A stretch of 63,990 bases of DNA from an uncultured Roseburia sp. (GTDB lineage: Bacteria > Bacillota > Clostridia > Lachnospirales > Lachnospiraceae), in NCBI GenBank assembly GCA_934309475.1, contig CAKRDK010000012.1, forward strand, positions 1 through 63,990, read 5' to 3'. This document shows, piece by piece, positions 1 to 63,990 of this stretch (within the stretch, counting starts at the first letter, position 1; every line of letters starts with the position of its first letter). The notes beneath the pieces were generated by a model. The model saw only the letters and a list, made by a program, of their open reading frames with translations. It was not told the DNA's origin and searched no databases. Position numbers and translations under genes: made by a program.

Positions 1-77
1 AGGCAACTGAGTGGGTTGATTTTGCCAATAAGTACATGCGTCATGATATTGGAAAAGCGATTGATGAGGCAAAATAA
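1..77 (+). CDS. 3' end of an unidentified protein (partial)
   Basis: Only the last 24 codons are present, reading from base 3 and ending in TAA at 75-77; the end is ...IGKAIDEAK. It is hydrophilic and probably helical, with no recognisable family. A strong terminator follows within 20 bases, so this gene closes its own transcript and is separate from the small-protein/metallopeptidase genes downstream. Its position suggests it may belong to the same toxin-like locus, but this is inference. Confidence 0.5.
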   Translation, partial: ATEWVDFANKYMRHDIGKAIDEAK

Positions 78-93
78 AATTATGTAGATTTTG

Positions 94-137
94 AAAAAGG
101 GTACCCGGTTCATGTGAGGAACTTGGTACCCTTTTTT
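94..137 (+). terminator. Intrinsic terminator of the truncated first gene
   Basis: The arms AAAAAGGGTACC and GGTACCC pair around a loop of about 19 bases and are followed by six T. A longer open frame beginning with GTG at 114 would start inside this hairpin, so I do not use that start for the next gene. Confidence 0.85.
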
Positions 138-138
138 G

Positions 139-178
139 AAAAACTGGTTATTCATCCCATTTTTCATGTCATTCATCA
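139..178 (+). repeat. 40-nt dispersed repeat, copy A
   Basis: This stretch, beginning AAAAACTGGTTATTCATCCC, matches the minus strand of 58862-58901 at 34 of 40 positions by eye, and all six differences are transitions. The first 20 bases are identical. Both copies lie 60-80 bases upstream of, and in the same orientation as, a small gene, although the two genes are unrelated. Function unknown. Confidence 0.75.
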
Positions 179-242
179 GAAAAATGACATAGAAGATATT
201 TTATATGTTGTGTTTATACAAATAATGATGAAAGGGAAGGAT

Positions 243-530
243 ATGCTGGGAGAATTTGAATTTAAAGTAAATGGAAACAAGAGGGCAGTAGAGGATTTTG
301 AAAATATCGAAAAGACAATAAAAGATTATGAAGCAAGGGTAAGAAATATCTATGATAATATTGCTTTAGCTGGAGAAGGAACGCACGATGTAAAAGTGAG
401 AATAAAAGAGATTTCAGAAGACATGAAAGTGACAGCACAGAATGTTTACGAATTGAAGGAAGTATTAGAACAGATTATACGGATGTACAGTATTACAGAA
501 GGAAAACTTCTGGGGATGTGGGGACATTAA
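243..530 (+). CDS. Small helical protein, possible partner of the adjacent metallopeptidase
   Basis: This 95-residue protein is rich in charged residues and predicted by eye to be almost wholly alpha-helical, forming a two-helix hairpin of the size of WXG100/LXG-accessory proteins. It has no WXG motif, signal peptide or membrane segment. The start at ATG 243 follows AGGGAAGG with good spacing; an upstream GTG lies inside a terminator. It overlaps the next gene by 13 bases, which suggests coupled translation. Serving as a targeting or chaperone partner in a type VII-like secretion locus is inference from size and neighbourhood; no other component of such a system is visible. Confidence 0.6.
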   Translation: MLGEFEFKVNGNKRAVEDFENIEKTIKDYEARVRNIYDNIALAGEGTHDVKVRIKEISEDMKVTAQNVYELKEVLEQIIRMYSITEGKLLGMWGH

Positions 531-1375
531 AGATATTTGGAGAATGTGTTGAAGATTTTTTCCTGGACATGTTTAAAAAGCTAGAGCAATTAAAAAATGA
601 CTGGGTTGAAAGGATAAAAGAAAATAATAGTAATGTAGTGAATCGTATAAAGGATGAGAATACGAGAAATGGATTTTCGGAAGAATATCAAGCGATATTG
701 CAACGGATTTATGATGATGTACCAGAAGAATACAAAGATGCAAAGGAATTGTATGATAAATATTCAAGAGAGGTAGTAGTAGCAGATTTTTATAGTGATT
801 CCTCGTATCATAGTAAGGGGGAATTACACCTTAGCATGGAACAGGATATAAATAATGAACGGGGGAATGGAACTACATATTATCATGAATATGGACATTT
901 TATTGTGTATAAGGAAAATTGGATTGATGGGGATAAGACAGTAGGAGTGCTAAAAGAATTTGAGGATCCACTTAGAAAGGAAATTAGTCAGTACTATCAA
1001 AGTTATGAAGAACAATATAGAAAAGAAGGGATGGAAAAGGGGTATTCAGATAGTCAATTAGAAAAGTACATTGAAAAGCAAACGGAGAAGGCAATACAGC
1101 AGGATATCGTAGGAAAATCAAATGAGTATTACCATATTAATAATGGAATATCAGATATTATAGATGGGGGCTCAAATGGAAAATATCAGCCATCATATGG
1201 GCATAAAGATGGATATTGGGAAAAAAATTCTTCGAGATTAGCAAATGAGGCGTTTGCGCAGTTTTTTTCAGCACAGATGACAGGTGATACGCAGGAAGTA
1301 GAAAAGATGAAAGAACTTATGCCTGAAACATATGAAATTTATTGTAAGATGATTCAGGAGGCAGCGCATGAATAA
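518..1375 (+). CDS. HEXXH zinc metallopeptidase-type protein, probable toxin/effector domain
   Basis: The 285-residue protein starts with a charged helical region (about 1-85) and then a zincin core. The HEYGH motif at residues 123-127 supplies two histidine ligands and the catalytic glutamate. A downstream NEAFAQFF (243-250) offers a plausible third ligand at Glu244. The arrangement HEYGH, then a segment like ISDIIDGG with GH, then EAFAQFF resembles metallopeptidase domains at the C-terminus of polymorphic toxins and phage MuF-like proteins. There is no signal peptide. The GTG start at 518 overlaps the preceding gene; ATG 569 is an alternative. The target is unknown. Confidence 0.65.
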   Translation: MGTLKIFGECVEDFFLDMFKKLEQLKNDWVERIKENNSNVVNRIKDENTRNGFSEEYQAILQRIYDDVPEEYKDAKELYDKYSREVVVADFYSDSSYHSKGELHLSMEQDINNERGNGTTYYHEYGHFIVYKENWIDGDKTVGVLKEFEDPLRKEISQYYQSYEEQYRKEGMEKGYSDSQLEKYIEKQTEKAIQQDIVGKSNEYYHINNGISDIIDGGSNGKYQPSYGHKDGYWEKNSSRLANEAFAQFFSAQMTGDTQEVEKMKELMPETYEIYCKMIQEAAHE

Positions 1376-1416
1376 TAGGAGGGGAAGCGAGTGAAAAAAT
1401 AACGCTGATATCGTTA

Positions 1417-2070
1417 ATGTTACTCACAACATTAACTGGTTGTAGTACGGGAAGGGGAAATCAGTATAGAAATGAAATGGTAAAGGAGACGGAGATGGGT
1501 CAACAACAGATAGAGGAATTTTTTGACTTAATGGAACAGAGCAAGTCTGGTGATGAAAAAAGCGTTTACTGGGATGGCGCAAGTGCAAAAGAAGTTGCGG
1601 ATGAACAGGACTCAGCGGATGTGCAGGACGGACGGTGGAATATCGAAAAGTGTGAAACCATAACAGTTGAGGATATGTTTGAATTTGTTTATCCGGGGGA
1701 TATCGATGAAGTGACATTGCAAAGCGAGATGCCGGAAGATTACCATATGAGTGCGCCGGATTTGGACATCCATATAAAGCAGGTTGAATATGAGGAAGCA
1801 ATTCAGGCAGCGGAAAAAAGGACAAGTTTAAGGAAGATAGAGGGAGAGGAATTAAGTCAGAATCAGACGAAGTATTTTAAGGACTATTCACTATATCTGA
1901 GTGTCACGGACACCGGGGATGAAATTTATGCAGGATATCAGTTATTTTTCGAAAGTAATCTGGCAGACCGGGCATATTCTATTTCGGTTACCGGGCTTGG
2001 TAATATGGAAGAACTTAAGATAACAGCGCTTTATATCATGAATCATTTTGATGTTTTATTTGAAAATTAG
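1417..2070 (+). CDS. Lipoprotein whose signal peptide is split from its start codon by one base
   Basis: The intact frame holds a lipobox LTGC soon after its first ATG, then about 200 acidic residues of unknown function ending ...YIMNHFDVLFEN. ATG 1417 gives a signal peptide too short and without basic residues. A strong AGGAGG (1377-1382) lies 8 bases before GTG 1391, but that codon reads GTG AAA AAA TAA. One extra A in the six-A run would give VKKITLISLMLLTTLTGC, a textbook lipoprotein leader in frame with the rest. The locus is therefore phase-shifted, slippage-dependent, or carries a sequencing error. Its position after the metallopeptidase makes an immunity or partner role possible. Confidence 0.65.
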   Translation: MLLTTLTGCSTGRGNQYRNEMVKETEMGQQQIEEFFDLMEQSKSGDEKSVYWDGASAKEVADEQDSADVQDGRWNIEKCETITVEDMFEFVYPGDIDEVTLQSEMPEDYHMSAPDLDIHIKQVEYEEAIQAAEKRTSLRKIEGEELSQNQTKYFKDYSLYLSVTDTGDEIYAGYQLFFESNLADRAYSISVTGLGNMEELKITALYIMNHFDVLFEN

Positions 2071-2104
2071 AAAAAATTGCTTTGTTCTTCAAAAAAAACA
2101 ATCC

Positions 2105-2133
2105 GTGACAGACGTACAGATTTATGGTACAAT
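2105..2133 (+). promoter_or_regulatory. Promoter of the M32 carboxypeptidase gene
   Basis: GTGACA (2105-2110) and TACAAT (2128-2133) are separated by 17 bases, close to the vegetative sigma consensus. The gene starts about 75 bases downstream. Confidence 0.65.
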
Positions 2134-2206
2134 AAGTTTTGTGTTTTGAATTTTGTCTTGGAAGGAGAGACACAAGGAGATTGGATTGCAGAGAGGAAGG
2201 AAAAGA

Positions 2207-3706
2207 ATGAGTAAAACATTAGATGAGTTTCAGGCTTATTTAGATAAAATGAATCAGCTCAATCATGTGACTACTTTACTGTACTGGGATATGCGTACAA
2301 ATACGCCGAAAATGGGATTTGAGGGACACACAAACGCGCTGACCTATTTTTCGACAGAGAATTTTGCGATGGGTACAGATGAGAAACTGCGTGAACTGCT
2401 TGACAAATTAGCCGAACCGGAAGAATTTGAACAGCTTGATGATGTCATGAAGTTTACAGTGACACGTATGAAGCGTGACATTGACAAAGAAAAGAGAATC
2501 CCGAAGGACTTTTTTGAGAGCTATGTAAAAGAGCAGGCGGAGTCAGAACATGCATGGGAAGAAGCAAAGAATGCATCAGATTTTTCTGTTTTTGCACCTC
2601 ATTTAGAGAAGATGATTGAGATGACAAAACAGAAATGTGCTTATACAGACCCTGGCAAAGAAGTCTATGACGTATTGTTAGACCAGTATGAAGAAGGCAT
2701 GGATTCTGCGACAATTGACCGTTTATTTGAAGAATTGAAAAAAGATTTGATTCCTCTCGTAAAGAAAATCCTTGCTGCAAAGCAGCCGGACGACAGCAAG
2801 TTTGAAGGAAGCTATGATATCAATGCACAGAGAGAATTACAGTGGAAATTATTAGAATACATTGGATTTGACCGTGACAAGGGAACGGTGGGGGAGACAG
2901 AGCATCCGTTTACGCTCAACTTTTCACACAACGACGTCCGCGTCACCAACCATTTTTATCCGAATGAAGCAATCAACGCGATGTTTTCTGCCATTCACGA
3001 GGGCGGACATGCGATTTTTGAGCAGAACGTGAATCCGGCGTATGATGGAACACCGGCAGGAAGCTGCAGCTATATGGGCGTTCACGAGAGCCAGTCCCGT
3101 TTCTTTGAAAACATTCTTGGACGCAATAAGAATTTCTGGGTGCCGATTTATGGTGAAGTACAGGAATTGCTTCCAAAGTTTAAAGAGATTAGTCTCGACG
3201 AATTTTATCATGAAATCAATCATGTGAGAAACAGTCTGATTCGTACGGAAGCAGACGAAGTGACTTATTGTTTCCATATTATTCTCCGTTATGAGATGGA
3301 GAAGGCAATTTTCAGAGACAACGTTCCTGTTTCAAAATTACCGGAATTATGGAAAGAGAAGATGCAGGAATACCTGCAGATTACACCGGAAAATGACGCT
3401 GAGGGCATCTTACAGGATATGCACTGGTCAGACGGCTCCTTTGGTTATTTCCCATCTTATCTGTTAGGCTCTATCTACGATGGAATGTATCTCGATGAGA
3501 TTGAAAAAGAACTCGGCGATGTCGATAAGATTCTCGCAGAGGGAAGAATCAAAGAGATTACACACTGGCTGAATGAGAAGATTCACGTATACGGAAGCAC
3601 AAGACTTCCAAAAGAAGTGATTGCAAACGTGTGTGGAAAAGAAGTTTCGGCGGAACCACTGGTTCGCTATTTTACAAAAAAATATACGGAAGTTTACGGG
3701 CTATAG
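2207..3706 (+). CDS. Carboxypeptidase Taq-type metallopeptidase (M32)
   Basis: This 499-residue cytoplasmic zinc carboxypeptidase removes C-terminal residues from peptides. The family signature is present: HEGGH as the zinc site, followed by HESQSRFFEN carrying the third ligand. The length equals that of other M32 enzymes. ATG 2207 is chosen because AGGAAGG lies six bases upstream; an in-frame start at 2153 would add an unconserved basic stretch. The gene is transcribed alone from its own promoter and followed by the HAD phosphatase after about 70 bases. Confidence 0.93.
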   Translation: MSKTLDEFQAYLDKMNQLNHVTTLLYWDMRTNTPKMGFEGHTNALTYFSTENFAMGTDEKLRELLDKLAEPEEFEQLDDVMKFTVTRMKRDIDKEKRIPKDFFESYVKEQAESEHAWEEAKNASDFSVFAPHLEKMIEMTKQKCAYTDPGKEVYDVLLDQYEEGMDSATIDRLFEELKKDLIPLVKKILAAKQPDDSKFEGSYDINAQRELQWKLLEYIGFDRDKGTVGETEHPFTLNFSHNDVRVTNHFYPNEAINAMFSAIHEGGHAIFEQNVNPAYDGTPAGSCSYMGVHESQSRFFENILGRNKNFWVPIYGEVQELLPKFKEISLDEFYHEINHVRNSLIRTEADEVTYCFHIILRYEMEKAIFRDNVPVSKLPELWKEKMQEYLQITPENDAEGILQDMHWSDGSFGYFPSYLLGSIYDGMYLDEIEKELGDVDKILAEGRIKEITHWLNEKIHVYGSTRLPKEVIANVCGKEVSAEPLVRYFTKKYTEVYGL

Positions 3707-3777
3707 AAAATAAGTTGGCGAAAGTCTTTGAAATGGAATTGCATTGAAATGAAGTGATTTGGAAAATGAGGTACGGC

Positions 3778-4413
3778 ATGAAAAAAGGAATTATTTTCGA
3801 TATGGATGGAACATTGTGGGATTCTGCAGAGAACGTTGCGAAATCGTGGAATATTGCGATTGAGGAAAGCGGATTCATACAGAGAACACTTACGGTGGAG
3901 GATATCAAGGGCGTCATGGGAAAGACTATGGATGTAATTGCAAAGATACTTTTCCCGGAATTGTCTGAGATACAGAGAGTGTTGCTGTTAGAATCCTGTT
4001 GCCGCAAAGAGAACGATTACCTGCGTCAGCACGGTGGAACGCTTTATGACGGCGTAGAAGAGCTGTTTCGTAAGCTTCGTGAAAAATACCACGTCTCTAT
4101 CGTCAGCAACTGTCAGGGAGGCTATATTGAAGCGTTCCTAGACTATTACAAACTGGGTGATCTTGTGGATGATTTTGAGTGTTATGGAAAAACTTTAAAG
4201 CAGAAAGCAGATAACATCAAGTTAGTGGTAGAGCGGAACCAGTTAAAAGAAGCCATTTATGTAGGAGATATTCAGGGTGATTATGATTCCAGCATGGAAG
4301 CCGGAGTTGGATTTGTACATGCAGCGTATGGATTTGGAACAATCAGGGAAGAGGTTGCTGCAATCAACAGTCTGTCCGAGTTGCCGGGGCTGTTAGAGAA
4401 GATGAATTTTTAA
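3778..4413 (+). CDS. HAD-family phosphatase, phosphoglycolate phosphatase-like
   Basis: The 211-residue protein has the HAD motifs in order: DMDGTLWDS with the nucleophile and acid aspartates near residue 8, VSNCQGG as motif II, a lysine in TLKQKADN as motif III, and GDIQGDYDS as motif IV. A helical cap lies between motifs I and II (subclass I, PGP/PGMB-like). The natural substrate cannot be read from the sequence. ATG 3778 is preceded by GAGG; GTG 3754 is less likely. A terminator follows directly. Confidence 0.88.
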   Translation: MKKGIIFDMDGTLWDSAENVAKSWNIAIEESGFIQRTLTVEDIKGVMGKTMDVIAKILFPELSEIQRVLLLESCCRKENDYLRQHGGTLYDGVEELFRKLREKYHVSIVSNCQGGYIEAFLDYYKLGDLVDDFECYGKTLKQKADNIKLVVERNQLKEAIYVGDIQGDYDSSMEAGVGFVHAAYGFGTIREEVAAINSLSELPGLLEKMNF

Positions 4414-4431
4414 TATCACAGAATAAAAAAG

Positions 4432-4470
4432 GAGACTTAAGTCACGTTGGTGTGATCTAAGTCTCTTTTT
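4432..4470 (+). terminator. Terminator after the HAD phosphatase
   Basis: GAGACTTA (4432-4439) pairs with TAAGTCTC (4458-4465), with inner pairing AGTCAC/GTGTGAT, and is followed by five T. Confidence 0.9.
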
Positions 4471-4518
4471 CGATATTGAAAAATACATCCCCTGAAAAAA
4501 TACCCTTCCTTTTTTCAG

Positions 4519-5823
4519 TTAAACACGCCAGAAAAAGGCGCTATATGGAGGCAGATCGCATCCGCCCTGGAAGGATACCGCCTCACCGGAAATGAGATCC
4601 ACCCCTGAATCACATCCGGAATCGAAATTAGCATGGAACGCGTAGTCTCCGGCATTGATTGCCACTAAGACGCGCTCGGAATCTGTTTTCCGCTCAAAGA
4701 TACACTGATGATTGGTCAGGAAAACAGAACGGAAATCGCCGTAATTTAATGCGGCAGAGTTCTTTTTCGCAGCCACAAGCCTGCTTAAGTATGCGGTCAG
4801 CTCATTGTAAACGGGTTCCTCAAAAGACACACGTAAGGCAGGATCGCCTTCTTCCTTGCGGCCTTTTGCACCCCATTCACTTCCGTAATAAATGCACGGA
4901 ATGCCCGGCATGCCGAACATAAGTGCATAGACGAGAGGAAGATGATGTTCATTGTTTAAAATACTTGCAATACGGGTGACATCATGATTATCCACAAAGG
5001 AGAGAAGATGCTTTCCTTTATAGAGAGTCCACTGATCAGGACCAAATTGCCGCAAAAGCGAGTGGTTAATCTCAAACATATTCATGCAGTTGAAGCTTGA
5101 GTACAGACCCTTGTAACATTCATAGTTCGTAACAGAGTGTAACATGGCGTCATTCATCCATTGATTATAGTCACCGTGCAAAGTCTCGCCTAATAGATAA
5201 AAGTCTGGTTTCAGGCCATCACAGAAACTTCTGAGACGCTTTAAAAAGTCATGGTCAAGGCAGTAAGCGACATCTAAACGCAGACCGTCGATATCGAAGT
5301 CCTCCACCCAGCCCTTGATTGCGGAAAAAAGATACTGCACGACTTCTTCATTTTTCAGATTCAGTTTTACTAAATCATAATTACCTTCCCAGCCTTCGTA
5401 CCAGAAACCATCGTTATAATTTGAATTGCCATCAAAATTAAGATAGAACCAGTCTTTGTAGGGAGAGTCCCATTTCTTTTCCAGGACATCTAAAAATGCA
5501 AAAAAACCTCTGCCCACATGGTTAAAGACACCGTCGAGAACGACGCGGATGCCTGCATTATGCAATGCAGAGCAGACCTTCTTAAAGTCTTCATTGGTAC
5601 CAAGGCGGCAGTCAATTTTTGTATAATCTCTTGTGTTATATCCGTGGGTATCGGATTCAAAAACAGGTGAAAAGTATATGGCATTGATGCCTACTTTTTG
5701 TAAGTGAGGAATCCAGTCCATAACTTTTACGATTCGATGTTCTAAAATACCATCATTTTCGAAGGGCGCTCCGCAGAAGCCTAACGGATAAATCTGGTAA
5801 AATACACTTTCAAAAGCCCACAT
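4519..5823 (-). CDS. GH13 alpha-amylase-family glycosidase
   Basis: The 434-residue protein has a catalytic (beta/alpha)8 barrel and a short C-terminal beta domain. Visible GH13 regions are VLDGVFNHVG (region I), GLRLDVAYCLD with the nucleophile aspartate (II), LLGETLHG with the acid/base glutamate (III), and FVDNHDVTRI (IV). There is no signal peptide, so it acts inside the cell on imported oligosaccharides. It lacks the N-terminal domain of neopullulanases, and substrate specificity (maltodextrin or otherwise) is not settled. The start at 5823 follows GGAGGTG; an upstream in-frame start at 5847 has no ribosome site. Confidence 0.88.
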   Translation of the reverse strand: MWAFESVFYQIYPLGFCGAPFENDGILEHRIVKVMDWIPHLQKVGINAIYFSPVFESDTHGYNTRDYTKIDCRLGTNEDFKKVCSALHNAGIRVVLDGVFNHVGRGFFAFLDVLEKKWDSPYKDWFYLNFDGNSNYNDGFWYEGWEGNYDLVKLNLKNEEVVQYLFSAIKGWVEDFDIDGLRLDVAYCLDHDFLKRLRSFCDGLKPDFYLLGETLHGDYNQWMNDAMLHSVTNYECYKGLYSSFNCMNMFEINHSLLRQFGPDQWTLYKGKHLLSFVDNHDVTRIASILNNEHHLPLVYALMFGMPGIPCIYYGSEWGAKGRKEEGDPALRVSFEEPVYNELTAYLSRLVAAKKNSAALNYGDFRSVFLTNHQCIFERKTDSERVLVAINAGDYAFHANFDSGCDSGVDLISGEAVSFQGGCDLPPYSAFFWRV

Positions 5824-5970
5824 AAATTCACCTCCAGTTAATGCCAAGTCCTTTTTCTAGTGATTAGAGTGAAAAATCAATCGGACTTTATTATACGATA
5901 GAAAAAATGAGAAAAAAAGAGAAATTCCAAATTAAGGAAAAAATATACGAAAATGGAGCGTAGTTAGAAC

Positions 5971-6005
5971 AAAAAATACCACGGAAAAACAAATCTCCCG
6001 TGGTA
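5971..6005 (-). terminator. Terminator of the crotonase gene
   Basis: Read on the minus strand, TACCACGG and CCGTGGTA form an 8-bp stem around a 13-base loop, followed by six T (plus-strand AAAAAA at 5971-5976). Confidence 0.9.
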
Positions 6006-6047
6006 TTGTGGTTTTATTATGTATCATCTGAAAAGCCTGAAAGCAGA

Positions 6048-6851
6048 TTAGAAATCTGTTAAGTCAGCAGCTCTCTTCTCTAAGAATGCTGTCATACCTT
6101 CTTTTTTGTCATGTGTAGAACATGTTACGCCAAAGAGGTTCGCTTCCATCTCAACTGCATTCTTGATGTCCATGTCGTAACCATTGTTGATTGCAGCCTT
6201 TGCGATAGATACAGCGTAGCTTCCTTTTGAAACAATCTTAGCAGCCATAGCTTTTGCTGTCTCCATTAATTCTTCCGGAGCAACAACTTTGTTGACAAGA
6301 CCGATGCGGTAAGCTTCGTCAGCTTTGATGTTGTCACATGTGAAAATCATTTCTTTGGCACGTCCCATACCAACAAGACGGGCTAATCTCTGTGTACCAC
6401 CGAATCCTGGGATGATACCAAGACCACATTCAGGCTGGCCAAAGATTGCGTTGTCAGATGCGATACGGATATCGCAAGCCATGGAAATCTCGCATCCACC
6501 GCCGAGTGCGAAACCGTTTACGGCTGCGATTGTAACCTGACGCATGTTCATTAATTTGAAGAATGGAACAGAAGCTTTCATACCAAAAGCTCTTGCGTCT
6601 GCTGCTGAGAAGTTCACCATCTCTGCAATATCGGCACCTGCTACGAAAGATTTATATGCATTACCTTTCTTGTCAGGGCCACCTGTTAAGATAACAACTT
6701 TGATATCGTTTCTGGCTTCAATCTCTGTTAAAGCTACGTTTAACTCGTCTAAAGTCTCGCTGTTTAAAGCGTTTAATGCAGCTGGTCTTGAGATTGTAAG
6801 AACAGCAACTTCATTTTCTACGTCCAGTTTTAAATTGTTGAATTCGCTCAT
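6048..6851 (-). CDS. crt: Enoyl-CoA hydratase/crotonase (3-hydroxybutyryl-CoA dehydratase type)
   Basis: The 267-residue protein is a full-length crotonase that hydrates crotonyl-CoA or dehydrates 3-hydroxybutyryl-CoA. The oxyanion-hole segments AFVAGADIAEM-like and ALGGGCEISMACD are present, as are the catalytic glutamates in GGGCE and GQPECGLGIIPG. TTTAGGAGGG precedes ATG 6851. In butyrate producers crt usually sits with thiolase, bcd and etf genes; here it stands alone with its own terminator, so it may be a second copy or serve another acyl-CoA pathway. Confidence 0.9.
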   Translation of the reverse strand: MSEFNNLKLDVENEVAVLTISRPAALNALNSETLDELNVALTEIEARNDIKVVILTGGPDKKGNAYKSFVAGADIAEMVNFSAADARAFGMKASVPFFKLMNMRQVTIAAVNGFALGGGCEISMACDIRIASDNAIFGQPECGLGIIPGFGGTQRLARLVGMGRAKEMIFTCDNIKADEAYRIGLVNKVVAPEELMETAKAMAAKIVSKGSYAVSIAKAAINNGYDMDIKNAVEMEANLFGVTCSTHDKKEGMTAFLEKRAADLTDF

Positions 6852-6966
6852 GAAAAGAACCCTCCTAAATTAGTTTGATAAAAAATTAACAATATAATAA
6901 TAGATTAGCTCTTTTTTCTAATTTTGTCAAGTAGGCAGAGCAATTATTTGTTGATTTTGATGTAAG

Positions 6967-6988
6967 AAAAGCCGCCCTTTCGGACGGC
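6967..6988 (-). terminator. Terminator of the lacI-uxaC-kduI-dhuI operon
   Basis: On the minus strand, GCCGTCC pairs with GGGCGGC (one G-U) around a GAAA loop and is followed by a short T-run. It lies about 37 bases after the last gene. Confidence 0.85.
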
Positions 6989-7024
6989 TCTTGATATGTA
7001 AAGAGAAACCAGAAATGCGTGGGG

Positions 7025-7663
7025 CTATTCTAAGATCTCTTTTACACAAGCTGCGATTGCCTCGTCTTTGCAGGAAGCAAAGAAGTACTCAGCGAAATGT
7101 TCTCCGCTTAAAGCACCTTTTACAAGGTCACGGTCTAATTCTTTTAAGATGGAGACAAGGTCACGGTGTGTTACCTTTTTCACTTCATCTAAGATTTTTT
7201 TGTTGCGCTGTTCCGGTACGACACGTTCCTTTGGATATCCGCCGCCACCCGGTGTGCAGAATAATTTTTCGAAAATATAGGTAAGGTTTAATTCGCCGCC
7301 CCATCCAAAGTTTTCTGCAAATGGGAGAGCGACACAGTTACCATCGTTTACCTGAGAGAAGAGGTAAGCGTCTAATGGGGTCTCAACATGTCCGCAGAGT
7401 ACCTGTGGGAATGCGTTACATGCAAGCATAGCGCCTTCGCCGGTACCACATCCTGTGATGACATAATCAGCAGCGCCGGAGTTTAATAATACGGCTGCTA
7501 AGATACCATTCTGCACATAAGTGAGCTGATGTTCGTCCTCAGCACTGTACATACCATAGTTGACAACTTCATGTCCCATTGGTTCTACAACAGATTTTAA
7601 GCAGTTTACGATTAATTCGTTTTTTGATGCCTGGCTGTTTTCATTGATTAAAGCGATTTTCAT
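7025..7663 (-). CDS. RpiB/LacA/LacB-type isomerase, probable DhuI (5-keto-4-deoxyuronate isomerase)
   Basis: The 212-residue protein belongs to the RpiB/LacAB fold and carries its nucleotide-like core ITGCGTGEGAM near residues 85-95 and GGGGYPKERVVPEQRN near 140-155. From memory, it resembles streptococcal DhuI, which isomerises the ring-opened product of unsaturated uronic acids. Its place directly after kduI in a uronate operon fits that role rather than ribose-5-phosphate isomerisation. It is last in a four-gene operon, 17 bases after kduI. The cell would then carry two unrelated enzymes for one step. Function is inferred from family and context. Confidence 0.75.
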   Translation of the reverse strand: MKIALINENSQASKNELIVNCLKSVVEPMGHEVVNYGMYSAEDEHQLTYVQNGILAAVLLNSGAADYVITGCGTGEGAMLACNAFPQVLCGHVETPLDAYLFSQVNDGNCVALPFAENFGWGGELNLTYIFEKLFCTPGGGGYPKERVVPEQRNKKILDEVKKVTHRDLVSILKELDRDLVKGALSGEHFAEYFFASCKDEAIAACVKEILE

Positions 7664-7680
7664 TTCAAAATTCCTTCCTT

Positions 7681-8544
7681 TTACAATAAGTCTTTCATGT
7701 CGCAGTGATCCATATCATCGAAGTCCTGGTTCTCGCCCACCATTCCCCAGATGAAGGTGTAAGCCTGTGTACCACAGCCGGAGTGGATAGACCAGCTTGG
7801 AGAGATAACAGCCTGCTCATTGCGCATAATGATGTGGCGTGTCTCAGTCGGCTCACCCATGTAGTGCATAACCAGTGCATCTTCCGGCATATCAAAGTAG
7901 AGATATACTTCCATACGTCTGTCATGTGTGTGGCATGGCATTGTGTTCCAGACACTGCCCGGCTCTAATTTTGTCATACCCATCTCAAGCTGGCAGCTCT
8001 CTACCTGTCCAGGGAGGATGTATTTGCAGATGGTTCTGTGGTTTGCAGTCTCTAAAGAACCTAATTCTACTTTGTTTTCATCTTTTACAATGACAACGCC
8101 TTCTGCAGGAGTTCCTTCCGGTTTAATCAAAACAGTAGGATATGTCATGTGTGCAGGTGCGCTGTTTAAATAGAATTTTGCAGGCTCGGAAGCGGAATTG
8201 CTGGCAAAGGAGATATCCTTTGAACCCATTCCGATGTACATGCCTTCTTTGTGGCCGACTTCGTATACTTTTCCGTCAATTGTGATTTTGCCGGCGCCAC
8301 CAATGTTGATGACACCGAGCTCACGTCTCTCGCAGAAATATTTTGCGCGAAGTTCATCGCCTGCAGTTAAGACGAGTGTTTCTTTTACAGGAACAGCGGA
8401 ACCGGTAATAATACGGTCGATGTGGCTGTATACTAATTTGATGGTATCTGGCTGAAACAAATCATCAATTAAAAATTCTTCTCTTAAGCGTTCTGTTGTG
8501 TAATGTTTGACATCTCTTGGAGATGCTGCGGTTCTAAGTTCCAT
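7681..8544 (-). CDS. kduI: 5-keto-4-deoxyuronate isomerase
   Basis: The 287-residue cupin enzyme converts 4-deoxy-L-threo-5-hexosulose uronate to 3-deoxy-D-glycero-2,5-hexodiulosonate in pectin breakdown. The sequence has the KduI zinc motif MPCHTHDRRMEVYLYFD and the conserved C-terminal region HSGCGTQAYTFIWGM. Length matches the family (about 280). It is cytoplasmic. It follows uxaC by 17 bases with a good GGAGG site. Confidence 0.95.
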   Translation of the reverse strand: MELRTAASPRDVKHYTTERLREEFLIDDLFQPDTIKLVYSHIDRIITGSAVPVKETLVLTAGDELRAKYFCERRELGVINIGGAGKITIDGKVYEVGHKEGMYIGMGSKDISFASNSASEPAKFYLNSAPAHMTYPTVLIKPEGTPAEGVVIVKDENKVELGSLETANHRTICKYILPGQVESCQLEMGMTKLEPGSVWNTMPCHTHDRRMEVYLYFDMPEDALVMHYMGEPTETRHIIMRNEQAVISPSWSIHSGCGTQAYTFIWGMVGENQDFDDMDHCDMKDLL

Positions 8545-8561
8545 TGTGATTCCTCCAAAAA

Positions 8562-9977
8562 TTATTTTGTTTCTAAGTCAAAGCCGAAGTATCTTACAGC
8601 GTTGTTGTAAGAAATGTTCTTTGCGATTTCGCCTAATGTGTCGTAGTCTTCCGGGAATTCTCCGTTCTCTACCCAGTCGCCTAACAGGTTACACATAATA
8701 CGTCTGAAGTATTCATGACGTGTATAAGATAAGAAACTTCTGGAGTCTGTCAGCATTCCGACAAAACCGGAAAGGTTTCCTAAGTTTGCAAGTGAAATCA
8801 TCTGATCCTGCATACCGGTCTTGTGATCGTTGAACCACCATGCAGAACCCTGCTGGATTTTGGCAACAGCAGTAGAATCCTGGAAGCATCCTAAAATAGT
8901 TCCGATAGATTGGTTGTCATTTGGATTTAAGCTGTAGAGGATTGTCTTTGGAAGTTCCTCTGTTTTAATCAGTGCATTTAAGAAGTCTGCCATCTCAGAA
9001 GATGGAGCGTAGTTATTAATGCAGTCGTAACCGGTATCCGGTCCTAACTGGTCAAACATATGTGTATTGTTATCACGTTTACATCCGTAGTGGAGCTGCA
9101 TGACCCAATTTCTCTTTGCATATTCTTTTCCAACGAAAAGCATGAATGCAGTTTTGAATTTTAATTCATCTTCGCGTGTAATAGAAGAGCCGCCTAAGCG
9201 TTTTGCAAAGATAGCTTCGATGTCAGCATCGGATGCAGGAGCGTACATCACATACTCTAAAGCATGGTCAGATACAGAACATCCCATGGAAGCAAAGAAA
9301 TCCATACGGTTTACTAAAGCTTTGCAGAGATCTGCGAAAGTTTTTACTTCGATTCCGGATACAGCGGATAATTTTGCAAGGTAATCTGCGTAGTCAGGTT
9401 TCTCGATGTTCATCGCTTTGTCTGGTCTCCATGCTGGGAGAACCTGAACATCAAAAGAAGTATCTTCTTTAATTTTTTTGTGCCACTCTAAGCTGTCGAT
9501 TGGATCATCGGTTGTACAGATCAAAGTAACATTTGATTTCTTAATTAAGTTACGGACAGACATTTCCGGTGTGGCAAGTTTCTTGTTGCATAACTCCCAG
9601 ACTTCTTCAGCCGTGTTTTTATTTAAAACACCGTGGTAGTCGAAATATCTCTGTAATTCAAGATGACTCCAATGGAATAATGGGTTGCCGATGGCTTTTC
9701 CGACACATTCAGCCCATTTTAAGAATTTTTCTTTATCAGGAGCACCGCCTGTAATGTAGTATTCATCTACACCGCAGGAACGCATAAAACGCCATTTGTA
9801 GTGGTCACCGCCGAGCCATACCTGAGTGATATTCTCGAACTGACGATCCTCTGCGATTTCCTGTGGGTTAATGTGGCAGTGATAGTCAAGTACAGGAACC
9901 GTTGCAGCATACTCGTGATAAAGTTTCTGAGCAGTTGGTGTGGAAAGTAAAAAATCTTTGTCCATAAAATGTTTCAT
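8562..9977 (-). CDS. uxaC: Uronate (glucuronate/galacturonate) isomerase
   Basis: The 471-residue amidohydrolase-fold enzyme converts D-galacturonate to D-tagaturonate and D-glucuronate to D-fructuronate. The N-terminal metal motif YHCHINPQEI is present and length matches UxaC. The start at 9977 is chosen because GGAGGAATTCATC precedes it; an in-frame ATG five codons earlier overlaps that ribosome site. It is second in the operon, 27 bases after the lacI-type regulator, and feeds UxaB encoded on the opposite side of the shared promoter region. Confidence 0.96.
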   Translation of the reverse strand: MKHFMDKDFLLSTPTAQKLYHEYAATVPVLDYHCHINPQEIAEDRQFENITQVWLGGDHYKWRFMRSCGVDEYYITGGAPDKEKFLKWAECVGKAIGNPLFHWSHLELQRYFDYHGVLNKNTAEEVWELCNKKLATPEMSVRNLIKKSNVTLICTTDDPIDSLEWHKKIKEDTSFDVQVLPAWRPDKAMNIEKPDYADYLAKLSAVSGIEVKTFADLCKALVNRMDFFASMGCSVSDHALEYVMYAPASDADIEAIFAKRLGGSSITREDELKFKTAFMLFVGKEYAKRNWVMQLHYGCKRDNNTHMFDQLGPDTGYDCINNYAPSSEMADFLNALIKTEELPKTILYSLNPNDNQSIGTILGCFQDSTAVAKIQQGSAWWFNDHKTGMQDQMISLANLGNLSGFVGMLTDSRSFLSYTRHEYFRRIMCNLLGDWVENGEFPEDYDTLGEIAKNISYNNAVRYFGFDLETK

Positions 9978-10004
9978 GATGAATTCCTCCATTTTCTCTA
10001 TAAA

Positions 10005-11015
10005 TTAAAACAATGTAGTTCCGCGCTTAATCAGTTTGCCGGAAAAAATTGATTTTTTAGGCATCTCTTCACCGGATAAAACACCGATTAAAGTCTGCAC
10101 AAGCTGATGGGTCTGCGTCTCGAGACGGTTGTCTACGGAAGTGAGTTCCGGGTTGCAGCATGAGGTCAGCATAGAATTGTTATACCCAATTACAGAAAAG
10201 TCATCCGGAATTTTTAATCCCATTTTCTGTGCGTATTTTACGCTGCCGATGGCAAGGTTGTCGTCTGCGGCGATAACACCGTGAAAGGTAATCCCTTTTT
10301 TGGCAATGCTTTCAACAAAAGAAGCAATTTCACCAAGGTTTTCCGAATCTCCATCGTAGAAGTGAACGTACTTGTTGAAATTCTCAATACCTGCATCACT
10401 CATAGCAGAACGATAACCGTTTAACTTTTTGGTACCACTGTATGATTTGGAATTATAAAGATATAAAATATCAGAAATTCCGCTCTGTGCCATGGACAAG
10501 GTTGCCTCATACATGGAGGAATAATCATCGCACAGGGTACTGTAAACGTTTGGGTACTCGTAAGCTGCATTCAGAAGCATAATCGGTACCTGAGAAGAAA
10601 CATCCTTAATATATTGGTTCTCCTCCTCGGATGTTCCGATGAAGTTAGAACCTACTAAGATGATGCCGTCCACTTTCTTTGAAAGAATTAAATTCATGTA
10701 ATTCTTTCGGATATCCAGATTGTAGCCGGTACAGCAGAGCAGAGATTCGTAACCGGAATTCTGCAGCTCCTGCTCCAGGTAATATACAGCCTTTGCGAGA
10801 AAGAGGTCAGAAGAGTCTGCACATAAGATACCGATAGTATTTAACGTGTGAAGACCGAGCCCTCTTGCAAATGCATTTGGGGTATAATCATATTGTTCAA
10901 TGACGTCCATTACTTTTTTGCGTGTAGCCGGGCGGACGCTTTCGCTTCCATTCAATACGCGAGATACTGTTGCTATGGAAACACCGGCTTTTTTTGAAAT
11001 GTCATAAATTGTCAT
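10005..11015 (-). CDS. LacI-family regulator of the uronate regulon
   Basis: The 336-residue repressor has the LacI helix-turn-helix at the N-terminus (TIYDISKKAGVSIATVSRVL) and hinge helix (TPNAFARGLG), then a sugar-binding domain. It is first in the operon with uxaC, kduI and the DhuI-like gene, divergent from uxaB-uxaA-eda-kduD. LacI-type palindromes with TGTAA/TTACA arms sit at the uxaB promoter (11346-11359) and at the importer promoter (16422-16435), making it the natural candidate for both. The inducer is probably a uronate intermediate such as KDG; this is inference. Confidence 0.9.
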   Translation of the reverse strand: MTIYDISKKAGVSIATVSRVLNGSESVRPATRKKVMDVIEQYDYTPNAFARGLGLHTLNTIGILCADSSDLFLAKAVYYLEQELQNSGYESLLCCTGYNLDIRKNYMNLILSKKVDGIILVGSNFIGTSEEENQYIKDVSSQVPIMLLNAAYEYPNVYSTLCDDYSSMYEATLSMAQSGISDILYLYNSKSYSGTKKLNGYRSAMSDAGIENFNKYVHFYDGDSENLGEIASFVESIAKKGITFHGVIAADDNLAIGSVKYAQKMGLKIPDDFSVIGYNNSMLTSCCNPELTSVDNRLETQTHQLVQTLIGVLSGEEMPKKSIFSGKLIKRGTTLF

Positions 11016-11033
11016 AAAAACTCCATTCTTGTG

Positions 11034-11054
11034 TGTGAAAACTTATGTTTCACA
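11034..11054. promoter_or_regulatory. Inverted repeat in the lacI leader, possible operator
   Basis: TGTGAAA (11034-11040) and TTTCACA (11048-11054) form a perfect 7-7-7 inverted repeat 19 bases upstream of the regulator start codon and downstream of its predicted promoter. Its sequence differs from the TGTAA-type operators, so it may bind another regulator. Confidence 0.45.
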
Positions 11055-11188
11055 TTACTATTCTGCCGTATTCTTATTTAGATAGTTTTCATATTTTATT
11101 ACCAATTGTAACAAAAACAGTCGCTTTCATGCAAGTACGCGTTTCTTCGGGAAAAGTAATGAAAGCAGTTTCATTGATAATCACAAAT

Positions 11189-11217
11189 ATTATACAACAT
11201 GAGTTTGGCAAAAGCAA
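11189..11217 (-). promoter_or_regulatory. Promoter of the lacI-uxaC-kduI-dhuI operon
   Basis: Read leftward, TTGCTT (11217-11212) and TATAAT (11194-11189) are separated by 17 bases. The leader to the lacI start is about 170 bases. Confidence 0.6.
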
Positions 11218-11311
11218 TAAAAGAAAGCACAAAAAGAACAAAAATACTAAAAAAATAGGCGGATAGTACAGGATTGTATATAAAACATACAAAATTCGTT
11301 AAAATTACATA

Positions 11312-11359
11312 TTGACTAATTGATGAAAAGGTGCAAGAATAAGAATGTAACCGCTTACA
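11312..11359 (+). promoter_or_regulatory. uxaB promoter with LacI-type operator
   Basis: TTGACT (11312-11317) is followed after 17 bases by AAGAAT (11335-11340). The palindrome TGTAACCGCTTACA (11346-11359) begins 5 bases after the -10 box, where bound repressor would block initiation. The same arrangement occurs at the importer promoter. The rest of the 11016-11452 divergent region is AT-rich, with no further gene seen. Confidence 0.75.
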
Positions 11360-11452
11360 TTGCAACGGCATGATACAGAATTGCTGGAGTGAAAAAGCAA
11401 GGAATGTAAATTATTAATGAACGAAGAAGATATAAAAGACCGGGAGGATATC

Positions 11453-12916
11453 ATGGAGCTTTTAAACAAACAGAAAACAGGAAAAAAAGAGAGACCAGTA
11501 AAGGTATTACAGTTCGGAGAAGGTAACTTCTTAAGAGCATTTGTTGACTATATGATTGACATTGCAAACGAACAGGGAACATTTGATGGAGACATCGTTT
11601 TGGTAAAACCAATCGAATTCGGTTCTTTGGAGCGTTTTCATAATCAGGAATGCCAGTACACCGTACAGTTAAGAGGAAACGTTGACGGAGAGGCAAAGAA
11701 GATTAACCGTGTCGTTACAAGTGTATCAGATGCCGTAGATGCATATGAAGAATATGAGAAATATGCAGAGTATGCAAAATTAGACAGCTTACGCTTTATC
11801 GTGTCAAATACAACAGAAGCAGGTATTGTATATGATGACACAGATCGTTTTGAATTAAATCCACCAAAGACATATCCTGGTAAATTAACAAAATTCTTAT
11901 TTGAAAGATATAAACATTTTAACGGAGCAGCAGACAAAGGTCTTGTGATGCTTCCGGTAGAGCTGATTGATGACAACGGACTTCATTTAAAAGAGTGCGT
12001 TTTAAAACTTGCAAAACTCTGGAACTTAGAAGAAGGATTTACAGCATGGTTAAATGATGCCTGCGTATTCACATCTACTTTAGTAGACAGAATTGTAACA
12101 GGTTATCCAAGAGACGAGGCAGAGGAACTTTGCAAAGAGTTCGGCTATCAGGATGATTTGATTGTAACAGGTGAGCCATTTGCACTCTGGGTTATCGAGA
12201 GCGACAAGGACATCAGCGAAGAGTTCCCACTTCCAAAGGCAGGCCTTCCGGTTATCTTTACCGATGACCATCATCCATACAAACAGAGAAAGGTTCGTAT
12301 CTTAAACGGAGCACACACATCTTTCGTTTTGGCATCTTACCTTTGCGGAAATGACATCGTGTTACAGTCCATGCATGATGATTTGATTTTGAACTTTATC
12401 AAAGCAACCATCTTTGATGAAGTCATTCCGACTCTGACACTGCCAAAACAGGATGTAATTGATTTTGCAAATGCTGTTTTAACAAGGTTTGACAACCCAT
12501 ATGTAAAACACGCACATTTATCCATCGCATTGAACTCTGTTTCAAAATGGAGAGCAAGATGTATGCCTAGCTTTTTAGACTACATTAAGAAGGAAGGAAA
12601 GCTTCCAACACATCTTACATTCTCACTGGCAGCATTGATGGCATTCTACACAGGAACAGAAATCAGAGACAAAGCTTTAATCGGCCACAGAAATGGTGAG
12701 GAATACCAGATTTTAGATGATGCAGCCGTGTTAGAGTTCTTTGCAGCAAACAGCTCGAAGGATGAAGATGCTTATACAAAAGCAGTATTGAGCAATGTTG
12801 ATTTCTGGGGACAGGATTTGACAGCACTTCCTGGCGTAGAGGAAGCAGTTGCTTCTTATATGAAAGAAATCCGTGCAAACGGAATGCGCAAAGCAATGGG
12901 AAAAATCTTTGCATAA
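11453..12916 (+). CDS. uxaB: Tagaturonate reductase (altronate oxidoreductase)
   Basis: The 487-residue polyol dehydrogenase-type enzyme reduces D-tagaturonate to D-altronate with NADH. The N-terminal nucleotide-binding segment VLQFGEGNFLRAF and the family signature KVRILNGAHT are present. ATG 11453 is chosen because GGGAGG lies five bases upstream; an in-frame ATG at 11417 would be non-conserved and lacks a ribosome site. It is first in uxaB-uxaA-eda-kduD and is preceded by the LacI-controlled promoter. Confidence 0.95.
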   Translation: MELLNKQKTGKKERPVKVLQFGEGNFLRAFVDYMIDIANEQGTFDGDIVLVKPIEFGSLERFHNQECQYTVQLRGNVDGEAKKINRVVTSVSDAVDAYEEYEKYAEYAKLDSLRFIVSNTTEAGIVYDDTDRFELNPPKTYPGKLTKFLFERYKHFNGAADKGLVMLPVELIDDNGLHLKECVLKLAKLWNLEEGFTAWLNDACVFTSTLVDRIVTGYPRDEAEELCKEFGYQDDLIVTGEPFALWVIESDKDISEEFPLPKAGLPVIFTDDHHPYKQRKVRILNGAHTSFVLASYLCGNDIVLQSMHDDLILNFIKATIFDEVIPTLTLPKQDVIDFANAVLTRFDNPYVKHAHLSIALNSVSKWRARCMPSFLDYIKKEGKLPTHLTFSLAALMAFYTGTEIRDKALIGHRNGEEYQILDDAAVLEFFAANSSKDEDAYTKAVLSNVDFWGQDLTALPGVEEAVASYMKEIRANGMRKAMGKIFA

Positions 12917-12942
12917 GCATAGAAGGAAGATAGAGGATAATA

Positions 12943-14424
12943 ATGAAAGATTATATCAGAATTCATGAAAATGATAATGTAATCGTTGCATTAAAAGAGA
13001 TAGAAAAAGGAACTAAAGTTGTAATCGACGGCGCAGAGGTCGAAGCGAAAGAGGCGATTCCGGCTGGACATAAGATGGCGATTAAGGACATCCCGACAGG
13101 CGGGGAAGTAGTCAAATACGGCTTCCGTATCGGAAATGCAAAAGAGGATATCGCAGCCGGAAGCTGGGTACATACACACAATGTCAAGACAGCACTCGGC
13201 GACTTGCTTGAGTATTCTTACGAGCCGGTTCCGACAGAAGAAAAAACGACAGAAGACGTTACATTCGACGGCTTTAACCGCCCGGATGGAAAAGTCGGTG
13301 TCCGCAATGAAGTCTGGATTATCCCGACGGTTGGCTGTGTCAACAACATTGCGACAGCAATGGCAAAAGCAGCCAACGCAAGAATCAAGGGAAGTGTGGA
13401 AGAAGTTATCGCTTTTCCACATCCATACGGCTGTTCCCAGATGGGAGACGACCAGGAGCATACCAGAACAATTCTTGCTGACCTGATTAACCACCCGAAT
13501 GCAGGCGGTGTGCTGGTGTTAGGACTTGGCTGTGAAAACAGCAACATCGATGTCTTGAAGCCTTACATCGGAGATTATGACGAGAACCGTGTGAAATTCC
13601 TTGTCTGTCAGGAAGTGGAAGATGAGATGGAAAAAGGCGCAGAACTTTTAGATGAACTCATCGACTACGCAGCCGGATTTGAGCGTGAACCAATCAGCGT
13701 GTCCAAACTTGTCATTGGAATGAAATGTGGTGGAAGTGACGGATTCTCCGGAATTACAGCCAATCCGCTTGTTGGTAAATTCTCAGACTTGCTTATCAGC
13801 AAAAAAGGAACTACAATTTTGACAGAGGTACCGGAAATGTTCGGTGCCGAGACACTTCTGATGAACCGCTGTGAGAACGAAGCGTTATTCCACCAGACCG
13901 TAGATTTGATTAATGATTTCAAGAATTATTTCAAGAGTAATCATCAGACCATCTATGAGAATCCTTCTCCGGGTAATAAAAAAGGTGGAATTTCCACACT
14001 GGAGGATAAATCGCTTGGTTGTACACAGAAATCCGGAAGTGCGGCTGTAAAAGGTGTGCTTTCCTACGGCGAGCGTGTGAAGACCGCCGGACTCAATCTT
14101 TTGAGTGCACCGGGAAATGATTTGGTGGCTTCTACTGCGTTAGCAGCGAGCGGCGCCCATATCGTGTTGTTTACAACAGGACGCGGAACCCCATTTGCGT
14201 CTCCGGTTCCAACCGTTAAGATTTCAAGTAACAGTAATCTTGCCGGAAGAAAGAAAAATTGGATTGATTTTAATGCGGGTGTGCTTGTGGAAGACAAAGA
14301 AATCGAAGAGACGGCACAGCAGTTATTCGACTATGTAGTGGCAGTTGCCTCCGGCAAGAAAGTATGTAGTGAAGAGGCTGGATTCCACGACATGGCAATC
14401 TTTAAACAAGGTGTAACATTATAA
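12943..14424 (+). CDS. uxaA: Altronate dehydratase
   Basis: The 493-residue enzyme dehydrates D-altronate to 2-keto-3-deoxygluconate. The N-terminal SAF domain (about 1-95) precedes the UxaA/GarD catalytic part with FDGFNRPDGKVGVRNE, AFPHPYGCSQMGDD, GMKCGGSDGFSGITANP and TTGRGTPFASPVPTVK. It is full length. It follows uxaB by 26 bases with GAGGATAATA as ribosome site, consistent with one transcript. Confidence 0.96.
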   Translation: MKDYIRIHENDNVIVALKEIEKGTKVVIDGAEVEAKEAIPAGHKMAIKDIPTGGEVVKYGFRIGNAKEDIAAGSWVHTHNVKTALGDLLEYSYEPVPTEEKTTEDVTFDGFNRPDGKVGVRNEVWIIPTVGCVNNIATAMAKAANARIKGSVEEVIAFPHPYGCSQMGDDQEHTRTILADLINHPNAGGVLVLGLGCENSNIDVLKPYIGDYDENRVKFLVCQEVEDEMEKGAELLDELIDYAAGFEREPISVSKLVIGMKCGGSDGFSGITANPLVGKFSDLLISKKGTTILTEVPEMFGAETLLMNRCENEALFHQTVDLINDFKNYFKSNHQTIYENPSPGNKKGGISTLEDKSLGCTQKSGSAAVKGVLSYGERVKTAGLNLLSAPGNDLVASTALAASGAHIVLFTTGRGTPFASPVPTVKISSNSNLAGRKKNWIDFNAGVLVEDKEIEETAQQLFDYVVAVASGKKVCSEEAGFHDMAIFKQGVTL

Positions 14425-14450
14425 GATTTTTATAGAAAGGAAAATAGAAA

Positions 14451-15413
14451 ATGAGCAATATTATTGATGAGATTTCAAAAATTGGTATTGTACCTGTTAT
14501 TGCATTAGATGATGCAAAAGATGCAGAACCATTAGCAAAAGCATTATGTGATGGAGGACTTCCTTGTGCAGAAGTAACATTCCGTACAGCAGCAGCAGAA
14601 GAGTCCATCCGCATTATGGCAGAAGAATTCCCTGAAATGTTAGTCGGAGCCGGAACAGTTCTTACAACAGAGCAGGTTGACCGTGCAGTTGGAGCCGGAG
14701 CAAAATTCATTGTAAGCCCTGGTTTAAATCCAAAGGTTGTAAAATACTGTATCGATAAAAATGTACCTATTTTACCTGGAACAGCTAATCCAAGTGATGT
14801 GGAAGCTGCAATTGAATTAGGACTTGAAGTTGTAAAATTCTTCCCTGCAGAAGCAGCCGGCGGAATCAAAATGATTAAATCCATGGCGGCACCATACACA
14901 AAGATGAGATTCATGCCAACCGGTGGAATCAATGCATCTAACTTAAAAGAATACTTAGATTTTGATAAAATCGTAGCCTGTGGCGGAAGCTGGATGGTTA
15001 AGAAAGATTTAGTTACAGCAGGAAAATTCGACGAGATTACAAAACTGACAAGAGAAGCTGTTACAGCAATGCTTGGATTTGAATTAAAACATGTTGGTAT
15101 CAATGCAGAAAACGAAACAGAAGCAGACAAGATTGCAACTGTATTCGGTAATGCATTCGGATATGAAAAGAAACCTGGCAACTCTTCCATTTTCTCAGGA
15201 AGCGTGTTAGAGGTCATGAAGACACCTTATCTTGGCAAACATGGTCATATTGCAATTGGAACAAACTATATGGAGCGTGCAATTTACCACTTAGAGAGAC
15301 AGGGAATCATGATGGATATGGAAACTGCAAGATATGATGAAAAAGGCAATCTGAAAGCAGTTTACCTCAAAGAAGAAATGGGCGGATTCGCAGTACATCT
15401 TGTCCGCAAATAA
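14451..15413 (+). CDS. eda: KDPG/KHG aldolase fused to a C-terminal VOC (glyoxalase-like) domain
   Basis: Residues 1-205 are a complete KDPG aldolase, which splits 2-keto-3-deoxy-6-phosphogluconate to pyruvate and glyceraldehyde 3-phosphate. Glu41 in CAEVTFRT and the Schiff-base Lys129 in EVVKFFPAE are visible, as are GAGTVLT and the phosphate site MPTGGI. Residues from about 210 to 320 form a second domain (KHVGINAEN at its start, GHIAIGTNYMERAIYHLE near its end) with the pattern of the vicinal-oxygen-chelate fold. Free-standing Eda is about 210 residues. The role of the added domain is not known; a substrate-channelling or side-product detoxifying role is speculation. Confidence 0.92.
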   Translation: MSNIIDEISKIGIVPVIALDDAKDAEPLAKALCDGGLPCAEVTFRTAAAEESIRIMAEEFPEMLVGAGTVLTTEQVDRAVGAGAKFIVSPGLNPKVVKYCIDKNVPILPGTANPSDVEAAIELGLEVVKFFPAEAAGGIKMIKSMAAPYTKMRFMPTGGINASNLKEYLDFDKIVACGGSWMVKKDLVTAGKFDEITKLTREAVTAMLGFELKHVGINAENETEADKIATVFGNAFGYEKKPGNSSIFSGSVLEVMKTPYLGKHGHIAIGTNYMERAIYHLERQGIMMDMETARYDEKGNLKAVYLKEEMGGFAVHLVRK

Positions 15414-15451
15414 GAACAGGCAAAATAGCACAAAGAAAAGGAGAATGAACT

Positions 15452-16255
15452 ATGTCTTACATTGATAATTTTTCACTGGAAGGAAAAGTAGCTCTTGTAA
15501 CAGGAGCATCTTACGGAATTGGATTTGCAATCGCATCTGCATATGCAAAAGCAGGCGCAACTATCGTATTTAACGATATCAAACAGGAATTAGTAGACAA
15601 AGGAATTGCTGCATACAAAGAACTCGGCATCGAAGCACACGGTTATGTATGTGACGTTACAAATGAAGAAGCAGTAAACGCAATGGTAGCTCAGATTGAA
15701 AAAGAAGTTGGCGTTATCGACATCTTAGTAAACAATGCCGGTATCATCAAACGTATCCCAATGTGCGATATGACTGCAGCAGAGTTCCGTCAGGTTATCG
15801 ACGTTGACTTAAATGCACCATTTATTGTATCAAAGGCAGTTATTCCATCCATGATTAAAAAAGGTCACGGAAAAATCATCAACATCTGCTCTATGATGTC
15901 AGAACTTGGACGTGAGACTGTATCTGCATACGCAGCAGCAAAAGGTGGTTTGAAAATGCTTACAAGAAATATCTGTTCAGAGTATGGTAAATACAATATC
16001 CAGTGTAACGGTATCGGACCAGGTTATATTGAGACACCTCAGACTGCTCCACTTAGAGAGCGTCAGGCAGATGGTTCAAGACACCCATTTGATGCGTTTA
16101 TCGTAGCAAAAACACCGGCAGAGAGATGGTTACAGCCAGAAGAATTAGCAGGACCGGCAGTATTCCTTGCTTCTGAAGCTTCCAATGCAGTAAACGGACA
16201 TATTCTCTATGTTGACGGCGGTATTTTAGCTTACATTGGTAAACAGCCACAGTAA
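15452..16255 (+). CDS. kduD: Short-chain dehydrogenase, KduD/DhuD type (2-keto-3-deoxygluconate 5-dehydrogenase)
   Basis: The 267-residue SDR enzyme should reduce 2,5-diketo-3-deoxygluconate to 2-keto-3-deoxygluconate. TGASYGIGFA binds NAD(P)H, NNAG follows, and the catalytic Ser/Tyr/Lys sit in ICSMMSELGRETVSAYAAAKGG. The ending DGGILAYIGKQP is typical of the clostridial and streptococcal DhuD/gluconate 5-dehydrogenase-like subgroup, which pairs with DhuI. Gluconate 5-dehydrogenase is the alternative name in databases, but the operon points to the uronate role. It is last in its operon and followed by a strong terminator. Confidence 0.88.
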   Translation: MSYIDNFSLEGKVALVTGASYGIGFAIASAYAKAGATIVFNDIKQELVDKGIAAYKELGIEAHGYVCDVTNEEAVNAMVAQIEKEVGVIDILVNNAGIIKRIPMCDMTAAEFRQVIDVDLNAPFIVSKAVIPSMIKKGHGKIINICSMMSELGRETVSAYAAAKGGLKMLTRNICSEYGKYNIQCNGIGPGYIETPQTAPLRERQADGSRHPFDAFIVAKTPAERWLQPEELAGPAVFLASEASNAVNGHILYVDGGILAYIGKQPQ

Positions 16256-16280
16256 AATTTGAAACTGCTTACTTTTGAAA

Positions 16281-16315
16281 TTGCTCGAAACATGCTTGTT
16301 TCGGGCAATTTTTTT
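16281..16315 (+). terminator. Terminator of uxaB-uxaA-eda-kduD
   Basis: TTGCTCGAAACA and TGTTTCGGGCAA form a 12-bp stem (one G-U) around TGCT, followed by at least seven T. Confidence 0.93.
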
Positions 16316-16386
16316 ATATGTTTCCGGATGAAATAGGTATTTGGACACAAAATGCACAAAAAAGTTATTTTTTTTGAAAAAATATG

Positions 16387-16491
16387 GTGCATTTTTGTAA
16401 AGCCTGTGCTATAATACAATATGTAAGCACTTACATTATAGTGATGTGAACAAAGGACGCTTTTAAAAGGACGAGAAACCTAGTCACATCA
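16387..16491 (+). promoter_or_regulatory. Importer promoter, LacI-type operator and leader hairpin
   Basis: TATAAT (16410-16415) has a weak -35 (GTGCAT, 16387-16392) 17 bases upstream. The palindrome TGTAAGCACTTACA (16422-16435) starts 6 bases after the -10, matching the geometry at uxaB. The leader then holds a long-range stem, TGATGTGA (16442-16449) with TCACATCA (16484-16491), ahead of the ribosome site. Confidence 0.75.
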
Positions 16492-16518
16492 ACAATAGGT
16501 AAAGGAGAAAGAAAGAAT

Positions 16519-17901
16519 ATGAAAAAGGATTTCTTGAAAAAAGCAATGGCAGCTGGATTAGTAGCCAGCATGGCGCTTGCAACAGCAGCATGCGGAAGCA
16601 GCACTGATGCTGACAGCAAAGATGCAGGCAACAGCGCATCTGACAACAAAGTGGAAGAGACACAGACAACAGGGGATGCAGTAGCAGATGACGGAAGCTA
16701 TGATGAGTGCTCTCTTACAATTTCCTGGTGGGGTGGAGATGACAGACATGAAGCAATGCTTGCAGCACTTGCAGCATTCGAAGAAGCTTATCCTGGAATC
16801 TCTGTAGTTGATGGAGCATCTTACGCAGCATGGGATGGATGGGAGACAAAAATGTCTACACAGTTCATGTCTGGTACAGAATGTGATGTTAACTTAGCAA
16901 ACTGGAACTGGTTAACACAGTACGATACAGATGGAACTGTATTCGCTGATTTGAGCGATTACAGCAACATCATTGATACATCTACTATTGAAAGCAAATA
17001 CTTAGACCTTTGTACAATCGATGGTTCTTTAAAAGCTGTTCCTACAGCATTGACAGGTAGAATTTTCTACTGGGATAAGACAACATTTGATGAAGTTGGA
17101 TGCGATATCCCAACATCTTATGCTGAGTTATTAGAAGCTGGTAAAGCTTTCGAAGCTTATGGCGAAGATTACTATCCATTATCTTTAGGTGAGTACGACA
17201 GAATGATTCTTATGGTTTACTATCTTGAATCCGTATATGGAAAAGATTGGGTAACAGACGGAACATTAAACTATTCTACAGATGAAATCGCTGAAGGACT
17301 TCAGTTCATTCAGGACTTAGAAGATGCACACGTAATTCCTTCTGTTCAGAAATTGGCAGGAGACGGTGCTGATTCTCTTGATAAGAATCCTAACTGGATC
17401 GATGGACATTATGCAGGTATCTTCGAGTGGGATTCTTCCGCAACAAAATTCGCTACAGCAGCTGAAGGCCGTGAAATCGTTGTAGGTGACTACTTCAAAG
17501 ATTTCGGCGATTACCAGGGAGGATACTCTAAAGTAGCTACATGCTGGACAATGAAAGCCAGCACAGAGCATCCAAAGGAAGCAGCTATGTTAATCAACTT
17601 CTTATTAAATGACGAATCTAACCTTCTTGGTTCTGCATTCGGTAGCCCTGCTTCTACAACAGCAAGAGATGCAGCAGTTGCAGCTGGTACATTAAATGAG
17701 CAGGTTGCAGAAGCTAACGAAAAAGTTATCGCTTGGACATCCTTCACATTAGATTCTACATTCGAATCTGCTGAATTAAAGAGCAATCCAGACGGTGTTT
17801 ACTATGATGTTATGGCAGGTTTAAGCTATGGCGATTACACTGTTGAAGAGGCTGCTCAGGCATTGGCTGATGGCGTTCAGGCTGTATTAGATGCACAGTA
17901 A
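16519..17901 (+). CDS. ABC transporter sugar-binding lipoprotein (uronate oligomers probable)
   Basis: The 460-residue protein has a lipoprotein signal (basic start, hydrophobic run, lipobox LATAAC) and a low-complexity linker to about residue 60. The rest is an extracellular solute-binding domain of the UgpB/MalE-like cluster, beginning ISWWGGDDRHEAML. It captures substrate at the membrane for the two permeases downstream. Oligogalacturonides or other pectin fragments are likely from neighbours and shared operator, but the ligand is inferred. A stem-loop after the stop may protect this cistron or thin out downstream transcription. Confidence 0.9.
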   Translation: MKKDFLKKAMAAGLVASMALATAACGSSTDADSKDAGNSASDNKVEETQTTGDAVADDGSYDECSLTISWWGGDDRHEAMLAALAAFEEAYPGISVVDGASYAAWDGWETKMSTQFMSGTECDVNLANWNWLTQYDTDGTVFADLSDYSNIIDTSTIESKYLDLCTIDGSLKAVPTALTGRIFYWDKTTFDEVGCDIPTSYAELLEAGKAFEAYGEDYYPLSLGEYDRMILMVYYLESVYGKDWVTDGTLNYSTDEIAEGLQFIQDLEDAHVIPSVQKLAGDGADSLDKNPNWIDGHYAGIFEWDSSATKFATAAEGREIVVGDYFKDFGDYQGGYSKVATCWTMKASTEHPKEAAMLINFLLNDESNLLGSAFGSPASTTARDAAVAAGTLNEQVAEANEKVIAWTSFTLDSTFESAELKSNPDGVYYDVMAGLSYGDYTVEEAAQALADGVQAVLDAQ

Positions 17902-17936
17902 TCTGTTATAGACAGAAAGATAGTACTTAAATATCA

Positions 17937-17964
17937 AAGGGCTGCTGCTTTTTCGGCAGCCCTT
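17937..17964 (+). terminator. Stem-loop after the binding-protein gene (partial terminator or stabiliser)
   Basis: AAGGGCTGC pairs perfectly with GCAGCCCTT around a 10-base loop. The downstream bases are ATAAAA rather than a T-run, so read-through into the permease genes is expected. Such a structure typically lets the binding protein be made in excess. Confidence 0.7.
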
Positions 17965-17980
17965 ATAAAAAGGTAAAATT

Positions 17981-18883
17981 ATGGATGGAAACTTATTTTT
18001 TGACCAATTTCTAAAAAAAAGAAAAAACAGTGATGATGCAGTATTCCTGGAGGGATGCCATCAGATGTACGAGGTGTCCGGTCAGGAGATTTTTGCGGAT
18101 TACATTGTGAAAAATATAACAGAAAAGGTTGATAAGGAGAGCACCATTCGAAGTGGTAAAGCGGAAAAGTATCTTTTCGATAGTATTGACACAGGAAAAC
18201 AGTTATTTTTTGTATATGAACGAACAGGTGAGGAAAAATATCGCGAAGCGATAGAAGGGCTGATGGAAGGGATTACAAAGTTAAGACGTACGAAGTCAGG
18301 AGTTTTTTCACAGGAGAGCGATTCGTCTGAGATTTTCAGAATTGCAGATTTTTATCGGATACTTCCTTTTTATATGGAATATGAAACGAAGTACCATAAT
18401 AAGGCAGAATACAATGATATCGTAGCTCAGTTCCTAAAAGTACGAAAGTGCTGCTATAACGAACAAAACGGCCTGTACTATCAAGCATACGATGAAGCAA
18501 AAGAGCAACCATGGTGTAACAATGAAACAGGGTTATCTCAAGAATTCTCTATGAGAAGTATGGGATGGTATTTGATGGCGCTGATTGACGTTATCGGAAC
18601 TATGAGCGAAGAGATTTATGAACACTATAGAACATTGGGGGATCTCTTCAAAGAATTGATAAAAGGGATACTTCCTTGTAAAGACGCAGAACCGGGGATG
18701 TTCGGTTACGCAATTTGCAAAGCATGCCGCATAGGAGTCTTGAACAGAGAAAAATATGCAGCAGAAGGAATAAAGCTTGTAGAATCATGTTACAGGCAGA
18801 TGGATGATGAATCCAACGACGAAAATATAGGGATTTGTATGATGGCATATGCCCAGACACAAATGTTAAAAGAAAGAATATGA
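17981..18883 (+). CDS. Small GH105-like protein (unsaturated uronyl hydrolase family)
   Basis: At 300 residues it is shorter than usual GH105 enzymes (about 350-390). The (alpha/alpha)6 pattern is recognisable: IADFYRILPFYMEY with Asp123 at the expected catalytic position, GLYYQAYDEAKEQPW (about 164-178), MGWYLMALIDV (194-204) and a degenerate C-terminal GMFGYAICKA. GH105 enzymes release the unsaturated uronic acid from oligosaccharides by hydration, feeding KduI/DhuI. There is no signal peptide. Several family-conserved positions differ, so activity is uncertain. It lies between the binding protein and the permeases and overlaps or abuts the permease start. Confidence 0.7.
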   Translation: MDGNLFFDQFLKKRKNSDDAVFLEGCHQMYEVSGQEIFADYIVKNITEKVDKESTIRSGKAEKYLFDSIDTGKQLFFVYERTGEEKYREAIEGLMEGITKLRRTKSGVFSQESDSSEIFRIADFYRILPFYMEYETKYHNKAEYNDIVAQFLKVRKCCYNEQNGLYYQAYDEAKEQPWCNNETGLSQEFSMRSMGWYLMALIDVIGTMSEEIYEHYRTLGDLFKELIKGILPCKDAEPGMFGYAICKACRIGVLNREKYAAEGIKLVESCYRQMDDESNDENIGICMMAYAQTQMLKERI

Positions 18884-18900
18884 AAAGGAGGTACATTGTC

Positions 18901-19842
18901 TTGGCTAAGAAAACAGAAGCAGCTGTTGTAGCAACAAGTCAGAAAAAGGGATTCAAAAAATTCTGTAAGGATAATATTGGATTTTTCTTTATCCTTCCGT
19001 GGTTAATTGGTTTCCTTGTATTTAAACTGTATCCAATGGGCTCATCTTTAGTGTACAGTTTTACAGATTACAACTTATTTAAAGGTATCAAACAGTGGGG
19101 AACATTCCAGAACTATATTGATATCTTTACGACACCAAGTATTGTAAAGGCATTACAGGTAACATTTAAGTATGCATTCATTACAGTACCTTTGAAACTG
19201 ATATTTGCGTTATTCATCGCTTATATCTTAAATTTCAAAATCAAAGGTGTAAACTTATTCAGAACAGTTTACTATGTACCATCTATCTTAGGTGGATCTG
19301 TAGCGATTGCAGTATTATGGAAAGCAGTATTTAAAGATGATGGTCTTATCAATACTGCATTGGGATTTTTCGGAGTAACAGGCCCTAGCTGGTTAGGAGA
19401 TCCGAATTATTCTCTGTTAGTTATCAGTTTACTTCGTGTATGGCAGTTCGGTTCCGCAATGGTTATTTTCCTTGCAGCTTTAAAAGGTGTTCCGACAGAA
19501 CTTTACGAAGCAGCATCTATTGATGGAGCTGGTAAATGGCGTCAGTTTTTTACAGTAACAGTACCGTTGATTACACCGGTTATTTTCTATAACTTAGTTA
19601 CACAGTTATGCCAGGCTTTCCAGGAATTCAATGGACCTTACATTATTACACAGGGTGGACCAAGAAATTCAACAACCCTGATTTCACTTTTGATTTACAA
19701 CAACGCATTTGGAAGATACAATATGGGTATGGCAAGTGCAATGGCATGGGTATTATTCATCATCTTGATGTTCTTTACCGTAATCGCATTCTTAAGCCAG
19801 AAATATTGGGTATTCTATTCTGATGATGAAGGAGGTAAGTAA
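18901..19842 (+). CDS. ABC transporter permease, MalF-like
   Basis: The 313-residue inner-membrane protein has six predicted membrane segments starting at about residue 30, and the EAA loop YEAASIDGAGKWRQFF for the ATPase. I place the start at TTG 18901, preceded by AGGAGG with nine-base spacing; ATG 18880, which overlaps the previous stop as ATGA, is possible but would put that ribosome site inside the gene. It forms a heterodimer with the next gene. No ATPase is encoded in the operon. Confidence 0.92.
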   Translation: MAKKTEAAVVATSQKKGFKKFCKDNIGFFFILPWLIGFLVFKLYPMGSSLVYSFTDYNLFKGIKQWGTFQNYIDIFTTPSIVKALQVTFKYAFITVPLKLIFALFIAYILNFKIKGVNLFRTVYYVPSILGGSVAIAVLWKAVFKDDGLINTALGFFGVTGPSWLGDPNYSLLVISLLRVWQFGSAMVIFLAALKGVPTELYEAASIDGAGKWRQFFTVTVPLITPVIFYNLVTQLCQAFQEFNGPYIITQGGPRNSTTLISLLIYNNAFGRYNMGMASAMAWVLFIILMFFTVIAFLSQKYWVFYSDDEGGK

Positions 19843-19844
19843 AA

Positions 19845-20717
19845 ATGGGTGAACATTCAGCTAAAAGTAAAACATCTAGAATCATTAACCTGATTCTTCG
19901 CTATACCATCCTGATTCTTGTCGGATTTATTATGATTTATCCTTTATTATGGATGATTGGAGCTACATTTAAGTCAAACGCAGAGATTTTCTCCACAGTA
20001 GGTCTTTTTACAAGCAACCCTACGTTACAGGGTTATAAAGATGCAATGACAAACTACGGTGGTACAATCAATATTTGGACAGCAATGCTTCATACATATG
20101 AATATGTTATTCCAAAAGTAATATTCACCATTATTTCAGCAACGATTACAGCATACGGATTTGGTAGATTTGAATTCAAAGGAAAAGGATTCTTATTCGC
20201 AGTATTGATGTCAACATTATTCCTTCCACAGGTTGTATTAAATGTACCTCAGTATATCTTATTCAACAAATTAGGATGGGTTGACTCTCCAATTTACCTT
20301 GCAATTATTGCTCCTACTTTATTTGCAACAGATACATACTTCGTATTCATGTTAATCCAGTTCCTTCACAATGTTCCAAAGGAATTAGAGGAAGCAGCAA
20401 AGATTGACGGATGTAATGTTGTACAGACATTAATTAAAGTAATCTGTCCAATGCTTTCACCGGCATTAGTATCATGTGCACTGTTCCAGTTCATGTGGTC
20501 ATCAAACGACTTTATGGGACCATTACTTTATGTATCTACACCAGCAAGATACCCTGCAGCAATTTTCGTTAAAATGTCAATGGACGGTGATGCAGGATTC
20601 AGCTGGAACCGTATTTTAGCATTATCCTTAATCTCTATTTTACCATCCTTGATTATTTTCTTCCTTGCACAGGATAAATTCGTTGATGGTATTTCAGCCG
20701 GTGGTGTTAAGGGCTAA
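19845..20717 (+). CDS. ABC transporter permease, MalG-like
   Basis: The 290-residue permease has about six membrane segments and the EAA loop EEAAKIDGCNVVQTLIKV. It starts two bases after the MalF-like gene, with AGGAGG in the end of that gene. It completes the importer except for the ATPase, which is presumably a shared MsmX/MsmK-type protein encoded elsewhere. Confidence 0.93.
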   Translation: MGEHSAKSKTSRIINLILRYTILILVGFIMIYPLLWMIGATFKSNAEIFSTVGLFTSNPTLQGYKDAMTNYGGTINIWTAMLHTYEYVIPKVIFTIISATITAYGFGRFEFKGKGFLFAVLMSTLFLPQVVLNVPQYILFNKLGWVDSPIYLAIIAPTLFATDTYFVFMLIQFLHNVPKELEEAAKIDGCNVVQTLIKVICPMLSPALVSCALFQFMWSSNDFMGPLLYVSTPARYPAAIFVKMSMDGDAGFSWNRILALSLISILPSLIIFFLAQDKFVDGISAGGVKG

Positions 20718-20753
20718 AATTTCAGAAACTTCAAAAGAAGAAAAAGATTTTAC

Positions 20754-20787
20754 AACAGGGGGCAGCATCTTATGTTGCCCCCTGTTC
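20754..20787 (+). terminator. Terminator of the importer operon
   Basis: AACAGGGGGCA pairs perfectly with TGCCCCCTGTT around a loop of about 10 bases. The following bases (CTTATAAAATT) form only a weak T-run. Confidence 0.75.
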
Positions 20788-20792
20788 TTATA

Positions 20793-21294
20793 AAATTGCA
20801 TAAATCTGTATTTATTGTACAGGACATACGCGGTGCTTCAAATTCTATGAAGCATGGGAAGGAGAAAATCAACAGCTTCTCCATTCCATTACACGAGACA
20901 TTCCGATGAGCCTTTGAAAGCAAAATCGTGTTCAGCAGGGGCTTCCACGATTTTAAGTCTCATCTCCATCGTGTAAAGTCATTTCGAAGCTGTCGATTTT
21001 CTCTTTCCCATCCGTCAGGTTGTGGAGCACCGCTTTTGACCAGACACTAAATGCGGATTTGATGGCGGTGTCTGTTTCCGGTATTCAAAGTGTAAGTTGT
21101 GCGATAGAAATTATTTATAAATGAGGTACTTTGGAGCCGCTGGTACTTAGAGGCTGTATTTTAGCCTCTTATGTACCACTGCGAGCGACAAGTAGCGAAA
21201 GCGTGCCTCATGTTAAATAATTTCTAGTGTACAACGTAAAGTTTCCAAAAACGTAAAGCATACGCCCGACAGTAAATACAGATTTGTGCAATTT
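20793..21294. other. ~500-nt multi-branched palindromic element (structured RNA or MITE-like)
   Basis: The ends are a 25-bp inverted repeat: 20793-20817 (AAATTGCATAAATCTG...) with 21270-21294, 23 of 25 identical, and both differences are G-U pairs in plus-strand RNA. Inside lie four hairpins: 20834-20854 (TGCTTCA/TGAAGCA); 20856-21009, with 24-bp basal arms and a central AAAATCGTG/CACGATTTT; 21041-21074 (CAGACAC/GTGTCTG); and about 21091-21240, with nested stems including AGAAATTATTTA/TAAATAATTTCT. No gene of credible length is present. It begins right after the importer terminator and ends 21 bases before the GH28 start. Family unknown. Confidence 0.75.
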
Positions 21295-21315
21295 GAGGAA
21301 AGGACAGGTAGGAAA

Positions 21316-22878
21316 ATGAAACTTGAAATTGTCATGAAGACAGCGAGAAGTATCACGTTAGAATTAGACGACGGTGGTATTTATGAAACAAAAGAGACGT
21401 ATTGCGTAGTTGTAAATGGAGAGAAGCGTCTGGAGACGAAAAAAGTAATTACATCTGTTTACGATTTACTTCCGGATACAGATTATACGATTGAAATTTT
21501 AAAGATGAGTGGCGAGAAGGAAGCAGAACTTTCTTTCCACACGGATTATGAGTTTGTGACATTGAACGTCCGCGACTTTGGTGCGAAGGGAGATGGTGTA
21601 ACGAATGATACGCATTTCATTCAGGCAGCCATTCTCTGTTGTCCGAAGGACAGCCGTGTGCTGATTCCGGCGGGAACCTATAAGATTACATCGCTGTTTT
21701 TGAAAAGCGATATTTCGGTAGAACTTGCAGAAGGAGCAGAACTTTTAGCAGATACCGTGCGCGAGCATTATGCGGTGCTTCCAGGCATGATTGAAAGTTA
21801 TGATGAAAAAGATGAATATAACTTGGGAACATGGGAAGGAAATCCTTTAAAAATGTTTGCAGGCATTATTTCCGGTATTCATGTATCGAATGTGAAGTTG
21901 TATGGACAGGGAAGCATTAATGGTGCGGCAAACCACGAAAACTGGTGGTATAACGAGAAGGTGATGCGCATTGCATTCCGTCCGCGTATGCTGTTTCTCA
22001 ATCACTGTGAAAACATTCAGGTGCAGGGACTGTATTTCCATGACAGTCCGGCATGGGTGATTCATCCGTATTTCAGTAACCGTCTCGTGTTTGCGGATTT
22101 GTGTGTCAAGAATCCGGGACAGTCACCGAACACGGACGGACTTGATCCGGAATCCTGCCAGGATGTAGAGATTCGCGGAATCCATTTTTCACTGGGAGAT
22201 GACTGTATTGCCGTAAAATCCGGAAAGATTTACATGGGGAAAAAGTATAAGACCCCATCGAAAAACATCCATATCAGCCAGTGCCTGATGGAGAATGGAC
22301 ATGGGGCTGTCACAATCGGAAGTGAGATGGCGGGTGGAGTTATCAATCTTGTTGTGGAAAAATGCAGATTTTTTGACACTGACCGTGGACTGCGTATTAA
22401 GACGAGACGTGGACGTGGAAAAGATGCAGTAATAGATCAGATTATTTTCCGCGACATTGAGATGGATCATGTTATGACGCCGTTTACCGGAAACGCATTC
22501 TATTTCTGTGACCCGGACGGAAGAACCGAGTATGTGCAGTCGAGAGCACTGTATCCGGTTGACGAACGGACACCGGAGTTAAAGCATTTTGTATTTGAAA
22601 ATATTCACGCAACAAACTGTCACGTGGCAGCCATTTATTTTGCCGGACTTCCGGAGAAAAAAATCGAGGAAATCGTGATGCGTAACGTGGAGGTTTCTTT
22701 TGCAAAAAAAGCCAAAAGTGGTGTTCCTATCATGTCAAATGGCGTGGAGGAATGCAGCAAAAAAGGAATTTATGCAGAAAATGTATCCCGTTTTGTGCTC
22801 GAAAATGTTACAATAGAGGGACAGAATGGAGAGGCTGTGGAATTGCACAATGTAGATGAGTTTGTGCATGATAGATAG
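21316..22878 (+). CDS. GH28 polygalacturonase, cytoplasmic exo-type
   Basis: The 520-residue protein has an N-terminal fibronectin-like beta domain (about 1-90) and a right-handed beta-helix. GH28 signatures are present: NTDGLDPES and GDDCIAVKSG with the catalytic aspartates, NGHGAVTIGSEMAGG, and RIKT. No signal peptide exists, so it should cleave imported oligogalacturonides to galacturonate for UxaC. ATG 21316 follows GGTAGG. The next two genes are close enough to be co-transcribed. Confidence 0.93.
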   Translation: MKLEIVMKTARSITLELDDGGIYETKETYCVVVNGEKRLETKKVITSVYDLLPDTDYTIEILKMSGEKEAELSFHTDYEFVTLNVRDFGAKGDGVTNDTHFIQAAILCCPKDSRVLIPAGTYKITSLFLKSDISVELAEGAELLADTVREHYAVLPGMIESYDEKDEYNLGTWEGNPLKMFAGIISGIHVSNVKLYGQGSINGAANHENWWYNEKVMRIAFRPRMLFLNHCENIQVQGLYFHDSPAWVIHPYFSNRLVFADLCVKNPGQSPNTDGLDPESCQDVEIRGIHFSLGDDCIAVKSGKIYMGKKYKTPSKNIHISQCLMENGHGAVTIGSEMAGGVINLVVEKCRFFDTDRGLRIKTRRGRGKDAVIDQIIFRDIEMDHVMTPFTGNAFYFCDPDGRTEYVQSRALYPVDERTPELKHFVFENIHATNCHVAAIYFAGLPEKKIEEIVMRNVEVSFAKKAKSGVPIMSNGVEECSKKGIYAENVSRFVLENVTIEGQNGEAVELHNVDEFVHDR

Positions 22879-22893
22879 AAAGAGAGGGATAGA

Positions 22894-23736
22894 ATGCAAT
22901 TAGGAATTCGTTTACATGATATCAAAAAAGTACCATTAGAGGAGCGCCTTGCGATTGCAAAGGAGCAGGGGTTTTGTTGTGGACATTTAGCACTTTCCAA
23001 GGTAATCTCAGAGTATTCCGTGGATGATAGTGCGCTGACACCGGGATTTGCGCTCTATTTAAAAAGAATTTTTTCACAGAACCAGTTAGATGTGGCAGTG
23101 CTCGGATGTTACTTAAATCTTGCAAACCCGAATGAGGAGAGTCTCCGCAAAATCACGCATCGTTATATGGCACATATCCGTTTTGCATCCCTGCTTGGCG
23201 TGGGTGTAGTCGGAACGGAGACCGGTGCACCGAACGAGGCTTATCAGTTTGAGGAGGCTTGCCGTTCGGAAGAAGCATTGCAGACATTTATCAAAAATGT
23301 CCGCCCGGTTGTAGAGTGCGCGGAAAAAATGGGTGTGATTTTTGCAATTGAGCCGGTTGCAAAGCATATCGTATGGAATCCGAAACGTGCCCGTGAAGTG
23401 TTAGATACGATTGGTTCCCCGAATTTGCAGATTATTTTTGATCCGGTCAACCTGTTAGATATCCACAATTATCAGGACAGGGAAGCAATCATTGCGGAGG
23501 CAATAGAACTTCTCGGAGATGATATTGCAATGGTACATATCAAGGATTTTATTGTAAAAGATGGAGAATTAGTGTCTGTGGCAGCCGGAACCGGTGAGAT
23601 GGATTACACACAGATTATCCGTTTTATCAAGACGAAAAAGCCATATATTCATGTGACTTTGGAGAATACAGTGCCGGAAAATGCGGTAGAATCCAGAAAG
23701 TATATTCAGAAGCTCTGGGACGAGTGTGAGGCATAG
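22894..23736 (+). CDS. Sugar isomerase/epimerase-like TIM-barrel protein (AP endonuclease family 2)
   Basis: The 280-residue protein has the xylose isomerase-like barrel. Metal ligands at expected places are Glu in FAIEPV, Asp in IIFDPVNLLD, His in MVHIKDF and Glu in HVTLENT. Members are sugar or inositol epimerases/isomerases; the substrate is not evident. It starts 15 bases after GH28 with GAGAGGG upstream, so it probably handles a rarer sugar or uronate from pectin. Cytoplasmic. Confidence 0.82.
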   Translation: MQLGIRLHDIKKVPLEERLAIAKEQGFCCGHLALSKVISEYSVDDSALTPGFALYLKRIFSQNQLDVAVLGCYLNLANPNEESLRKITHRYMAHIRFASLLGVGVVGTETGAPNEAYQFEEACRSEEALQTFIKNVRPVVECAEKMGVIFAIEPVAKHIVWNPKRAREVLDTIGSPNLQIIFDPVNLLDIHNYQDREAIIAEAIELLGDDIAMVHIKDFIVKDGELVSVAAGTGEMDYTQIIRFIKTKKPYIHVTLENTVPENAVESRKYIQKLWDECEA

Positions 23737-23748
23737 AAAGGCGTAATT

Positions 23749-24381
23749 ATGTTAGATAGAATTTTTAATGTCGATAACCCGGTCTTTCGGGCGATTAATA
23801 CTATTGGAAAAATTTTTCTGCTGGATATGCTCTGGCTGATTTGTTCCATTCCGATTTTTACCATGGGGGCATCGACCACTGCGCTGATTTATGCCTGCAT
23901 GAAAATAAAAGATGATGAAGGATATGTGACAAGCAACTTTTTCAAATCCTTCAAAGAAAATTTTAAACAGTCGACGGCAATCTTTTTGATTTATCTTGTA
24001 GTTGGAATTGTATTAGCGGCCGATTTTATACTTGGAAATCAGGTGGAAAACAGGAATTTTGGACTTGCCCTTCAGATTGGTGCCGGAGTCATTGCAATAC
24101 CGTACTTCCTTTCGCTGTTGTATGTATTCGGGGTACAGTCGCGCTTTGTAAATCCGGTAAAAAATACAATCCGCTATGCCTTTTTTATGTCACTTCGCAA
24201 TATGAAGACGACGATTCAGATGGCAATTCTGATGATTTTATTTGTGTGGGTCAACACGACAGTGTTGCTTGCGAATTTCTTAAGCCTGATTTATGGAGTT
24301 GGTCTGATGGGATACTTCTTCGCATTTTATTATCGTCAGGCATTTAAAAAATATTTGAATCCGGAAAACGAGGGGGAATAA
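23749..24381 (+). CDS. YesL-like membrane protein (DUF624)
   Basis: The 210-residue protein has four to five hydrophobic segments (near residues 20-45, 75-95, 100-125, 140-165 and 170-195). The start LDRIFNVDNPVFRAINTIGKIFLLDMLWL is typical of the YesL family, which accompanies pectin-use genes in Bacillus and Clostridia. Its molecular role is not known. It starts 12 bases after the isomerase-like gene and ends the operon; the pectinesterase gene converges 16 bases later. Confidence 0.85.
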   Translation: MLDRIFNVDNPVFRAINTIGKIFLLDMLWLICSIPIFTMGASTTALIYACMKIKDDEGYVTSNFFKSFKENFKQSTAIFLIYLVVGIVLAADFILGNQVENRNFGLALQIGAGVIAIPYFLSLLYVFGVQSRFVNPVKNTIRYAFFMSLRNMKTTIQMAILMILFVWVNTTVLLANFLSLIYGVGLMGYFFAFYYRQAFKKYLNPENEGE

Positions 24382-24397
24382 ATCCCCCTTATTTTTT

Positions 24398-25384
24398 TTA
24401 TGGATTCCAGCCACCGAGCACCTTCGTAACAGAATAATTCAAAACGTCAGCCGCTGAGAGCTCCCGCACGAATGGGGCGCGCTCTTGGAGTGAAACAGGA
24501 GTTCCATCTTCCTGTCTGCACTGCCATTCGGCATAGAAAACATGTTCTCTTGCAGCGGGTTTGTCCCAGTCGTGGAATCCGGCAGGATGAATATGTGCGC
24601 CGTAGGTACATTCCAGAAAAACAGTTTTGGCATCATCGCGCCATGGACGCCCTAAATAGACGGATTGTCTCGGACAGTCGCTTGTTAGTTCACATGCATG
24701 AAAAACATAGCCGTATGGCTGCCCAGGGGGCGTAGAAGCGGCTGTTACATAGCCCTGTACCGCATCATCCGGGTCACGCAGGATGGAATGAATGTGGCAG
24801 TGCTCGAAGTAGGCGGCCGCACCGCCAAAAATAAAGTCAATATCACCACAAATATAACAGTCCCTGTAGTATTGCCGGGTCGGAGTCCGCGGAGCAAATT
24901 CTTTTGGCCCGCGGAAGCCACCCGGCTCGTATTCTTTTTCCGGCAGGGGCGCTGTAAAAAGGGTATCCTGACAACTTTTTAAGGAACAGTTTTCACAGAA
25001 AAAGAAATCGCCGTCTGCATAGAGGGCAACTGCCTGTCCGGCTTTTTGGGATGGTCCGGAAGTATTTTGTACCGTGAGATTTTTTAAGGTGGTGTGCGGT
25101 GCATTTACAAATAAAGTGTAGGAGCGGAACGTACCACGTTTGATGCCATCCGGCATGAGAAAGCGGGCATAGTCATCATAGGTGAGAATGGTCTGCTCCG
25201 GTGAGATGCCTTGCAATGTGACAAAGGGACGGTTGATTTCGAGTTTTTCATAATAAACCCCTGCACCAATGGAAATGGTAACAGGGGTTGTAGAATCTTT
25301 TGGAATCGAAGACAATGCCTCTGCAATCGTGTGAAATGCATGAGAATCAGTTTTAGAAACATTTATTGTCTTAGTTGTATTCAT
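24398..25384 (-). CDS. Pectinesterase (CE8), no signal peptide
   Basis: The 328-residue beta-helix enzyme removes methyl esters from galacturonides. CE8 motifs are in order: GQAVALYADGD, SCQDTLF with the first catalytic aspartate, CYICGDIDFIFGGAAAYFE with the nucleophile aspartate, and YLGRPWRDD with the conserved Arg/Trp. The absence of a signal peptide means it acts on oligosaccharides after import, matching the cytoplasmic GH28. Its start codon overlaps the stop of the DegV gene (TAATG), indicating translational coupling. Confidence 0.94.
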   Translation of the reverse strand: MNTTKTINVSKTDSHAFHTIAEALSSIPKDSTTPVTISIGAGVYYEKLEINRPFVTLQGISPEQTILTYDDYARFLMPDGIKRGTFRSYTLFVNAPHTTLKNLTVQNTSGPSQKAGQAVALYADGDFFFCENCSLKSCQDTLFTAPLPEKEYEPGGFRGPKEFAPRTPTRQYYRDCYICGDIDFIFGGAAAYFEHCHIHSILRDPDDAVQGYVTAASTPPGQPYGYVFHACELTSDCPRQSVYLGRPWRDDAKTVFLECTYGAHIHPAGFHDWDKPAAREHVFYAEWQCRQEDGTPVSLQERAPFVRELSAADVLNYSVTKVLGGWNP

Positions 25385-26256
25385 TAACGATGATCTCCTA
25401 AATAGAAAAGTGCAAGCGTGCCGGGACCGGAATGTGCGCCGATGGTAGGGCCGACATAATCAATCATGAAGTTCTCAATGCCGAGGCGTTCCTGAATCAT
25501 GGAAGCTAACGTGTTGGCATCTTCAAGGCAGTCTCCATGGCTGATAAAAATAATGTCATTTTTATCTTTCCAGTCACCAATTTGCTGCTCCATGCAGTCC
25601 ACTAAGGCAGCGAGAGCCTTTTTCCGGCCGCGTGATTTGATGAGCGGAATCAGATGACCTTCATCATCGACGTGAAGAATCGGTTTGATACTTGCGATGG
25701 TTCCAAGGAAAGCGGCTGTCTTGCTGACACGTCCGCCACGGTATAAATGGAACAGGTCATCCACGGTAAAGTTGTGCACCAGATGAAGTTTGTGTTCTTC
25801 TAACCATGCGGCAACCGTATCAAGGTCTGCGCCGGAATCTTTGAGTTGGACGGCTTTATGAACCAAAAGACCCTCTCCTAAAGTGGCAGCGAGTGAATCG
25901 ATAAGGACGACTCTGTGTTCCGGGTATTTCTCGGCAACATCAGCCGCTGCGATGCGAGCACTGTTAAAAGTACCGCTCAGACCCGAAGAAAATACAATGT
26001 ATAAAATATCTTTGTCGGTCGTCTGAATCAGGTGTTCGAAAAATGTTGCAAGCTCTTCCGGGTTCGCCTGAGAAGTAGTAGGAAGGGAACCTGCACGCAT
26101 TTTATCGTAAAACTCTTTTTCAGGAAGAGAGTTCTCTTTCGTATAAGTAACGCCATCGATTGTGTATGGGAGCGAAATGACGGCAATTTTATGCTCCTTT
26201 AAATAGCTGTCCGGCAAATCTGCCGTACTGTCAGTCATAATAATATAGTCTCTCAT
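25384..26256 (-). CDS. DegV-family fatty-acid-binding protein
   Basis: The 290-residue protein shows the DegV pattern: TDSTADLP at the N-terminus, SLPYTI, TSQANPEE, SSGLSGTFNSA and the C-terminal GPTIGAHSGPGT. Family members bind fatty acids and act as FakB-type subunits for fatty-acid kinase. Nothing ties it functionally to pectin, but it sits between the LacI-like gene and pectinesterase in a tight operon. Confidence 0.92.
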   Translation of the reverse strand: MRDYIIMTDSTADLPDSYLKEHKIAVISLPYTIDGVTYTKENSLPEKEFYDKMRAGSLPTTSQANPEELATFFEHLIQTTDKDILYIVFSSGLSGTFNSARIAAADVAEKYPEHRVVLIDSLAATLGEGLLVHKAVQLKDSGADLDTVAAWLEEHKLHLVHNFTVDDLFHLYRGGRVSKTAAFLGTIASIKPILHVDDEGHLIPLIKSRGRKKALAALVDCMEQQIGDWKDKNDIIFISHGDCLEDANTLASMIQERLGIENFMIDYVGPTIGAHSGPGTLALFYLGDHR

Positions 26257-26262
26257 TATAAA

Positions 26263-27117
26263 TTACCTTTCTTGTGTAGTCTCTTCCGGCTCGAACCGGT
26301 TAAAGCGGCGTACGCGTAACGTACCTTTTAGAAGATATTCTTTTGCAGGCGCGGACGGATTCTCCCAGAGATAGCGGAGCTGCTGAACAGCAAGCTGCAC
26401 AATCTGATGTACCGGCTGGGTAATCACATCAATGCTTTTTGGAGCCAATAACTGGCTCTCATCATTGGAATAGCCGGTCAGATACAGTTTGTTTTCTTTA
26501 TCCTTGTTATAGATAACAAGATAATCCTGAAAATATTCGGTCAGGGTCTGCGTCGCAGTCAAAACAGCATCGCAGCCTTTCGCGGAGATACTGTCTACTA
26601 ATTCTTCCACAGAAAAATGCTGGTTATCTGTGTAGTAAATCCAATCCTCATGAAACTCAATGTCAGAGTTAGTCATGGCATCCCGGTAAGCATCCACAAT
26701 CTGTCTGGTCGTAGAATAATCCGGGTTGTCACAGATACAGGCAATCTTATTGTGACCGGAACGCTCCATGGAAATGACAGCCTGGTAAACAGCGGCGTAG
26801 TCGGAGGCTAAAATACAGCAACGGTCGCAGCCTTCCGGCTTCCGGTTGAAAAAAATAACAGGAATGTCAGATGGGACAACATCTGCAATCTGTTCATAAT
26901 CGGTCGCGGAGGATAATACTAAAATTCCATTGGTTATGGAATGAAAATAATCAAAAAGTTCACGTTCCTTTTCGACTCTATGCCCCGTAAGGGAGACAAT
27001 CGTGCGAAGTTCTTCTTTTGCCAGCGCGTCTGTAATCTGGGAAAAGAAGTTTGCAGAAAAATGATTGGTGATGTTAGGAAGGATAATTCCTATGGTTCTT
27101 TCTTTATCTGAAGACAT
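26263..27117 (-). CDS. LacI/periplasmic-binding-like sensor lacking a DNA-binding domain
   Basis: The 284-residue protein begins directly with the effector domain (RTIGIILPNITNHFSANFFSQ), which in LacI regulators follows about 60 residues of helix-turn-helix. The remainder matches LacI effector domains through GTLRVRRFNRF. GAGGTGG lies six bases before ATG 27117, and a promoter is visible 31 bases further up, so the missing HTH is not simply a wrong start. No signal peptide is present. It may bind a sugar ligand and act by protein contact, or be a decayed regulator. It heads the DegV-pectinesterase operon. Confidence 0.8.
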   Translation of the reverse strand: MSSDKERTIGIILPNITNHFSANFFSQITDALAKEELRTIVSLTGHRVEKERELFDYFHSITNGILVLSSATDYEQIADVVPSDIPVIFFNRKPEGCDRCCILASDYAAVYQAVISMERSGHNKIACICDNPDYSTTRQIVDAYRDAMTNSDIEFHEDWIYYTDNQHFSVEELVDSISAKGCDAVLTATQTLTEYFQDYLVIYNKDKENKLYLTGYSNDESQLLAPKSIDVITQPVHQIVQLAVQQLRYLWENPSAPAKEYLLKGTLRVRRFNRFEPEETTQER

Positions 27118-27147
27118 GTGCCCACCTCAATTCTAATTCTTTTCTTC

Positions 27148-27176
27148 ATTATAACGAATTTTAAATTAAATGGAAA
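27148..27176 (-). promoter_or_regulatory. Promoter of the LacI-like/DegV/pectinesterase operon
   Basis: Read leftward, TTTCCA (27176-27171) and TATAAT (27153-27148) are 17 bases apart, about 31 bases before the start codon. Confidence 0.6.
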
Positions 27177-27213
27177 GTAAAATCTAAAATATATATAAAA
27201 TCAAAAAAGGCAC

Positions 27214-27242
27214 TTTACATTTTGGAAAAAAGAACGTATGAT
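27214..27242 (+). promoter_or_regulatory. Promoter of the Tad-like operon
   Basis: TTTACA (27214-27219) and TATGAT (27237-27242) are separated by 17 bases; the first gene begins 61 bases downstream. Confidence 0.7.
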
Positions 27243-27302
27243 ACAGATAATCTTTTTATCGAAATGTCAGTTGCAGGATAGCCCGGAGAACGGGAGAAGA
27301 CA

Positions 27303-27962
27303 ATGAAGCAACCAAAAGTAATTGGCATATTTGGCTGGGAACAGACAGATCTTTGTATCTATCTTGCCAGCATCCTTGAGAATATGAGATATCATGTTCT
27401 CGTCATTGACAATTCCACCGACCAGAAGATGGATTGTTGTATTCCAAGACCAGAAGCAGAACTGAATATTGTAAATTATAAAGGTGTCGACTATCGCTTT
27501 TTGGTGCCCTACGAAGAATGGACGGCACAGGAGTATGATTTTGTCATCGTGGACATGGGCGGGAATCCGCGTGTGGAAGAACTTTCCGTGTGTGAAGAGA
27601 TTTTCCTTGTGACAGGATGCGATTATGTTTGTATCAGGAAATACAGGGAACTTATGCTGCAGATGAAAAAGCCGATGGCAGTTATTATTCGGAATTACCA
27701 GAGGGAGATGATGATGGAAAAGCAGATTGTAAAGCAGTTAGAGGAGGAGAACTGTTTTGTGATGGAGCATTATTTTCTGCCGTCTGACCCGTGGGATGAG
27801 AGCAGGCGTATTGCCATGCAGTATCAGGGGTACCGGGACTGCAGGGATTTGTCACGTGAATTTGAAAAGCTGCTGTTTCATCTGGGATGCATGCTGGCAC
27901 AGCAGGGTTACCGCGCCGTGCTTGCCGGGATAAGCAGGGCTAAAAAGGGGGAGTGCTATTGA
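27303..27962 (+). CDS. MinD/CpaE-like protein without a P-loop
   Basis: The 219-residue protein follows the MinD/ParA-fold pattern: a glycine-rich turn after beta-1 (IGIFGWEQTDLCIYLASILE), HVLVIDNS as the second strand, and DFVIVDMGGN in the Walker B position. The Lys-Gly-Gly-x-Gly-Lys signature is replaced by GWEQTDLC, so ATP binding is improbable. It opens an operon with CpaF- and TadB/C-like genes, so a TadZ/CpaE-like structural or localisation role at the pilus base is plausible. Its end overlaps the next gene. Confidence 0.7.
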   Translation: MKQPKVIGIFGWEQTDLCIYLASILENMRYHVLVIDNSTDQKMDCCIPRPEAELNIVNYKGVDYRFLVPYEEWTAQEYDFVIVDMGGNPRVEELSVCEEIFLVTGCDYVCIRKYRELMLQMKKPMAVIIRNYQREMMMEKQIVKQLEEENCFVMEHYFLPSDPWDESRRIAMQYQGYRDCRDLSREFEKLLFHLGCMLAQQGYRAVLAGISRAKKGECY

Positions 27963-28741
27963 AATGTTTCTTTTTCGGTCAGGAGCAGGGATGCGGGACA
28001 AGCTCGAATATGGCGGCGCTTGCCGTGCGGCTTTCGTTAAAATATCGGAAAAAGATAATTTTGTTAGAAGCCGGAAAGGGGCGAAATGCCATAGAGCCGT
28101 TGTTTTACGGCGGGATGGAGCACCGGAAGGTCAGGGAAAACTGTGCCTATTTTTTGCGGCAGGGCTATGACTATTTTTCACAATGTGATGCTTATAATGC
28201 AAAAGATTTAGAGCGCACCTTAAAAGAACTGGTGACGGGACATCTGTATCTTTTTCCGATGGGAGAACGGGAGTTACCGTTGTTACAGCCATGGAGTTAT
28301 CAGGACACCTTAAAAGATATGGTGGAGAAGTTAGAGGAGCTTGCGGATTATGTGTTTGTTGATTGTGGGACAACAGAATTGCGGGATATGAAGTTTTTGA
28401 GGGGAAAGGATGATTTGTGCATTGTCACATTCCGGCAAAGTGTGGAGTGTATGAATCGTTTTTTCCTAGAGCAGTACGATACGGCAAACCGTTGTTTTTA
28501 TCTGATGGGAAATTATCAGCCAGCCTCGGTTTATAACAGGCAGAATTTGTATCGGATGTATCGGATTCCGCCGGGATGCTGTGGGGTTGTGCCTTATAAT
28601 CCTCAATTTCAGTATGCCTGTCAGAGAGGAAAATTGAAACAGTATCTGACAGAGCATGGCGCGTTATGGCAGCAGGAGAGGGATAAGGAGTTCCGGCGGG
28701 AGATGGACTTTATTTCAGAAGCGGTATTAGGGGGAATGTAA
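27959..28741 (+). CDS. Second MinD/CpaE-like protein with degenerate Walker A
   Basis: The 260-residue protein has FFGQEQGCGTSSNMAALAVRLS at the expected Walker A site. The pattern KGG-x-GKS is changed to EQGCGTSS, losing both lysines but keeping the fold. ADYVFVDCGTTEL is the Walker B-like strand. I place the start at TTG 27959 (ATTGA overlap with the previous stop, GGGGGAG six bases upstream); GTG 27953 is the alternative. Two adjacent ATPase-like proteins, both lacking catalytic lysine, suggest a paired scaffold in this Tad-like system. Confidence 0.7.
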   Translation: MKCFFFGQEQGCGTSSNMAALAVRLSLKYRKKIILLEAGKGRNAIEPLFYGGMEHRKVRENCAYFLRQGYDYFSQCDAYNAKDLERTLKELVTGHLYLFPMGERELPLLQPWSYQDTLKDMVEKLEELADYVFVDCGTTELRDMKFLRGKDDLCIVTFRQSVECMNRFFLEQYDTANRCFYLMGNYQPASVYNRQNLYRMYRIPPGCCGVVPYNPQFQYACQRGKLKQYLTEHGALWQQERDKEFRREMDFISEAVLGGM

Positions 28742-28743
28742 GA

Positions 28744-30312
28744 ATGGGAAGTAAGCGGATTGCCTGTTTTTCTAAGGAAGAGGTGATAGAGCGTATCAAT
28801 GAGCATTTTCATCAGATTTTACGGGAGAATCTGTATGAGATGGATTTAAACAGGGAGGAAGTATCACGCCTGCTGGCACAAAAAGAAGAACTAAGAATGT
28901 ACTTAAAAAGAGCCGGAACGGGGGACAAAGTAGCAAAAGACAGGCTGATACTCCTGATTCAGGAAAGTTTGTTAAAGCTGTATGGCATGGATGAAGAGAA
29001 GATAGCATCGACCTACTTCTGGGTTCAGCAGGAAAAAGACAGCTCGATTCAGTTTGAGATTATGCTTTATCTTATGGAGAAGGAGGTGGGAATGCAGGCA
29101 TTTGAGGTATTGGTGCAGCGCTATCATCTGATTGAAAACAGCGGGCACAGACCGCCGGAAATATCGGCAGATGCAGTGAAAAGAGCCTATGAGAGGGAGA
29201 GGAGAAATCTTAGCTTTCCTGAAAAATTAGAAATTCTGGCGCGCAATATTTATGCTTTTTATAAGGGGCTTGGTGTGATTGATACACTGCGCGACATGGA
29301 ACTTGACGGAGTATCTGGAGGAGTGTCCGGCGAAGAAGGGAATCAGAAAAGTGTCTGGGTCTTTTACAAGGGAAGGAGTGTGCATTTATCTTTTTTGGAC
29401 TTTGAGACAGAGGCGGAGGTAGAGCGTGTTGCAAGGAACTGCTGTCGTTTCCGGCAGCCGGGGGAGCTGACGCGTACAAAGGGCTATCTGGTGCATGAGA
29501 TGGCAGACCATGCGAGAGTGGTTGTGGTACGGCCTGATTTTGCGGAACGCTGGATGTTTTTCATTCGTAAGCTGGATGTCACAAGGAAAAAGAGGATAGA
29601 TGAATTGTACCGGCAGCCGGGAGCAGAACATGTCATTCAGTTGCTGCGTTTTCTGGTAAAAGGATGTCAGGTATTTGGAATTACCGGGATGCAGGGTTGC
29701 GGGAAGACAACACTTTTAATGACACTTGTAGCAGATATTGCACCGGAGTATCCGATACGCGTGTTAGAGCAGGCATTTGAGTTACATTTGCGGGAAGCGT
29801 ATCCGGAGCATAATATCGCATCATTTCGGGAAACGATACAGGTAGATGGACAGGAAGGGCTTGAGGTGCAGAAAAAGACGGACGGTGCCGTTACGATAAT
29901 CGGGGAGATTGTGGCACCTAAAGTGGCAGCCTGGATGGTAGAGAGTGCACAGAGCGGTTCTCTTTTTACCCTGTTTACACATCATGCGCGCACCACAGAA
30001 GGGCTTTTGTATTCGCTCCGTAACAGTCTGATGCGGGAAGGTAATTTTCAGTCGGAGGAACTTGCCTTAGAACAGGTGATTCATGTGGTGGCGTTTGATG
30101 TCCATCTGCACATGGACCGGGAAGGAAACCGTTATATCGAACGAATCAGTGAGATTATTCCGGAGAAAAGTGGATATGTGGTAAACGAATTAATTCGTTA
30201 TGAAAATGGAGAATACCGGAAAGTGAATTCTTTGTCGGATAGAAGGAAAGCAGAGATGGCGAAATGGATGACGGTCAGTGAAAGGAAGGCGTTTTTTGAG
30301 TCAGATTTATAA
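28744..30312 (+). CDS. CpaF/TadA-like secretion ATPase, divergent
   Basis: The 522-residue protein has a long N-terminal helical region (about 1-160) and a RecA-like motor. Walker A is intact (GMQGCGKTTLL, about 315-325). The Asp-box strand reads RVLEQAFEL where CpaF normally has IED-AEL, and the Walker B/His region reads TIIGEIVAPKVAAWM...GSLFTLFTHHA, keeping GE but losing the usual GEVRG arginine. It should power pilin assembly in a Tad/type IVb pilus-like machine at the membrane. The divergence may alter kinetics. Confidence 0.82.
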   Translation: MGSKRIACFSKEEVIERINEHFHQILRENLYEMDLNREEVSRLLAQKEELRMYLKRAGTGDKVAKDRLILLIQESLLKLYGMDEEKIASTYFWVQQEKDSSIQFEIMLYLMEKEVGMQAFEVLVQRYHLIENSGHRPPEISADAVKRAYERERRNLSFPEKLEILARNIYAFYKGLGVIDTLRDMELDGVSGGVSGEEGNQKSVWVFYKGRSVHLSFLDFETEAEVERVARNCCRFRQPGELTRTKGYLVHEMADHARVVVVRPDFAERWMFFIRKLDVTRKKRIDELYRQPGAEHVIQLLRFLVKGCQVFGITGMQGCGKTTLLMTLVADIAPEYPIRVLEQAFELHLREAYPEHNIASFRETIQVDGQEGLEVQKKTDGAVTIIGEIVAPKVAAWMVESAQSGSLFTLFTHHARTTEGLLYSLRNSLMREGNFQSEELALEQVIHVVAFDVHLHMDREGNRYIERISEIIPEKSGYVVNELIRYENGEYRKVNSLSDRRKAEMAKWMTVSERKAFFESDL

Positions 30313-31915
30313 TATAATGCTTGCTGTTTGTTTTATGGTGCTGGTGTGGAACGTGTATCGTCAAAGAAAGTGGGAGAAGGATAAAGTACAAAAAGAGGAG
30401 GCACTTGTATATTATCTATCGGAACTTGGAAGCTGCTACCGCAAATACAAAAATGTGGAAGAAGCGGTGGAAGAAGCATCTGAGAGGTTGGAACGGGAGA
30501 ATAGGAAACATCGGAAAAAAGAAGTGCACATCGAACTTCCCTATGCAGGCTTGACGGAAAAGCTGTGCGGACTTGTCGCAGAAATCGGTGACCGGAAGCA
30601 GGATGGAACATCCCTTTTCCTAAAAAATTTATCCTATATCAGGGAAGAATTGAAAGAGGATATTCTGTTCTGCCAACAGAGGACATATCGCTTTTCGGGA
30701 CTTACAAAATTATGTATGGCTCCGTTTTTTTGCATTCCGCTTATTACAATTTGGGCGAAGGGTGTATTAGAGACGCGGGCGGTGTATTATGAAGGTCCTT
30801 TTTCAGTTATTACAACTACAATTTGCTTTGTAATTACAGTGATAAGCTATGAAATTGTAGCATGGCTTGAGATGCCGGATTTGATACATGGGTTCCATTA
30901 TAAGCTGGAGAAAAGGATACTAAAAATCGGCTGGGTATCGTCGCAGATAAACAAAAGAATTGAGAAGCACTATAGCCGTTATTTACAACAGAATGAAAGA
31001 CTAAAGATGGTACAGGGCTTTGGAAATGTAAGGGAATTTCAGGTGAAAAAAATCTGCCTGGCATGCATTGGTCTGTTATTTGGAAGTTTTGTCATTTTTA
31101 GTTTCCGGGTTGCAAAGGTACAGCAGATTCCAAAGCAGTTACAGTTTCCTGCCACCTATACGCTGTTAGAGGAAGAGCAGGTGGAGGCAGTAAATGAGAC
31201 GATGCACAGACAGTTTCAGGAACTTTGTGCCGGAACACTTTCGATGGAAGAAGCCTGGGAAGAGTGGGAGCAGCAGGATAGAGAAATTGGTGAAACTGCG
31301 TTTCTACAGGTGAAACATTGTTATGAGCAGTGGGAGAGAAAAGAGGGATACCTAGGGCAGGCAATCTTGCTTTTTCTGCTTATCGTGCTGGGCTATGAAA
31401 GCCCGGAGGTGATTTTGCGTTTGCGGGAGGAGCGTGTGAAAGAGGAACGCTTTGAGGAAGTGCGCAGAATGCAGACGGTGATTCTGGTTTTGGCGCAGGA
31501 TAGCACGGTCACGATAGAGCGGATGTTAGATGGGATGGAGCAGAGTGCCCGGCTTTTTCGGAAAGCACTAGAAAAGGCGGTGGATTCTTTTTCATACCGC
31601 AGAAAAGAAAGTATAGAGCGGCTCCAAAGAGAGACGGCATGCGCTGCGATGGAACAGCTTTGTGATACCATTTTATCCTGTGAGGAGATGGGACTTGAAG
31701 AGGTGTGCAGCGGGTTAGAGGAAGAAAGAATATATCTGCTTCGAGAGCAGATACAGAAAGCAACGGAGCATATGATGGAGCGGGCAGCGCTTGCACGGCT
31801 TTTGGCATATTTGCCGTTTCTTACCGTGCTGGTTTTGAAACTGGTACTGCCATTTGTGGTGGAAGGATTAAGCCAGCTTCAGCTTTACAGTAGTGGAATG
31901 TCAAATTATTTTTAA
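30296..31915 (+). CDS. TadB/TadC-like inner-membrane platform protein, apparently fused
   Basis: The protein is about 539 residues. After a short N-terminal membrane segment come a helical region, a hydrophobic pair near 140-200, another membrane segment near 255-275, and a final one near 505-525. The C-terminal region (EVRRMQTVILVLAQDSTVTIERML...) resembles the TadC GspF-like domain, and the middle looks like a degenerate first copy, so it may combine TadB and TadC. TTG 30296 is preferred because AAGGAAGG lies six bases upstream; GTG 30278 lacks a ribosome site. It overlaps the CpaF-like gene. Confidence 0.72.
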   Translation: MSQIYNIMLAVCFMVLVWNVYRQRKWEKDKVQKEEALVYYLSELGSCYRKYKNVEEAVEEASERLERENRKHRKKEVHIELPYAGLTEKLCGLVAEIGDRKQDGTSLFLKNLSYIREELKEDILFCQQRTYRFSGLTKLCMAPFFCIPLITIWAKGVLETRAVYYEGPFSVITTTICFVITVISYEIVAWLEMPDLIHGFHYKLEKRILKIGWVSSQINKRIEKHYSRYLQQNERLKMVQGFGNVREFQVKKICLACIGLLFGSFVIFSFRVAKVQQIPKQLQFPATYTLLEEEQVEAVNETMHRQFQELCAGTLSMEEAWEEWEQQDREIGETAFLQVKHCYEQWERKEGYLGQAILLFLLIVLGYESPEVILRLREERVKEERFEEVRRMQTVILVLAQDSTVTIERMLDGMEQSARLFRKALEKAVDSFSYRRKESIERLQRETACAAMEQLCDTILSCEEMGLEEVCSGLEEERIYLLREQIQKATEHMMERAALARLLAYLPFLTVLVLKLVLPFVVEGLSQLQLYSSGMSNYF

Positions 31916-31929
31916 ATGGAGGGGTTACG

Positions 31930-32379
31930 ATGGAAAATAGTTTAAAGGGGTTAATTTTAGCGGCAGGAATTATCATTACTTGTATTATTATCAGTCTTGG
32001 ATTTTATGTGGCAAGAGAAGCACGGGATACAGCGTCAAATGGAACAGGACAGATTAATAAACTGCAGGCGGAGTTTGCGGATACATCGAAAACAATGTAT
32101 GACGGAACGGAGGTTTCGGGGAGCGAGGTATTAAACGTAATCAGAAAATACAGTGAGGATGCATTTGGTATTCTGGTGCACACCAATAAGCAGAGCACCT
32201 ATTATCATTATCAGTTTAATACGACGTCAGGGGAACTTGAAAAAAGTGTGAATAACAGTTATAAAAATGCACAGGACATAAGCAATAAAAGTTATATCAA
32301 TCCAAACGGACGCTTTGAGGGCAGTGTGGTAAAAGATGCAAACGGCACGATTACCGGATTGATTTTTACGCAGGTGTAG
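31930..32379 (+). CDS. Pilin-like membrane-anchored protein
   Basis: The 149-residue protein has a short charged leader (MENSLKG) and a 20-residue hydrophobic helix (LILAAGIIITCIIISLGFY), then a polar, Ser/Thr/Asn-rich domain. This is the layout of a class III/Flp-like pilin or pseudopilin, but the usual Glu at +5 is absent. It lies directly after the platform gene, as major subunits often do. Family unidentified; role inferred from position. Confidence 0.65.
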   Translation: MENSLKGLILAAGIIITCIIISLGFYVAREARDTASNGTGQINKLQAEFADTSKTMYDGTEVSGSEVLNVIRKYSEDAFGILVHTNKQSTYYHYQFNTTSGELEKSVNNSYKNAQDISNKSYINPNGRFEGSVVKDANGTITGLIFTQV

Positions 32380-32380
32380 G

Positions 32381-32548
32381 ATGATGGAACAGGCAGTAAG
32401 AGGGATGGAATTAGCAGTAGCCATATTATTTTTTGCAGCAGCATTGTATGTGGGAAAGGGCATGCATGGTGAGGTAGAAAAAATGTATGATGCGCTTGAA
32501 CGTAATCTCAGACAGGAATGGTGTGTAGAGGAAAGAACCCATGGATGA
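32381..32548 (+). CDS. 55-residue single-pass membrane protein, possible minor pseudopilin
   Basis: The short frame starts one base after the previous stop (GTGTAGGATGATG) and ends in TGA at 32546-32548, overlapping the next start (ATG 32541). It encodes a leader with an RG pair, a hydrophobic helix (LAVAILFFAAALYVG) and a charged helical tail. Its size and layout suit a Flp-type pilin or TadE-like minor subunit. The tight fit between flanking cistrons makes a real gene likely. Confidence 0.65.
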   Translation: MMEQAVRGMELAVAILFFAAALYVGKGMHGEVEKMYDALERNLRQEWCVEERTHG

Positions 32549-33011
32549 TATTTTTGGAAGGATGATGTCGATACTTTTGGTGGCTGCGCTGTTTTTTGGC
32601 GTACCGTATGTTGCCATGCTGGAACGGATGAACGGGGCAGCGCAGATGTATCTTTTGGCAGAAGAAACAGCACTGATTGACAGTATCTGCAATACCGGAT
32701 TTTTAAATCTTGAGATGTACGAACAGTTCTTGTGGGACATCTCAAAAGTTCCCGGAAGGTATGAGGTAGAACTGTTGCAGGAGCGGAAAGAGCTGGTGTT
32801 AGAAGAGGATAAAGTGACATATGTCAGTCGTTATTATGACACGGAGGAGTTAGTCGAGGCGATGCGGTCAGGAGAAAACTATTATTTTGCGAGAAATGAC
32901 TACATACGGATTTGTATTATGCAAAAAGATGCAGGAATCCGGATACCGGGAATTACAGACCGGACGATGCAGGTTTTTTATGGGGGAACGGTAAAATATG
33001 AAGCTTTCTGA
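32541..33011 (+). CDS. Membrane-anchored protein of the Tad-like operon
   Basis: The 156-residue protein has a hydrophobic N-terminal helix (MMSILLVAALFFGVPYVAML) followed by a soluble acidic domain ending NRTMQ-like VFYGGTVKYEAF. The layout is that of TadE/pseudopilin-type minor subunits. GAGGAAAG precedes ATG 32541. It overlaps both neighbours by a few bases, indicating coupled translation. No specific family recognised. Confidence 0.65.
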   Translation: MDDIFGRMMSILLVAALFFGVPYVAMLERMNGAAQMYLLAEETALIDSICNTGFLNLEMYEQFLWDISKVPGRYEVELLQERKELVLEEDKVTYVSRYYDTEELVEAMRSGENYYFARNDYIRICIMQKDAGIRIPGITDRTMQVFYGGTVKYEAF

Positions 33012-33558
33012 CTGGGGAATTTTATTTGGAATGTTATTTTTATGCGTGTCTGTGCCACAGGAATTGAAGCAATATTATTTACAGCAGGCGCAATTTACCA
33101 CGGAAGAGTATAACCGCGTGATAGACAGGGCAGCATGGGATTGCCTGATGGATACCGTAGAGGAAGAGCGTGCGGATGGTTCTTTACGAATCAATGGAAA
33201 AATGGCGGAACAGCATTTTTACGAACAGTTGTATTTCGTATTCGATGCGACGAGTGAGAGGGAGAAGCAGGCATTAGCTTCCGGTGTGAAATTATTCCAG
33301 GTACTCAATGACAACGATGCACTCTCTATGGAAGAGACCGATAAAATCCGAAGTGAAATGGAACAGAGTGTAAAGGAACAATATGAGAGTGATGCGCAGT
33401 TATTTGCTTTTTATTTTCCCTATATTGGAGAGGAGAAATGGTATCAGAAATTGAAAAAACAGGGGGTTTACATATTCTATGATGTGCCGGAGAGAGAAGG
33501 AATGTATTATAACCGTTATCTGTTCAGCGGAAGTACCATAAAAAAGAGCAGTCCCTAG
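32998..33558 (+). CDS. Last gene of the Tad-like operon, membrane-anchored
   Basis: The 186-residue protein begins with one hydrophobic helix (WGILFGMLFLCVSVPQ) and continues as an alpha-rich soluble domain. It overlaps the previous gene by 14 bases. Its stop codon lies inside a hairpin shared with the convergent CNNM/CBS gene. Family unidentified; presumably a minor subunit or assembly factor of the same machine. No prepilin peptidase gene is found in the operon. Confidence 0.6.
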   Translation: MKLSDWGILFGMLFLCVSVPQELKQYYLQQAQFTTEEYNRVIDRAAWDCLMDTVEEERADGSLRINGKMAEQHFYEQLYFVFDATSEREKQALASGVKLFQVLNDNDALSMEETDKIRSEMEQSVKEQYESDAQLFAFYFPYIGEEKWYQKLKKQGVYIFYDVPEREGMYYNRYLFSGSTIKKSSP

Positions 33559-33569
33559 TGAGACTGCTC
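33540..33569 (-). terminator. Terminator embedded in two overlapping stop codons
   Basis: GAGCAGTC (33546-33553) pairs with GACTGCTC (33562-33569). On the minus strand the stem is followed by six T (plus-strand AAAAAA at 33540-33545), so it serves the CNNM/CBS gene. Both genes end within its loop (4-base overlap, 33555-33558). Confidence 0.8.
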
Positions 33570-34832
33570 ATCCTCCTGCTCGAGAGGTTTCTTAATATAT
33601 ATTTTTTCGATACGGTTTTTATCCATCTGTTCCACACGCAGAAGAACGTTATCATCTGTAATGATGACTTCATTTTTCTCTGGGAGATGGTCAAGAAGAC
33701 CAATCAGATATCCACCGATGGTATCGTAGTCTTCAGAAGTAAAGGAGAGACCAAGTTCATCACAAAGGTCCTCTAAGTTTGTAGAACCAAGCACCAGATA
33801 TTCACGGTCGCTTAATTTTACAATGGAATCCTCCTCATCCGAATCGTATTCATCACGAATCTCGCCGACAATTTCTTCTAAGAGATCTTCTAAGGTAATC
33901 AGACCGGCTGTCGCACCGTACTCGTCGAGCACAATGGCAAGGTTGTTAGAAGACTGTCTCATTTCAAGCAATAATTCAGCGGTATTTTTATGCTCATATG
34001 TATAAAAAGGTTCCCGCATGATTTCGCGAATGGAAAAATGCTCTTTATCTTTGAAAAGCAGCAAATCCTTCATGTTAATAATTCCGACTACGTTGTCAGT
34101 TGTACCTTCGTAAACAGGAAGCCTGGTATACTTATCTGTCTCGAAGATTTCGATTAATTCATCGTAGGTGTTGTTGATATCAGCAAAGGTCATATCAATA
34201 CGAGGAACCATGACTTCTTTTGCCTGGGCATCTCCAAAGTCAAAGAGGTTATTGATAATCTCATGTTCTTCGCTTTCAATGACACCACTCTCGTGGCTGA
34301 CGTCTACAATGGTACGAAGTTCTTCTTCCGTCATCTGATTCTGGGAAACATTCGGGTCTACACGGAGCAGGCGAAGCACCCCCATGGATAAATGGTTTAT
34401 GATGAAAATAACCGGTGTCAGAATCGTCATCAGATAGTAAATGATGTTTGCATAAGATAAAGAAATCTTTTCTGAATTTAAAGTGGCAAGTGTCTTTGGT
34501 GTGATTTCACCGAAAATCAAAATCAAAAGAGTTAAAATACCAGTAGCAATACCGGCTGCAACACTGCCAAAAAGTTTGATTGCAAATGAAGTCGAAATGG
34601 AAGATGCCGACAGGTTTACCACGTTGTTACCAATCAAAATGGCACTCAACATTTTCCCGGAATTATCCGTAACCTGCAACACGCGTGCGGCGCGTTTGTT
34701 TCCTTCCTCCATTAAAGTCCGCATCTTAATCTTGTTGACGGTCGTCAATGCTGTCTCAGCAGAAGAGAAGAATGCGGATAAAGCTAGTAGAATCACTAGG
34801 ATGACAATTTGCAATATGTCACTTGTGTCCAA
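33555..34832 (-). CDS. CNNM/CorC-type membrane protein with CBS pair (HlyC/CorC family)
   Basis: The 425-residue protein has an N-terminal CNNM domain with about four membrane segments (ALSAFFSSAETALTTVN is the signature), two CBS domains (EVMVPRIDMTF to REIMREPFY... through GLITLEDLLEEIVGEI), and a C-terminal CorC/HlyC domain. Family members are linked to Mg2+ or Co2+ export. It stands alone; a ribosome site (AGGTGA) precedes the start. Confidence 0.92.
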   Translation of the reverse strand: MDTSDILQIVILVILLALSAFFSSAETALTTVNKIKMRTLMEEGNKRAARVLQVTDNSGKMLSAILIGNNVVNLSASSISTSFAIKLFGSVAAGIATGILTLLILIFGEITPKTLATLNSEKISLSYANIIYYLMTILTPVIFIINHLSMGVLRLLRVDPNVSQNQMTEEELRTIVDVSHESGVIESEEHEIINNLFDFGDAQAKEVMVPRIDMTFADINNTYDELIEIFETDKYTRLPVYEGTTDNVVGIINMKDLLLFKDKEHFSIREIMREPFYTYEHKNTAELLLEMRQSSNNLAIVLDEYGATAGLITLEDLLEEIVGEIRDEYDSDEEDSIVKLSDREYLVLGSTNLEDLCDELGLSFTSEDYDTIGGYLIGLLDHLPEKNEVIITDDNVLLRVEQMDKNRIEKIYIKKPLEQEDEQSH

Positions 34833-34866
34833 ATAAGTTCACCTCAACTTGTTAAATTTTTATAGA

Positions 34867-34921
34867 AATACAACTGAAATGAGAGCCATCTACCAGGTAA
34901 GGTCTGCATTTCAGTTGTATT
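34867..34921 (-). terminator. Long inverted repeat after guaB, probable terminator
   Basis: AATACAACTGAAATG (34867-34881) and CATTTCAGTTGTATT (34907-34921) form a perfect 15-bp stem around a 25-base loop. The minus-strand downstream run is TCTATAAAAA, so the T-run is weak. Confidence 0.65.
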
Positions 34922-34942
34922 ATCATCATATTATATTGTCAC

Positions 34943-36475
<1,533 letters not shown>

Positions 36476-36569
36476 TTATGTCAACACAAAGTTATGCGGA
36501 CTTATAAAAAAGATTTAAATAATAAGTTTAACTAATAAAAGAGATTAAGACGGGTAATAGAAAACCGTG

Positions 36570-36598
36570 TTCACAAAGCAAAAAAGATATGTTATGAT
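36570..36598 (+). promoter_or_regulatory. Promoter of hisA-glnA
   Basis: TTCACA (36570-36575) and TATGAT (36593-36598) are separated by 17 bases, 36 bases before the hisA start. Confidence 0.6.
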
Positions 36599-36633
36599 GA
36601 GTTATATTGTGGATGGAGAGGAGAAGAAAGGCG

Positions 36634-37428
36634 ATGGAGTTTCGACCGTGTATTGACATTCATAATGGAAAAGTGAAACAGATAGTGGGTGGCAGCCTGC
36701 GTGATGAAGGCGACCGTGCAGAAGAGAATTTTGTGGCGGAGCAGGATGCAGCTTTTTTTGCAAAACTTTACCAAAAGGAAGGAATAAAGGGTGGACATAT
36801 TATTTTGCTGAATGCAGCAGACAGCCCTTATTATAATGAAACAAAGCAGCAGGCACTTCTTGCACTTGCAGCTTACCCGCAGGGACTTCAGATAGGTGGA
36901 GGGATTACGGACTGCAATGCGAAGGAATTTCTGGAGGCAGGCGCAAGCCATGTGATTGTAACGTCGTATGTATTTAAAAATGGAAAGATAGAATACGAAA
37001 ATCTGAGACGTTTAGAAGAGGTGGTCGGGAAAGAACACCTTGTACTGGATTTAAGCTGCCGGAAAAAAAATGGTGCCTATTATATTGTGACAGACCGCTG
37101 GCAGAAGTTTACAGAGCAGCAGGTGACGATTTCGCTGTTGGAGGAATTGTCGAATTATTGTGACGAATTTTTGATTCATGCTGTGGATGTAGAGGGAAAA
37201 TGCAATGGAATAGAGAGAGAACTGGTCAGTCTGTTAGGTGAGTGGGGGAAGATACCTATCACGTATGCAGGCGGGATTGGAAGTTTCAAAGATTTAGAGG
37301 AATTGAGTATATTAGGAAAAAAACAGCTCAATGTGACCATAGGAAGTGCACTGGATTTATTCGGTGGGCCGATGGCTTATGATAAAGTAATGGAATATAT
37401 GCAAAAAAATAAGAAAGAGGATGAGTGA
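36634..37428 (+). CDS. hisA: Eukaryotic-type HisA (phosphoribosylformimino-AICAR-phosphate isomerase)
   Basis: The 264-residue TIM-barrel protein begins [20 protein letters not shown], characteristic of the yeast HIS6/plant HISN3 type rather than bacterial HisA. The catalytic aspartate in CIDIHNGK, the repeat phosphate site LQIGGGITD and the second site [12 protein letters not shown] are visible. It would isomerise ProFAR in histidine synthesis. No other histidine gene is nearby; it is followed within three bases by glnA. ATG 36634 follows AAGAAAGG. Confidence 0.88.
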
Positions 37429-37430
37429 TT

Positions 37431-38762
37431 ATGGGCAAGTATACAAGAGAAGATATTATCCGCATGGTAGAGGAGGAAGATGTAGAATTTATTCGTCTTC
37501 AGTTTACGGATATGTTTGGAACTTTGAAGAATGTTGCAATTACGTCAAGCCAGTTAGAAAAAGCATTAAACAATGACTGCATGTTTGATGGTTCTTCGAT
37601 TGAAGGATTTGTGAGAATTGAAGAGTCTGATATGTATCTGTATCCGGATCTTGATACGTTTACGATTTTCCCATGGAGACCACAGCAGGGAAAGGTTGCA
37701 CGTATTATCTGCGATATTTATGATGTGGAGCGGAAACCATTTGAGGGAGATCCACGTTATATTTTAAAGAAAGTGTTAAAAGAAGCAGAAGAGATGGGAT
37801 ATCATTTCGAAGTAGGACCGGAGTGCGAATTTTTCCTGTTCCATCAGGATGACGAGGGGAGACCAACTACAATCAGTCATGAAAGAGCGGGATATTTTGA
37901 TTTAGGTCCGGTAGATTTAGGGGAGAATGCGCGCCGTGATATGGTTCTTACATTAGAAGATATGGGCTTTCAGGTGGAGGCTTCCCATCATGAGGCAGCC
38001 CCGGCACAGCATGAAATTGACATTCACTATGATGAAGCATTGAAGATGGCAGACAATATTATCACATTTAAGCTGACCGTTAAGACAATCGCAAAACGTC
38101 ACGGACTTTTTGCAAGTTTTATGCCAAAACCAAAGTATGGTGTGAACGGTTCCGGCATGCATATTAATATGTCGCTGTTTAAAGATGGAAAAAATATTTT
38201 TGCAGATGAAAATGATGAGCTTGGATTAAGCCGGGAAGCTTATTATTTTATCGGAGGCATTATCAAGCATATGCGGGGCATGTCGATGATTACCAATCCA
38301 CTGGTCAATTCATATAAGCGTTTTGTACCGGGATATGAAGCTCCGATTCATATTGCGTGGTCGACAAGCAACAGAAGCCCTCTGATTCGTATTCCGGCGA
38401 CAAGAGGGGACGGAACAAGAGTGGAACTGCGCTGTCCGGATCCATCTGCGAATCCATATCTTACACTTGCCGTTTGCCTTGCAGCAGGATTAGACGGTAT
38501 TCGTAATCAGATTATGCCACCGGAAAGCGTGCCGGATAATCTGTTTGAGATGCAGACAGAGGAAAAGGAAAAACTAGGTGTACAGTCACTTCCGATGGAT
38601 TTGGAAGAGGCGTTAGAAGAGTTTGAGAAGGACGAATATATCAAGGGAGTTTTAGGAAAACACATTACAGAGAAATATGTGGAAGCAAAGAGAGCGGAAT
38701 GGACGGAATATCGTGCACAGGTGACGGATTGGGAAATCAACAATTACTTATATAAAATATAA
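37431..38762 (+). CDS. glnA: Glutamine synthetase type I
   Basis: The 443-residue enzyme condenses ammonia and glutamate with ATP. Signatures are FDGSSIEGF, the ATP/metal region [24 protein letters not shown] and [11 protein letters not shown]. Its length suits the GSI-alpha type that is feedback-regulated rather than adenylylated. The start at ATG 37431 gives the standard N-terminus [11 protein letters not shown] 37425 is the alternative. It is co-transcribed with hisA and followed by an ANTAR regulator, a common clostridial nitrogen-control arrangement. Confidence 0.96.
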
Positions 38763-38806
38763 GAATTGAGAATTTTTTTCATGAAGTTTAGAAATGAGGA
38801 TTCAGT

Positions 38807-39355
38807 GTGACGAATATAGTTGTTGCATTTCCAAAAGAGGAAATTGCCCGGAATATCAAAAAAGTCCTTTTGCAGAGTGGGTATCAGGTCGAATCTGTGT
38901 GTACGACCGGAGCGCAGGCACTTCAGAGCGCAAACAGGTTGGATTCTGGCATATTAGTCTGCGGCTACCGCTTTGTTGATATGATGTGTGGAGAGTTGAA
39001 AGAATATTTGCCGGTACATTTTGAGATGCTTTTGGTTGCATCGCCGACAAACTGTGACGAGTTAGAACAGCGCGATATTGTCTGCCTGCATACACCGCTA
39101 AAGGTGCATGAACTGCTGCAGACCGTGGAGATGATGGATTATTCCATCAGCAGAAGAAGAAAAAGAGAAAAAGCAAAGCCGAAGGTGCGTTCCGAGGAAG
39201 AAAAGCAGATGATTCAAAGTGCCAAGGAGCTGCTGATGGAGCGAAATAATTTTTCGGAAGAAGAGGCGCACCGCTATATGCAGAAACGAAGCATGGACAA
39301 CGGAACAGGGCTTGCAGAGACGGCACAGATGATTTTAAGTCTGTTAAATGTTTAG
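38807..39355 (+). CDS. ANTAR-domain regulator with degenerate receiver
   Basis: The 182-residue protein has a receiver-like N-terminus (1-115), a basic linker (RRRKREKAKPK), and a C-terminal ANTAR RNA-binding domain (SAKELLMERNNFSEEEAHRYM...). ANTAR proteins bind paired hairpins in nascent RNA to stop termination, often of nitrogen genes, and this gene follows glnA. The expected phospho-accepting aspartate is not found: the strand reads GILVCGYRF, and the conserved Lys-Pro is changed to TPLK. Regulation by another signal or protein contact is therefore likely. GTG start at 38807 follows GAGGA. Confidence 0.88.
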   Translation: MTNIVVAFPKEEIARNIKKVLLQSGYQVESVCTTGAQALQSANRLDSGILVCGYRFVDMMCGELKEYLPVHFEMLLVASPTNCDELEQRDIVCLHTPLKVHELLQTVEMMDYSISRRRKREKAKPKVRSEEEKQMIQSAKELLMERNNFSEEEAHRYMQKRSMDNGTGLAETAQMILSLLNV

Positions 39356-39387
39356 CAGACACTTATTTTAGAAAAAAGTCTGCGTGC

Positions 39388-39416
39388 TTGCACACAGCAG
39401 ATGAATAAGCTATAAT
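39388..39416 (+). promoter_or_regulatory. Promoter of dapL
   Basis: TTGCAC (39388-39393) and a perfect TATAAT (39411-39416) are 17 bases apart. Confidence 0.75.
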
Positions 39417-39456
39417 GATTGACGAAATTAATTTTAGGATAGGAAAGAGGAAAAAC

Positions 39457-40671
39457 ATGTATCAGATTAACGACAATTATCAAAAGCTACCGGGAAGCTA
39501 TTTATTTAGCACAATCGGAAAGAAAGTTGCTGCTTTTTCAGAGGCGAACCCGGATAAAAGCATTATCCGTTTAGGAATCGGTGATGTTACACAGCCATTA
39601 GCACCGGCAATTATCGATGCACTTCACAAAGCAGTCGATGAGATGGGACATGCCGAGACATTTCATGGATATGCACCGGATTTAGGATATGATTTCCTGA
39701 GAAACGCAATTGTAAAAAATGATTATGTGGCAAGAGGATGTGATATCGCAGCAGATGAAATCTTCGTATCGGACGGAGCAAAAAGTGATTCTGCCAATAT
39801 TCAGGAACTTTTTTCTGTAGACAACCGTATTGCAGTTTGTGACCCTGTTTACCCTGTATATGTAGATTCGAATGTTATGGCAGGTAGAACAGGAACCTAT
39901 GATGCAAAGAGTGAGACATGGAGCAATGTAATTTACATGCCTTCTACTGCTGAGAACGGTTTTGTGCCGGAATTACCAAAAGAAGTGCCGGATATGATAT
40001 ATCTTTGCCTTCCGAACAATCCGACCGGTACGACATTGACAAAAGACCAGCTTCAGGTCTGGGTGGATTATGCAAATAAAAATGGCTCTGTCATTATTTT
40101 TGATGCTGCCTATGAAGCATACATCAGCGAGGAAGATGTGCCACACAGCATCTACGAATGTGAAGGTGCAAAGACATGTGCCATCGAGCTTCGCAGTTTC
40201 TCAAAGAATGCGGGATTTACCGGAGTACGTCTTGGATTTACCGTTGTGCCAAAAGAGTTGAAATGCAACGGAGTTTCTTTAAACGCAATGTGGGCAAGAC
40301 GTCATGGAACGAAATTTAATGGTGCGCCATATATCGTGCAGCGTGCCGGTGAGGCAGTGTATTCAGAGGCTGGAAAGGCACAGTTGAAAGAACAGGTTGC
40401 CTACTACATGAAGAATGCAGCTACCATTAAAAATGGCTTAAAAGAGGCAGGATTTACAGTATTTGGTGGAGTAAATGCACCATATATCTGGTTAAAGACA
40501 CCGGATAACATGACATCCTGGGAGTTCTTTGACTATCTGTTAGAGAAAGCAAATGTAGTTGGAACGCCTGGTTCCGGATTTGGACCAAGCGGGGAAGGAT
40601 ACTTCAGACTGACTGCATTTGGAACTTATGAGAATACAGTTGCAGCATTAGAAAGAATCAAAAAACTTTAA
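39457..40671 (+). CDS. dapL: LL-diaminopimelate aminotransferase
   Basis: The 404-residue PLP enzyme converts tetrahydrodipicolinate directly to LL-diaminopimelate, bypassing the acyl branches of lysine synthesis. The DapL pattern is clear: [48 protein letters not shown] and [14 protein letters not shown] with the PLP lysine. ATG 39457 is preceded by GAGG; the in-frame ATG 39415 overlaps the promoter. It supplies the same pathway as dapA and dapB at 50716-52454. Confidence 0.95.
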
Positions 40672-40698
40672 TCAATAGGAAATAAAGTCTGTGAGCAG

Positions 40699-40766
40699 AG
40701 CGCATTTGTTTTTTTACTGTTGTCGGGAACGCCCGGATGGTAAAAAGCAGATGCGTCTTGTTTTTA
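40699..40766 (+). terminator. Long terminator-type hairpin after dapL
   Basis: The arms GCGCATTTG... (from 40700) and ...CAGATGCGT (to about 40756) pair through a long stem with several G-U pairs, ending in TCGGG/CCCGG around AACG. TTGTTTTT follows. Its last T-run is also the 5' base of repeat copy 1. Confidence 0.7.
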
Positions 40767-40800
40767 TGTAATAGGAAACTTCGTTCCTATTACACAAAAA
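40761..40800 (+). repeat. Terminator-linked hairpin repeat, copy 1
   Basis: TTTTTATGTAATAGGAA, loop ACTTCG, then TTCCTATTACA and AAAAA. The tail GCTCCGC is related to, but more diverged than, the tails of copies 2-4. Between it and the kinase start lies a GC-rich imperfect hairpin (CTCCGC/GCGGAG, 40802-40828), but no gene. Confidence 0.8.
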
Positions 40801-40935
40801 GCTCCGCAAGGATGCGCACCTCGCGGAGAAGAATTTAATGCTTCGCATACCGCTCGGGCGCGCAAGTGTGCGGCAGGCGCACATTTTATTCTGATGAGAA
40901 TCTGTAAGCAGGATTTTTTAAAAGAGGGAGGAAAA

Positions 40936-41775
40936 ATGGAGAATCATAACAGGCAGAAAAAAATAGCGGTTATCAATGATATGTCCGGATTTGGAAAATG
41001 TTCTGTCACGGTGGAACTTCCGATTATTTCTGCGATGGGGATACAGTGTTGTCCGCTTCCTACCGCGATTTTTTCCAATCATACCGGGTATGAAAGCTTT
41101 TTTTGCGAGGATTACACGGATAAGATGATGGCTTATCTGAAGGAGTGGGAGAAGCTTGGACTCTGCTTTGACGGAATCTGTACGGGTTTTCTTGCGTCTG
41201 TCCGCCAGATTGAGGTGGTAGAGTATTTTTTGCAATCCTTTAAAAGTAAAAAAACAATCGTAGTTATAGACCCGGTAATGGGGGATTATGGGGAGCTATA
41301 TCCAACCTATGAGCGTGAGACCGGAGAAGAATTAAAAAAACTGCTTCCTTATGCGGATATCGTAACGCCGAATCTGACCGAGGCGTGTGTGCTGACCGGT
41401 ACAAAATATCGGGAGCAGATGACAGAACAGGAAATGATTCTGCTGGCGGAGAAACTCTGTGAGATGGGGCCGGATAAAGTAGCGGTTACAGGAATTGACC
41501 GCGGCAAAAAGATTGCAAATCTCTGCTACGAAAGAGGAGGAACACCGGAGTTTATCGAGGTGGAAAAGATTGGAATTTCACGTGCGGGAACCGGGGATAT
41601 GTTTTGCTCCATGTTAGCGGCAGATGCAGTCAATGGCGTGGAATTCCAGGACTCTGTTGCGCATACATCCGAGTTTATCAGAACCTGTATCAGGAGAACA
41701 ACAGAACTTGGCATACCGGAGCAGGATGGAGTCTGTTTCGAGGAATTTTTATATTTACTCAGATATCAGAAATAA
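40936..41775 (+). CDS. Pyridoxal/pyridoxamine kinase (PfkB-like superfamily)
   Basis: The 279-residue protein phosphorylates vitamin B6 forms to the 5'-phosphate. Motifs include INDMSGFGKCSVTVELPI, LPTAIFSNHTGY, VVIDPVMGDYGELY, TPNLTEACVLTG and the catalytic SRAGTGDMF. ATG 40936 follows GAGGGAGG; an upstream in-frame ATG at 40894 has no such site. The PLP product would serve enzymes such as DapL encoded upstream. Confidence 0.9.
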   Translation: MENHNRQKKIAVINDMSGFGKCSVTVELPIISAMGIQCCPLPTAIFSNHTGYESFFCEDYTDKMMAYLKEWEKLGLCFDGICTGFLASVRQIEVVEYFLQSFKSKKTIVVIDPVMGDYGELYPTYERETGEELKKLLPYADIVTPNLTEACVLTGTKYREQMTEQEMILLAEKLCEMGPDKVAVTGIDRGKKIANLCYERGGTPEFIEVEKIGISRAGTGDMFCSMLAADAVNGVEFQDSVAHTSEFIRTCIRRTTELGIPEQDGVCFEEFLYLLRYQK

Positions 41776-41781
41776 AACTAC

Positions 41782-41809
41782 TTGACAAGCCAATAAAATA
41801 TTGTATAAT
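41782..41809 (+). promoter_or_regulatory. Promoter of the ArsP_2-type transporter/Fur operon
   Basis: Consensus TTGACA (41782-41787) and TATAAT (41804-41809) are 16 bases apart, giving a very strong promoter that would need repression. Confidence 0.85.
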
Positions 41810-41814
41810 CAAAA

Positions 41815-41829
41815 TGCAAATGATTTGCA
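41815..41829. promoter_or_regulatory. Fur-family 7-1-7 operator
   Basis: TGCAAAT-G-ATTTGCA is a perfect 7-1-7 inverted repeat, the shape bound by Fur-family dimers, starting 5 bases after the -10. Further TGCAAAT and TTGCA half-sites occur at about 41843-41866. The bases differ from Bacillus Fur, Zur and PerR boxes. The Fur-family gene in the same operon is the likely binder. Confidence 0.75.
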
Positions 41830-41884
41830 AATACAAACAAGTTGCAAATGAAAATGAGTTGCATTTTAGATGGGAGTAAGTAAA

Positions 41885-42739
41885 ATGATGGATATTTTAT
41901 TGGATACAGTGATAGATAGTGTGAAGTTAATTCCGTTTTTATTTTTGACATATCTTGTGATGGAGGCATTAGAGCACAGCACAGGTAAGAAAGTGCAGGG
42001 AGTAATCCGCAATGCGGGAAAGGTGGGACCCCTGTGGGGAGGACTGCTTGGAATTGTGCCGCAGTGCGGTTTTTCAGCGGCGGCTGCAAGCCTGTATGCG
42101 GGACGTGTGATAACAGTGGGAACGCTGGTGGCAATTTTTCTGTCCACGTCGGATGAGATGCTTCCTATTTTGGTGTCGGAATCAGTTTCGTTTGGCACGA
42201 TTGGAAGAATCCTTGCAACCAAAGTAGTGATTGCAATTATATCTGGTTTTGTAGTTGAGTTTATATATGTTACATTACTGAAAAAGAAGGAAAAAGACAT
42301 GGACATTCATGTTGTATGCGAGGAAGAGCACTGCAGTTGTGAGGATGGAATTTTAAAATCAGCAGTGAAGCATACGCTGACCATTTTTTTCTATATTTTT
42401 CTCATTTCGCTGCTTTTAAATATTGTAATTGGCATGGTGGGAGAAGACAATCTTTCCATGTTGTTTTCGAATGTACCGGTCGTAGGAGAGCTGATTGCAG
42501 CTTTGATTGGCTTGATACCAAACTGTGCCTCTTCGGTTGTCATCACACAGCTTTACATTGACGGTGTGATTCATTCCGGAGCAATGATGGCGGGACTTTT
42601 GGTAAATGCAGGTGTTGGACTTTTGATTCTTTACCGTCTGAACCGCAACTGGAAAGAAAATGCAGCCATCATTTCTGTTCTATATGGGCTTGGCGTTTTT
42701 TGGGGAATTGTGATAGAATTAATGGGAATTGTATTTTAG
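41885..42739 (+). CDS. ArsP_2-type (putative manganese) membrane transporter
   Basis: The 284-residue protein has eight to nine hydrophobic segments arranged as two related halves, each with a proline-cysteine loop: GGLLGIVPQCGFSAAAASLYAGR and IALIGLIPNCASSVVITQLY (marks split here for position only). A cytoplasmic His/Cys cluster (HVVCEEEHCSC) lies between them. This is the ArsP_2/putative manganese transporter family. It is co-transcribed with a Fur-family regulator behind a Fur-type box, so metal-responsive transport is likely; the ion is not determined. ATG 41885 follows GGGAG. Confidence 0.8.
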   Translation: MMDILLDTVIDSVKLIPFLFLTYLVMEALEHSTGKKVQGVIRNAGKVGPLWGGLLGIVPQCGFSAAAASLYAGRVITVGTLVAIFLSTSDEMLPILVSESVSFGTIGRILATKVVIAIISGFVVEFIYVTLLKKKEKDMDIHVVCEEEHCSCEDGILKSAVKHTLTIFFYIFLISLLLNIVIGMVGEDNLSMLFSNVPVVGELIAALIGLIPNCASSVVITQLYIDGVIHSGAMMAGLLVNAGVGLLILYRLNRNWKENAAIISVLYGLGVFWGIVIELMGIVF

Positions 42740-42754
42740 AAAAGAGGAATTTCC

Positions 42755-43165
42755 ATGGCAGGTAATAGTTATACAACGGCGAGCAGAACGAAAATATTAG
42801 ATTTTTTAAAGGCAAATTGTGATAGAACGGTAAATGTAAATGATATTCAGCAATATTTGATTGAATGTGAGCATGAAGTTAATATTACAACGATTTACCG
42901 TTATCTGGATAAACTTTCTCATGAGGGAACCGTGATGAAATATGTGGCAGAGAAGGGGAATCAGGCAGTTTACCAGTATGTGGAATTTGGGCATCACTGC
43001 GAGGAGCATCTACACTTACAGTGTGTGAAGTGTGGTGCAATCGTGCATTTGGAGTGCGATTTCATGAAGGAGATTGCGGAGCATGTAGAAAAGGATCACG
43101 GGTTTCAGATTCAGTGTAAGAATTCCATAATTTACGGACTATGTCAGAAATGTCGTACCGAATAG
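42755..43165 (+). CDS. Fur-family metal-responsive repressor
   Basis: The 136-residue protein has the winged helix (TASRTKILDFLK ... VNITTIYRYLDKLSHEG) and a C-terminal dimer domain. Metal ligands in GHHCEEHLHLQC and two CxxC pairs (CVKC, CQKC) for structural zinc are visible. It follows the transporter by 15 bases and probably represses the operon through the 7-1-7 box. Whether it reads Zn, Mn or Fe cannot be told. Confidence 0.9.
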   Translation: MAGNSYTTASRTKILDFLKANCDRTVNVNDIQQYLIECEHEVNITTIYRYLDKLSHEGTVMKYVAEKGNQAVYQYVEFGHHCEEHLHLQCVKCGAIVHLECDFMKEIAEHVEKDHGFQIQCKNSIIYGLCQKCRTE

Positions 43166-43181
43166 AATAGATAAAGTAGAG

Positions 43182-43208
43182 GTGTACCTGGAGACGGGTA
43201 CACTTTTT
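43182..43208 (+). terminator. Terminator of the transporter/Fur operon
   Basis: GTGTACC pairs with GGTACAC around an 8-base loop, followed by TTTTT, which also forms the base of repeat copy 2. Confidence 0.85.
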
Positions 43209-43243
43209 ATGTAATAGAAAATTTCGTTCCTATTACATAAAAA
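43204..43243 (+). repeat. Terminator-linked hairpin repeat, copy 2
   Basis: TTTTTATGTAATAGAAA, loop ATTTCG, then TTCCTATTACATAAAAA: 17 paired positions with one mismatch. The tail TGCTTCATAAGAATCTTTTT follows. An ATG within this tail (43243) is in frame with the peptidase gene but belongs to the repeat. Confidence 0.85.
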
Positions 43244-43317
43244 TGCTTCATAAGAATCTTTTTAATATCTTTGCACGAAAAAACATATATTTTTTCAAAG
43301 AGAATCTGGAGTTTTTT

Positions 43318-44352
43318 GTGAAAAGAGGGACAAAATTAAAAATTGCAATCGGTTTGGAATTGCTTGCCTTTGCAATTATTTTTTTAAGTGGACAGAAAGG
43401 CAGTCTGCTGCGAAGCAAGGCAGTGACTGTGACGTCCGATAATTTTATTAGGTGGGTGGATTTTGATGTGTCTTACGAGGCATTAGAGCGGGCATATGAA
43501 CTTGATGTGGCAGCACATGATACCGAGTGCCCGCTAAACTGGATTGAGTTGTTAGCCTATGCTGCGACCATGGAGGGCGGCAGTTTTTCGAATAAGAGCA
43601 TTACCGATATCGAGGAAATTGCACAGAAATTACAAAGTGGTGAAACAACAGTAAAGCAGCTGAAGAAGCAGTATCGATATTACAATTACTATTTAGAGGC
43701 TTATTCGGCGGTTTTAGGAGCTTATGTCGGTGAATATGAGATTGAGGAAAAGGGGACGGATGGAACGGTTTCTTTTGTAAAAAAATATGGGTTAAAGGCG
43801 TTTTCGCCGATTGCAAAAGGATTTCCGTACAGTGATTATGATGATTTTGGAGTGTCGCGAAGTTTCGGATATAAAAGAGAGCATTTAGGACATGATATGA
43901 TGGGGCAGATTGGTACACCAATCATAGCCGTAGAATCCGGCACCGTGGAAGCACTCGGCTGGAACCGTTATGGCGGCTGGAGAATCGGCATACGGAGCAA
44001 GGACACAAAGCGTTATTACTATTATGCACATCTAAGGCAGAATTATCCGTATGCAGAAGGCCTAGAGGAGGGAAGCGAGGTGACTGCCGGGGATGTGATT
44101 GGATATATGGGACATACCGGATACAGTGACACGGAAAATGTCAATAATATTGATACGACGCACCTGCATTTTGGGATACAATTAATCTTTGACGAGTCGC
44201 AGAAGGACGGAAATGGGGAAATCTGGATTAACTGCTACCAGTTGGCACAGTTTCTGTACCAGAACCAGTGTGAAACGGAAAAAATTGGGGATACGAAAGA
44301 GTGGAAGCGTGTCTATCAGATAAAAGAAACAGAGCGCGATGACCGCACATAA
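43318..44352 (+). CDS. Membrane-anchored M23 (LytM-type) peptidase
   Basis: The 344-residue protein has an N-terminal membrane anchor (KIAIGLELLAFAIIFL), a helical linker region (about 50-165) and a C-terminal LytM domain. Zinc motifs are HLGHDMMGQIGTPI (HxxxD) and THLHFGIQL (HxH). It should cleave cell-wall peptide bridges outside the membrane, or be a sporulation/division factor. I prefer GTG 43318 (GGAG six bases upstream) over ATG 43243, which lies inside a dispersed repeat. Confidence 0.85.
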   Translation: MKRGTKLKIAIGLELLAFAIIFLSGQKGSLLRSKAVTVTSDNFIRWVDFDVSYEALERAYELDVAAHDTECPLNWIELLAYAATMEGGSFSNKSITDIEEIAQKLQSGETTVKQLKKQYRYYNYYLEAYSAVLGAYVGEYEIEEKGTDGTVSFVKKYGLKAFSPIAKGFPYSDYDDFGVSRSFGYKREHLGHDMMGQIGTPIIAVESGTVEALGWNRYGGWRIGIRSKDTKRYYYYAHLRQNYPYAEGLEEGSEVTAGDVIGYMGHTGYSDTENVNNIDTTHLHFGIQLIFDESQKDGNGEIWINCYQLAQFLYQNQCETEKIGDTKEWKRVYQIKETERDDRT

Positions 44353-44391
44353 AAACAGGCTGACCGGTGTTTTACCAGTCAGCCTGAAAAA
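44351..44391 (-). terminator. Terminator of typA
   Basis: CAGGCTGAC...CGG and CC...GTCAGCCTG form a stem; on the minus strand it is followed by five T. It lies between two convergent genes and may act weakly in both directions. Confidence 0.85.
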
Positions 44392-44392
44392 T

Positions 44393-46222
44393 TTATTTTT
44401 TGAAGTTTGCACGTTTACGAAGGGTTGGGTCTAAGATTCTTTTACGGATACGAAGACTTTCCGGTGTAACCTCTAACAACTCATCGACATCGATGAAGTC
44501 AAGTGCCTGCTCTAAGCTTAATCTCTTAGGCGGAACTAAAGTTAATGCTTCATCCGCAGAAGAAGAACGTGTGTTTGTTAAATGCTTTTTCTTGCAGACA
44601 TTTAATTCAACATCTTCTGCACGGGAAGAAGAACCGATAACCATACCGGCATATACTTTTTCACCAGGTCCGATGAATAAAGTTCCACGATCCTGTGCGG
44701 AGAAAAGTCCGTAAGTTACGGATTCACCTGTCTCGAAAGCAATCAGGGAGCCAAGTTTACGGTAGGAGATATCACCCTTGTATGGCTCATAGCCGTTGAA
44801 AATAGTATTGATGATACCATTTCCTTTTGTATCTGTTAAAAAGTCACCACGGTAACCGATTAAGCCACGGGAAGGAATGCTGAACTCTAAACGTGTGTAA
44901 CCGCCTGCGATAGGGCGCATGTTCTGCAGTTCACCTTTACGCTGGCTTAATTTATCAATGACAGCACCTGTAAATTCGTCCGGAACATCGACATAAGCTA
45001 ATTCCATAGGCTCTAACAGTTTGCCGTTTTCGTCTTTGTGATAAAGAACTTCTGCCTTACTTACTGCAAATTCATAACCTTCACGGCGCATGTTTTCAAT
45101 CAGTACGGATAAATGTAATTCACCACGACCGGAAACTTTTAAGCTGTCCGGGCTGTCTGTCTCTTCGACACGGAGAGAGACGTCTGTGTTTAACTCGCGG
45201 AACAATCTGTCTCTGATGTGACGTGATGTGACGAATTTTCCTTCCTGACCTGCTAATGGACTGTCATTTACAATGAAGTTCATAGAAAGGGTAGGCTCTG
45301 AAATTTTCTGGAAAGGAATGGCAACCGGATTCTCAGGAGCACAGATGGTATCACCGATGTGGATGTCTGCAATACCGGAAATAGCAACAATAGAACCAGG
45401 TTTTGCCTCGGTAACATCTACTTTATTTAATCCTTCGAACTCGTAAAGTTTGCTGATGCGGACTTTTTTCATTTTGTCAGGTTCATGGTGGTTGACAACA
45501 ACGGCTTCCTGATTGATTTTTAAGGTTCCGTTGTCCACTTTACCGATACCGATACGACCTACATATTCATTATAGTCGATGGTACTGATGAGAACCTGTG
45601 TGTTGGCATCCGGGTCACCTTCCGGAGCAGGGATATAATTAAGAATCGTTTCAAAAAGAGGAACCATGTCTTTCTTTTCATCATTTAAGTCTTTCATTGC
45701 GTAACCGTCACGCGCAGATGCAAAAATAAACGGACAATCTAACTGCTCATCGGAAGCATCTAAGTCCATGAATAACTCTAAAACTTCGTCGATAACTTCG
45801 TCAGGACGGGCTTCCGGACGGTCAATTTTGTTGATGCAGACAATAACAGGAAGATTTAATTCCAAAGCTTTCATCAAAACGAATTTGGTCTGAGGCATAG
45901 CACCTTCGAATGCGTCAACAACAAGGATAACACCGTTTACCATTTTTAAAACTCGCTCAACTTCACCACCGAAATCGGCATGACCTGGTGTGTCGATAAT
46001 ATTGATTTTGACACCGTTGTAGGTGATGGCTGTGTTTTTGGAAAGAATGGTGATACCACGTTCTCTCTCGATATCGTTTGAGTCCATGACACGCTCCTGA
46101 ACTTCCTGATTGGCACGGAATGTACCGCTCTGTTTCAAAAGCTGGTCGACTAATGTTGTTTTACCATGGTCAACGTGTGCAATGATGGCAATGTTACGGA
46201 CGTCTTCACGTTTCATTTTCAT
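44393..46222 (-). CDS. typA: Ribosome-associated GTPase TypA/BipA
   Basis: The 609-residue translational GTPase has AHVDHGKTTLVDQLL (G1), RERGITI (G2), DTPGHADF (G3), NKIDRPEAR (G4), then EF-G-like domains and the TypA-specific C-terminus (SADEALTLVPPKRLSLEQALDFID). It acts in ribosome assembly and stress adaptation. The start 46222 is taken with AGGTAAGG upstream; ATG 46216 is two codons in. Confidence 0.97.
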   Translation of the reverse strand: MKMKREDVRNIAIIAHVDHGKTTLVDQLLKQSGTFRANQEVQERVMDSNDIERERGITILSKNTAITYNGVKINIIDTPGHADFGGEVERVLKMVNGVILVVDAFEGAMPQTKFVLMKALELNLPVIVCINKIDRPEARPDEVIDEVLELFMDLDASDEQLDCPFIFASARDGYAMKDLNDEKKDMVPLFETILNYIPAPEGDPDANTQVLISTIDYNEYVGRIGIGKVDNGTLKINQEAVVVNHHEPDKMKKVRISKLYEFEGLNKVDVTEAKPGSIVAISGIADIHIGDTICAPENPVAIPFQKISEPTLSMNFIVNDSPLAGQEGKFVTSRHIRDRLFRELNTDVSLRVEETDSPDSLKVSGRGELHLSVLIENMRREGYEFAVSKAEVLYHKDENGKLLEPMELAYVDVPDEFTGAVIDKLSQRKGELQNMRPIAGGYTRLEFSIPSRGLIGYRGDFLTDTKGNGIINTIFNGYEPYKGDISYRKLGSLIAFETGESVTYGLFSAQDRGTLFIGPGEKVYAGMVIGSSSRAEDVELNVCKKKHLTNTRSSSADEALTLVPPKRLSLEQALDFIDVDELLEVTPESLRIRKRILDPTLRKRANFKK

Positions 46223-46459
46223 AAATTTACCTTACCTTTCATAATAACAAACGTAGTTATAATATACTATATCGTTCTAAACATTAATTGTTTCCTAAGA
46301 TTATCAAACTATAATATTCTATCACATTTTTATGAGAACGCAAGTATTTATTGGATTTTCGGGAGTTTGCACGATTTTTTGTAAAAAATAAATGTCGAAT
46401 TATGAATGTTTTATTATGTTTTCTTATCGACACGTTACCCGAATTTTCTAGGGAGGGAA

Positions 46460-46559
46460 ATGGTAAAAATAATTTGTTGCAGGTTATCCGGAGGATGAAC
46501 AAAAAAGAAAAACAGCAAGGCGGATGACAAAGGAAGGGAGAAGAATTCATGGCAGATAA
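46460..46559 (+). other. Chain of three tiny overlapping ORFs before the SSB-like gene
   Basis: ATG 46460 (after GGGAGGG) opens a 12-codon frame ending in TGA at 46498. ATG 46495 opens a 10-codon frame overlapping it as ATGA, and ATG 46524 does the same and ends at 46559, past the SSB-like start at 46549. The rest of 46223-46548 is AT-rich with no other gene seen. Whether these are translated is unknown. Confidence 0.3.
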
Positions 46560-47178
46560 AATTTTTGAAAACAACCAGGTATCTATTGTAGGAGAAATCG
46601 TTTCCGATTTCCGATTTAGTCACGAGGTATACGGAGAGGGGTTCTACCTCGTCGACATTTCAGTAAACAGACTGAGCAACATTGTGGATTACATACCGGT
46701 TATGATCTCGGAACGATTGATTGATGTGGAGGAAAATTACATAGGGCAGTATCTCTATGTAACAGGACAGTTTCGCTCGTTTAACCGACACGAGGAGAAA
46801 AAAAACCGGCTGGTCTTATCTGTTTTTGCAAGGGAAGTCGAATTTATGGACGGACCGGAGGAAGATATCAAGAGTAACCAGATCTTTTTAGACGGCTACA
46901 TCTGCAAGGAGCCGATTTATCGTAAGACCCCGCTTGGAAGGGAAATTGCAGATTTGTTGATTGCGGTCAACCGTTCTTATGGAAAATCAGACTACATTCC
47001 ATGTATCTGTTGGGGGCGAAATGCAAGATTTGCGTCCAACTTTGACGTGGGCGGACATGTGCAGGTCTGGGGCAGAATCCAGAGCAGGGAGTATGTGAAA
47101 AAAATCAGTGAAGAAGAGACGGAAAAGCGCATTGCGTATGAGGTTTCGGTGAGTAAAGTTGAGTTTTTAGAAGAGTAG
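46549..47178 (+). CDS. SSB-like protein with two OB-type domains
   Basis: The 209-residue protein seems to contain two OB-fold halves. The C-terminal half (about 105-205) carries single-stranded DNA-binding protein features: GREIADLLIAVNRSYGKSDYIPCICWGRNA and GGHVQVWGRIQSREYVKK. The N-terminal half (VSIVGEIVSDFRFSHE... GQYLYVTGQFRSFN) has the same strand pattern in weaker form. It lacks the acidic C-terminal tip of replicative SSB. A nucleic-acid binding role is likely; the partner is unknown. Confidence 0.75.
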   Translation: MADKIFENNQVSIVGEIVSDFRFSHEVYGEGFYLVDISVNRLSNIVDYIPVMISERLIDVEENYIGQYLYVTGQFRSFNRHEEKKNRLVLSVFAREVEFMDGPEEDIKSNQIFLDGYICKEPIYRKTPLGREIADLLIAVNRSYGKSDYIPCICWGRNARFASNFDVGGHVQVWGRIQSREYVKKISEEETEKRIAYEVSVSKVEFLEE

Positions 47179-47272
47179 GATTTGTGGTATAGTTGCAAAT
47201 TAATCTGGATTGTGGTATTTTAAAAAAATCTGGAATAGATGAAGAAATGGATTCTAAGAGGATGGAAAAAGT

Positions 47273-47749
47273 ATGATTCAGATTTATTATGGAGATGGAC
47301 GGGGGAAGTCTACAGCCGCACTTGGCAATGCAATACATGCAGCAAGTGAGGGGAAAAATATTGTGATGGTTCAGTTCCTGAAGGGGAAAAGGAACGAAGA
47401 AGAAGAGAACTTTTTAAAAAGGTTAGAACCGGAGATTAAGATTTTCCGTTTCGAGAAGACGGAAGAGTCTTACGAAGAATTGAGCGAGGAACAGAAGTTA
47501 GAAGCAGCATTGAATATCAAAAACGGCCTCAATTATGCAAGAAAAGTGCTGGTGACGGGAGAATGTGACCTGCTTGTGCTAGACGAGATATTAGGTGTTA
47601 TCGACAACGGTCTCGTGACAAAAGAAGATATCAAAGCTGTCATAGATGCAAAATCAGAGGGCGTGGATTTAGTCATGACCGGCCGTGTCCTCGACGATGA
47701 TTTGCGTGAATATGCAGATGAAATCTATAAAATTGTATCGGAAAAATAA
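47273..47749 (+). CDS. CobO/BtuR-like cob(I)yrinic acid a,c-diamide adenosyltransferase
   Basis: The 158-residue P-loop protein has YYGDGRGKSTAALGNAIHA at the N-terminus, VQFLKGKRNEEEENFL, and LLVLDEILGVIDNGLV. These are CobO features. It would transfer adenosyl from ATP to corrinoids. It is slightly shorter than enterobacterial BtuR (about 195), and no cobalamin gene is nearby, so the exact substrate is open. Confidence 0.82.
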   Translation: MIQIYYGDGRGKSTAALGNAIHAASEGKNIVMVQFLKGKRNEEEENFLKRLEPEIKIFRFEKTEESYEELSEEQKLEAALNIKNGLNYARKVLVTGECDLLVLDEILGVIDNGLVTKEDIKAVIDAKSEGVDLVMTGRVLDDDLREYADEIYKIVSEK

Positions 47750-47754
47750 AACGA

Positions 47755-47795
47755 AATCATCGTGTCACACGAAAATGTGATGCGGTGATTTTTTT
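47755..47795 (+). terminator. Terminator after the CobO-like gene
   Basis: AATCATCGTGTCACA pairs with TGTGATGCGGTGATT with a few G-U pairs or mismatches, followed by a run of seven T. Confidence 0.85.
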
Positions 47796-47804
47796 AGATT
47801 TTGA

Positions 47805-48133
47805 AAATTTGATTCAGGGGACAAAAATGTAGTTTAAAAATTAGTTACTGACAACTTGTGCAAAGACAAGATTTAGTTTGTGACTTTGGGGGAACATTAG
47901 AAAATCTTAGTATGCCTCCAGATATCCAGTGATGTTCTGCCATGGACGGCAGAACAAGGCTTCACGAGCCACGGATGGCTCGTTGAATGCCGTTCACGTT
48001 ACTCCGAACTAATCTACATCAGGCATACTTAGACTTTTCTTATGTTCACCCATCGGAACAAAATAGACTTGACTTTGCACAAGTTGTCAGTAAGGAAACT
48101 GTGAACTACATTTTTGCCCCCTGAATCAAATTT
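47805..48133. other. ~330-nt rod-like palindromic element
   Basis: The ends form a 30-bp inverted repeat: 47805-47834 (AAATTTGATTCAGGGG...) with 48104-48133, 29 of 30 matching. Further in, 47845-47870 pairs with 48068-48093 (25 of 26) and 47888-47917 pairs with 48021-48051 with a few mismatches. At the centre are two small hairpins, GTTCTGC/GCAGAAC (47934-47955) and GAGCCA/TGGCTC (47966-47981). There is no gene within. It lies between the CobO-like terminator and the fbp promoter. Unrelated by eye in sequence to the element at 20793. Confidence 0.75.
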
Positions 48134-48173
48134 GAAAGTCCACAATGTATACAAAAAGATACACACAGCTTGA

Positions 48174-48202
48174 TTGTTGGAACGATGAAGTTGTGATAAG
48201 AT
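48174..48202 (+). promoter_or_regulatory. Promoter of fbp
   Basis: TTGTTG (48174-48179) and TAAGAT (48197-48202) are 17 bases apart. Confidence 0.5.
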
Positions 48203-48260
48203 GAAACAAGCGTGGGGATGTACCAGAAATGGTGGAATAACAGATTGAGGAAGGTGTTAT

Positions 48261-50216
48261 ATGGAACAAGTGGATTTACGTTATCTGAAAAGCTTAGCGA
48301 GACAGTATCCGACCGTTGCGGCAGCAGCGACTGAAATTATTAACCTGCAGGCGATTCTTAGCCTGCCAAAGGGAACCGAGCATTTCATTACGGATATTCA
48401 TGGGGAGTATGAACAGTTTCAGCATGTATTAAAAAATGGTTCGGGAGCAATCAAGCGCAAAATTGAGGACGAGTTTGGAAATGCAATGAGCGCAAGTGAG
48501 AAAAAAGTCATTGCAACGTTGATTTATTATCCGGAACAGAAGATGGAGCAGGTCTTAAAGACAGAGGAGAACATGGAGGACTGGTATAAGGTGACGTTAT
48601 ACCGTCTGATTCGCATCTGTAAATGTGCTTCTTCGAAATACACGCGTTCAAAAGTGCGTAAAGCGCTGCCGAAGGATTTTGCATATGTGATTGAGGAACT
48701 TCTGACGGGACGACAGGAGGAGTCTGACCAGGAAGCGTATTATAATGAGATTATCAATACGGTTATCCGCACCGGAAGGGCGGGAGAACTTGTCATTGCA
48801 TTTTGCAATCTGATTCGGAGATTAGTCGTAGACCACCTGCATGTCGTTGGGGATATTTTTGACAGGGGGCCATATCCAAACCTTGTCATGGATACGCTGA
48901 TGGCGCATCATTCCGTTGATATTCAGTGGGGAAACCACGATATTTACTGGATGGGAGCGGCAGCGGGCAATCCGGCATGTATCTGCAATGTCATTCGTAT
49001 TTCGGCAAAATATGGAAATCTAAAATTATTAGAGGACGGCTATGGAATCAATTTAGTTCCGCTGGCGCGGTTTGCGATGAGCCGTTATGCGAAAGATGCC
49101 TGCACCTGTTTTAAATTAGATTACCGTGAAGACGAGTATGATGTCCGGGATACCCTTTTAGATGAAAAAATGCATAAGGCAATCGCAATTATGCAGTTTA
49201 AACTGGAGGGGCAGCTTATCAAAAAGCATCCGGAATACCAGATGGAAGACCGTCTTTTGCTTGATAAAATTGATATGGAAAAGGGAACGGTGCTGGTGGA
49301 GGGAAAAGAATATCCACTGAAAGATACCGAATTTCCGACGATAGACTGGGAGAAGCCATATGAACTTTCGGCAGATGAGGCGGAGGTGATGGAGCGCCTG
49401 ACAATGGCGTTTGTCAACTGTGAAAAATTGCAGAAACACATCCGTTTTCTCTACACACAGGGAAGCTTGTATAAAGTATACAATGGAAATCTTTTGTATC
49501 ACGGCTGTATGCCGATGAATGAGGACGGAACATTTACAAAAGTAAATGTATATGGAAAAGAGTACGCAGGGAAAGAACTCTACGATGTTTTGGAAAGCTA
49601 TGCCAGAAAAGGTTATTATGCCATTGACCCGGAAGAGAAGAGGAAGGGGCAGGACATCCTTTGGTTCATCTGGGAGAACCAGAATTCGCCTGTGTTTGGA
49701 AAAGCGAAAATGACAACCTTTGAGCGGTATTTTATTGCCGATAAGGCGACACACGAGGAGCCGAAGAACCCATACTACAGACTTTTGGAAAAAGAAGAAG
49801 TTGTCAACCGGATTCTCGAAGAGTTTGGACTTGATACCGCAGAGGCGCACATTATCAACGGTCATATTCCAATCGAGGCAAAGCGCGGGGAATCGCCGGT
49901 GAAATGTAATGGAAAGCTGTTAATCATCGATGGCGGATTTTCCAAGGCATATCAGCCAAAGACCGGAATCGCGGGATACACGTTGATTTTTAATTCTTAT
50001 GGGCTTGTGTTAGCGGCACACGAACCATTTGAATCCGTGGAAAAAGCAATTCAGGACGGAAGCGATATAGTTTCACATACAATATTAGTTGAGCATGTAG
50101 TGAAGCGGAAGACAGTGGCAGATACGGATATTGGAAAAGAACTGCAGGAGATGATAAAGGATTTAGAAGCACTTCTTTTAGCGTATCGCGAGGGTGTTAT
50201 TGTGGAAAAAGCATAA
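48261..50216 (+). CDS. fbp: Fructose-1,6-bisphosphatase class III
   Basis: The 651-residue protein is the Firmicute-type FBPase, unrelated to class I, with a calcineurin-like metal site: FITDIHGEYEQF, VGDIFDRGPYPNLVMD and QWGNHDIYWMG. It removes the 1-phosphate of fructose 1,6-bisphosphate for gluconeogenesis, needed when cells grow on uronates, which enter at pyruvate and glyceraldehyde 3-phosphate. Length matches the family. Cytoplasmic, single gene. Confidence 0.95.
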   Translation: MEQVDLRYLKSLARQYPTVAAAATEIINLQAILSLPKGTEHFITDIHGEYEQFQHVLKNGSGAIKRKIEDEFGNAMSASEKKVIATLIYYPEQKMEQVLKTEENMEDWYKVTLYRLIRICKCASSKYTRSKVRKALPKDFAYVIEELLTGRQEESDQEAYYNEIINTVIRTGRAGELVIAFCNLIRRLVVDHLHVVGDIFDRGPYPNLVMDTLMAHHSVDIQWGNHDIYWMGAAAGNPACICNVIRISAKYGNLKLLEDGYGINLVPLARFAMSRYAKDACTCFKLDYREDEYDVRDTLLDEKMHKAIAIMQFKLEGQLIKKHPEYQMEDRLLLDKIDMEKGTVLVEGKEYPLKDTEFPTIDWEKPYELSADEAEVMERLTMAFVNCEKLQKHIRFLYTQGSLYKVYNGNLLYHGCMPMNEDGTFTKVNVYGKEYAGKELYDVLESYARKGYYAIDPEEKRKGQDILWFIWENQNSPVFGKAKMTTFERYFIADKATHEEPKNPYYRLLEKEEVVNRILEEFGLDTAEAHIINGHIPIEAKRGESPVKCNGKLLIIDGGFSKAYQPKTGIAGYTLIFNSYGLVLAAHEPFESVEKAIQDGSDIVSHTILVEHVVKRKTVADTDIGKELQEMIKDLEALLLAYREGVIVEKA

Positions 50217-50286
50217 ACAAATCCTTCTCCTGAGAAAATTATTTTTCTCTACAGGATTAGGGTGTTAAACTTTTCGCCGTGGAGTG

Positions 50287-50315
50287 TTGACATCACGGGA
50301 AGCAGGTGCTATAGT
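50287..50315 (+). promoter_or_regulatory. Promoter of the lysine riboswitch-dapA transcript
   Basis: TTGACA (50287-50292) and TATAGT (50310-50315), spacer 17. Confidence 0.85.
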
Positions 50316-50351
50316 AATTAAGTACATGTTTTTTCATAAAATGAATTAAGT

Positions 50352-50526
50352 TAGATAGAGGTTGCGTAATTCAAGAGTAACTTATTGGATGTGGCGGACA
50401 CAGTAGAAGATAAGAGAAAGGGGAGAACGCCGAAAGAGAGTGGGATCGTAACTGCTTTCTTGGGCATAAGGTTAAGAGCTTTATGACTGTCATCTTTTTC
50501 CTTGGAAACAGATGGGGCGCTATCAA
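50352..50526 (+). ncRNA. Lysine riboswitch (L box)
   Basis: The conserved L-box blocks are visible in order: GATAGAGGTTGCG, TTCAAGAGTAA, GAAAGGGGAGAACGCCGAAAG, and TGGGGCGCTATC closing P1 with GATAG/CTATC (50354-50358 with 50520-50524). It senses lysine and should favour the terminator that follows (50576-50598) when lysine is high, shutting off dapA-dapB. Confidence 0.92.
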
Positions 50527-50575
50527 ATTCAAAAAAATAATTCGCAAAGGATTATCGCTTTGTATTTGAATATTT

Positions 50576-50598
50576 AGCCGGCTCATCGAGCCGGCTTT
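50576..50598 (+). terminator. Terminator of the lysine riboswitch
   Basis: AGCCGGCTC and GAGCCGGCT form a 9-bp stem around ATC, followed by TTTCATT. Confidence 0.8.
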
Positions 50599-50602
50599 CA
50601 TT

Positions 50603-50633
50603 GTGTAAATAGGAAATTTCGTTCCTATTACAC
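50603..50633 (+). repeat. Terminator-linked hairpin repeat, copy 3
   Basis: GTGTAAATAGGAA, loop ATTTCG, TTCCTATTACAC: the stem has one bulged A. The tail GCTTCGCGGGAATCTATTTTT follows, with the same order as copies 2 and 4 (final T-run broken by one A). It lies between the riboswitch terminator and dapA. Confidence 0.8.
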
Positions 50634-50715
50634 GAAAACGCTTCGCGGGAATCTATTTTTGTTTCAGAGAACTCTACTGACTTAGCGGAAAAGTCAAATT
50701 TAGGAGGAATTTAAA

Positions 50716-51606
50716 ATGGCAATTTTTAAAGGTGCCGGTGTTGCAATTGTAACGCCAATGAAAAACAACGAGGACGTGAACTATGATAAGTTAGAAGAAC
50801 TGATTGAGTTTCAGATTGCGGAAGGAACAGACTGTATTATTATTGCAGGAACGACAGGAGAGAGTTCTACTCTGACTATGGAGGAACACAGAGAGGTGAT
50901 TGAGGCTGCAGTCCGTTTCACCAGGCATCGTGTGCCGGTTGTGGCAGGAACGGGTTCAAACTGCACAAGAACAGCCATCCAGCTTTCCAAAGAGGCTGAG
51001 GAGGCTGGTGTGGATGGTCTTTTGATTGTGACACCATATTATAACAAAGCAACACAGACAGGACTGGTTTCCCACTATACACAGATTGCGGAAGCGACCA
51101 AACTTCCGATTATCATGTATAACGTACCAGGAAGAACAGGATGTAATCTGCTGCCTGAGACGGTTGCAACACTGTATCAGAATGTGGAAAATATTGTCGG
51201 CTTAAAAGAAGCAACCGGCAACCTTGCACAGGCATCTAAGACGATGTATCTGACAGATGGAAAGCTGGATTTGTATTCCGGCGAGGACGGATTGGTTGTA
51301 CCACTGATGTCAATCGGCGCTGTAGGTGTTATTTCAGTATGGTCGAATGTTGCGCCGAAAAATGTGCATGATATGTGTATGAGCTATTTTAACGGAGACT
51401 TAGAGAAAGCAATGAAGTTACAGCGCGAGGCACTTCCGTTAGTGGATGCGCTTTTTAGCGAGGTAAATCCGATTCCGGTCAAAAAAGCATTGAACCTGAT
51501 GGGAATGGAAGTCGGACCGGTTCGTTCCCCATTGACGGAGATGTCAGAGGAGAATGCGGCAAAGATGGCACAGATTATGAGAGCGTATGGCTTGAAACTT
51601 GCGTAA
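50716..51606 (+). CDS. dapA: 4-hydroxy-tetrahydrodipicolinate synthase
   Basis: The 296-residue aldolase-fold enzyme condenses pyruvate with aspartate semialdehyde, the first step of lysine/diaminopimelate synthesis. GTTGESSTL, MYNVPGRTGCN with the catalytic tyrosine, and VGLKEATGN with the Schiff-base lysine are present. AGGAGGAATTTAAA precedes ATG. It is controlled by the lysine riboswitch upstream and is followed by dapB. Confidence 0.97.
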   Translation: MAIFKGAGVAIVTPMKNNEDVNYDKLEELIEFQIAEGTDCIIIAGTTGESSTLTMEEHREVIEAAVRFTRHRVPVVAGTGSNCTRTAIQLSKEAEEAGVDGLLIVTPYYNKATQTGLVSHYTQIAEATKLPIIMYNVPGRTGCNLLPETVATLYQNVENIVGLKEATGNLAQASKTMYLTDGKLDLYSGEDGLVVPLMSIGAVGVISVWSNVAPKNVHDMCMSYFNGDLEKAMKLQREALPLVDALFSEVNPIPVKKALNLMGMEVGPVRSPLTEMSEENAAKMAQIMRAYGLKLA

Positions 51607-51689
51607 CAGAAAAGAAAAAGGCAGCGTAGGAACACGACAGCGTTGCCTTTTTAAAGTACGTTAGATGTCGTGTGGAAATGAGGGATACA

Positions 51690-52454
51690 ATGACAAGAGT
51701 AATTATGCATGGATGTAATGGAAAAATGGGACAGGTTATCACCGGAATCTGCAAAGAAGATTCTGAGGTAGAGATTGTAGCAGGAGTCGACGTTTACGAT
51801 GGAATTCAAAATGACTATCCTGTTTTTTCGAATATTTCACTCTGCAATGTAGAGGCAGATGTTATCATCGACTTTTCGAATGCGAAGGCAGTGGACGATT
51901 TGTTAGTATACAGTGAGGAAAAACAGATTCCGGTTGTGTTATGTACGACAGGACTCAGCGAGGAGCAGCTTGCAAAAGTGGAAGAGACTTCCAAAAAAGT
52001 TGCGGTTTTAAAATCTGCAAATATGTCACTCGGTATCAATACCCTGATGGAATTATTAAAATCTGCAACAGCAGTCTTTGCACCGGCAGGATTCGATATT
52101 GAAATCGTGGAAAAACATCACAACCAGAAGCTGGATGCACCGAGCGGAACCGCAATTGCACTTGCAGATTCCATCAATGAAGCTTTAGATGAGAAATACA
52201 CATACAAATACGACCGTAGTCAGGAACGCAAGAAACGTGAGAAGAAAGAAATCGGAATTTCTGCAGTCCGTGGCGGAAATATTGTCGGCGAGCATGAAGT
52301 GATTTTTGCCGGAATGGACGAAGTGATTGAGTTTAAACATACCGCATATTCGAAGGGTGTGTTTGCAAAAGGTGCCGTGGAAGCCGCCAAGTTTTTACAT
52401 GGAAAAACACCGGGACATTACGAGATGAGCGATGTCATCCGCGCAGGAATGTAA
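51690..52454 (+). CDS. dapB: 4-hydroxy-tetrahydrodipicolinate reductase
   Basis: The 254-residue enzyme reduces the DapA product to tetrahydrodipicolinate, the substrate of Dap[12 protein letters not shown] binds NAD(P)H; the catalytic [15 protein letters not shown] and [13 protein letters not shown] follow. ATG 51690 is preceded by GAGGG and gives the standard N-terminus; an in-frame ATG at 51672 is possible. Confidence 0.97.
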
Positions 52455-52467
52455 GCAGGAGAGAGAC

Positions 52468-53295
52468 ATGTTAATCGGAAATCATTTATCGGCATCAAAA
52501 GGGTACGCTGCCATGGGAAAAATGGCACTTAAGTTAGATGCGAATACGTTTGCGTTTTTCACAAGGAATCCGCGAGGTGGAAAAGCGAAAGAAATTGATG
52601 AAAAAGATGTGGAAAACTATCTTGCCATAGCAGAGGAGCATAACTTTGGAAAACTCGTTGCACATGCACCGTACACCATGAATTTATGTGCGGCAAAAGA
52701 GGATGTGCGTAATTTTTCACGGGAAATGATTGCGGACGATTTAAAGAGGATGGAGTACACGCCCGGCAACTATTACAATTTTCATCCGGGTTCCCATGTG
52801 GGACAGGGTGCAGAAGCAGGAATTGAGCTGATTGCGGATGCGCTCAATGAAGTTTTAACGCCAGAGCAGAGTACGATTGTTCTGTTGGAGACCATGGCTG
52901 GAAAGGGAACAGAAGTGGGACGCAGTTTTGAGGAGCTGCGGGCAATCATCGACCGTGTTTCTTTACAGGAAAAAGTCGGTGTCTGCTTTGATACCTGCCA
53001 TGTCTGGGATGGCGGCTACGATATCGTAAACCATCTCGATGAGGTGTTAGACGAATTTGACCGTGTGATAGGGTTAGAGCGTTTGTATGCAGTTCATTTT
53101 AACGATAGCTTAAACGATTGCAATACGCATAAAGACCGCCATGCGAAGATTGGGGAAGGCAAAATCGGAGCGGAGGCATTGCGCCGTGTCGCAACCCATC
53201 CAAAGCTGTCGGGCAGACCATTCATTTTGGAGACGCCAAACGATGAGGAAGGATATGCAAAGGAAATTGCACTCATCCGTTCCTGGACAGAATAA
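52468..53295 (+). CDS. nfo: Endonuclease IV (AP endonuclease)
   Basis: The 275-residue TIM-barrel metalloenzyme cuts DNA 5' to abasic sites in base-excision repair. Metal-site motifs are [56 protein letters not shown] and [12 protein letters not shown] 52468, 13 bases after the dapB stop, follows GGAGAGAG. Probably read through from dapB. Confidence 0.96.
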
Positions 53296-53307
53296 AACGA
53301 AAATATA

Positions 53308-53354
53308 AAACCCACTGACGTGTAACAGGTGTTTCGTCAGTGGGTTTATTTTTT
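53308..53354. terminator. Bidirectional terminator between nfo and asnA
   Basis: AAACCCACTGACG and CGTCAGTGGGTTT form a perfect 13-bp stem, followed by ATTTTTT on the plus strand and by TTTTATATTTT on the minus strand. Confidence 0.92.
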
Positions 53355-53372
53355 AGAAAAATACGATATATG

Positions 53373-54383
53373 TTACAATAACTGAATGCCGTTTTTCTCA
53401 CAAGCTTTTACCATATCTTCCGGCCACAAGGAAGACTGGACTTCACCGATATGTGCCTTGCGCAGGAAGAACATACAGATACGGGACTGGCCGATGCCGC
53501 CGCCGATGGTATAAGGAAGTTCTCCGTTTATGATTGCTTTCTGGAATGGGAGCTCTGCGCGCTCCGGACATCCGGCTTTGTCTAACTGGGAAAGCAGCGC
53601 TTTCTTGTCGACACGGATACCCATGGAAGAGAGCTCTAATGCGATGTCTAAGACCGGGTAGTAAACTAAAATATCAGCATTCAGTTCCCAGTCATCATAG
53701 TCCGGTGCACGTCCATCGTGCGGTTTGCCGGATTCAAGCTTGTCACCGATTTTTAAAATGCAGACAGCACCTTTTGTCTTTGTGATATAGAATTCGCGTT
53801 CCTTTGGTGTATTGTCCGGGAACATATCTTCTAATTCCTGTGTTGTGATAAAAAAGATATCATGAGGCAGGATTTCCTCTATGTAGTCATACTGAATCGC
53901 CATATATTTCTCTGTCTTGCGGAGACATTTGTAAACAGTATTGACGGTATCTTTTAAGGTGTCGAGGTTGCGTTCCTCTTTTTTTATGACCTTTTCCCAA
54001 TCCCACTGATCGACGAAAATAGAATGGACATTGTCCGTTATCTCATCGCGGCGGATGGCATTCATATCGGTATAAATACCTTCACCGTAGGAAAAACCAT
54101 ATTTTTTCAGTGCATAGCGTTTCCATTTGGCAAGAGAATGAACGATTTCAGCCGTTCTGTCCGTCTGTTCCTTAATGTCAAAAGAGACAGGGCGTTCCAC
54201 ACCATTTAAGTTGTCGTTCAATCCGGAAGTAGGATCAACGAAAAGTGGTGCAGAAACACGGGAAAGATTTAAACGTAAAGCCAGAAGATTCTGGAAAAAA
54301 TCCTTTACGGTCTTTATTGCAATTTGTGTATCATGTAGATTCAATTCTGAATGATATTCCTTTGGAATAATTAAGTTCTCCAT
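53373..54383 (-). CDS. asnA: Aspartate-ammonia ligase (asparagine synthetase A)
   Basis: The 336-residue enzyme makes asparagine from aspartate, ammonia and ATP, using a class II aminoacyl-tRNA synthetase-like fold. Typical segments are [57 protein letters not shown] and [14 protein letters not shown]. The start at 54383 (GAGGAG upstream) gives the conserved N-terminus; an earlier in-frame ATG lies upstream of the promoter. Confidence 0.95.
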
Positions 54384-54426
54384 TGAAGTGCTTCTCCTCT
54401 CTTTGCTGTAACCAGTACACCAAATT

Positions 54427-54454
54427 ATTATAGCACAAGGCAAATCATTTTCAA
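54427..54454 (-). promoter_or_regulatory. Promoter of asnA
   Basis: Read leftward, TTGAAA (54454-54449) and TATAAT (54432-54427) are 16 bases apart, 43 bases before the start. Confidence 0.75.
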
Positions 54455-54513
54455 GAAAAGATAACAGATTTCCTGTAAAAATACGTGTATACAAAATACA
54501 CCATAAAAAAGAT

Positions 54514-54541
54514 TTGACAGCAGAAAAAAGAGTGCTATACT
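54514..54541 (+). promoter_or_regulatory. Promoter of the FMN riboswitch-rib transcript
   Basis: TTGACA (54514-54519) and TATACT (54536-54541) are 16 bases apart; transcription would begin just ahead of the riboswitch. Confidence 0.85.
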
Positions 54542-54560
54542 AAAGTGGTAAATGAATAAA

Positions 54561-54667
54561 TTCTTCAGGGCAGGGTGCAATTCCCTACCGGTGGTATAGC
54601 CCACGAGCCGCAAGGCATGATTCGGTGTAACTCCGAAGCCGACAGTAAAGTCTGGATGAAAGAAGAT
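54561..54667 (+). ncRNA. FMN riboswitch (RFN element)
   Basis: The conserved blocks CAGGGCAGGGTGCAATTCCC, CTACCGGTGG, GCCCACGAGCC, GATTCGGTGTAACTCCGAAG and CCGACAGT...AGTCTGGATG are present, closed by TCTTC/GAAGA. It senses FMN and should drive termination at 54748-54779, lowering riboflavin synthesis. Confidence 0.96.
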
Positions 54668-54747
54668 AATTTCGTAAGATAGATTCCCCTCATAGATGAT
54701 AGAATAGAGATAGAATCGATAGGAGAGGAAAGTATTTTCGCAGGATG

Positions 54748-54779
54748 CTCTGAAATGTTATACATTTCAGAGTTTTTTT
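54748..54779 (+). terminator. FMN riboswitch terminator
   Basis: CTCTGAAATG and CATTTCAGAG form a perfect 10-bp stem around TTATA, followed by seven T. Confidence 0.93.
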
Positions 54780-54831
54780 ATGCCATACAGGTTACATGAA
54801 AAAGTCCTCTGCGAGGATGCATGATAATACG

Positions 54832-54861
54832 AAAGCCCCTGGAGAAATCCGGGGGCTTTTT
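54832..54861 (+). terminator. Second terminator-type hairpin in the rib leader
   Basis: AAAGCCCC and GGGGCTTT pair, followed by a T-run shared with repeat copy 4. It comes after the riboswitch terminator and before ribD, so rib transcripts must pass two terminators. Confidence 0.8.
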
Positions 54862-54896
54862 CTGTAATAGGAAAATTCGTTCCTATTACAGAAAAA
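54857..54896 (+). repeat. Terminator-linked hairpin repeat, copy 4
   Basis: TTTTTCTGTAATAGGAA, loop AATTCG, TTCCTATTACAGAAAAA: a perfect 17-bp stem. The tail TGCTTTGCAAGAATCTTTTT follows. The sixth stem pair is C-G here, A-T in copy 2 and G-C in copy 3. Confidence 0.88.
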
Positions 54897-54960
54897 TGCT
54901 TTGCAAGAATCTTTTTCGGAATGCAATATCTGGAGAACATAACTTAGAGGGAGGTTAAGG

Positions 54961-56064
54961 ATGTCAGAGGAAATTTTTATGAGACGGGCAATCAAGCTGG
55001 CGCGGCGCGGTTACGGCTGGGTCAATCCGAATCCGCTTGTCGGTGCCGTTATCGTAAAGGATGGCGTTGTGATAGGGGAAGGCTGGCATGAAAAATATGG
55101 CGGTCTTCATGCGGAGCGGAATGCCTTTGCAAATTGCAGGGAGGATGCAGCGGGAGCGACGCTTTATGTCACGCTTGAGCCATGCTGCCACACAGGAAAA
55201 ACGCCGCCATGTACCGAGGCAATCATCGAACATAAAGTGAAAAAGGTGGTGGTCGGTTCCGATGACCCGAATCCGCTGGTGGCGGGGAAAGGAATTTCGA
55301 ACCTTAGAGCACACGGAATCGAAGTGGTGACCGGATTTTTTAAAGAAGAATGTGACGCGCTAAATCCTGTATTTTTTCATTATATGAGAACGGGTATGCC
55401 ATATGTCACGATGAAGTATGCCATGACAATGGATGGAAAAATTGCGACGCGTACCGGGGCTTCACAGTGGATTACCGGGGAAGCCGCGCGGGAGCATGTG
55501 CAGAGGGAGCGACATGGGAATATGGCAATTATGGCAGGGGTCGGAACTGTTCTTGCGGATAATCCGCACTTAAACTGCAGAATGGAAGGAGGAAAAGACC
55601 CGGTGCGCATTATTTGTGACACGAATCTTAGAACGCCGGAAGATGCCTATGTCGTCACAAGTGCCAAAAAGCAGCGGACAATTCTTGCAACATGCTGTAC
55701 GGATGAGAAGCGTCAGCAAAGATATAAAGAGATGGGATGTGAAATCCTTGTGGTGAGCCGTACGCAGCAGGGAATCCATGTCAGGGAACTGATGGAACAA
55801 TTAGGGAAGGCAGGAATCGACAGCATTTTATTAGAAGGCGGTGCGAAGCTGAACTGGTCGATGCTAGAGGCAGGGCTGGTGCAGAAAGTGCAGACTTATA
55901 TTGCACCGAAAATATTTGGAAGCCAGGAGGCAAAGAGTCCCATTGGCGGAATTGGAGTAACAGTTCCGGATAATGCATTTTTTCTGAAAAATACAACAAT
56001 TCAAAAAATGGGGGAGGACTTTTTGCTGGAGAGTGAGGTGGCACGATGTTTACCGGAATTATAG
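54961..56064 (+). CDS. ribD: Bifunctional riboflavin deaminase/reductase
   Basis: The 367-residue protein has an N-terminal zinc deaminase (HAERNAF, TLEPCCHTGKTPPC, about 1-145) and a C-terminal reductase (MKYAMTMDGKIATRTGASQWI to ILLEGGAKLNWS). It carries out the second and third steps of riboflavin synthesis. The FMN riboswitch controls it. Its end overlaps ribE by 19 bases. Confidence 0.97.
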   Translation: MSEEIFMRRAIKLARRGYGWVNPNPLVGAVIVKDGVVIGEGWHEKYGGLHAERNAFANCREDAAGATLYVTLEPCCHTGKTPPCTEAIIEHKVKKVVVGSDDPNPLVAGKGISNLRAHGIEVVTGFFKEECDALNPVFFHYMRTGMPYVTMKYAMTMDGKIATRTGASQWITGEAAREHVQRERHGNMAIMAGVGTVLADNPHLNCRMEGGKDPVRIICDTNLRTPEDAYVVTSAKKQRTILATCCTDEKRQQRYKEMGCEILVVSRTQQGIHVRELMEQLGKAGIDSILLEGGAKLNWSMLEAGLVQKVQTYIAPKIFGSQEAKSPIGGIGVTVPDNAFFLKNTTIQKMGEDFLLESEVARCLPEL

Positions 56065-56714
56065 AGGAAGTAGGGCATATCAGAAAGATACAAAAGGGCG
56101 CGAAGTCAGCAGTGCTCTCAATCGGAGCAGAAAAAATTTTAGAAGACATGCATGAGGGCGACAGTATTGCGGTAAATGGAATCTGTTTGACCGTCACTTC
56201 TTTTGATGAAAAAGGATTTGTAGTTGATGTGATGCATGAGACACTGAATCGCTCGTCTATCGGAAATGTGAAAGCAGGAAGTGCCGTAAATTTAGAACGC
56301 GCCATGCAGGCGGGCGGCCGCTTTGGTGGACATATCGTGTCCGGTCATATTGACGGAACCGGTGTCATCGCAGATATATGGAAAGATGACAATGCAATCT
56401 GGTACAAAGTCCGCACGACGTCTGGCATCATGCGCTACATCATAGAAAAAGGCTCGATTGCAATCGATGGAATCAGTCTTACCGTCGCAAAAACGGAGCC
56501 GGAAGCATTTTCGGTTTCGGTGATTCCTCATACGGCAGCTAACACCATTCTTACACAGAAAAAAGTGGGAGATACGGTTAATTTAGAGAACGACTGTGTT
56601 GGAAAGTATGTGGAAAAACTGTTGTCCGGCGGCAGGGAATGTGGACAGCAAAGGGAAGGCGGACAGCAAAAGGACGGCCTGACAAGAGAATTTTTAGCGA
56701 AAAATGGATTTTAA
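56046..56714 (+). CDS. ribE: Riboflavin synthase alpha chain, with extra C-terminal tail
   Basis: The 222-residue protein has two lumazine-binding halves: MFTGIIEEVG...SIAVNGICLTVT and GHIVSGHIDGTG...SIAIDGISLTVA. It dismutates two lumazines to riboflavin. The last 25 or so residues (GGRECGQQREGGQQKDG...) go beyond the usual end and carry a short direct repeat; they do not resemble known extensions. Confidence 0.95.
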   Translation: MFTGIIEEVGHIRKIQKGAKSAVLSIGAEKILEDMHEGDSIAVNGICLTVTSFDEKGFVVDVMHETLNRSSIGNVKAGSAVNLERAMQAGGRFGGHIVSGHIDGTGVIADIWKDDNAIWYKVRTTSGIMRYIIEKGSIAIDGISLTVAKTEPEAFSVSVIPHTAANTILTQKKVGDTVNLENDCVGKYVEKLLSGGRECGQQREGGQQKDGLTREFLAKNGF

Positions 56715-56747
56715 GAGAATGTGAAGCGAGAGAAAGGGAGGAGAACA

Positions 56748-57956
56748 ATGCGTGAATTTGGAACAGTGGAAGAAGCATTAGAAGACTTAAGAAAAGGAAA
56801 AATTATCATGGTCACGGATGATGAGGACCGTGAAAACGAGGGCGATTTTATCTGTGCCGCAGAGTATGCCACGACGGAGAATGTGAATTTCATGGCAACG
56901 TATGGGAAGGGGCTTATCTGTATGCCGATGAGTGCAGACATCTGTAAAAAACTGATGTTTCCGCAGATGGTGACAGATAATTCCGATAATCACGAGACTG
57001 CATTTACGGTATCGGTTGACTATAAAGATACCACGACCGGGATATCTGCAGAGGAGAGAGGAATGACGGCGCGCATGTGCGTGTCGGAGGATGCCAGACC
57101 GGAAGATTTCAGACGACCGGGACATATGTTTCCGTTACAGGCAAAGAAAAACGGTGTGTTAGAGCGGAACGGACATACGGAGGCAACGGTCGATCTGATG
57201 CGGCTTGCCGGCTTGAAGGAATGTGGTCTCTGTTGTGAAATTATGAAAGAAGACGGCACCATGATGCGGACCACGCAGCTGTTAGAGCTTGCGGAAGAGC
57301 ATGGTCTTACGATGATTTCCATTCAGGCATTGCAGGAGTACCGGAAGAAACATGAAAAATTAGTGGAGCAGGTGACAAAGACGAAAATGCCGACAAAGTA
57401 CGGAGAATTTACGGCGTACGGTTATCGCAATCTTTTGAATGGAGAGCATCATGTTGCACTGGTAAAAGGAGAGATTGGCGACGGCGAAAATCTGTTGTGC
57501 CGGGTACATTCGGAGTGCCTGACCGGAGATGCGTTCGGCTCCATGCGGTGTGACTGTGGACAGCAGTTTGCAGCCGCCATGCAGCAGATTGAAAAGGAGG
57601 GACGAGGAATTCTTTTATACATGCGCCAGGAAGGACGAGGAATCGGATTGTTAAATAAACTGCGTGCCTATGAACTTCAGGATCAGGGTATGGATACGTT
57701 AGATGCCAATTTAGCACTCGGATTTGAGGGAGATATGCGGGAATATTACATTGGAGCACAGATTTTAAAAGATTTAGGCGTGAAAAGCATGCGTCTTTTG
57801 ACGAATAACCCGGATAAAGTGTACCAGCTTTCTGATTTCGGAATGGAGATTACAGAGCGCGTGCCGATTCAGATGCATGCGACAAAATTTGATTTGTTTT
57901 ATCTTCAGACAAAGCAGAAGCGTATGGGACACATTTTAGATTATCAGGAATCCTAA
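56748..57956 (+). CDS. ribBA: Fused DHBP synthase/GTP cyclohydrolase II
   Basis: The 402-residue protein combines 3,4-dihydroxy-2-butanone-4-phosphate synthase (1-200; [29 protein letters not shown]) and GTP cyclohydrolase II (from about 205; [20 protein letters not shown] zinc site, [16 protein letters not shown]). It supplies both precursors of riboflavin. ATG 56748 follows GGGAGGAG. Confidence 0.97.
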
Positions 57957-58024
57957 GAAAAAGATAGTTTACGAGAAAAATAAGGTTGTTGACAGCACCA
58001 GGAGTGTGCGGGAAGGAGAAAAAA

Positions 58025-58492
58025 ATGAATATTTTTGAAGGAAAAGTAGTTGCAGAAGAGGTTAAAATTGGAATTGTCGTAGCGAGATTTAACGAGTTTA
58101 TCACAGGAAAATTACTCGCAGGTGCACAGGACGGATTAAAGCGTCACAATGTTTCGGATGATAATATTGATGTGGCATGGGTTCCAGGTGCGTTTGAGAT
58201 TCCGCTGATTGCCTCAAAAATGGCAAAGAGCGGAAAATATGATGCGGTCATCTGCTTAGGGGCTGTGATACGTGGGGCAACAAGTCATTACGACTATGTA
58301 TGTAGCGAAGTCTCCAAAGGTGTCGCATCGGTATCATTGAATAGTGACATTCCTGTGATGTTTGGCATTTTAACGACGGACAATATTGAGCAGGCAATCG
58401 AGCGTGCCGGTTCTAAAGCCGGAAACAAAGGCTTTGAATGTGCGACCGGAGCCATTGAGATGATTAATTTAATCCGTGAATTAGAGCAGTAA
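58025..58492 (+). CDS. ribH: 6,7-dimethyl-8-ribityllumazine synthase
   Basis: The 155-residue protein condenses the two precursors to lumazine and probably forms capsid-like assemblies as in the family. Motifs: [60 protein letters not shown] 58025 follows GGGAAGGAG. Last gene of the rib operon. Confidence 0.97.
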
Positions 58493-58494
58493 CA

Positions 58495-58785
58495 TTAGAA
58501 AATGCTCATCGGCTTTACAAAGCAGTCAGCAGGATTCTTGCTGTTGTAATTGACAATTACCGTTCTACCAATATCTAATCCCGGATAACTGCGGTAGATG
58601 TTAGGCATCTCACAGCGGTATTCGCGGTTCATTACATTGTAAGACACAGTCGGGATAAAGAGGGGATGTCCGGAGAATGTGCTTGTTCCGGTACGGATTT
58701 TAAAGAAACCGGCGAGACGTTCTCCCATGCCCGGTTCCCGGTGTGAAATTACGACTCCAGGCACAGATCTGTCATATTTGTACAT
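58495..58785 (-). CDS. Small conserved-looking protein, DUF3592-like beta domain
   Basis: The 96-residue protein is beta-rich and resembles the soluble part of DUF3592 proteins: HPLFIPTVSYNVMNREY, then IGRTVIVNYNSKNP. No membrane segment is present. AAAGGAGG lies before ATG 58785. It converges on ribH with a two-base gap. A longer frame upstream overlaps dispersed repeat copy B and is unlikely to be translated. Function unknown. Confidence 0.6.
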   Translation of the reverse strand: MYKYDRSVPGVVISHREPGMGERLAGFFKIRTGTSTFSGHPLFIPTVSYNVMNREYRCEMPNIYRSYPGLDIGRTVIVNYNSKNPADCFVKPMSIF

Positions 58786-58861
58786 AGTGCTATTCCTCCT
58801 TTGGTGCATCGAAAAATCTGTTTCTTTTATATCATAAAATGGTGCTTTTTTGTGGATTTGC

Positions 58862-58901
58862 CGACGAACGACACGGAAAACGGGATGAATAACCAGTTTT
58901 T
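58862..58901 (-). repeat. 40-nt dispersed repeat, copy B
   Basis: Minus-strand counterpart of 139-178, starting AAAAACTGGTTATTCATCCC, with six transition differences. It lies about 76 bases upstream of the DUF3592-like gene, in the same orientation. Confidence 0.75.
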
Positions 58902-58910
58902 TACTTTTTC

Positions 58911-58939
58911 TTGACAATGGGAGGGGCACAGTCTATGCT
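58911..58939 (+). promoter_or_regulatory. Promoter of the DNA-glycosylase gene
   Basis: TTGACA (58911-58916) and TATGCT (58934-58939) are separated by 17 bases, 38 bases before the start. Confidence 0.65.
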
Positions 58940-58977
58940 AAAATCAGGTGAAAAATTGCAGAAAGACGAGGAAAAAC

Positions 58978-59487
58978 ATGGAGTATACACATGTGACACA
59001 TACATTTGAACCAGTCTACGATGAACATTCGAAGATACTGGTTCTCGGTTCGTTTCCGTCTGTGAAATCACGGGAACAACAATTCTATTACGGACACCCG
59101 CAAAACCGCTTCTGGAAAGTGATGGCGGCTTGCTTTGATGCGGACGTGCCTGTTACAATAGAAGAAAAAAAGGTTTTTTTGCTGACGCATCAGATTGCAC
59201 TTTGGGACGTGATAGCAGAGTGCGATATTGTCGGCTCCTCGGATAGCTCGATTCGCAATGTCGTGCCAAACCGGATGGAACAGATTTTAGATGTGGCAGA
59301 GATTGATGCTATTTTTGCAAATGGCGATAAGGCGTACCAGCTTTTTTTGAAATATTGTAAAAAAGAAGGACAGCCGCCACTTTATAAACTTCCGTCGACG
59401 AGTCCGGCGAATGCAATGTGGCGTTTCGAAAGACTGACGGAGACCTGGAGTGCGCAGATACATGTGGCAGCAGACAGGGAGCAATAA
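58978..59487 (+). CDS. DNA-deoxyinosine/uracil glycosylase family protein
   Basis: The 169-residue protein belongs to the UDG superfamily: ILVLGSFPSVKSREQQFYYGHPQNRFWKVM (motif A region with HPQNRFW), ALWDVI, and the C-terminal LPSTSPAN loop. These fit the hypoxanthine-DNA glycosylase (family 6) group that removes deaminated purines. ATG 58978 follows GACGAGGA. Confidence 0.88.
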   Translation: MEYTHVTHTFEPVYDEHSKILVLGSFPSVKSREQQFYYGHPQNRFWKVMAACFDADVPVTIEEKKVFLLTHQIALWDVIAECDIVGSSDSSIRNVVPNRMEQILDVAEIDAIFANGDKAYQLFLKYCKKEGQPPLYKLPSTSPANAMWRFERLTETWSAQIHVAADREQ

Positions 59488-59512
59488 CACATTATCGGAA
59501 AGAGGTTAGAAT

Positions 59513-59944
59513 ATGAAAAAAGAAGAAATGTCGGTGATGGATTATCTTGCGGAGGCATTTGGAATTTTGGGACTGCTTTTTTACCTGGGATTCCAGATTT
59601 ATTACGGAATACAGTATGGTGTTGCCGTGGAAAGAATTGTGGTCAACGTGCTCATCATGCTGTTGGTGTATGCGCTTTTGACGGGATTGCAGTTTTTCCC
59701 GGAAAAGATAAATGCGCTGCCGAAAGAGCGCTGTGTTGGGGAGATAAAGCGTTATACCATAGAGATGCTGCGCACGATAAAATTGATTTTTACGTTGTGC
59801 CTGCTGTTTACGAGTGTTTGTGATGTACTTGGAAAGCAGCTTAATTCGGGGTACAGTGTGATTATTGTTGTGGCAATTGTGGTGGCTGCTGTATATTACG
59901 AAAGAAAAATTATCCGGATTCTGCGCAGACAGAATAAGAAGTAG
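59513..59944 (+). CDS. Membrane protein of unknown function, four segments
   Basis: The 143-residue protein has hydrophobic segments near residues 13-33, 37-60, 88-107 and 112-130, and basic ends (RKIIRILRRQNKK). No family recognised. GAAAGAGG precedes ATG. It lies 18 bases before the GGDEF gene, so the two are probably co-transcribed and the membrane protein might provide its signal or location. Confidence 0.7.
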   Translation: MKKEEMSVMDYLAEAFGILGLLFYLGFQIYYGIQYGVAVERIVVNVLIMLLVYALLTGLQFFPEKINALPKERCVGEIKRYTIEMLRTIKLIFTLCLLFTSVCDVLGKQLNSGYSVIIVVAIVVAAVYYERKIIRILRRQNKK

Positions 59945-59962
59945 CAGGGAGTAAGGGATATT

Positions 59963-60832
59963 ATGAATGCAAAAGAAATGTTAGAGGAACGGTTGGGAAT
60001 TTTTGATAACTTATATGAGGAGATGCAGGTGTTTGGTCCGTTTGAACAGGAGCACACCTTTGAACGGCAGGGGCAGTGTTTTGCAAATGCGCCGTGTATT
60101 AAGAAAAATAAGTGTGATAACTGCGTTGCCCTGCGTTCGCTCAAGGAGGGAAAGACACACGTCAAGTATGAGGAGCACGAGGGCAAAATCGTACATGTGA
60201 CAGCAAGCCCTTTTGTCTGGGAAGAGAAAAAATACATTGCAGAGCTATTCCGTACTTTGACACCGCAGGAAACGGAAAGTCTTGGAATTGTTTCGGAAGA
60301 AACCTTAAAATATGTGGAAAAATTGAATCACAAATTGATGCACGACAAACTGACAGGTGTCTATAACCGCATGTATCTGGAAGAAAAATTAGTTATATTT
60401 ATGCAGAAAGCATACAAGCAGAGCGGGGTATCTGTCGCAATGTGTGATATTGATTTTTTCAAAAAAGTAAATGACACCTACGGACATCAGGCAGGCGATG
60501 AAGTGCTTCGTTCTTTTGCGTCAATACTCAAAGAGGAGACGAAGGACAAACGCTGTAAGGTGGCAAGATATGGTGGAGAAGAATTCTTGATGGTGATGCC
60601 TGGAATGGCAAAAGAAGAAGCGGTGGCACTGTTAGAACGGATTCGCACCAGATATGAGCAGACGCCTGTGCAATTTGAGGGAAATGAAATATATTCTACG
60701 GCAAGTTTTGGACTTGTAACGGGAAAGTGTGGGAAAGGCAGCAATCTAAATTCTGCGGATATCATCAGGAGAGCGGATAAGAATGTTTATTTGGCAAAAA
60801 GCAGAGGCAGAAATCGTGTGGTTGCAGACTAA
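59963..60832 (+). CDS. GGDEF-domain diguanylate cyclase with a cysteine-rich sensor domain
   Basis: Residues about 1-110 form a soluble sensor with clustered cysteines (GQCFANAPCIKKNKCDNC), then a coiled linker, then the GGDEF domain (HDKLTGVYNRMYLEEKL to end). The active loop reads GGEEF and the metal site MCDIDFFKKVNDTYGHQAGDEVL, so c-di-GMP synthesis is likely. The cysteine cluster could bind metal, an Fe-S cluster or respond to redox. No membrane segment is present, but the neighbour upstream is a membrane protein. Confidence 0.88.
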   Translation: MNAKEMLEERLGIFDNLYEEMQVFGPFEQEHTFERQGQCFANAPCIKKNKCDNCVALRSLKEGKTHVKYEEHEGKIVHVTASPFVWEEKKYIAELFRTLTPQETESLGIVSEETLKYVEKLNHKLMHDKLTGVYNRMYLEEKLVIFMQKAYKQSGVSVAMCDIDFFKKVNDTYGHQAGDEVLRSFASILKEETKDKRCKVARYGGEEFLMVMPGMAKEEAVALLERIRTRYEQTPVQFEGNEIYSTASFGLVTGKCGKGSNLNSADIIRRADKNVYLAKSRGRNRVVAD

Positions 60833-60875
60833 TTTATGGTAGTTATGAACAAAAGCGGAAGCTTAGAATTGTTAT

Positions 60876-61406
60876 AAAGCAGTCACCGGGGATGATTTGT
60901 ATGTATATGGGGAAGTGTTAAATACAGTTTGGGGATAATTTCAGCATTAATTCCTACACCAAATATATGACAGTGACAGACAGCATCACCGTAACCTACA
61001 CGGTAGAAAATACGACATCGGCTGCGATTTCCGTAAATGGCAAGGAAGAGATGTTCACCGGCTCCATTACTAAAACGCTGACCGGGAGCAGTACCGTTAC
61101 TATTATCGCCGTAAATGAAAAGAAATCGGCAACAAAAGAATATACTTACACCAAGGTAGAGACGGTAGAGACGACAACTGCAACGGCAGTACGGATGCTG
61201 CCAAGTGGAAACGTTTCAATGCGGTAACATTTTCGGTAAATCAGGGAAAGGATTACTTTATCGGCGACAGCACAGGGTTGATTATTAACAATGGGGCAGG
61301 AAGCCAGACGGTGGATATTACAGAGGGGCTTGCAGATGGAAACAGCTATGTGTTAAGCGGTTCCGGAAGCAAATTGAGTGTTGTGGCAGGCACTTATCAG
61401 GAATAA
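60876..61406 (+). pseudogene. Remnant of a surface or secreted protein with Ig-like repeats
   Basis: Coding sense can be followed through three frames: KAVTGDDLYVYGEVLNTVWG then stop (60876-60938); a second frame with SITVTYTVENTTSAAISVNG...EYTYTKVETVET ending in a stop at 61227; and a third with FNAVTFSVNQGKDYFIGDST...SVVAGTYQE to TAA 61406. The composition (Thr/Ser/Val-rich beta repeats) is that of bacterial Ig-like or carbohydrate-active surface proteins. No start, signal peptide or ribosome site remains. Probably the decayed C-terminus of an extracellular glycan enzyme. Confidence 0.7.
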
Positions 61407-61422
61407 AGCAGAGTAGAAAATG

Positions 61423-61470
61423 AAAAAGATTCCGTCAATTCTGATTACTCAGAAAGGGCGGAATCTTTTT
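61423..61470. terminator. Bidirectional terminator after the remnant and the zinc-ribbon gene
   Basis: AAAAAGATTCCG and CGGAATCTTTTT form a 12-bp stem with T-runs in both directions. The right arm lies within the last codons of the leftward gene. Confidence 0.8.
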
Positions 61471-61915
61471 CGTTATCGTCGGGATTATTTTTTGATAATT
61501 CACATTGTAATTCAGATGAAAAATTCAATTCTGACTGGAACAGATTGGTATCTACGAAGCGCAGACAGTCGGAACAGTAATTACCAAAACTAATCGGTGT
61601 GCCACAGGTGCGGCAATGTTTGTTGGTCGTCGCAAGGTTATGCTCTTTGTAGTCGATACGACCCTCGCGAATCCATTTTTTTACCAGGCGGAGCGGTATA
61701 CGGAAGTAATTGGCAACCTCGAATTCTGTGACTTCATTTTGCTGGATGTATTTTTTGACCTGGGCAAAAAGTGCAGTTTCATAGCAGTTTTTACATAAAA
61801 CTTTGCTGCGTTTTGCAAGAAAGGAAGTTCCACAGTTTTTGCATACACACTCGGAACTGTGTTTTTCTGTAAATAATTCAATTGTATCTAAATATTGAGG
61901 GGAAGTATTATTCAT
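61445..61915 (-). CDS. Zinc-ribbon/helix-turn-helix protein, YvyF-like
   Basis: The 156-residue protein has an N-terminal four-cysteine ribbon (CVCKNCGTSF...VLCKNCYE), a helical region whose VANYFRIPLRLVKKWIREGRI looks like a MerR/excisionase-type winged helix, and a second ribbon (CRTCGTPISFGNYCSDC). The layout recalls the flagellar-operon protein YvyF. AGGAGG precedes ATG 61915; an upstream in-frame start at 61984 lacks a site. Role unknown; nucleic-acid binding is likely. Confidence 0.75.
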   Translation of the reverse strand: MNNTSPQYLDTIELFTEKHSSECVCKNCGTSFLAKRSKVLCKNCYETALFAQVKKYIQQNEVTEFEVANYFRIPLRLVKKWIREGRIDYKEHNLATTNKHCRTCGTPISFGNYCSDCLRFVDTNLFQSELNFSSELQCELSKNNPDDNEKDSALSE

Positions 61916-62087
61916 TAAGCCTCCTATGTGAAGTTTAAATAGTACCTTTATACTAGCAACAAATAGTATCATATCATGTTTCACTAAAAATTAATATAGC
62001 ACATATTACGAAAAAAAACCCTTTTCCTGAAAAAATATAGACAGGGAATACAAATGCTGGAAATAAATTAGGAAAAAAGTGACGGAG

Positions 62088-62144
62088 GCATACCATTTTT
62101 CACAGGGAAGAATGGTTGCCACGAAAATGGTTGTATGCTAAAAT
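62088..62144 (+). promoter_or_regulatory. pyrC promoter inside an inverted repeat
   Basis: TTGCCA (62116-62121) and TAAAAT (62139-62144) have a 17-base spacer. GCATACCATTTT (62088-62099) and AAAATGGTTGTATGC (62124-62138) form an imperfect inverted repeat whose right arm lies in the spacer and ends at the -10 box. Otherwise the 61916-62215 gap holds no gene. Confidence 0.6.
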
Positions 62145-62215
62145 ATAGTCGGCTTATTACGTCAGGGCGACAGGCGCTCTGATGAAAACAGATAGAAAAA
62201 GAATGGAGACGCACT

Positions 62216-63541
62216 ATGACCTTATTAATCAAAGGCGGCCAGGTTATCAACCCTGCAACAGGAATGGATGAAGTGGCAGATGTCTATGTGGAAGATGGAA
62301 AAGTTTCCCAGATTGGGAAGGGACTCAAAGTGAAGGCAGACCAGAAAATTGATGCGAAGGGCTGCTATGTAATGCCGGGATTTATTGACATGCATGTGCA
62401 TTTGAGAGATCCGGGATTTGAGCAGAAGGAGACAATTGAGACGGGATGTCAGGCGGCAGCACATGGAGGATTTACAACGATTCTGGCGATGCCGAATACG
62501 AAACCGGTTGTAGATAATCCGGACGTTGTTGAATATGTGCACAACAAGGCAAAAGCAGTCGGCTGTGTAAATGTTATGCAGGTTGGAGCTGTGACGAAAG
62601 GACAGAAGGGAGTCGAACTTTCTGATATCGAAGGCATGGCAAAAGTTGGAATCCGTGCCATCAGCGAGGACGGAAAATCCGTCATGAATGCGCAGCTTTA
62701 CCGCGAGGCGATGCAGAAAGCGGCAGAATTAGACCTGACTGTTTTAGCACACTGTGAGGATATCAACATGGTAAACGGCGGTGTTATGAACCAGGACAAG
62801 CACTCCGAGGAACTTGGGCTCCGGGGCATTACCAATTCTGTCGAGGATATTATCGTTGCAAGAGATATCATGCTCAGCAAAGAGACAGGAGCAAGACTTC
62901 ACCTGTGTCATTGTTCCACCTATGAATCGGTCAATATGGTAAAACATGCTAAGATGGAAGGAATCCATGTGTCGGCAGAAGTCTGCCCGCATCATTTTAC
63001 ACTGACATCAGATGATATCCATAAAGTGGATGCCACCATTCATCAGGAACAGCAGATTTCCGTTGAAGCGGATGCGGACACGAACTTTAAGATGAATCCG
63101 CCACTCCGTACGAAACGTGACGTGGAGATGCTCAAAGAGGGACTGCGTGATGGGGTTATGGATGTAATTGCTACAGACCACGCACCACATACTTTTGAAG
63201 AGAAAAATACATCCATGAAGAAGGCACCGTTTGGAATTGTCGGACTTGAGACAGCGGCGTGCTTAACCTATTCGGAACTTGTACTAGGCGGATATCTCAC
63301 ACCGATGCAGATGGCAGAGAAAATGAGTTACAATCCGGCGAAAATCATTGGAATTGAAAAAGGTGATATTTCGGAAGGAAAGACAGCCGATATTGTTATT
63401 TTTGACCCGGAAAAGACGTATACCATTGATAAAAATAAATTTGCAAGCAAGGGAAGAAACACACCATTCCACGGAAGAAAAGTGACTGGAAAAGTGATGT
63501 ACACCATCGTGGACGGAGCAGTGGTATACAGTGCAGAATAA
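62216..63541 (+). CDS. pyrC: Dihydroorotase (class I)
   Basis: The 441-residue amidohydrolase closes carbamoyl-aspartate to dihydroorotate. Metal motifs DMHVHLRDPGFEQKE, AHCEDINM, HLCHCSTYES, and DVIATDHAPHTFEEK are visible. A segment at about 268-285 (DIHKVDATIHQEQQISVEAD) is longer than in many homologues. It is followed by pyrK, so this is the pyrimidine operon. No PyrR-type leader terminator was seen. Confidence 0.95.
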   Translation: MTLLIKGGQVINPATGMDEVADVYVEDGKVSQIGKGLKVKADQKIDAKGCYVMPGFIDMHVHLRDPGFEQKETIETGCQAAAHGGFTTILAMPNTKPVVDNPDVVEYVHNKAKAVGCVNVMQVGAVTKGQKGVELSDIEGMAKVGIRAISEDGKSVMNAQLYREAMQKAAELDLTVLAHCEDINMVNGGVMNQDKHSEELGLRGITNSVEDIIVARDIMLSKETGARLHLCHCSTYESVNMVKHAKMEGIHVSAEVCPHHFTLTSDDIHKVDATIHQEQQISVEADADTNFKMNPPLRTKRDVEMLKEGLRDGVMDVIATDHAPHTFEEKNTSMKKAPFGIVGLETAACLTYSELVLGGYLTPMQMAEKMSYNPAKIIGIEKGDISEGKTADIVIFDPEKTYTIDKNKFASKGRNTPFHGRKVTGKVMYTIVDGAVVYSAE

Positions 63542-63580
63542 AAACAGACGAAAAGCCCGATGAGAGGAAGGATAGAGAAG

Positions 63581-63990
63581 ATGCCGGAGAAATTTGAAGA
63601 AAAAGCAGTTATCATCAGACAGGAAGAGATTGCGGATGATATTTACAGCATGTGGCTTAAGACAGAAAAGATTGCAGATGCCGCAAAAGCAGGACAGTTT
63701 GTATCTGTCTACTGCCAGGAAGGAAGCAGGCTTCTGCCAAGACCAATCAGTATCTGTGAGATAGAGAAAAGCAAAAATGCAATCCGCCTTGTGTACCGTG
63801 TCGCCGGAAAAGGAACCGATGAATTCAGCAAAATGAGCACCGGAATGCAGCTTAAAATCGTAGGACCACTCGGAAACGGTTTCCCGAAGAAAGATAAGAA
63901 AGCATTCTTAATCGGAGGAGGAATCGGAATCCCGCCAATGTTACAGCTTGCAAAAGAATTAGACTGTGAAAAGCAGATCGTGCTTGGTTT
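63581..63990 (+). CDS. pyrK: Dihydroorotate dehydrogenase electron-transfer subunit (5' part)
   Basis: The first 136 codons are present and the gene runs off the window. The flavin-binding RPISICEIE and nucleotide-binding LIGGGIGIPPMLQLAKEL are typical of PyrK, which links PyrD (type 1B) to NAD+ through FAD and an Fe-S cluster. GAGAGGAAGG precedes ATG 63581, 39 bases after pyrC. Confidence 0.93.
   Translation, partial: MPEKFEEKAVIIRQEEIADDIYSMWLKTEKIADAAKAGQFVSVYCQEGSRLLPRPISICEIEKSKNAIRLVYRVAGKGTDEFSKMSTGMQLKIVGPLGNGFPKKDKKAFLIGGGIGIPPMLQLAKELDCEKQIVLG

Follow-up and report, generated by a model that had tools for sequence, protein, structure and literature searches.

Terminator-associated hairpin repeats of Clostridia as a probable small mobile DNA element with target-matched arms

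The hairpin repeats that follow four terminator-type hairpins in the window (the whole analysed stretch of 63,990 nucleotides from an uncultured Roseburia sp.) are probably copies of a mobile DNA element, small and non-autonomous, which would enter its sites as single-stranded DNA and whose mismatched arm would often be copied from the T-run of the target; we place the probability of this reading at roughly 0.64. The element is dispersed; it follows terminator-type hairpins in one orientation and with almost constant spacing, and in one genome (G010) it is very young. Permutation statistics showed that the A-arm agrees with the target of its own copy more often than permuted arms would, and no RNA-level regulatory role is needed to explain the element. 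The open-licence literature yielded no description of the element.

Copies in the window

The preliminary description of this DNA had reported four copies on the same strand, each directly after a terminator-type hairpin, and both statements hold for all four, with the hairpins and T-runs immediately 5′ of the copies read by eye (Table 1). In the whole window there are exactly four occurrences of the string TTCGTTCCTATTACA, and 10 matches when up to three mismatches are allowed (mean of 2.28 in 100 shuffles), while a strict stem pattern gave two matches in the window and none in 100 shuffles. Copy 2 carries a single change in the stem (TAGAAAA) and copy 3 one additional A in the hairpin H1 (TAAATAGG). 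Next to TG, copies 2, 4 and 3 have the pairs A/T, C/G and G/C respectively, just as had been described, and an A-C mismatch occupies this position in copy 1. Copy 1 had also been credited with a weaker tail; its tail is in fact the long one found in full elements, and copies 2–4 carry a short one. From the sequence, the genes named in this work (tuf, ptsH, a transpeptidase-like gene, a tRNA cluster, ribD and dapA) are presumably what these names say.

Automated recognition of the upstream hairpins was partial: a terminator pattern scan of the plus strand returned, of the four, only that of the lysine leader, the hairpin before copy 2 came out as a minus-strand match, and the one upstream of copy 1 failed the RNAfold terminator criterion. 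Rfam placed a lysine aptamer at 50348–50530 and an FMN aptamer at 54557–54671, and at gathering scores it gave no known RNA family overlapping the repeat in the window or in 12 further loci. The aptamers agree with the earlier view that two copies lie behind riboswitch terminators. For copy 4, however, the adjoining hairpin is a different one from the FMN terminator, which spans 54747–54773 and is separated from that hairpin by a decayed older copy, whose end hairpin the structure at 54831–54863 may represent.

Table 1. Features of the four repeat copies and their upstream hairpins in the window
Feature	Coordinates	Strand	Evidence
Copy 1 target: terminator-type hairpin (40702–40755) and T-run (40761–40767) of the upstream gene	40702–40767	+	by eye
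Copy 1 hairpin H1 (GTAATAGGAA-ACTTCG-TTCCTATTAC)	40768–40793	+	nhmmer E 2e-15 for 40761–40831
Copy 1, long form: A-arm (40794–40800), GCTCCG tail, middle stems, end hairpin and T-run; right end (40918) placed by analogy with G010 copies	40794–40918	+	
Terminator-type hairpin (43182–43203) and T-run before copy 2	43182–43210	+	by eye
Copy 2: H1 (43211–43236), A-arm (43237–43243), short tail ending GAATCTTTTT	43211–43264	+	nhmmer E 2e-8
Hairpin 3′ of lysine aptamer (50576–50596) and weak T-run before copy 3	50576–50604	+	
Copy 3: H1 (50605–50631), A-arm (50632–50638), short tail	50605–50661	+	nhmmer E 2.5e-10
Terminator-type hairpin 3′ of FMN aptamer and T-run (TTTTTTTATG)	54747–54783	+	
Decayed older copy; recognisable part 54792–54822	54784–54830	+	nhmmer E 6.5e-4 (tail model) and 0.13 (full model)
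Terminator-type hairpin (54831–54856) and T-run directly 5′ of copy 4	54831–54863	+	by eye
Copy 4: H1 (54864–54889), A-arm (54890–54896), short tail ending GAATCTTTTT	54864–54917	+	nhmmer E 4.2e-10

Architecture, spread and position behind terminators

Behind the H1 hairpin, full copies carry the A-arm, a tail of the GCTCCG type, a middle stem and, last, an end hairpin that resembles a terminator, and this multi-stem layout is common to full elements of several families. The element is about 120–175 nt long, is common in Clostridia of the gut and is dispersed in Lachnospiraceae and other Clostridia at no fewer than 120 loci. Outside the window the counts come from other genomes; the best match to the dapA locus of the window reached 76%. 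The census comprises all 99 exact-core copies of five genomes (G002, 23; G003, 25; G006, 23; G010, 16; G009, 12) and leaves out copies with altered cores; the tail gave the orientation of 75 and the terminator that of 15, and 9 stayed unoriented. The orientation counts rest on 85 elements kept from 318 raw hairpin matches (both strands counted), for which a tail, sufficient upstream sequence and non-duplicate status were needed, so that tailless copies are left out. A loose tail pattern run over 400 kb was too unspecific to use.

Genomes were searched for the motif in relation to terminators, as the preliminary description had proposed. In two 400-kb genome samples all 11 core hairpins lie directly 3′ of terminators and in a single orientation, as read by eye, and control cores gave 0 or 1 hairpins each in the same samples. 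A T-run stands 5′ of the hairpin in 85/85 oriented elements, and a stem precedes this T-run in 74 of them, as compared with 239/844 and 166/850 control T-runs. By a folding criterion a terminator was recognised at 66 of the 75 tail-oriented copies of the five genomes; about five of the nine that failed show a stem by eye. The terminators belong to unrelated genes, and tandem insertions behind the end hairpin of earlier copies were seen as well; together with the unoccupied sites described below, these speak for mobility. The site just behind a terminator may be regarded as safe, because no gene is damaged there.

The transcript is expected to end some 7–8 nt after the terminator stem. The distance from stem to junction is 7–8 nt in 56/85 elements and 6–9 nt in 68/85, which puts the junction roughly at the expected point of termination. 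Since the junction falls at about the transcript end, the A-run would be missing from terminated RNA, and by the time an A-run had been made the polymerase would already be beyond the T-run. The earlier proposal that pairing of the T-run antagonises termination finds no support in this geometry, although the repeat may have an effect on read-through RNA.

Target and element at unoccupied sites

Unoccupied sites, readable at a few loci, indicate that the T-run with its variable letter is the property of the target and the A-arm that of the element. At the ptsH site, ATG faces the CAC arm of the occupied locus (L069), and a relative (L241) reads TTTTTTTA there; another relative (L235) reads TTTTTTTGG, which differs from the target string. 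Two of the three target strings that face altered arms in G010 are present in a relative (TTTTTTTAT in L328 and nine T in L326). Like L235, and against the preferred reading, other relatives read differently at the site of the transpeptidase-like gene (ATA in L251), at the L047 site (T8 then C in L316 and L317) and at the tRNA site (T7ATG in L318); the comparison was made without the L009, L075 and L100 sites, which were unreadable. No target-site duplication was seen at ptsH (L069 against L241), the remaining unoccupied sites being too diverged at the right junction.

Matching of arm and target

Across the five genomes, 62 of the 99 arms are fully complementary to their targets, as compared with 35.1 in permuted pairings and a maximum of 47 in 5000 permutations. 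The variable position is paired at a frequency of 0.78 against 0.45 permuted (n = 85), and permutation confined within five tail families retains the effect (p 0.0002, n = 43). By single genome the values are p 0.013 for G010 and p 0.17 for G009, and in genomes with old subfamilies the pairing may be partly inherited. The covariation that had been described is real. At the variable position G-U pairs number 6 (15.5 expected) and A-C mismatches 9 (19.4 expected).

In G010 the bodies of 16 copies differ by one mismatch in 957 compared nt. Eight copies sit at GTG sites and all eight have the arm CAC. Among the eight at other sites, three have an arm that is the exact complement of their own target (CATT, CAAA, CAT), each a singleton within otherwise identical elements, and five retain the default CAC, which implies that copying of the target is not obligatory; these five, out of 13 default arms in total, face ATG, AATG or CGTG. 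With the T-run owned by the target and the arm matching it in near-identical young copies, the covariation seems to derive from the target, either by copying or through correction by template switching, and not to mark a selected RNA, as the preliminary description had taken it to do.

Origin of the match

The preferred reading, a mobile DNA hairpin, can be put as a sequence of steps. The element would enter as a single strand, its H1 hairpin would be lengthened by pairing of the A-arm with the T-run of the target, and where the lengthened stem is mismatched the arm would often be rewritten from the target, either on insertion or shortly afterwards. The more specific proposal, that the element recognises the intrinsic termination point by arm/T-run pairing and rewrites its arm on insertion, is tentative and less likely than not. 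The closest competitor of the preferred reading, about half as likely, is that insertion copies nothing: arms would be mismatched on arrival and matched later by quasi-palindrome template switching. Imperfect inverted repeats are known sites of template switching, which can yield multi-base compensatory changes (PMC8794818, in excerpt). Matched and mismatched arms are found alike among young and old copies, and tail-oriented copies of G003 carry H1 loops in both directions (L443 against L458, L438 against L442), as spacer inversion would give, which points to template switching. However, with 3/16 arms changed in G010 while the bodies are near-identical, such correction would need to be very fast, and no case was recognised of the T-side altered to fit a default arm, cases that are hard to spot.

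Could the arm instead have varied first, each variant then picking a matching T-run? Guide sequences of IS200/IS605 elements choose their targets by base pairing, and the complementarity of arm and target, with CAC at every GTG site of G010, fits such a scheme. It is nevertheless unlikely, as the default arms at ATG, AATG or CGTG sites run against it and the singleton altered arms would require a separate source of variation. Less likely still is a selected RNA structure in which T-run/A-run pairing modulates termination, for instance behind riboswitches. The strong arm covariation, the two window copies within riboswitch leaders and the shared multi-stem layout speak for it; against it stand the position of the junction, which leaves the arm out of terminated RNA, the target letters that belong to the site, G-U pairs not favoured above A-C mismatches, the terminators of unrelated genes, and the lack of an intact core hairpin in 28/30 distinct lysine leaders of relatives (remnants are possible there). 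Group IIC introns, according to excerpts of the sources, recognise a DNA hairpin together with short IBS1 and IBS3 sequences (PMC3898094, PMC8919778), and, as far as these excerpts go, they resemble the element in inserting directly 3′ of intrinsic terminators with a short target string base-paired. Still, an element of about 120–175 nt without intron domains differs from them, no Rfam group II match was obtained in 12 loci at gathering scores or for the L031 element up to E 10, and the reverse transcriptase model RVT_1 matched in 5/11 genomes and in none of the other 6 (G010 and G009 included), which may be incomplete. Descent from such introns, as relic or satellite, was rejected as very improbable.

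Comparison with known systems

The element resembles REP sequences, served by RAYT transposases, in being small, dispersed, palindromic, non-coding and intergenic, and differs in that its position is set by terminators and its arm matches the target. REP sequences bear a conserved GTAG/GGAG tetranucleotide 5′ of the hairpin; here the T-run occupies that place in all oriented elements. The Y1 transposase (PF01797) was absent from 4/8 genomes, including G002 and G006, and the five Y1 loci recovered (2–3.3 kb each) are all without a TAGGAA hairpin core beside the gene; two of the five (L182, L183) we take to be ordinary IS200 and IS605 genes. Membership in REP/RAYT was thus rejected, as no Y1 gene is linked to the element in the loci examined. 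That no mobilising enzyme came to light weighs against the preferred reading. IS200/IS605 elements likewise have hairpins close to either end, insert on one side only, 3′ of a short string, and pair a guide with the target, but the element has no internal transposase gene and its arm changes with the target. MITEs, RUP and BOX are likewise small non-autonomous dispersed repeats; unlike in these, the ends here, read by eye in G010 copies (left GTAATAGG, right CTTTGTT), do not form a pair of inverted repeats, and the terminator targeting is strict. IS1272 also uses inverted-repeat structures as targets without target duplication (PMC5678879, in excerpt), but it is a complete IS and takes the place of the inverted repeat, whereas here the terminator remains intact.

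Carriage by phages or plasmids was rejected. A Blautia element found no match in a phage collection, and a G010 element found one partial match in a plasmid collection (Roseburia sp. 831b). Among viral-contig loci, seven found by the tail pattern include one with hairpin and tail (L309), and 48 found by the hairpin pattern include none with a GCTCCG tail behind the hairpin and one with both T-arm and A-arm (L275), so that nearly all viral-contig matches look like chance.

Significance

Stem covariation, the usual mark of selected RNA, can stem from DNA copying at a palindrome, which is a warning for its interpretation. If arm rewriting is true, each copy would be a record of its landing site as well as a renewed recognition sequence, and its confirmation on insertion would disclose a new way in which a mobile element keeps target recognition matched; this can be tested in genomes whose copies are young, G010 among them. 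For gut Clostridia, the finding adds a family of elements that strictly target terminators, which bears on how 3′ ends, tandem terminators and riboswitch leaders are annotated.

Features of the window in and around the repeat copies (forward-strand coordinates)
Feature	Position	Strand	Remark
Copy 1, first hairpin	40768–40793	+	long tail
Hairpin with T-run closing copy 1	near 40918		
Copy 2, first hairpin	43211–43236	+	short tail
ATG given by the short tail of copy 2	43243		in frame with downstream peptidase-like ORF
TwoAYGGAY RNA (Rfam RF01731, 121.9 bits)	47885–48054	+	upstream of the 651-aa ORF
651-aa ORF	48261–50216		which we take to resemble class III fructose-1,6-bisphosphatase
Copy 3, first hairpin	50605–50631	+	short tail
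Two terminator-type hairpins in series	54747–54860		between FMN aptamer and ribD
Fifth, decayed copy	54792–54822		immediately 3′ of the hairpin after the FMN aptamer
Hairpin directly preceding copy 4	54831–54856		
Copy 4, first hairpin	54864–54889	+	short tail

The Repeat and Its Distribution

The four repeat copies noticed in the preliminary description are real, and each is located directly 3′ of a terminator-type hairpin and its T-run. They share the stem GTAATAGGAA-loop-TTCCTATTAC, slightly altered in copies 2 and 3; the tail of copy 1 reads AAAAAGCTCCGCAAGGATGCGCAC..., that of copies 2–4 is ATGCTTCGCAAGAATCTTTTT-like. All four were recovered (E 2e-15 to 2e-8) with a profile made from 83 elements in other genomes, and the decayed copy was detected by a tail-only profile (E 6.5e-4; full profile, E 0.13). 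A GTG about 75 bases beyond the ATG of copy 2 looks the more likely start of the peptidase-like ORF.

Full elements of several families have a common layout: a first hairpin (H1), an A-arm (CANAAAAA), GCTCCG and GGATGCG, middle stems (H2) and an end hairpin (H3) with a T-run. The sequences of H2 and H3 differ between families. H2 is built alike in genomes G010 and G009 and in Blautia: the outer stem has nine or ten pairs, with ten unpaired bases on its 5′ side, and the inner hairpin six or seven; in other families H2 folds differently. Five distinct G010 copies, identified through an exact match to the end hairpin, share a following C, after which their sequences diverge. Other Clostridia have a second family, which combines this H1 with a different tail (GCTATAATCGC). 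Some matches to the G010-type element in G415 and G396 have ~45 additional bases separating hairpin from tail, which suggests that a longer variant exists.

The perfect stem was present at at least 120 loci in a scan of species genomes; among 80 matches listed by title 77 were Clostridia, the three from other phyla looking like chance. Exact-core copies number 23 in Blautia sp. An249 (G002), 25 in Faecalicatena contorta (G003), 23 in G006, 16 in G010, 12 in G009 and 1 to 5 in each of six other genomes counted. A query of one full element with its flanks matched 37 of 64 genomes of the genus of G002, some by the flank alone, and the element is almost absent from the viral contigs searched.

Terminators as Targets

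The terminator link and single orientation hold beyond the window: by eye, in two 400-kb samples, 11 of 11 core hairpins were directly behind a terminator in the same orientation (six in G002 contig C1, five in G367; each control core occurred 0 or 1 times). Among 85 elements oriented by tail alone, a stem right before the T-run was found in 74, vs. 239/844 control T-runs on the same strand and 166/850 on the other; a narrower, first stem finder gave 60/85 vs. 122/844 and 82/850. The terminator criterion was passed by 66 of 75 tail-oriented census copies (G010 15/15, G002 18/19, G006 14/17, G009 9/10, G003 10/14). In 56/85 elements the junction lies 7 or 8 nt from the last G/C paired in the stem. 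Intrinsic termination is known to release the RNA at about this point; the element therefore starts roughly where the transcript stops.

Several G010 copies are missing at the corresponding loci of relatives. At the ptsH site L069 reads CTTTCTTTTTTTAT-element-CTTTGC, and relatives L241 and L235 read CTTTCTTTTTTTACTTGC and TTTTTTTGG; at the L031 locus both relatives show a T-run then GT. The transpeptidase-like gene site reads TTTTTTTGTG in L250 and TTTTTTTATA in L251, the L047 site TTTTTTTAT in L328 and T8 then C in L316 and L317, and the tRNA site nine T in L326 and T7ATG in L318. Since relatives without the element carry the T-run at the readable sites (those of L009 (tuf), L075 and L100 were too diverged to read), the T-run is older than the insertion; at every readable site at least one relative shows the letter now adjoining the element.

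The lysine leader of the window fits this picture: of 30 distinct leaders from relatives that match the lysine riboswitch, two (L165, L178) hold a core hairpin behind the terminator, with other stems. Behind the same riboswitch terminator, L166, upstream of dapA, carries an unrelated insert with long inverted ends (AGGAACTGTCTAGAAATAACTTTT), a second element type using the same safe site. By eye, the dapA leaders L140, L141 and L172 possibly hold decayed repeat remnants behind the terminator; no intact core hairpin was found in them.

The Arm and Its Target

Pairing at the variable position is seen in 0.78 of the 85 elements, vs. 0.45 in permutations, and the excess persists within five similar-tail families (n = 43, p 0.0002). 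All eight arm positions are complementary to the target in 62/99 census copies, vs. a mean of 35.1 and a maximum of 47 in 5000 within-genome permutations (p < 0.0002 in each of G002, G006 and G003, 0.013 in G010, 0.17 in G009). Shared descent within subfamilies can account for some of this match. The cleanest case of an arm following its target is G010, whose 16 copies show a single mismatch across 957 nt of compared body sequence, the comparison ending where a copy is truncated. Its eight copies at GTG targets all have the arm CAC; of eight at other targets, three carry the exact complement (CATTAAAA, CAAAAAAA, CATAAAAA) and five keep CAC. Further target/arm pairs include GCG/CGC, GTT/AAC and ATATG/CATAT in G006 and GTATG/CATAC at L070.

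The data favour a process in which target letters would be copied into the arm. The covariation had been taken as a sign of selected RNA pairing between arm and T-run, a reading now disfavoured, since the terminated RNA would be expected to stop short of the arm, G-U pairs have no advantage over A-C mismatches, and the L009 arm has two neighbouring letters changed in an otherwise unchanged element. A close rival is template switching at quasi-palindromes (PMC8794818), which differs from copying on insertion mainly in timing. It is spoken for in G003, where both orientations of the H1 loop are seen in tail-oriented copies (L438, L442, L443, L458; ACTGCAT/ATGCAG, ACTGCGT/ACGCAGT), as expected of hairpin-spacer inversion. 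Of the two, copying on insertion has a narrow edge, given how young the G010 bodies are. An HUH-like enzyme inserting a single strand would be consistent with the lack of inverted ends and the one-sided orientation, but no such enzyme linked to the element was found in the genomes and loci searched. Small palindromic repeats, like retroelements that target terminators, are already known; a description of this particular element was not found in openly licensed literature, and its unusual part is the arm matching its target.

Copies in Riboswitch Leaders

That two copies lie behind riboswitch terminators stands for copy 3, in the lysine leader; copy 4 instead follows a separate hairpin, not the one after the FMN aptamer, and this separate hairpin is read as the end hairpin of the older, decayed copy. 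Copies 3 and 4, in the leaders of dapA and ribD, are both short forms without the element's terminator. A full element there would bring one, and the short forms may have been selected or may just belong to a short subfamily, the latter being possible because copy 2 is short too. The hairpin before copy 4 is a possible second terminator ahead of ribD, which could lower expression whatever the state of the riboswitch.
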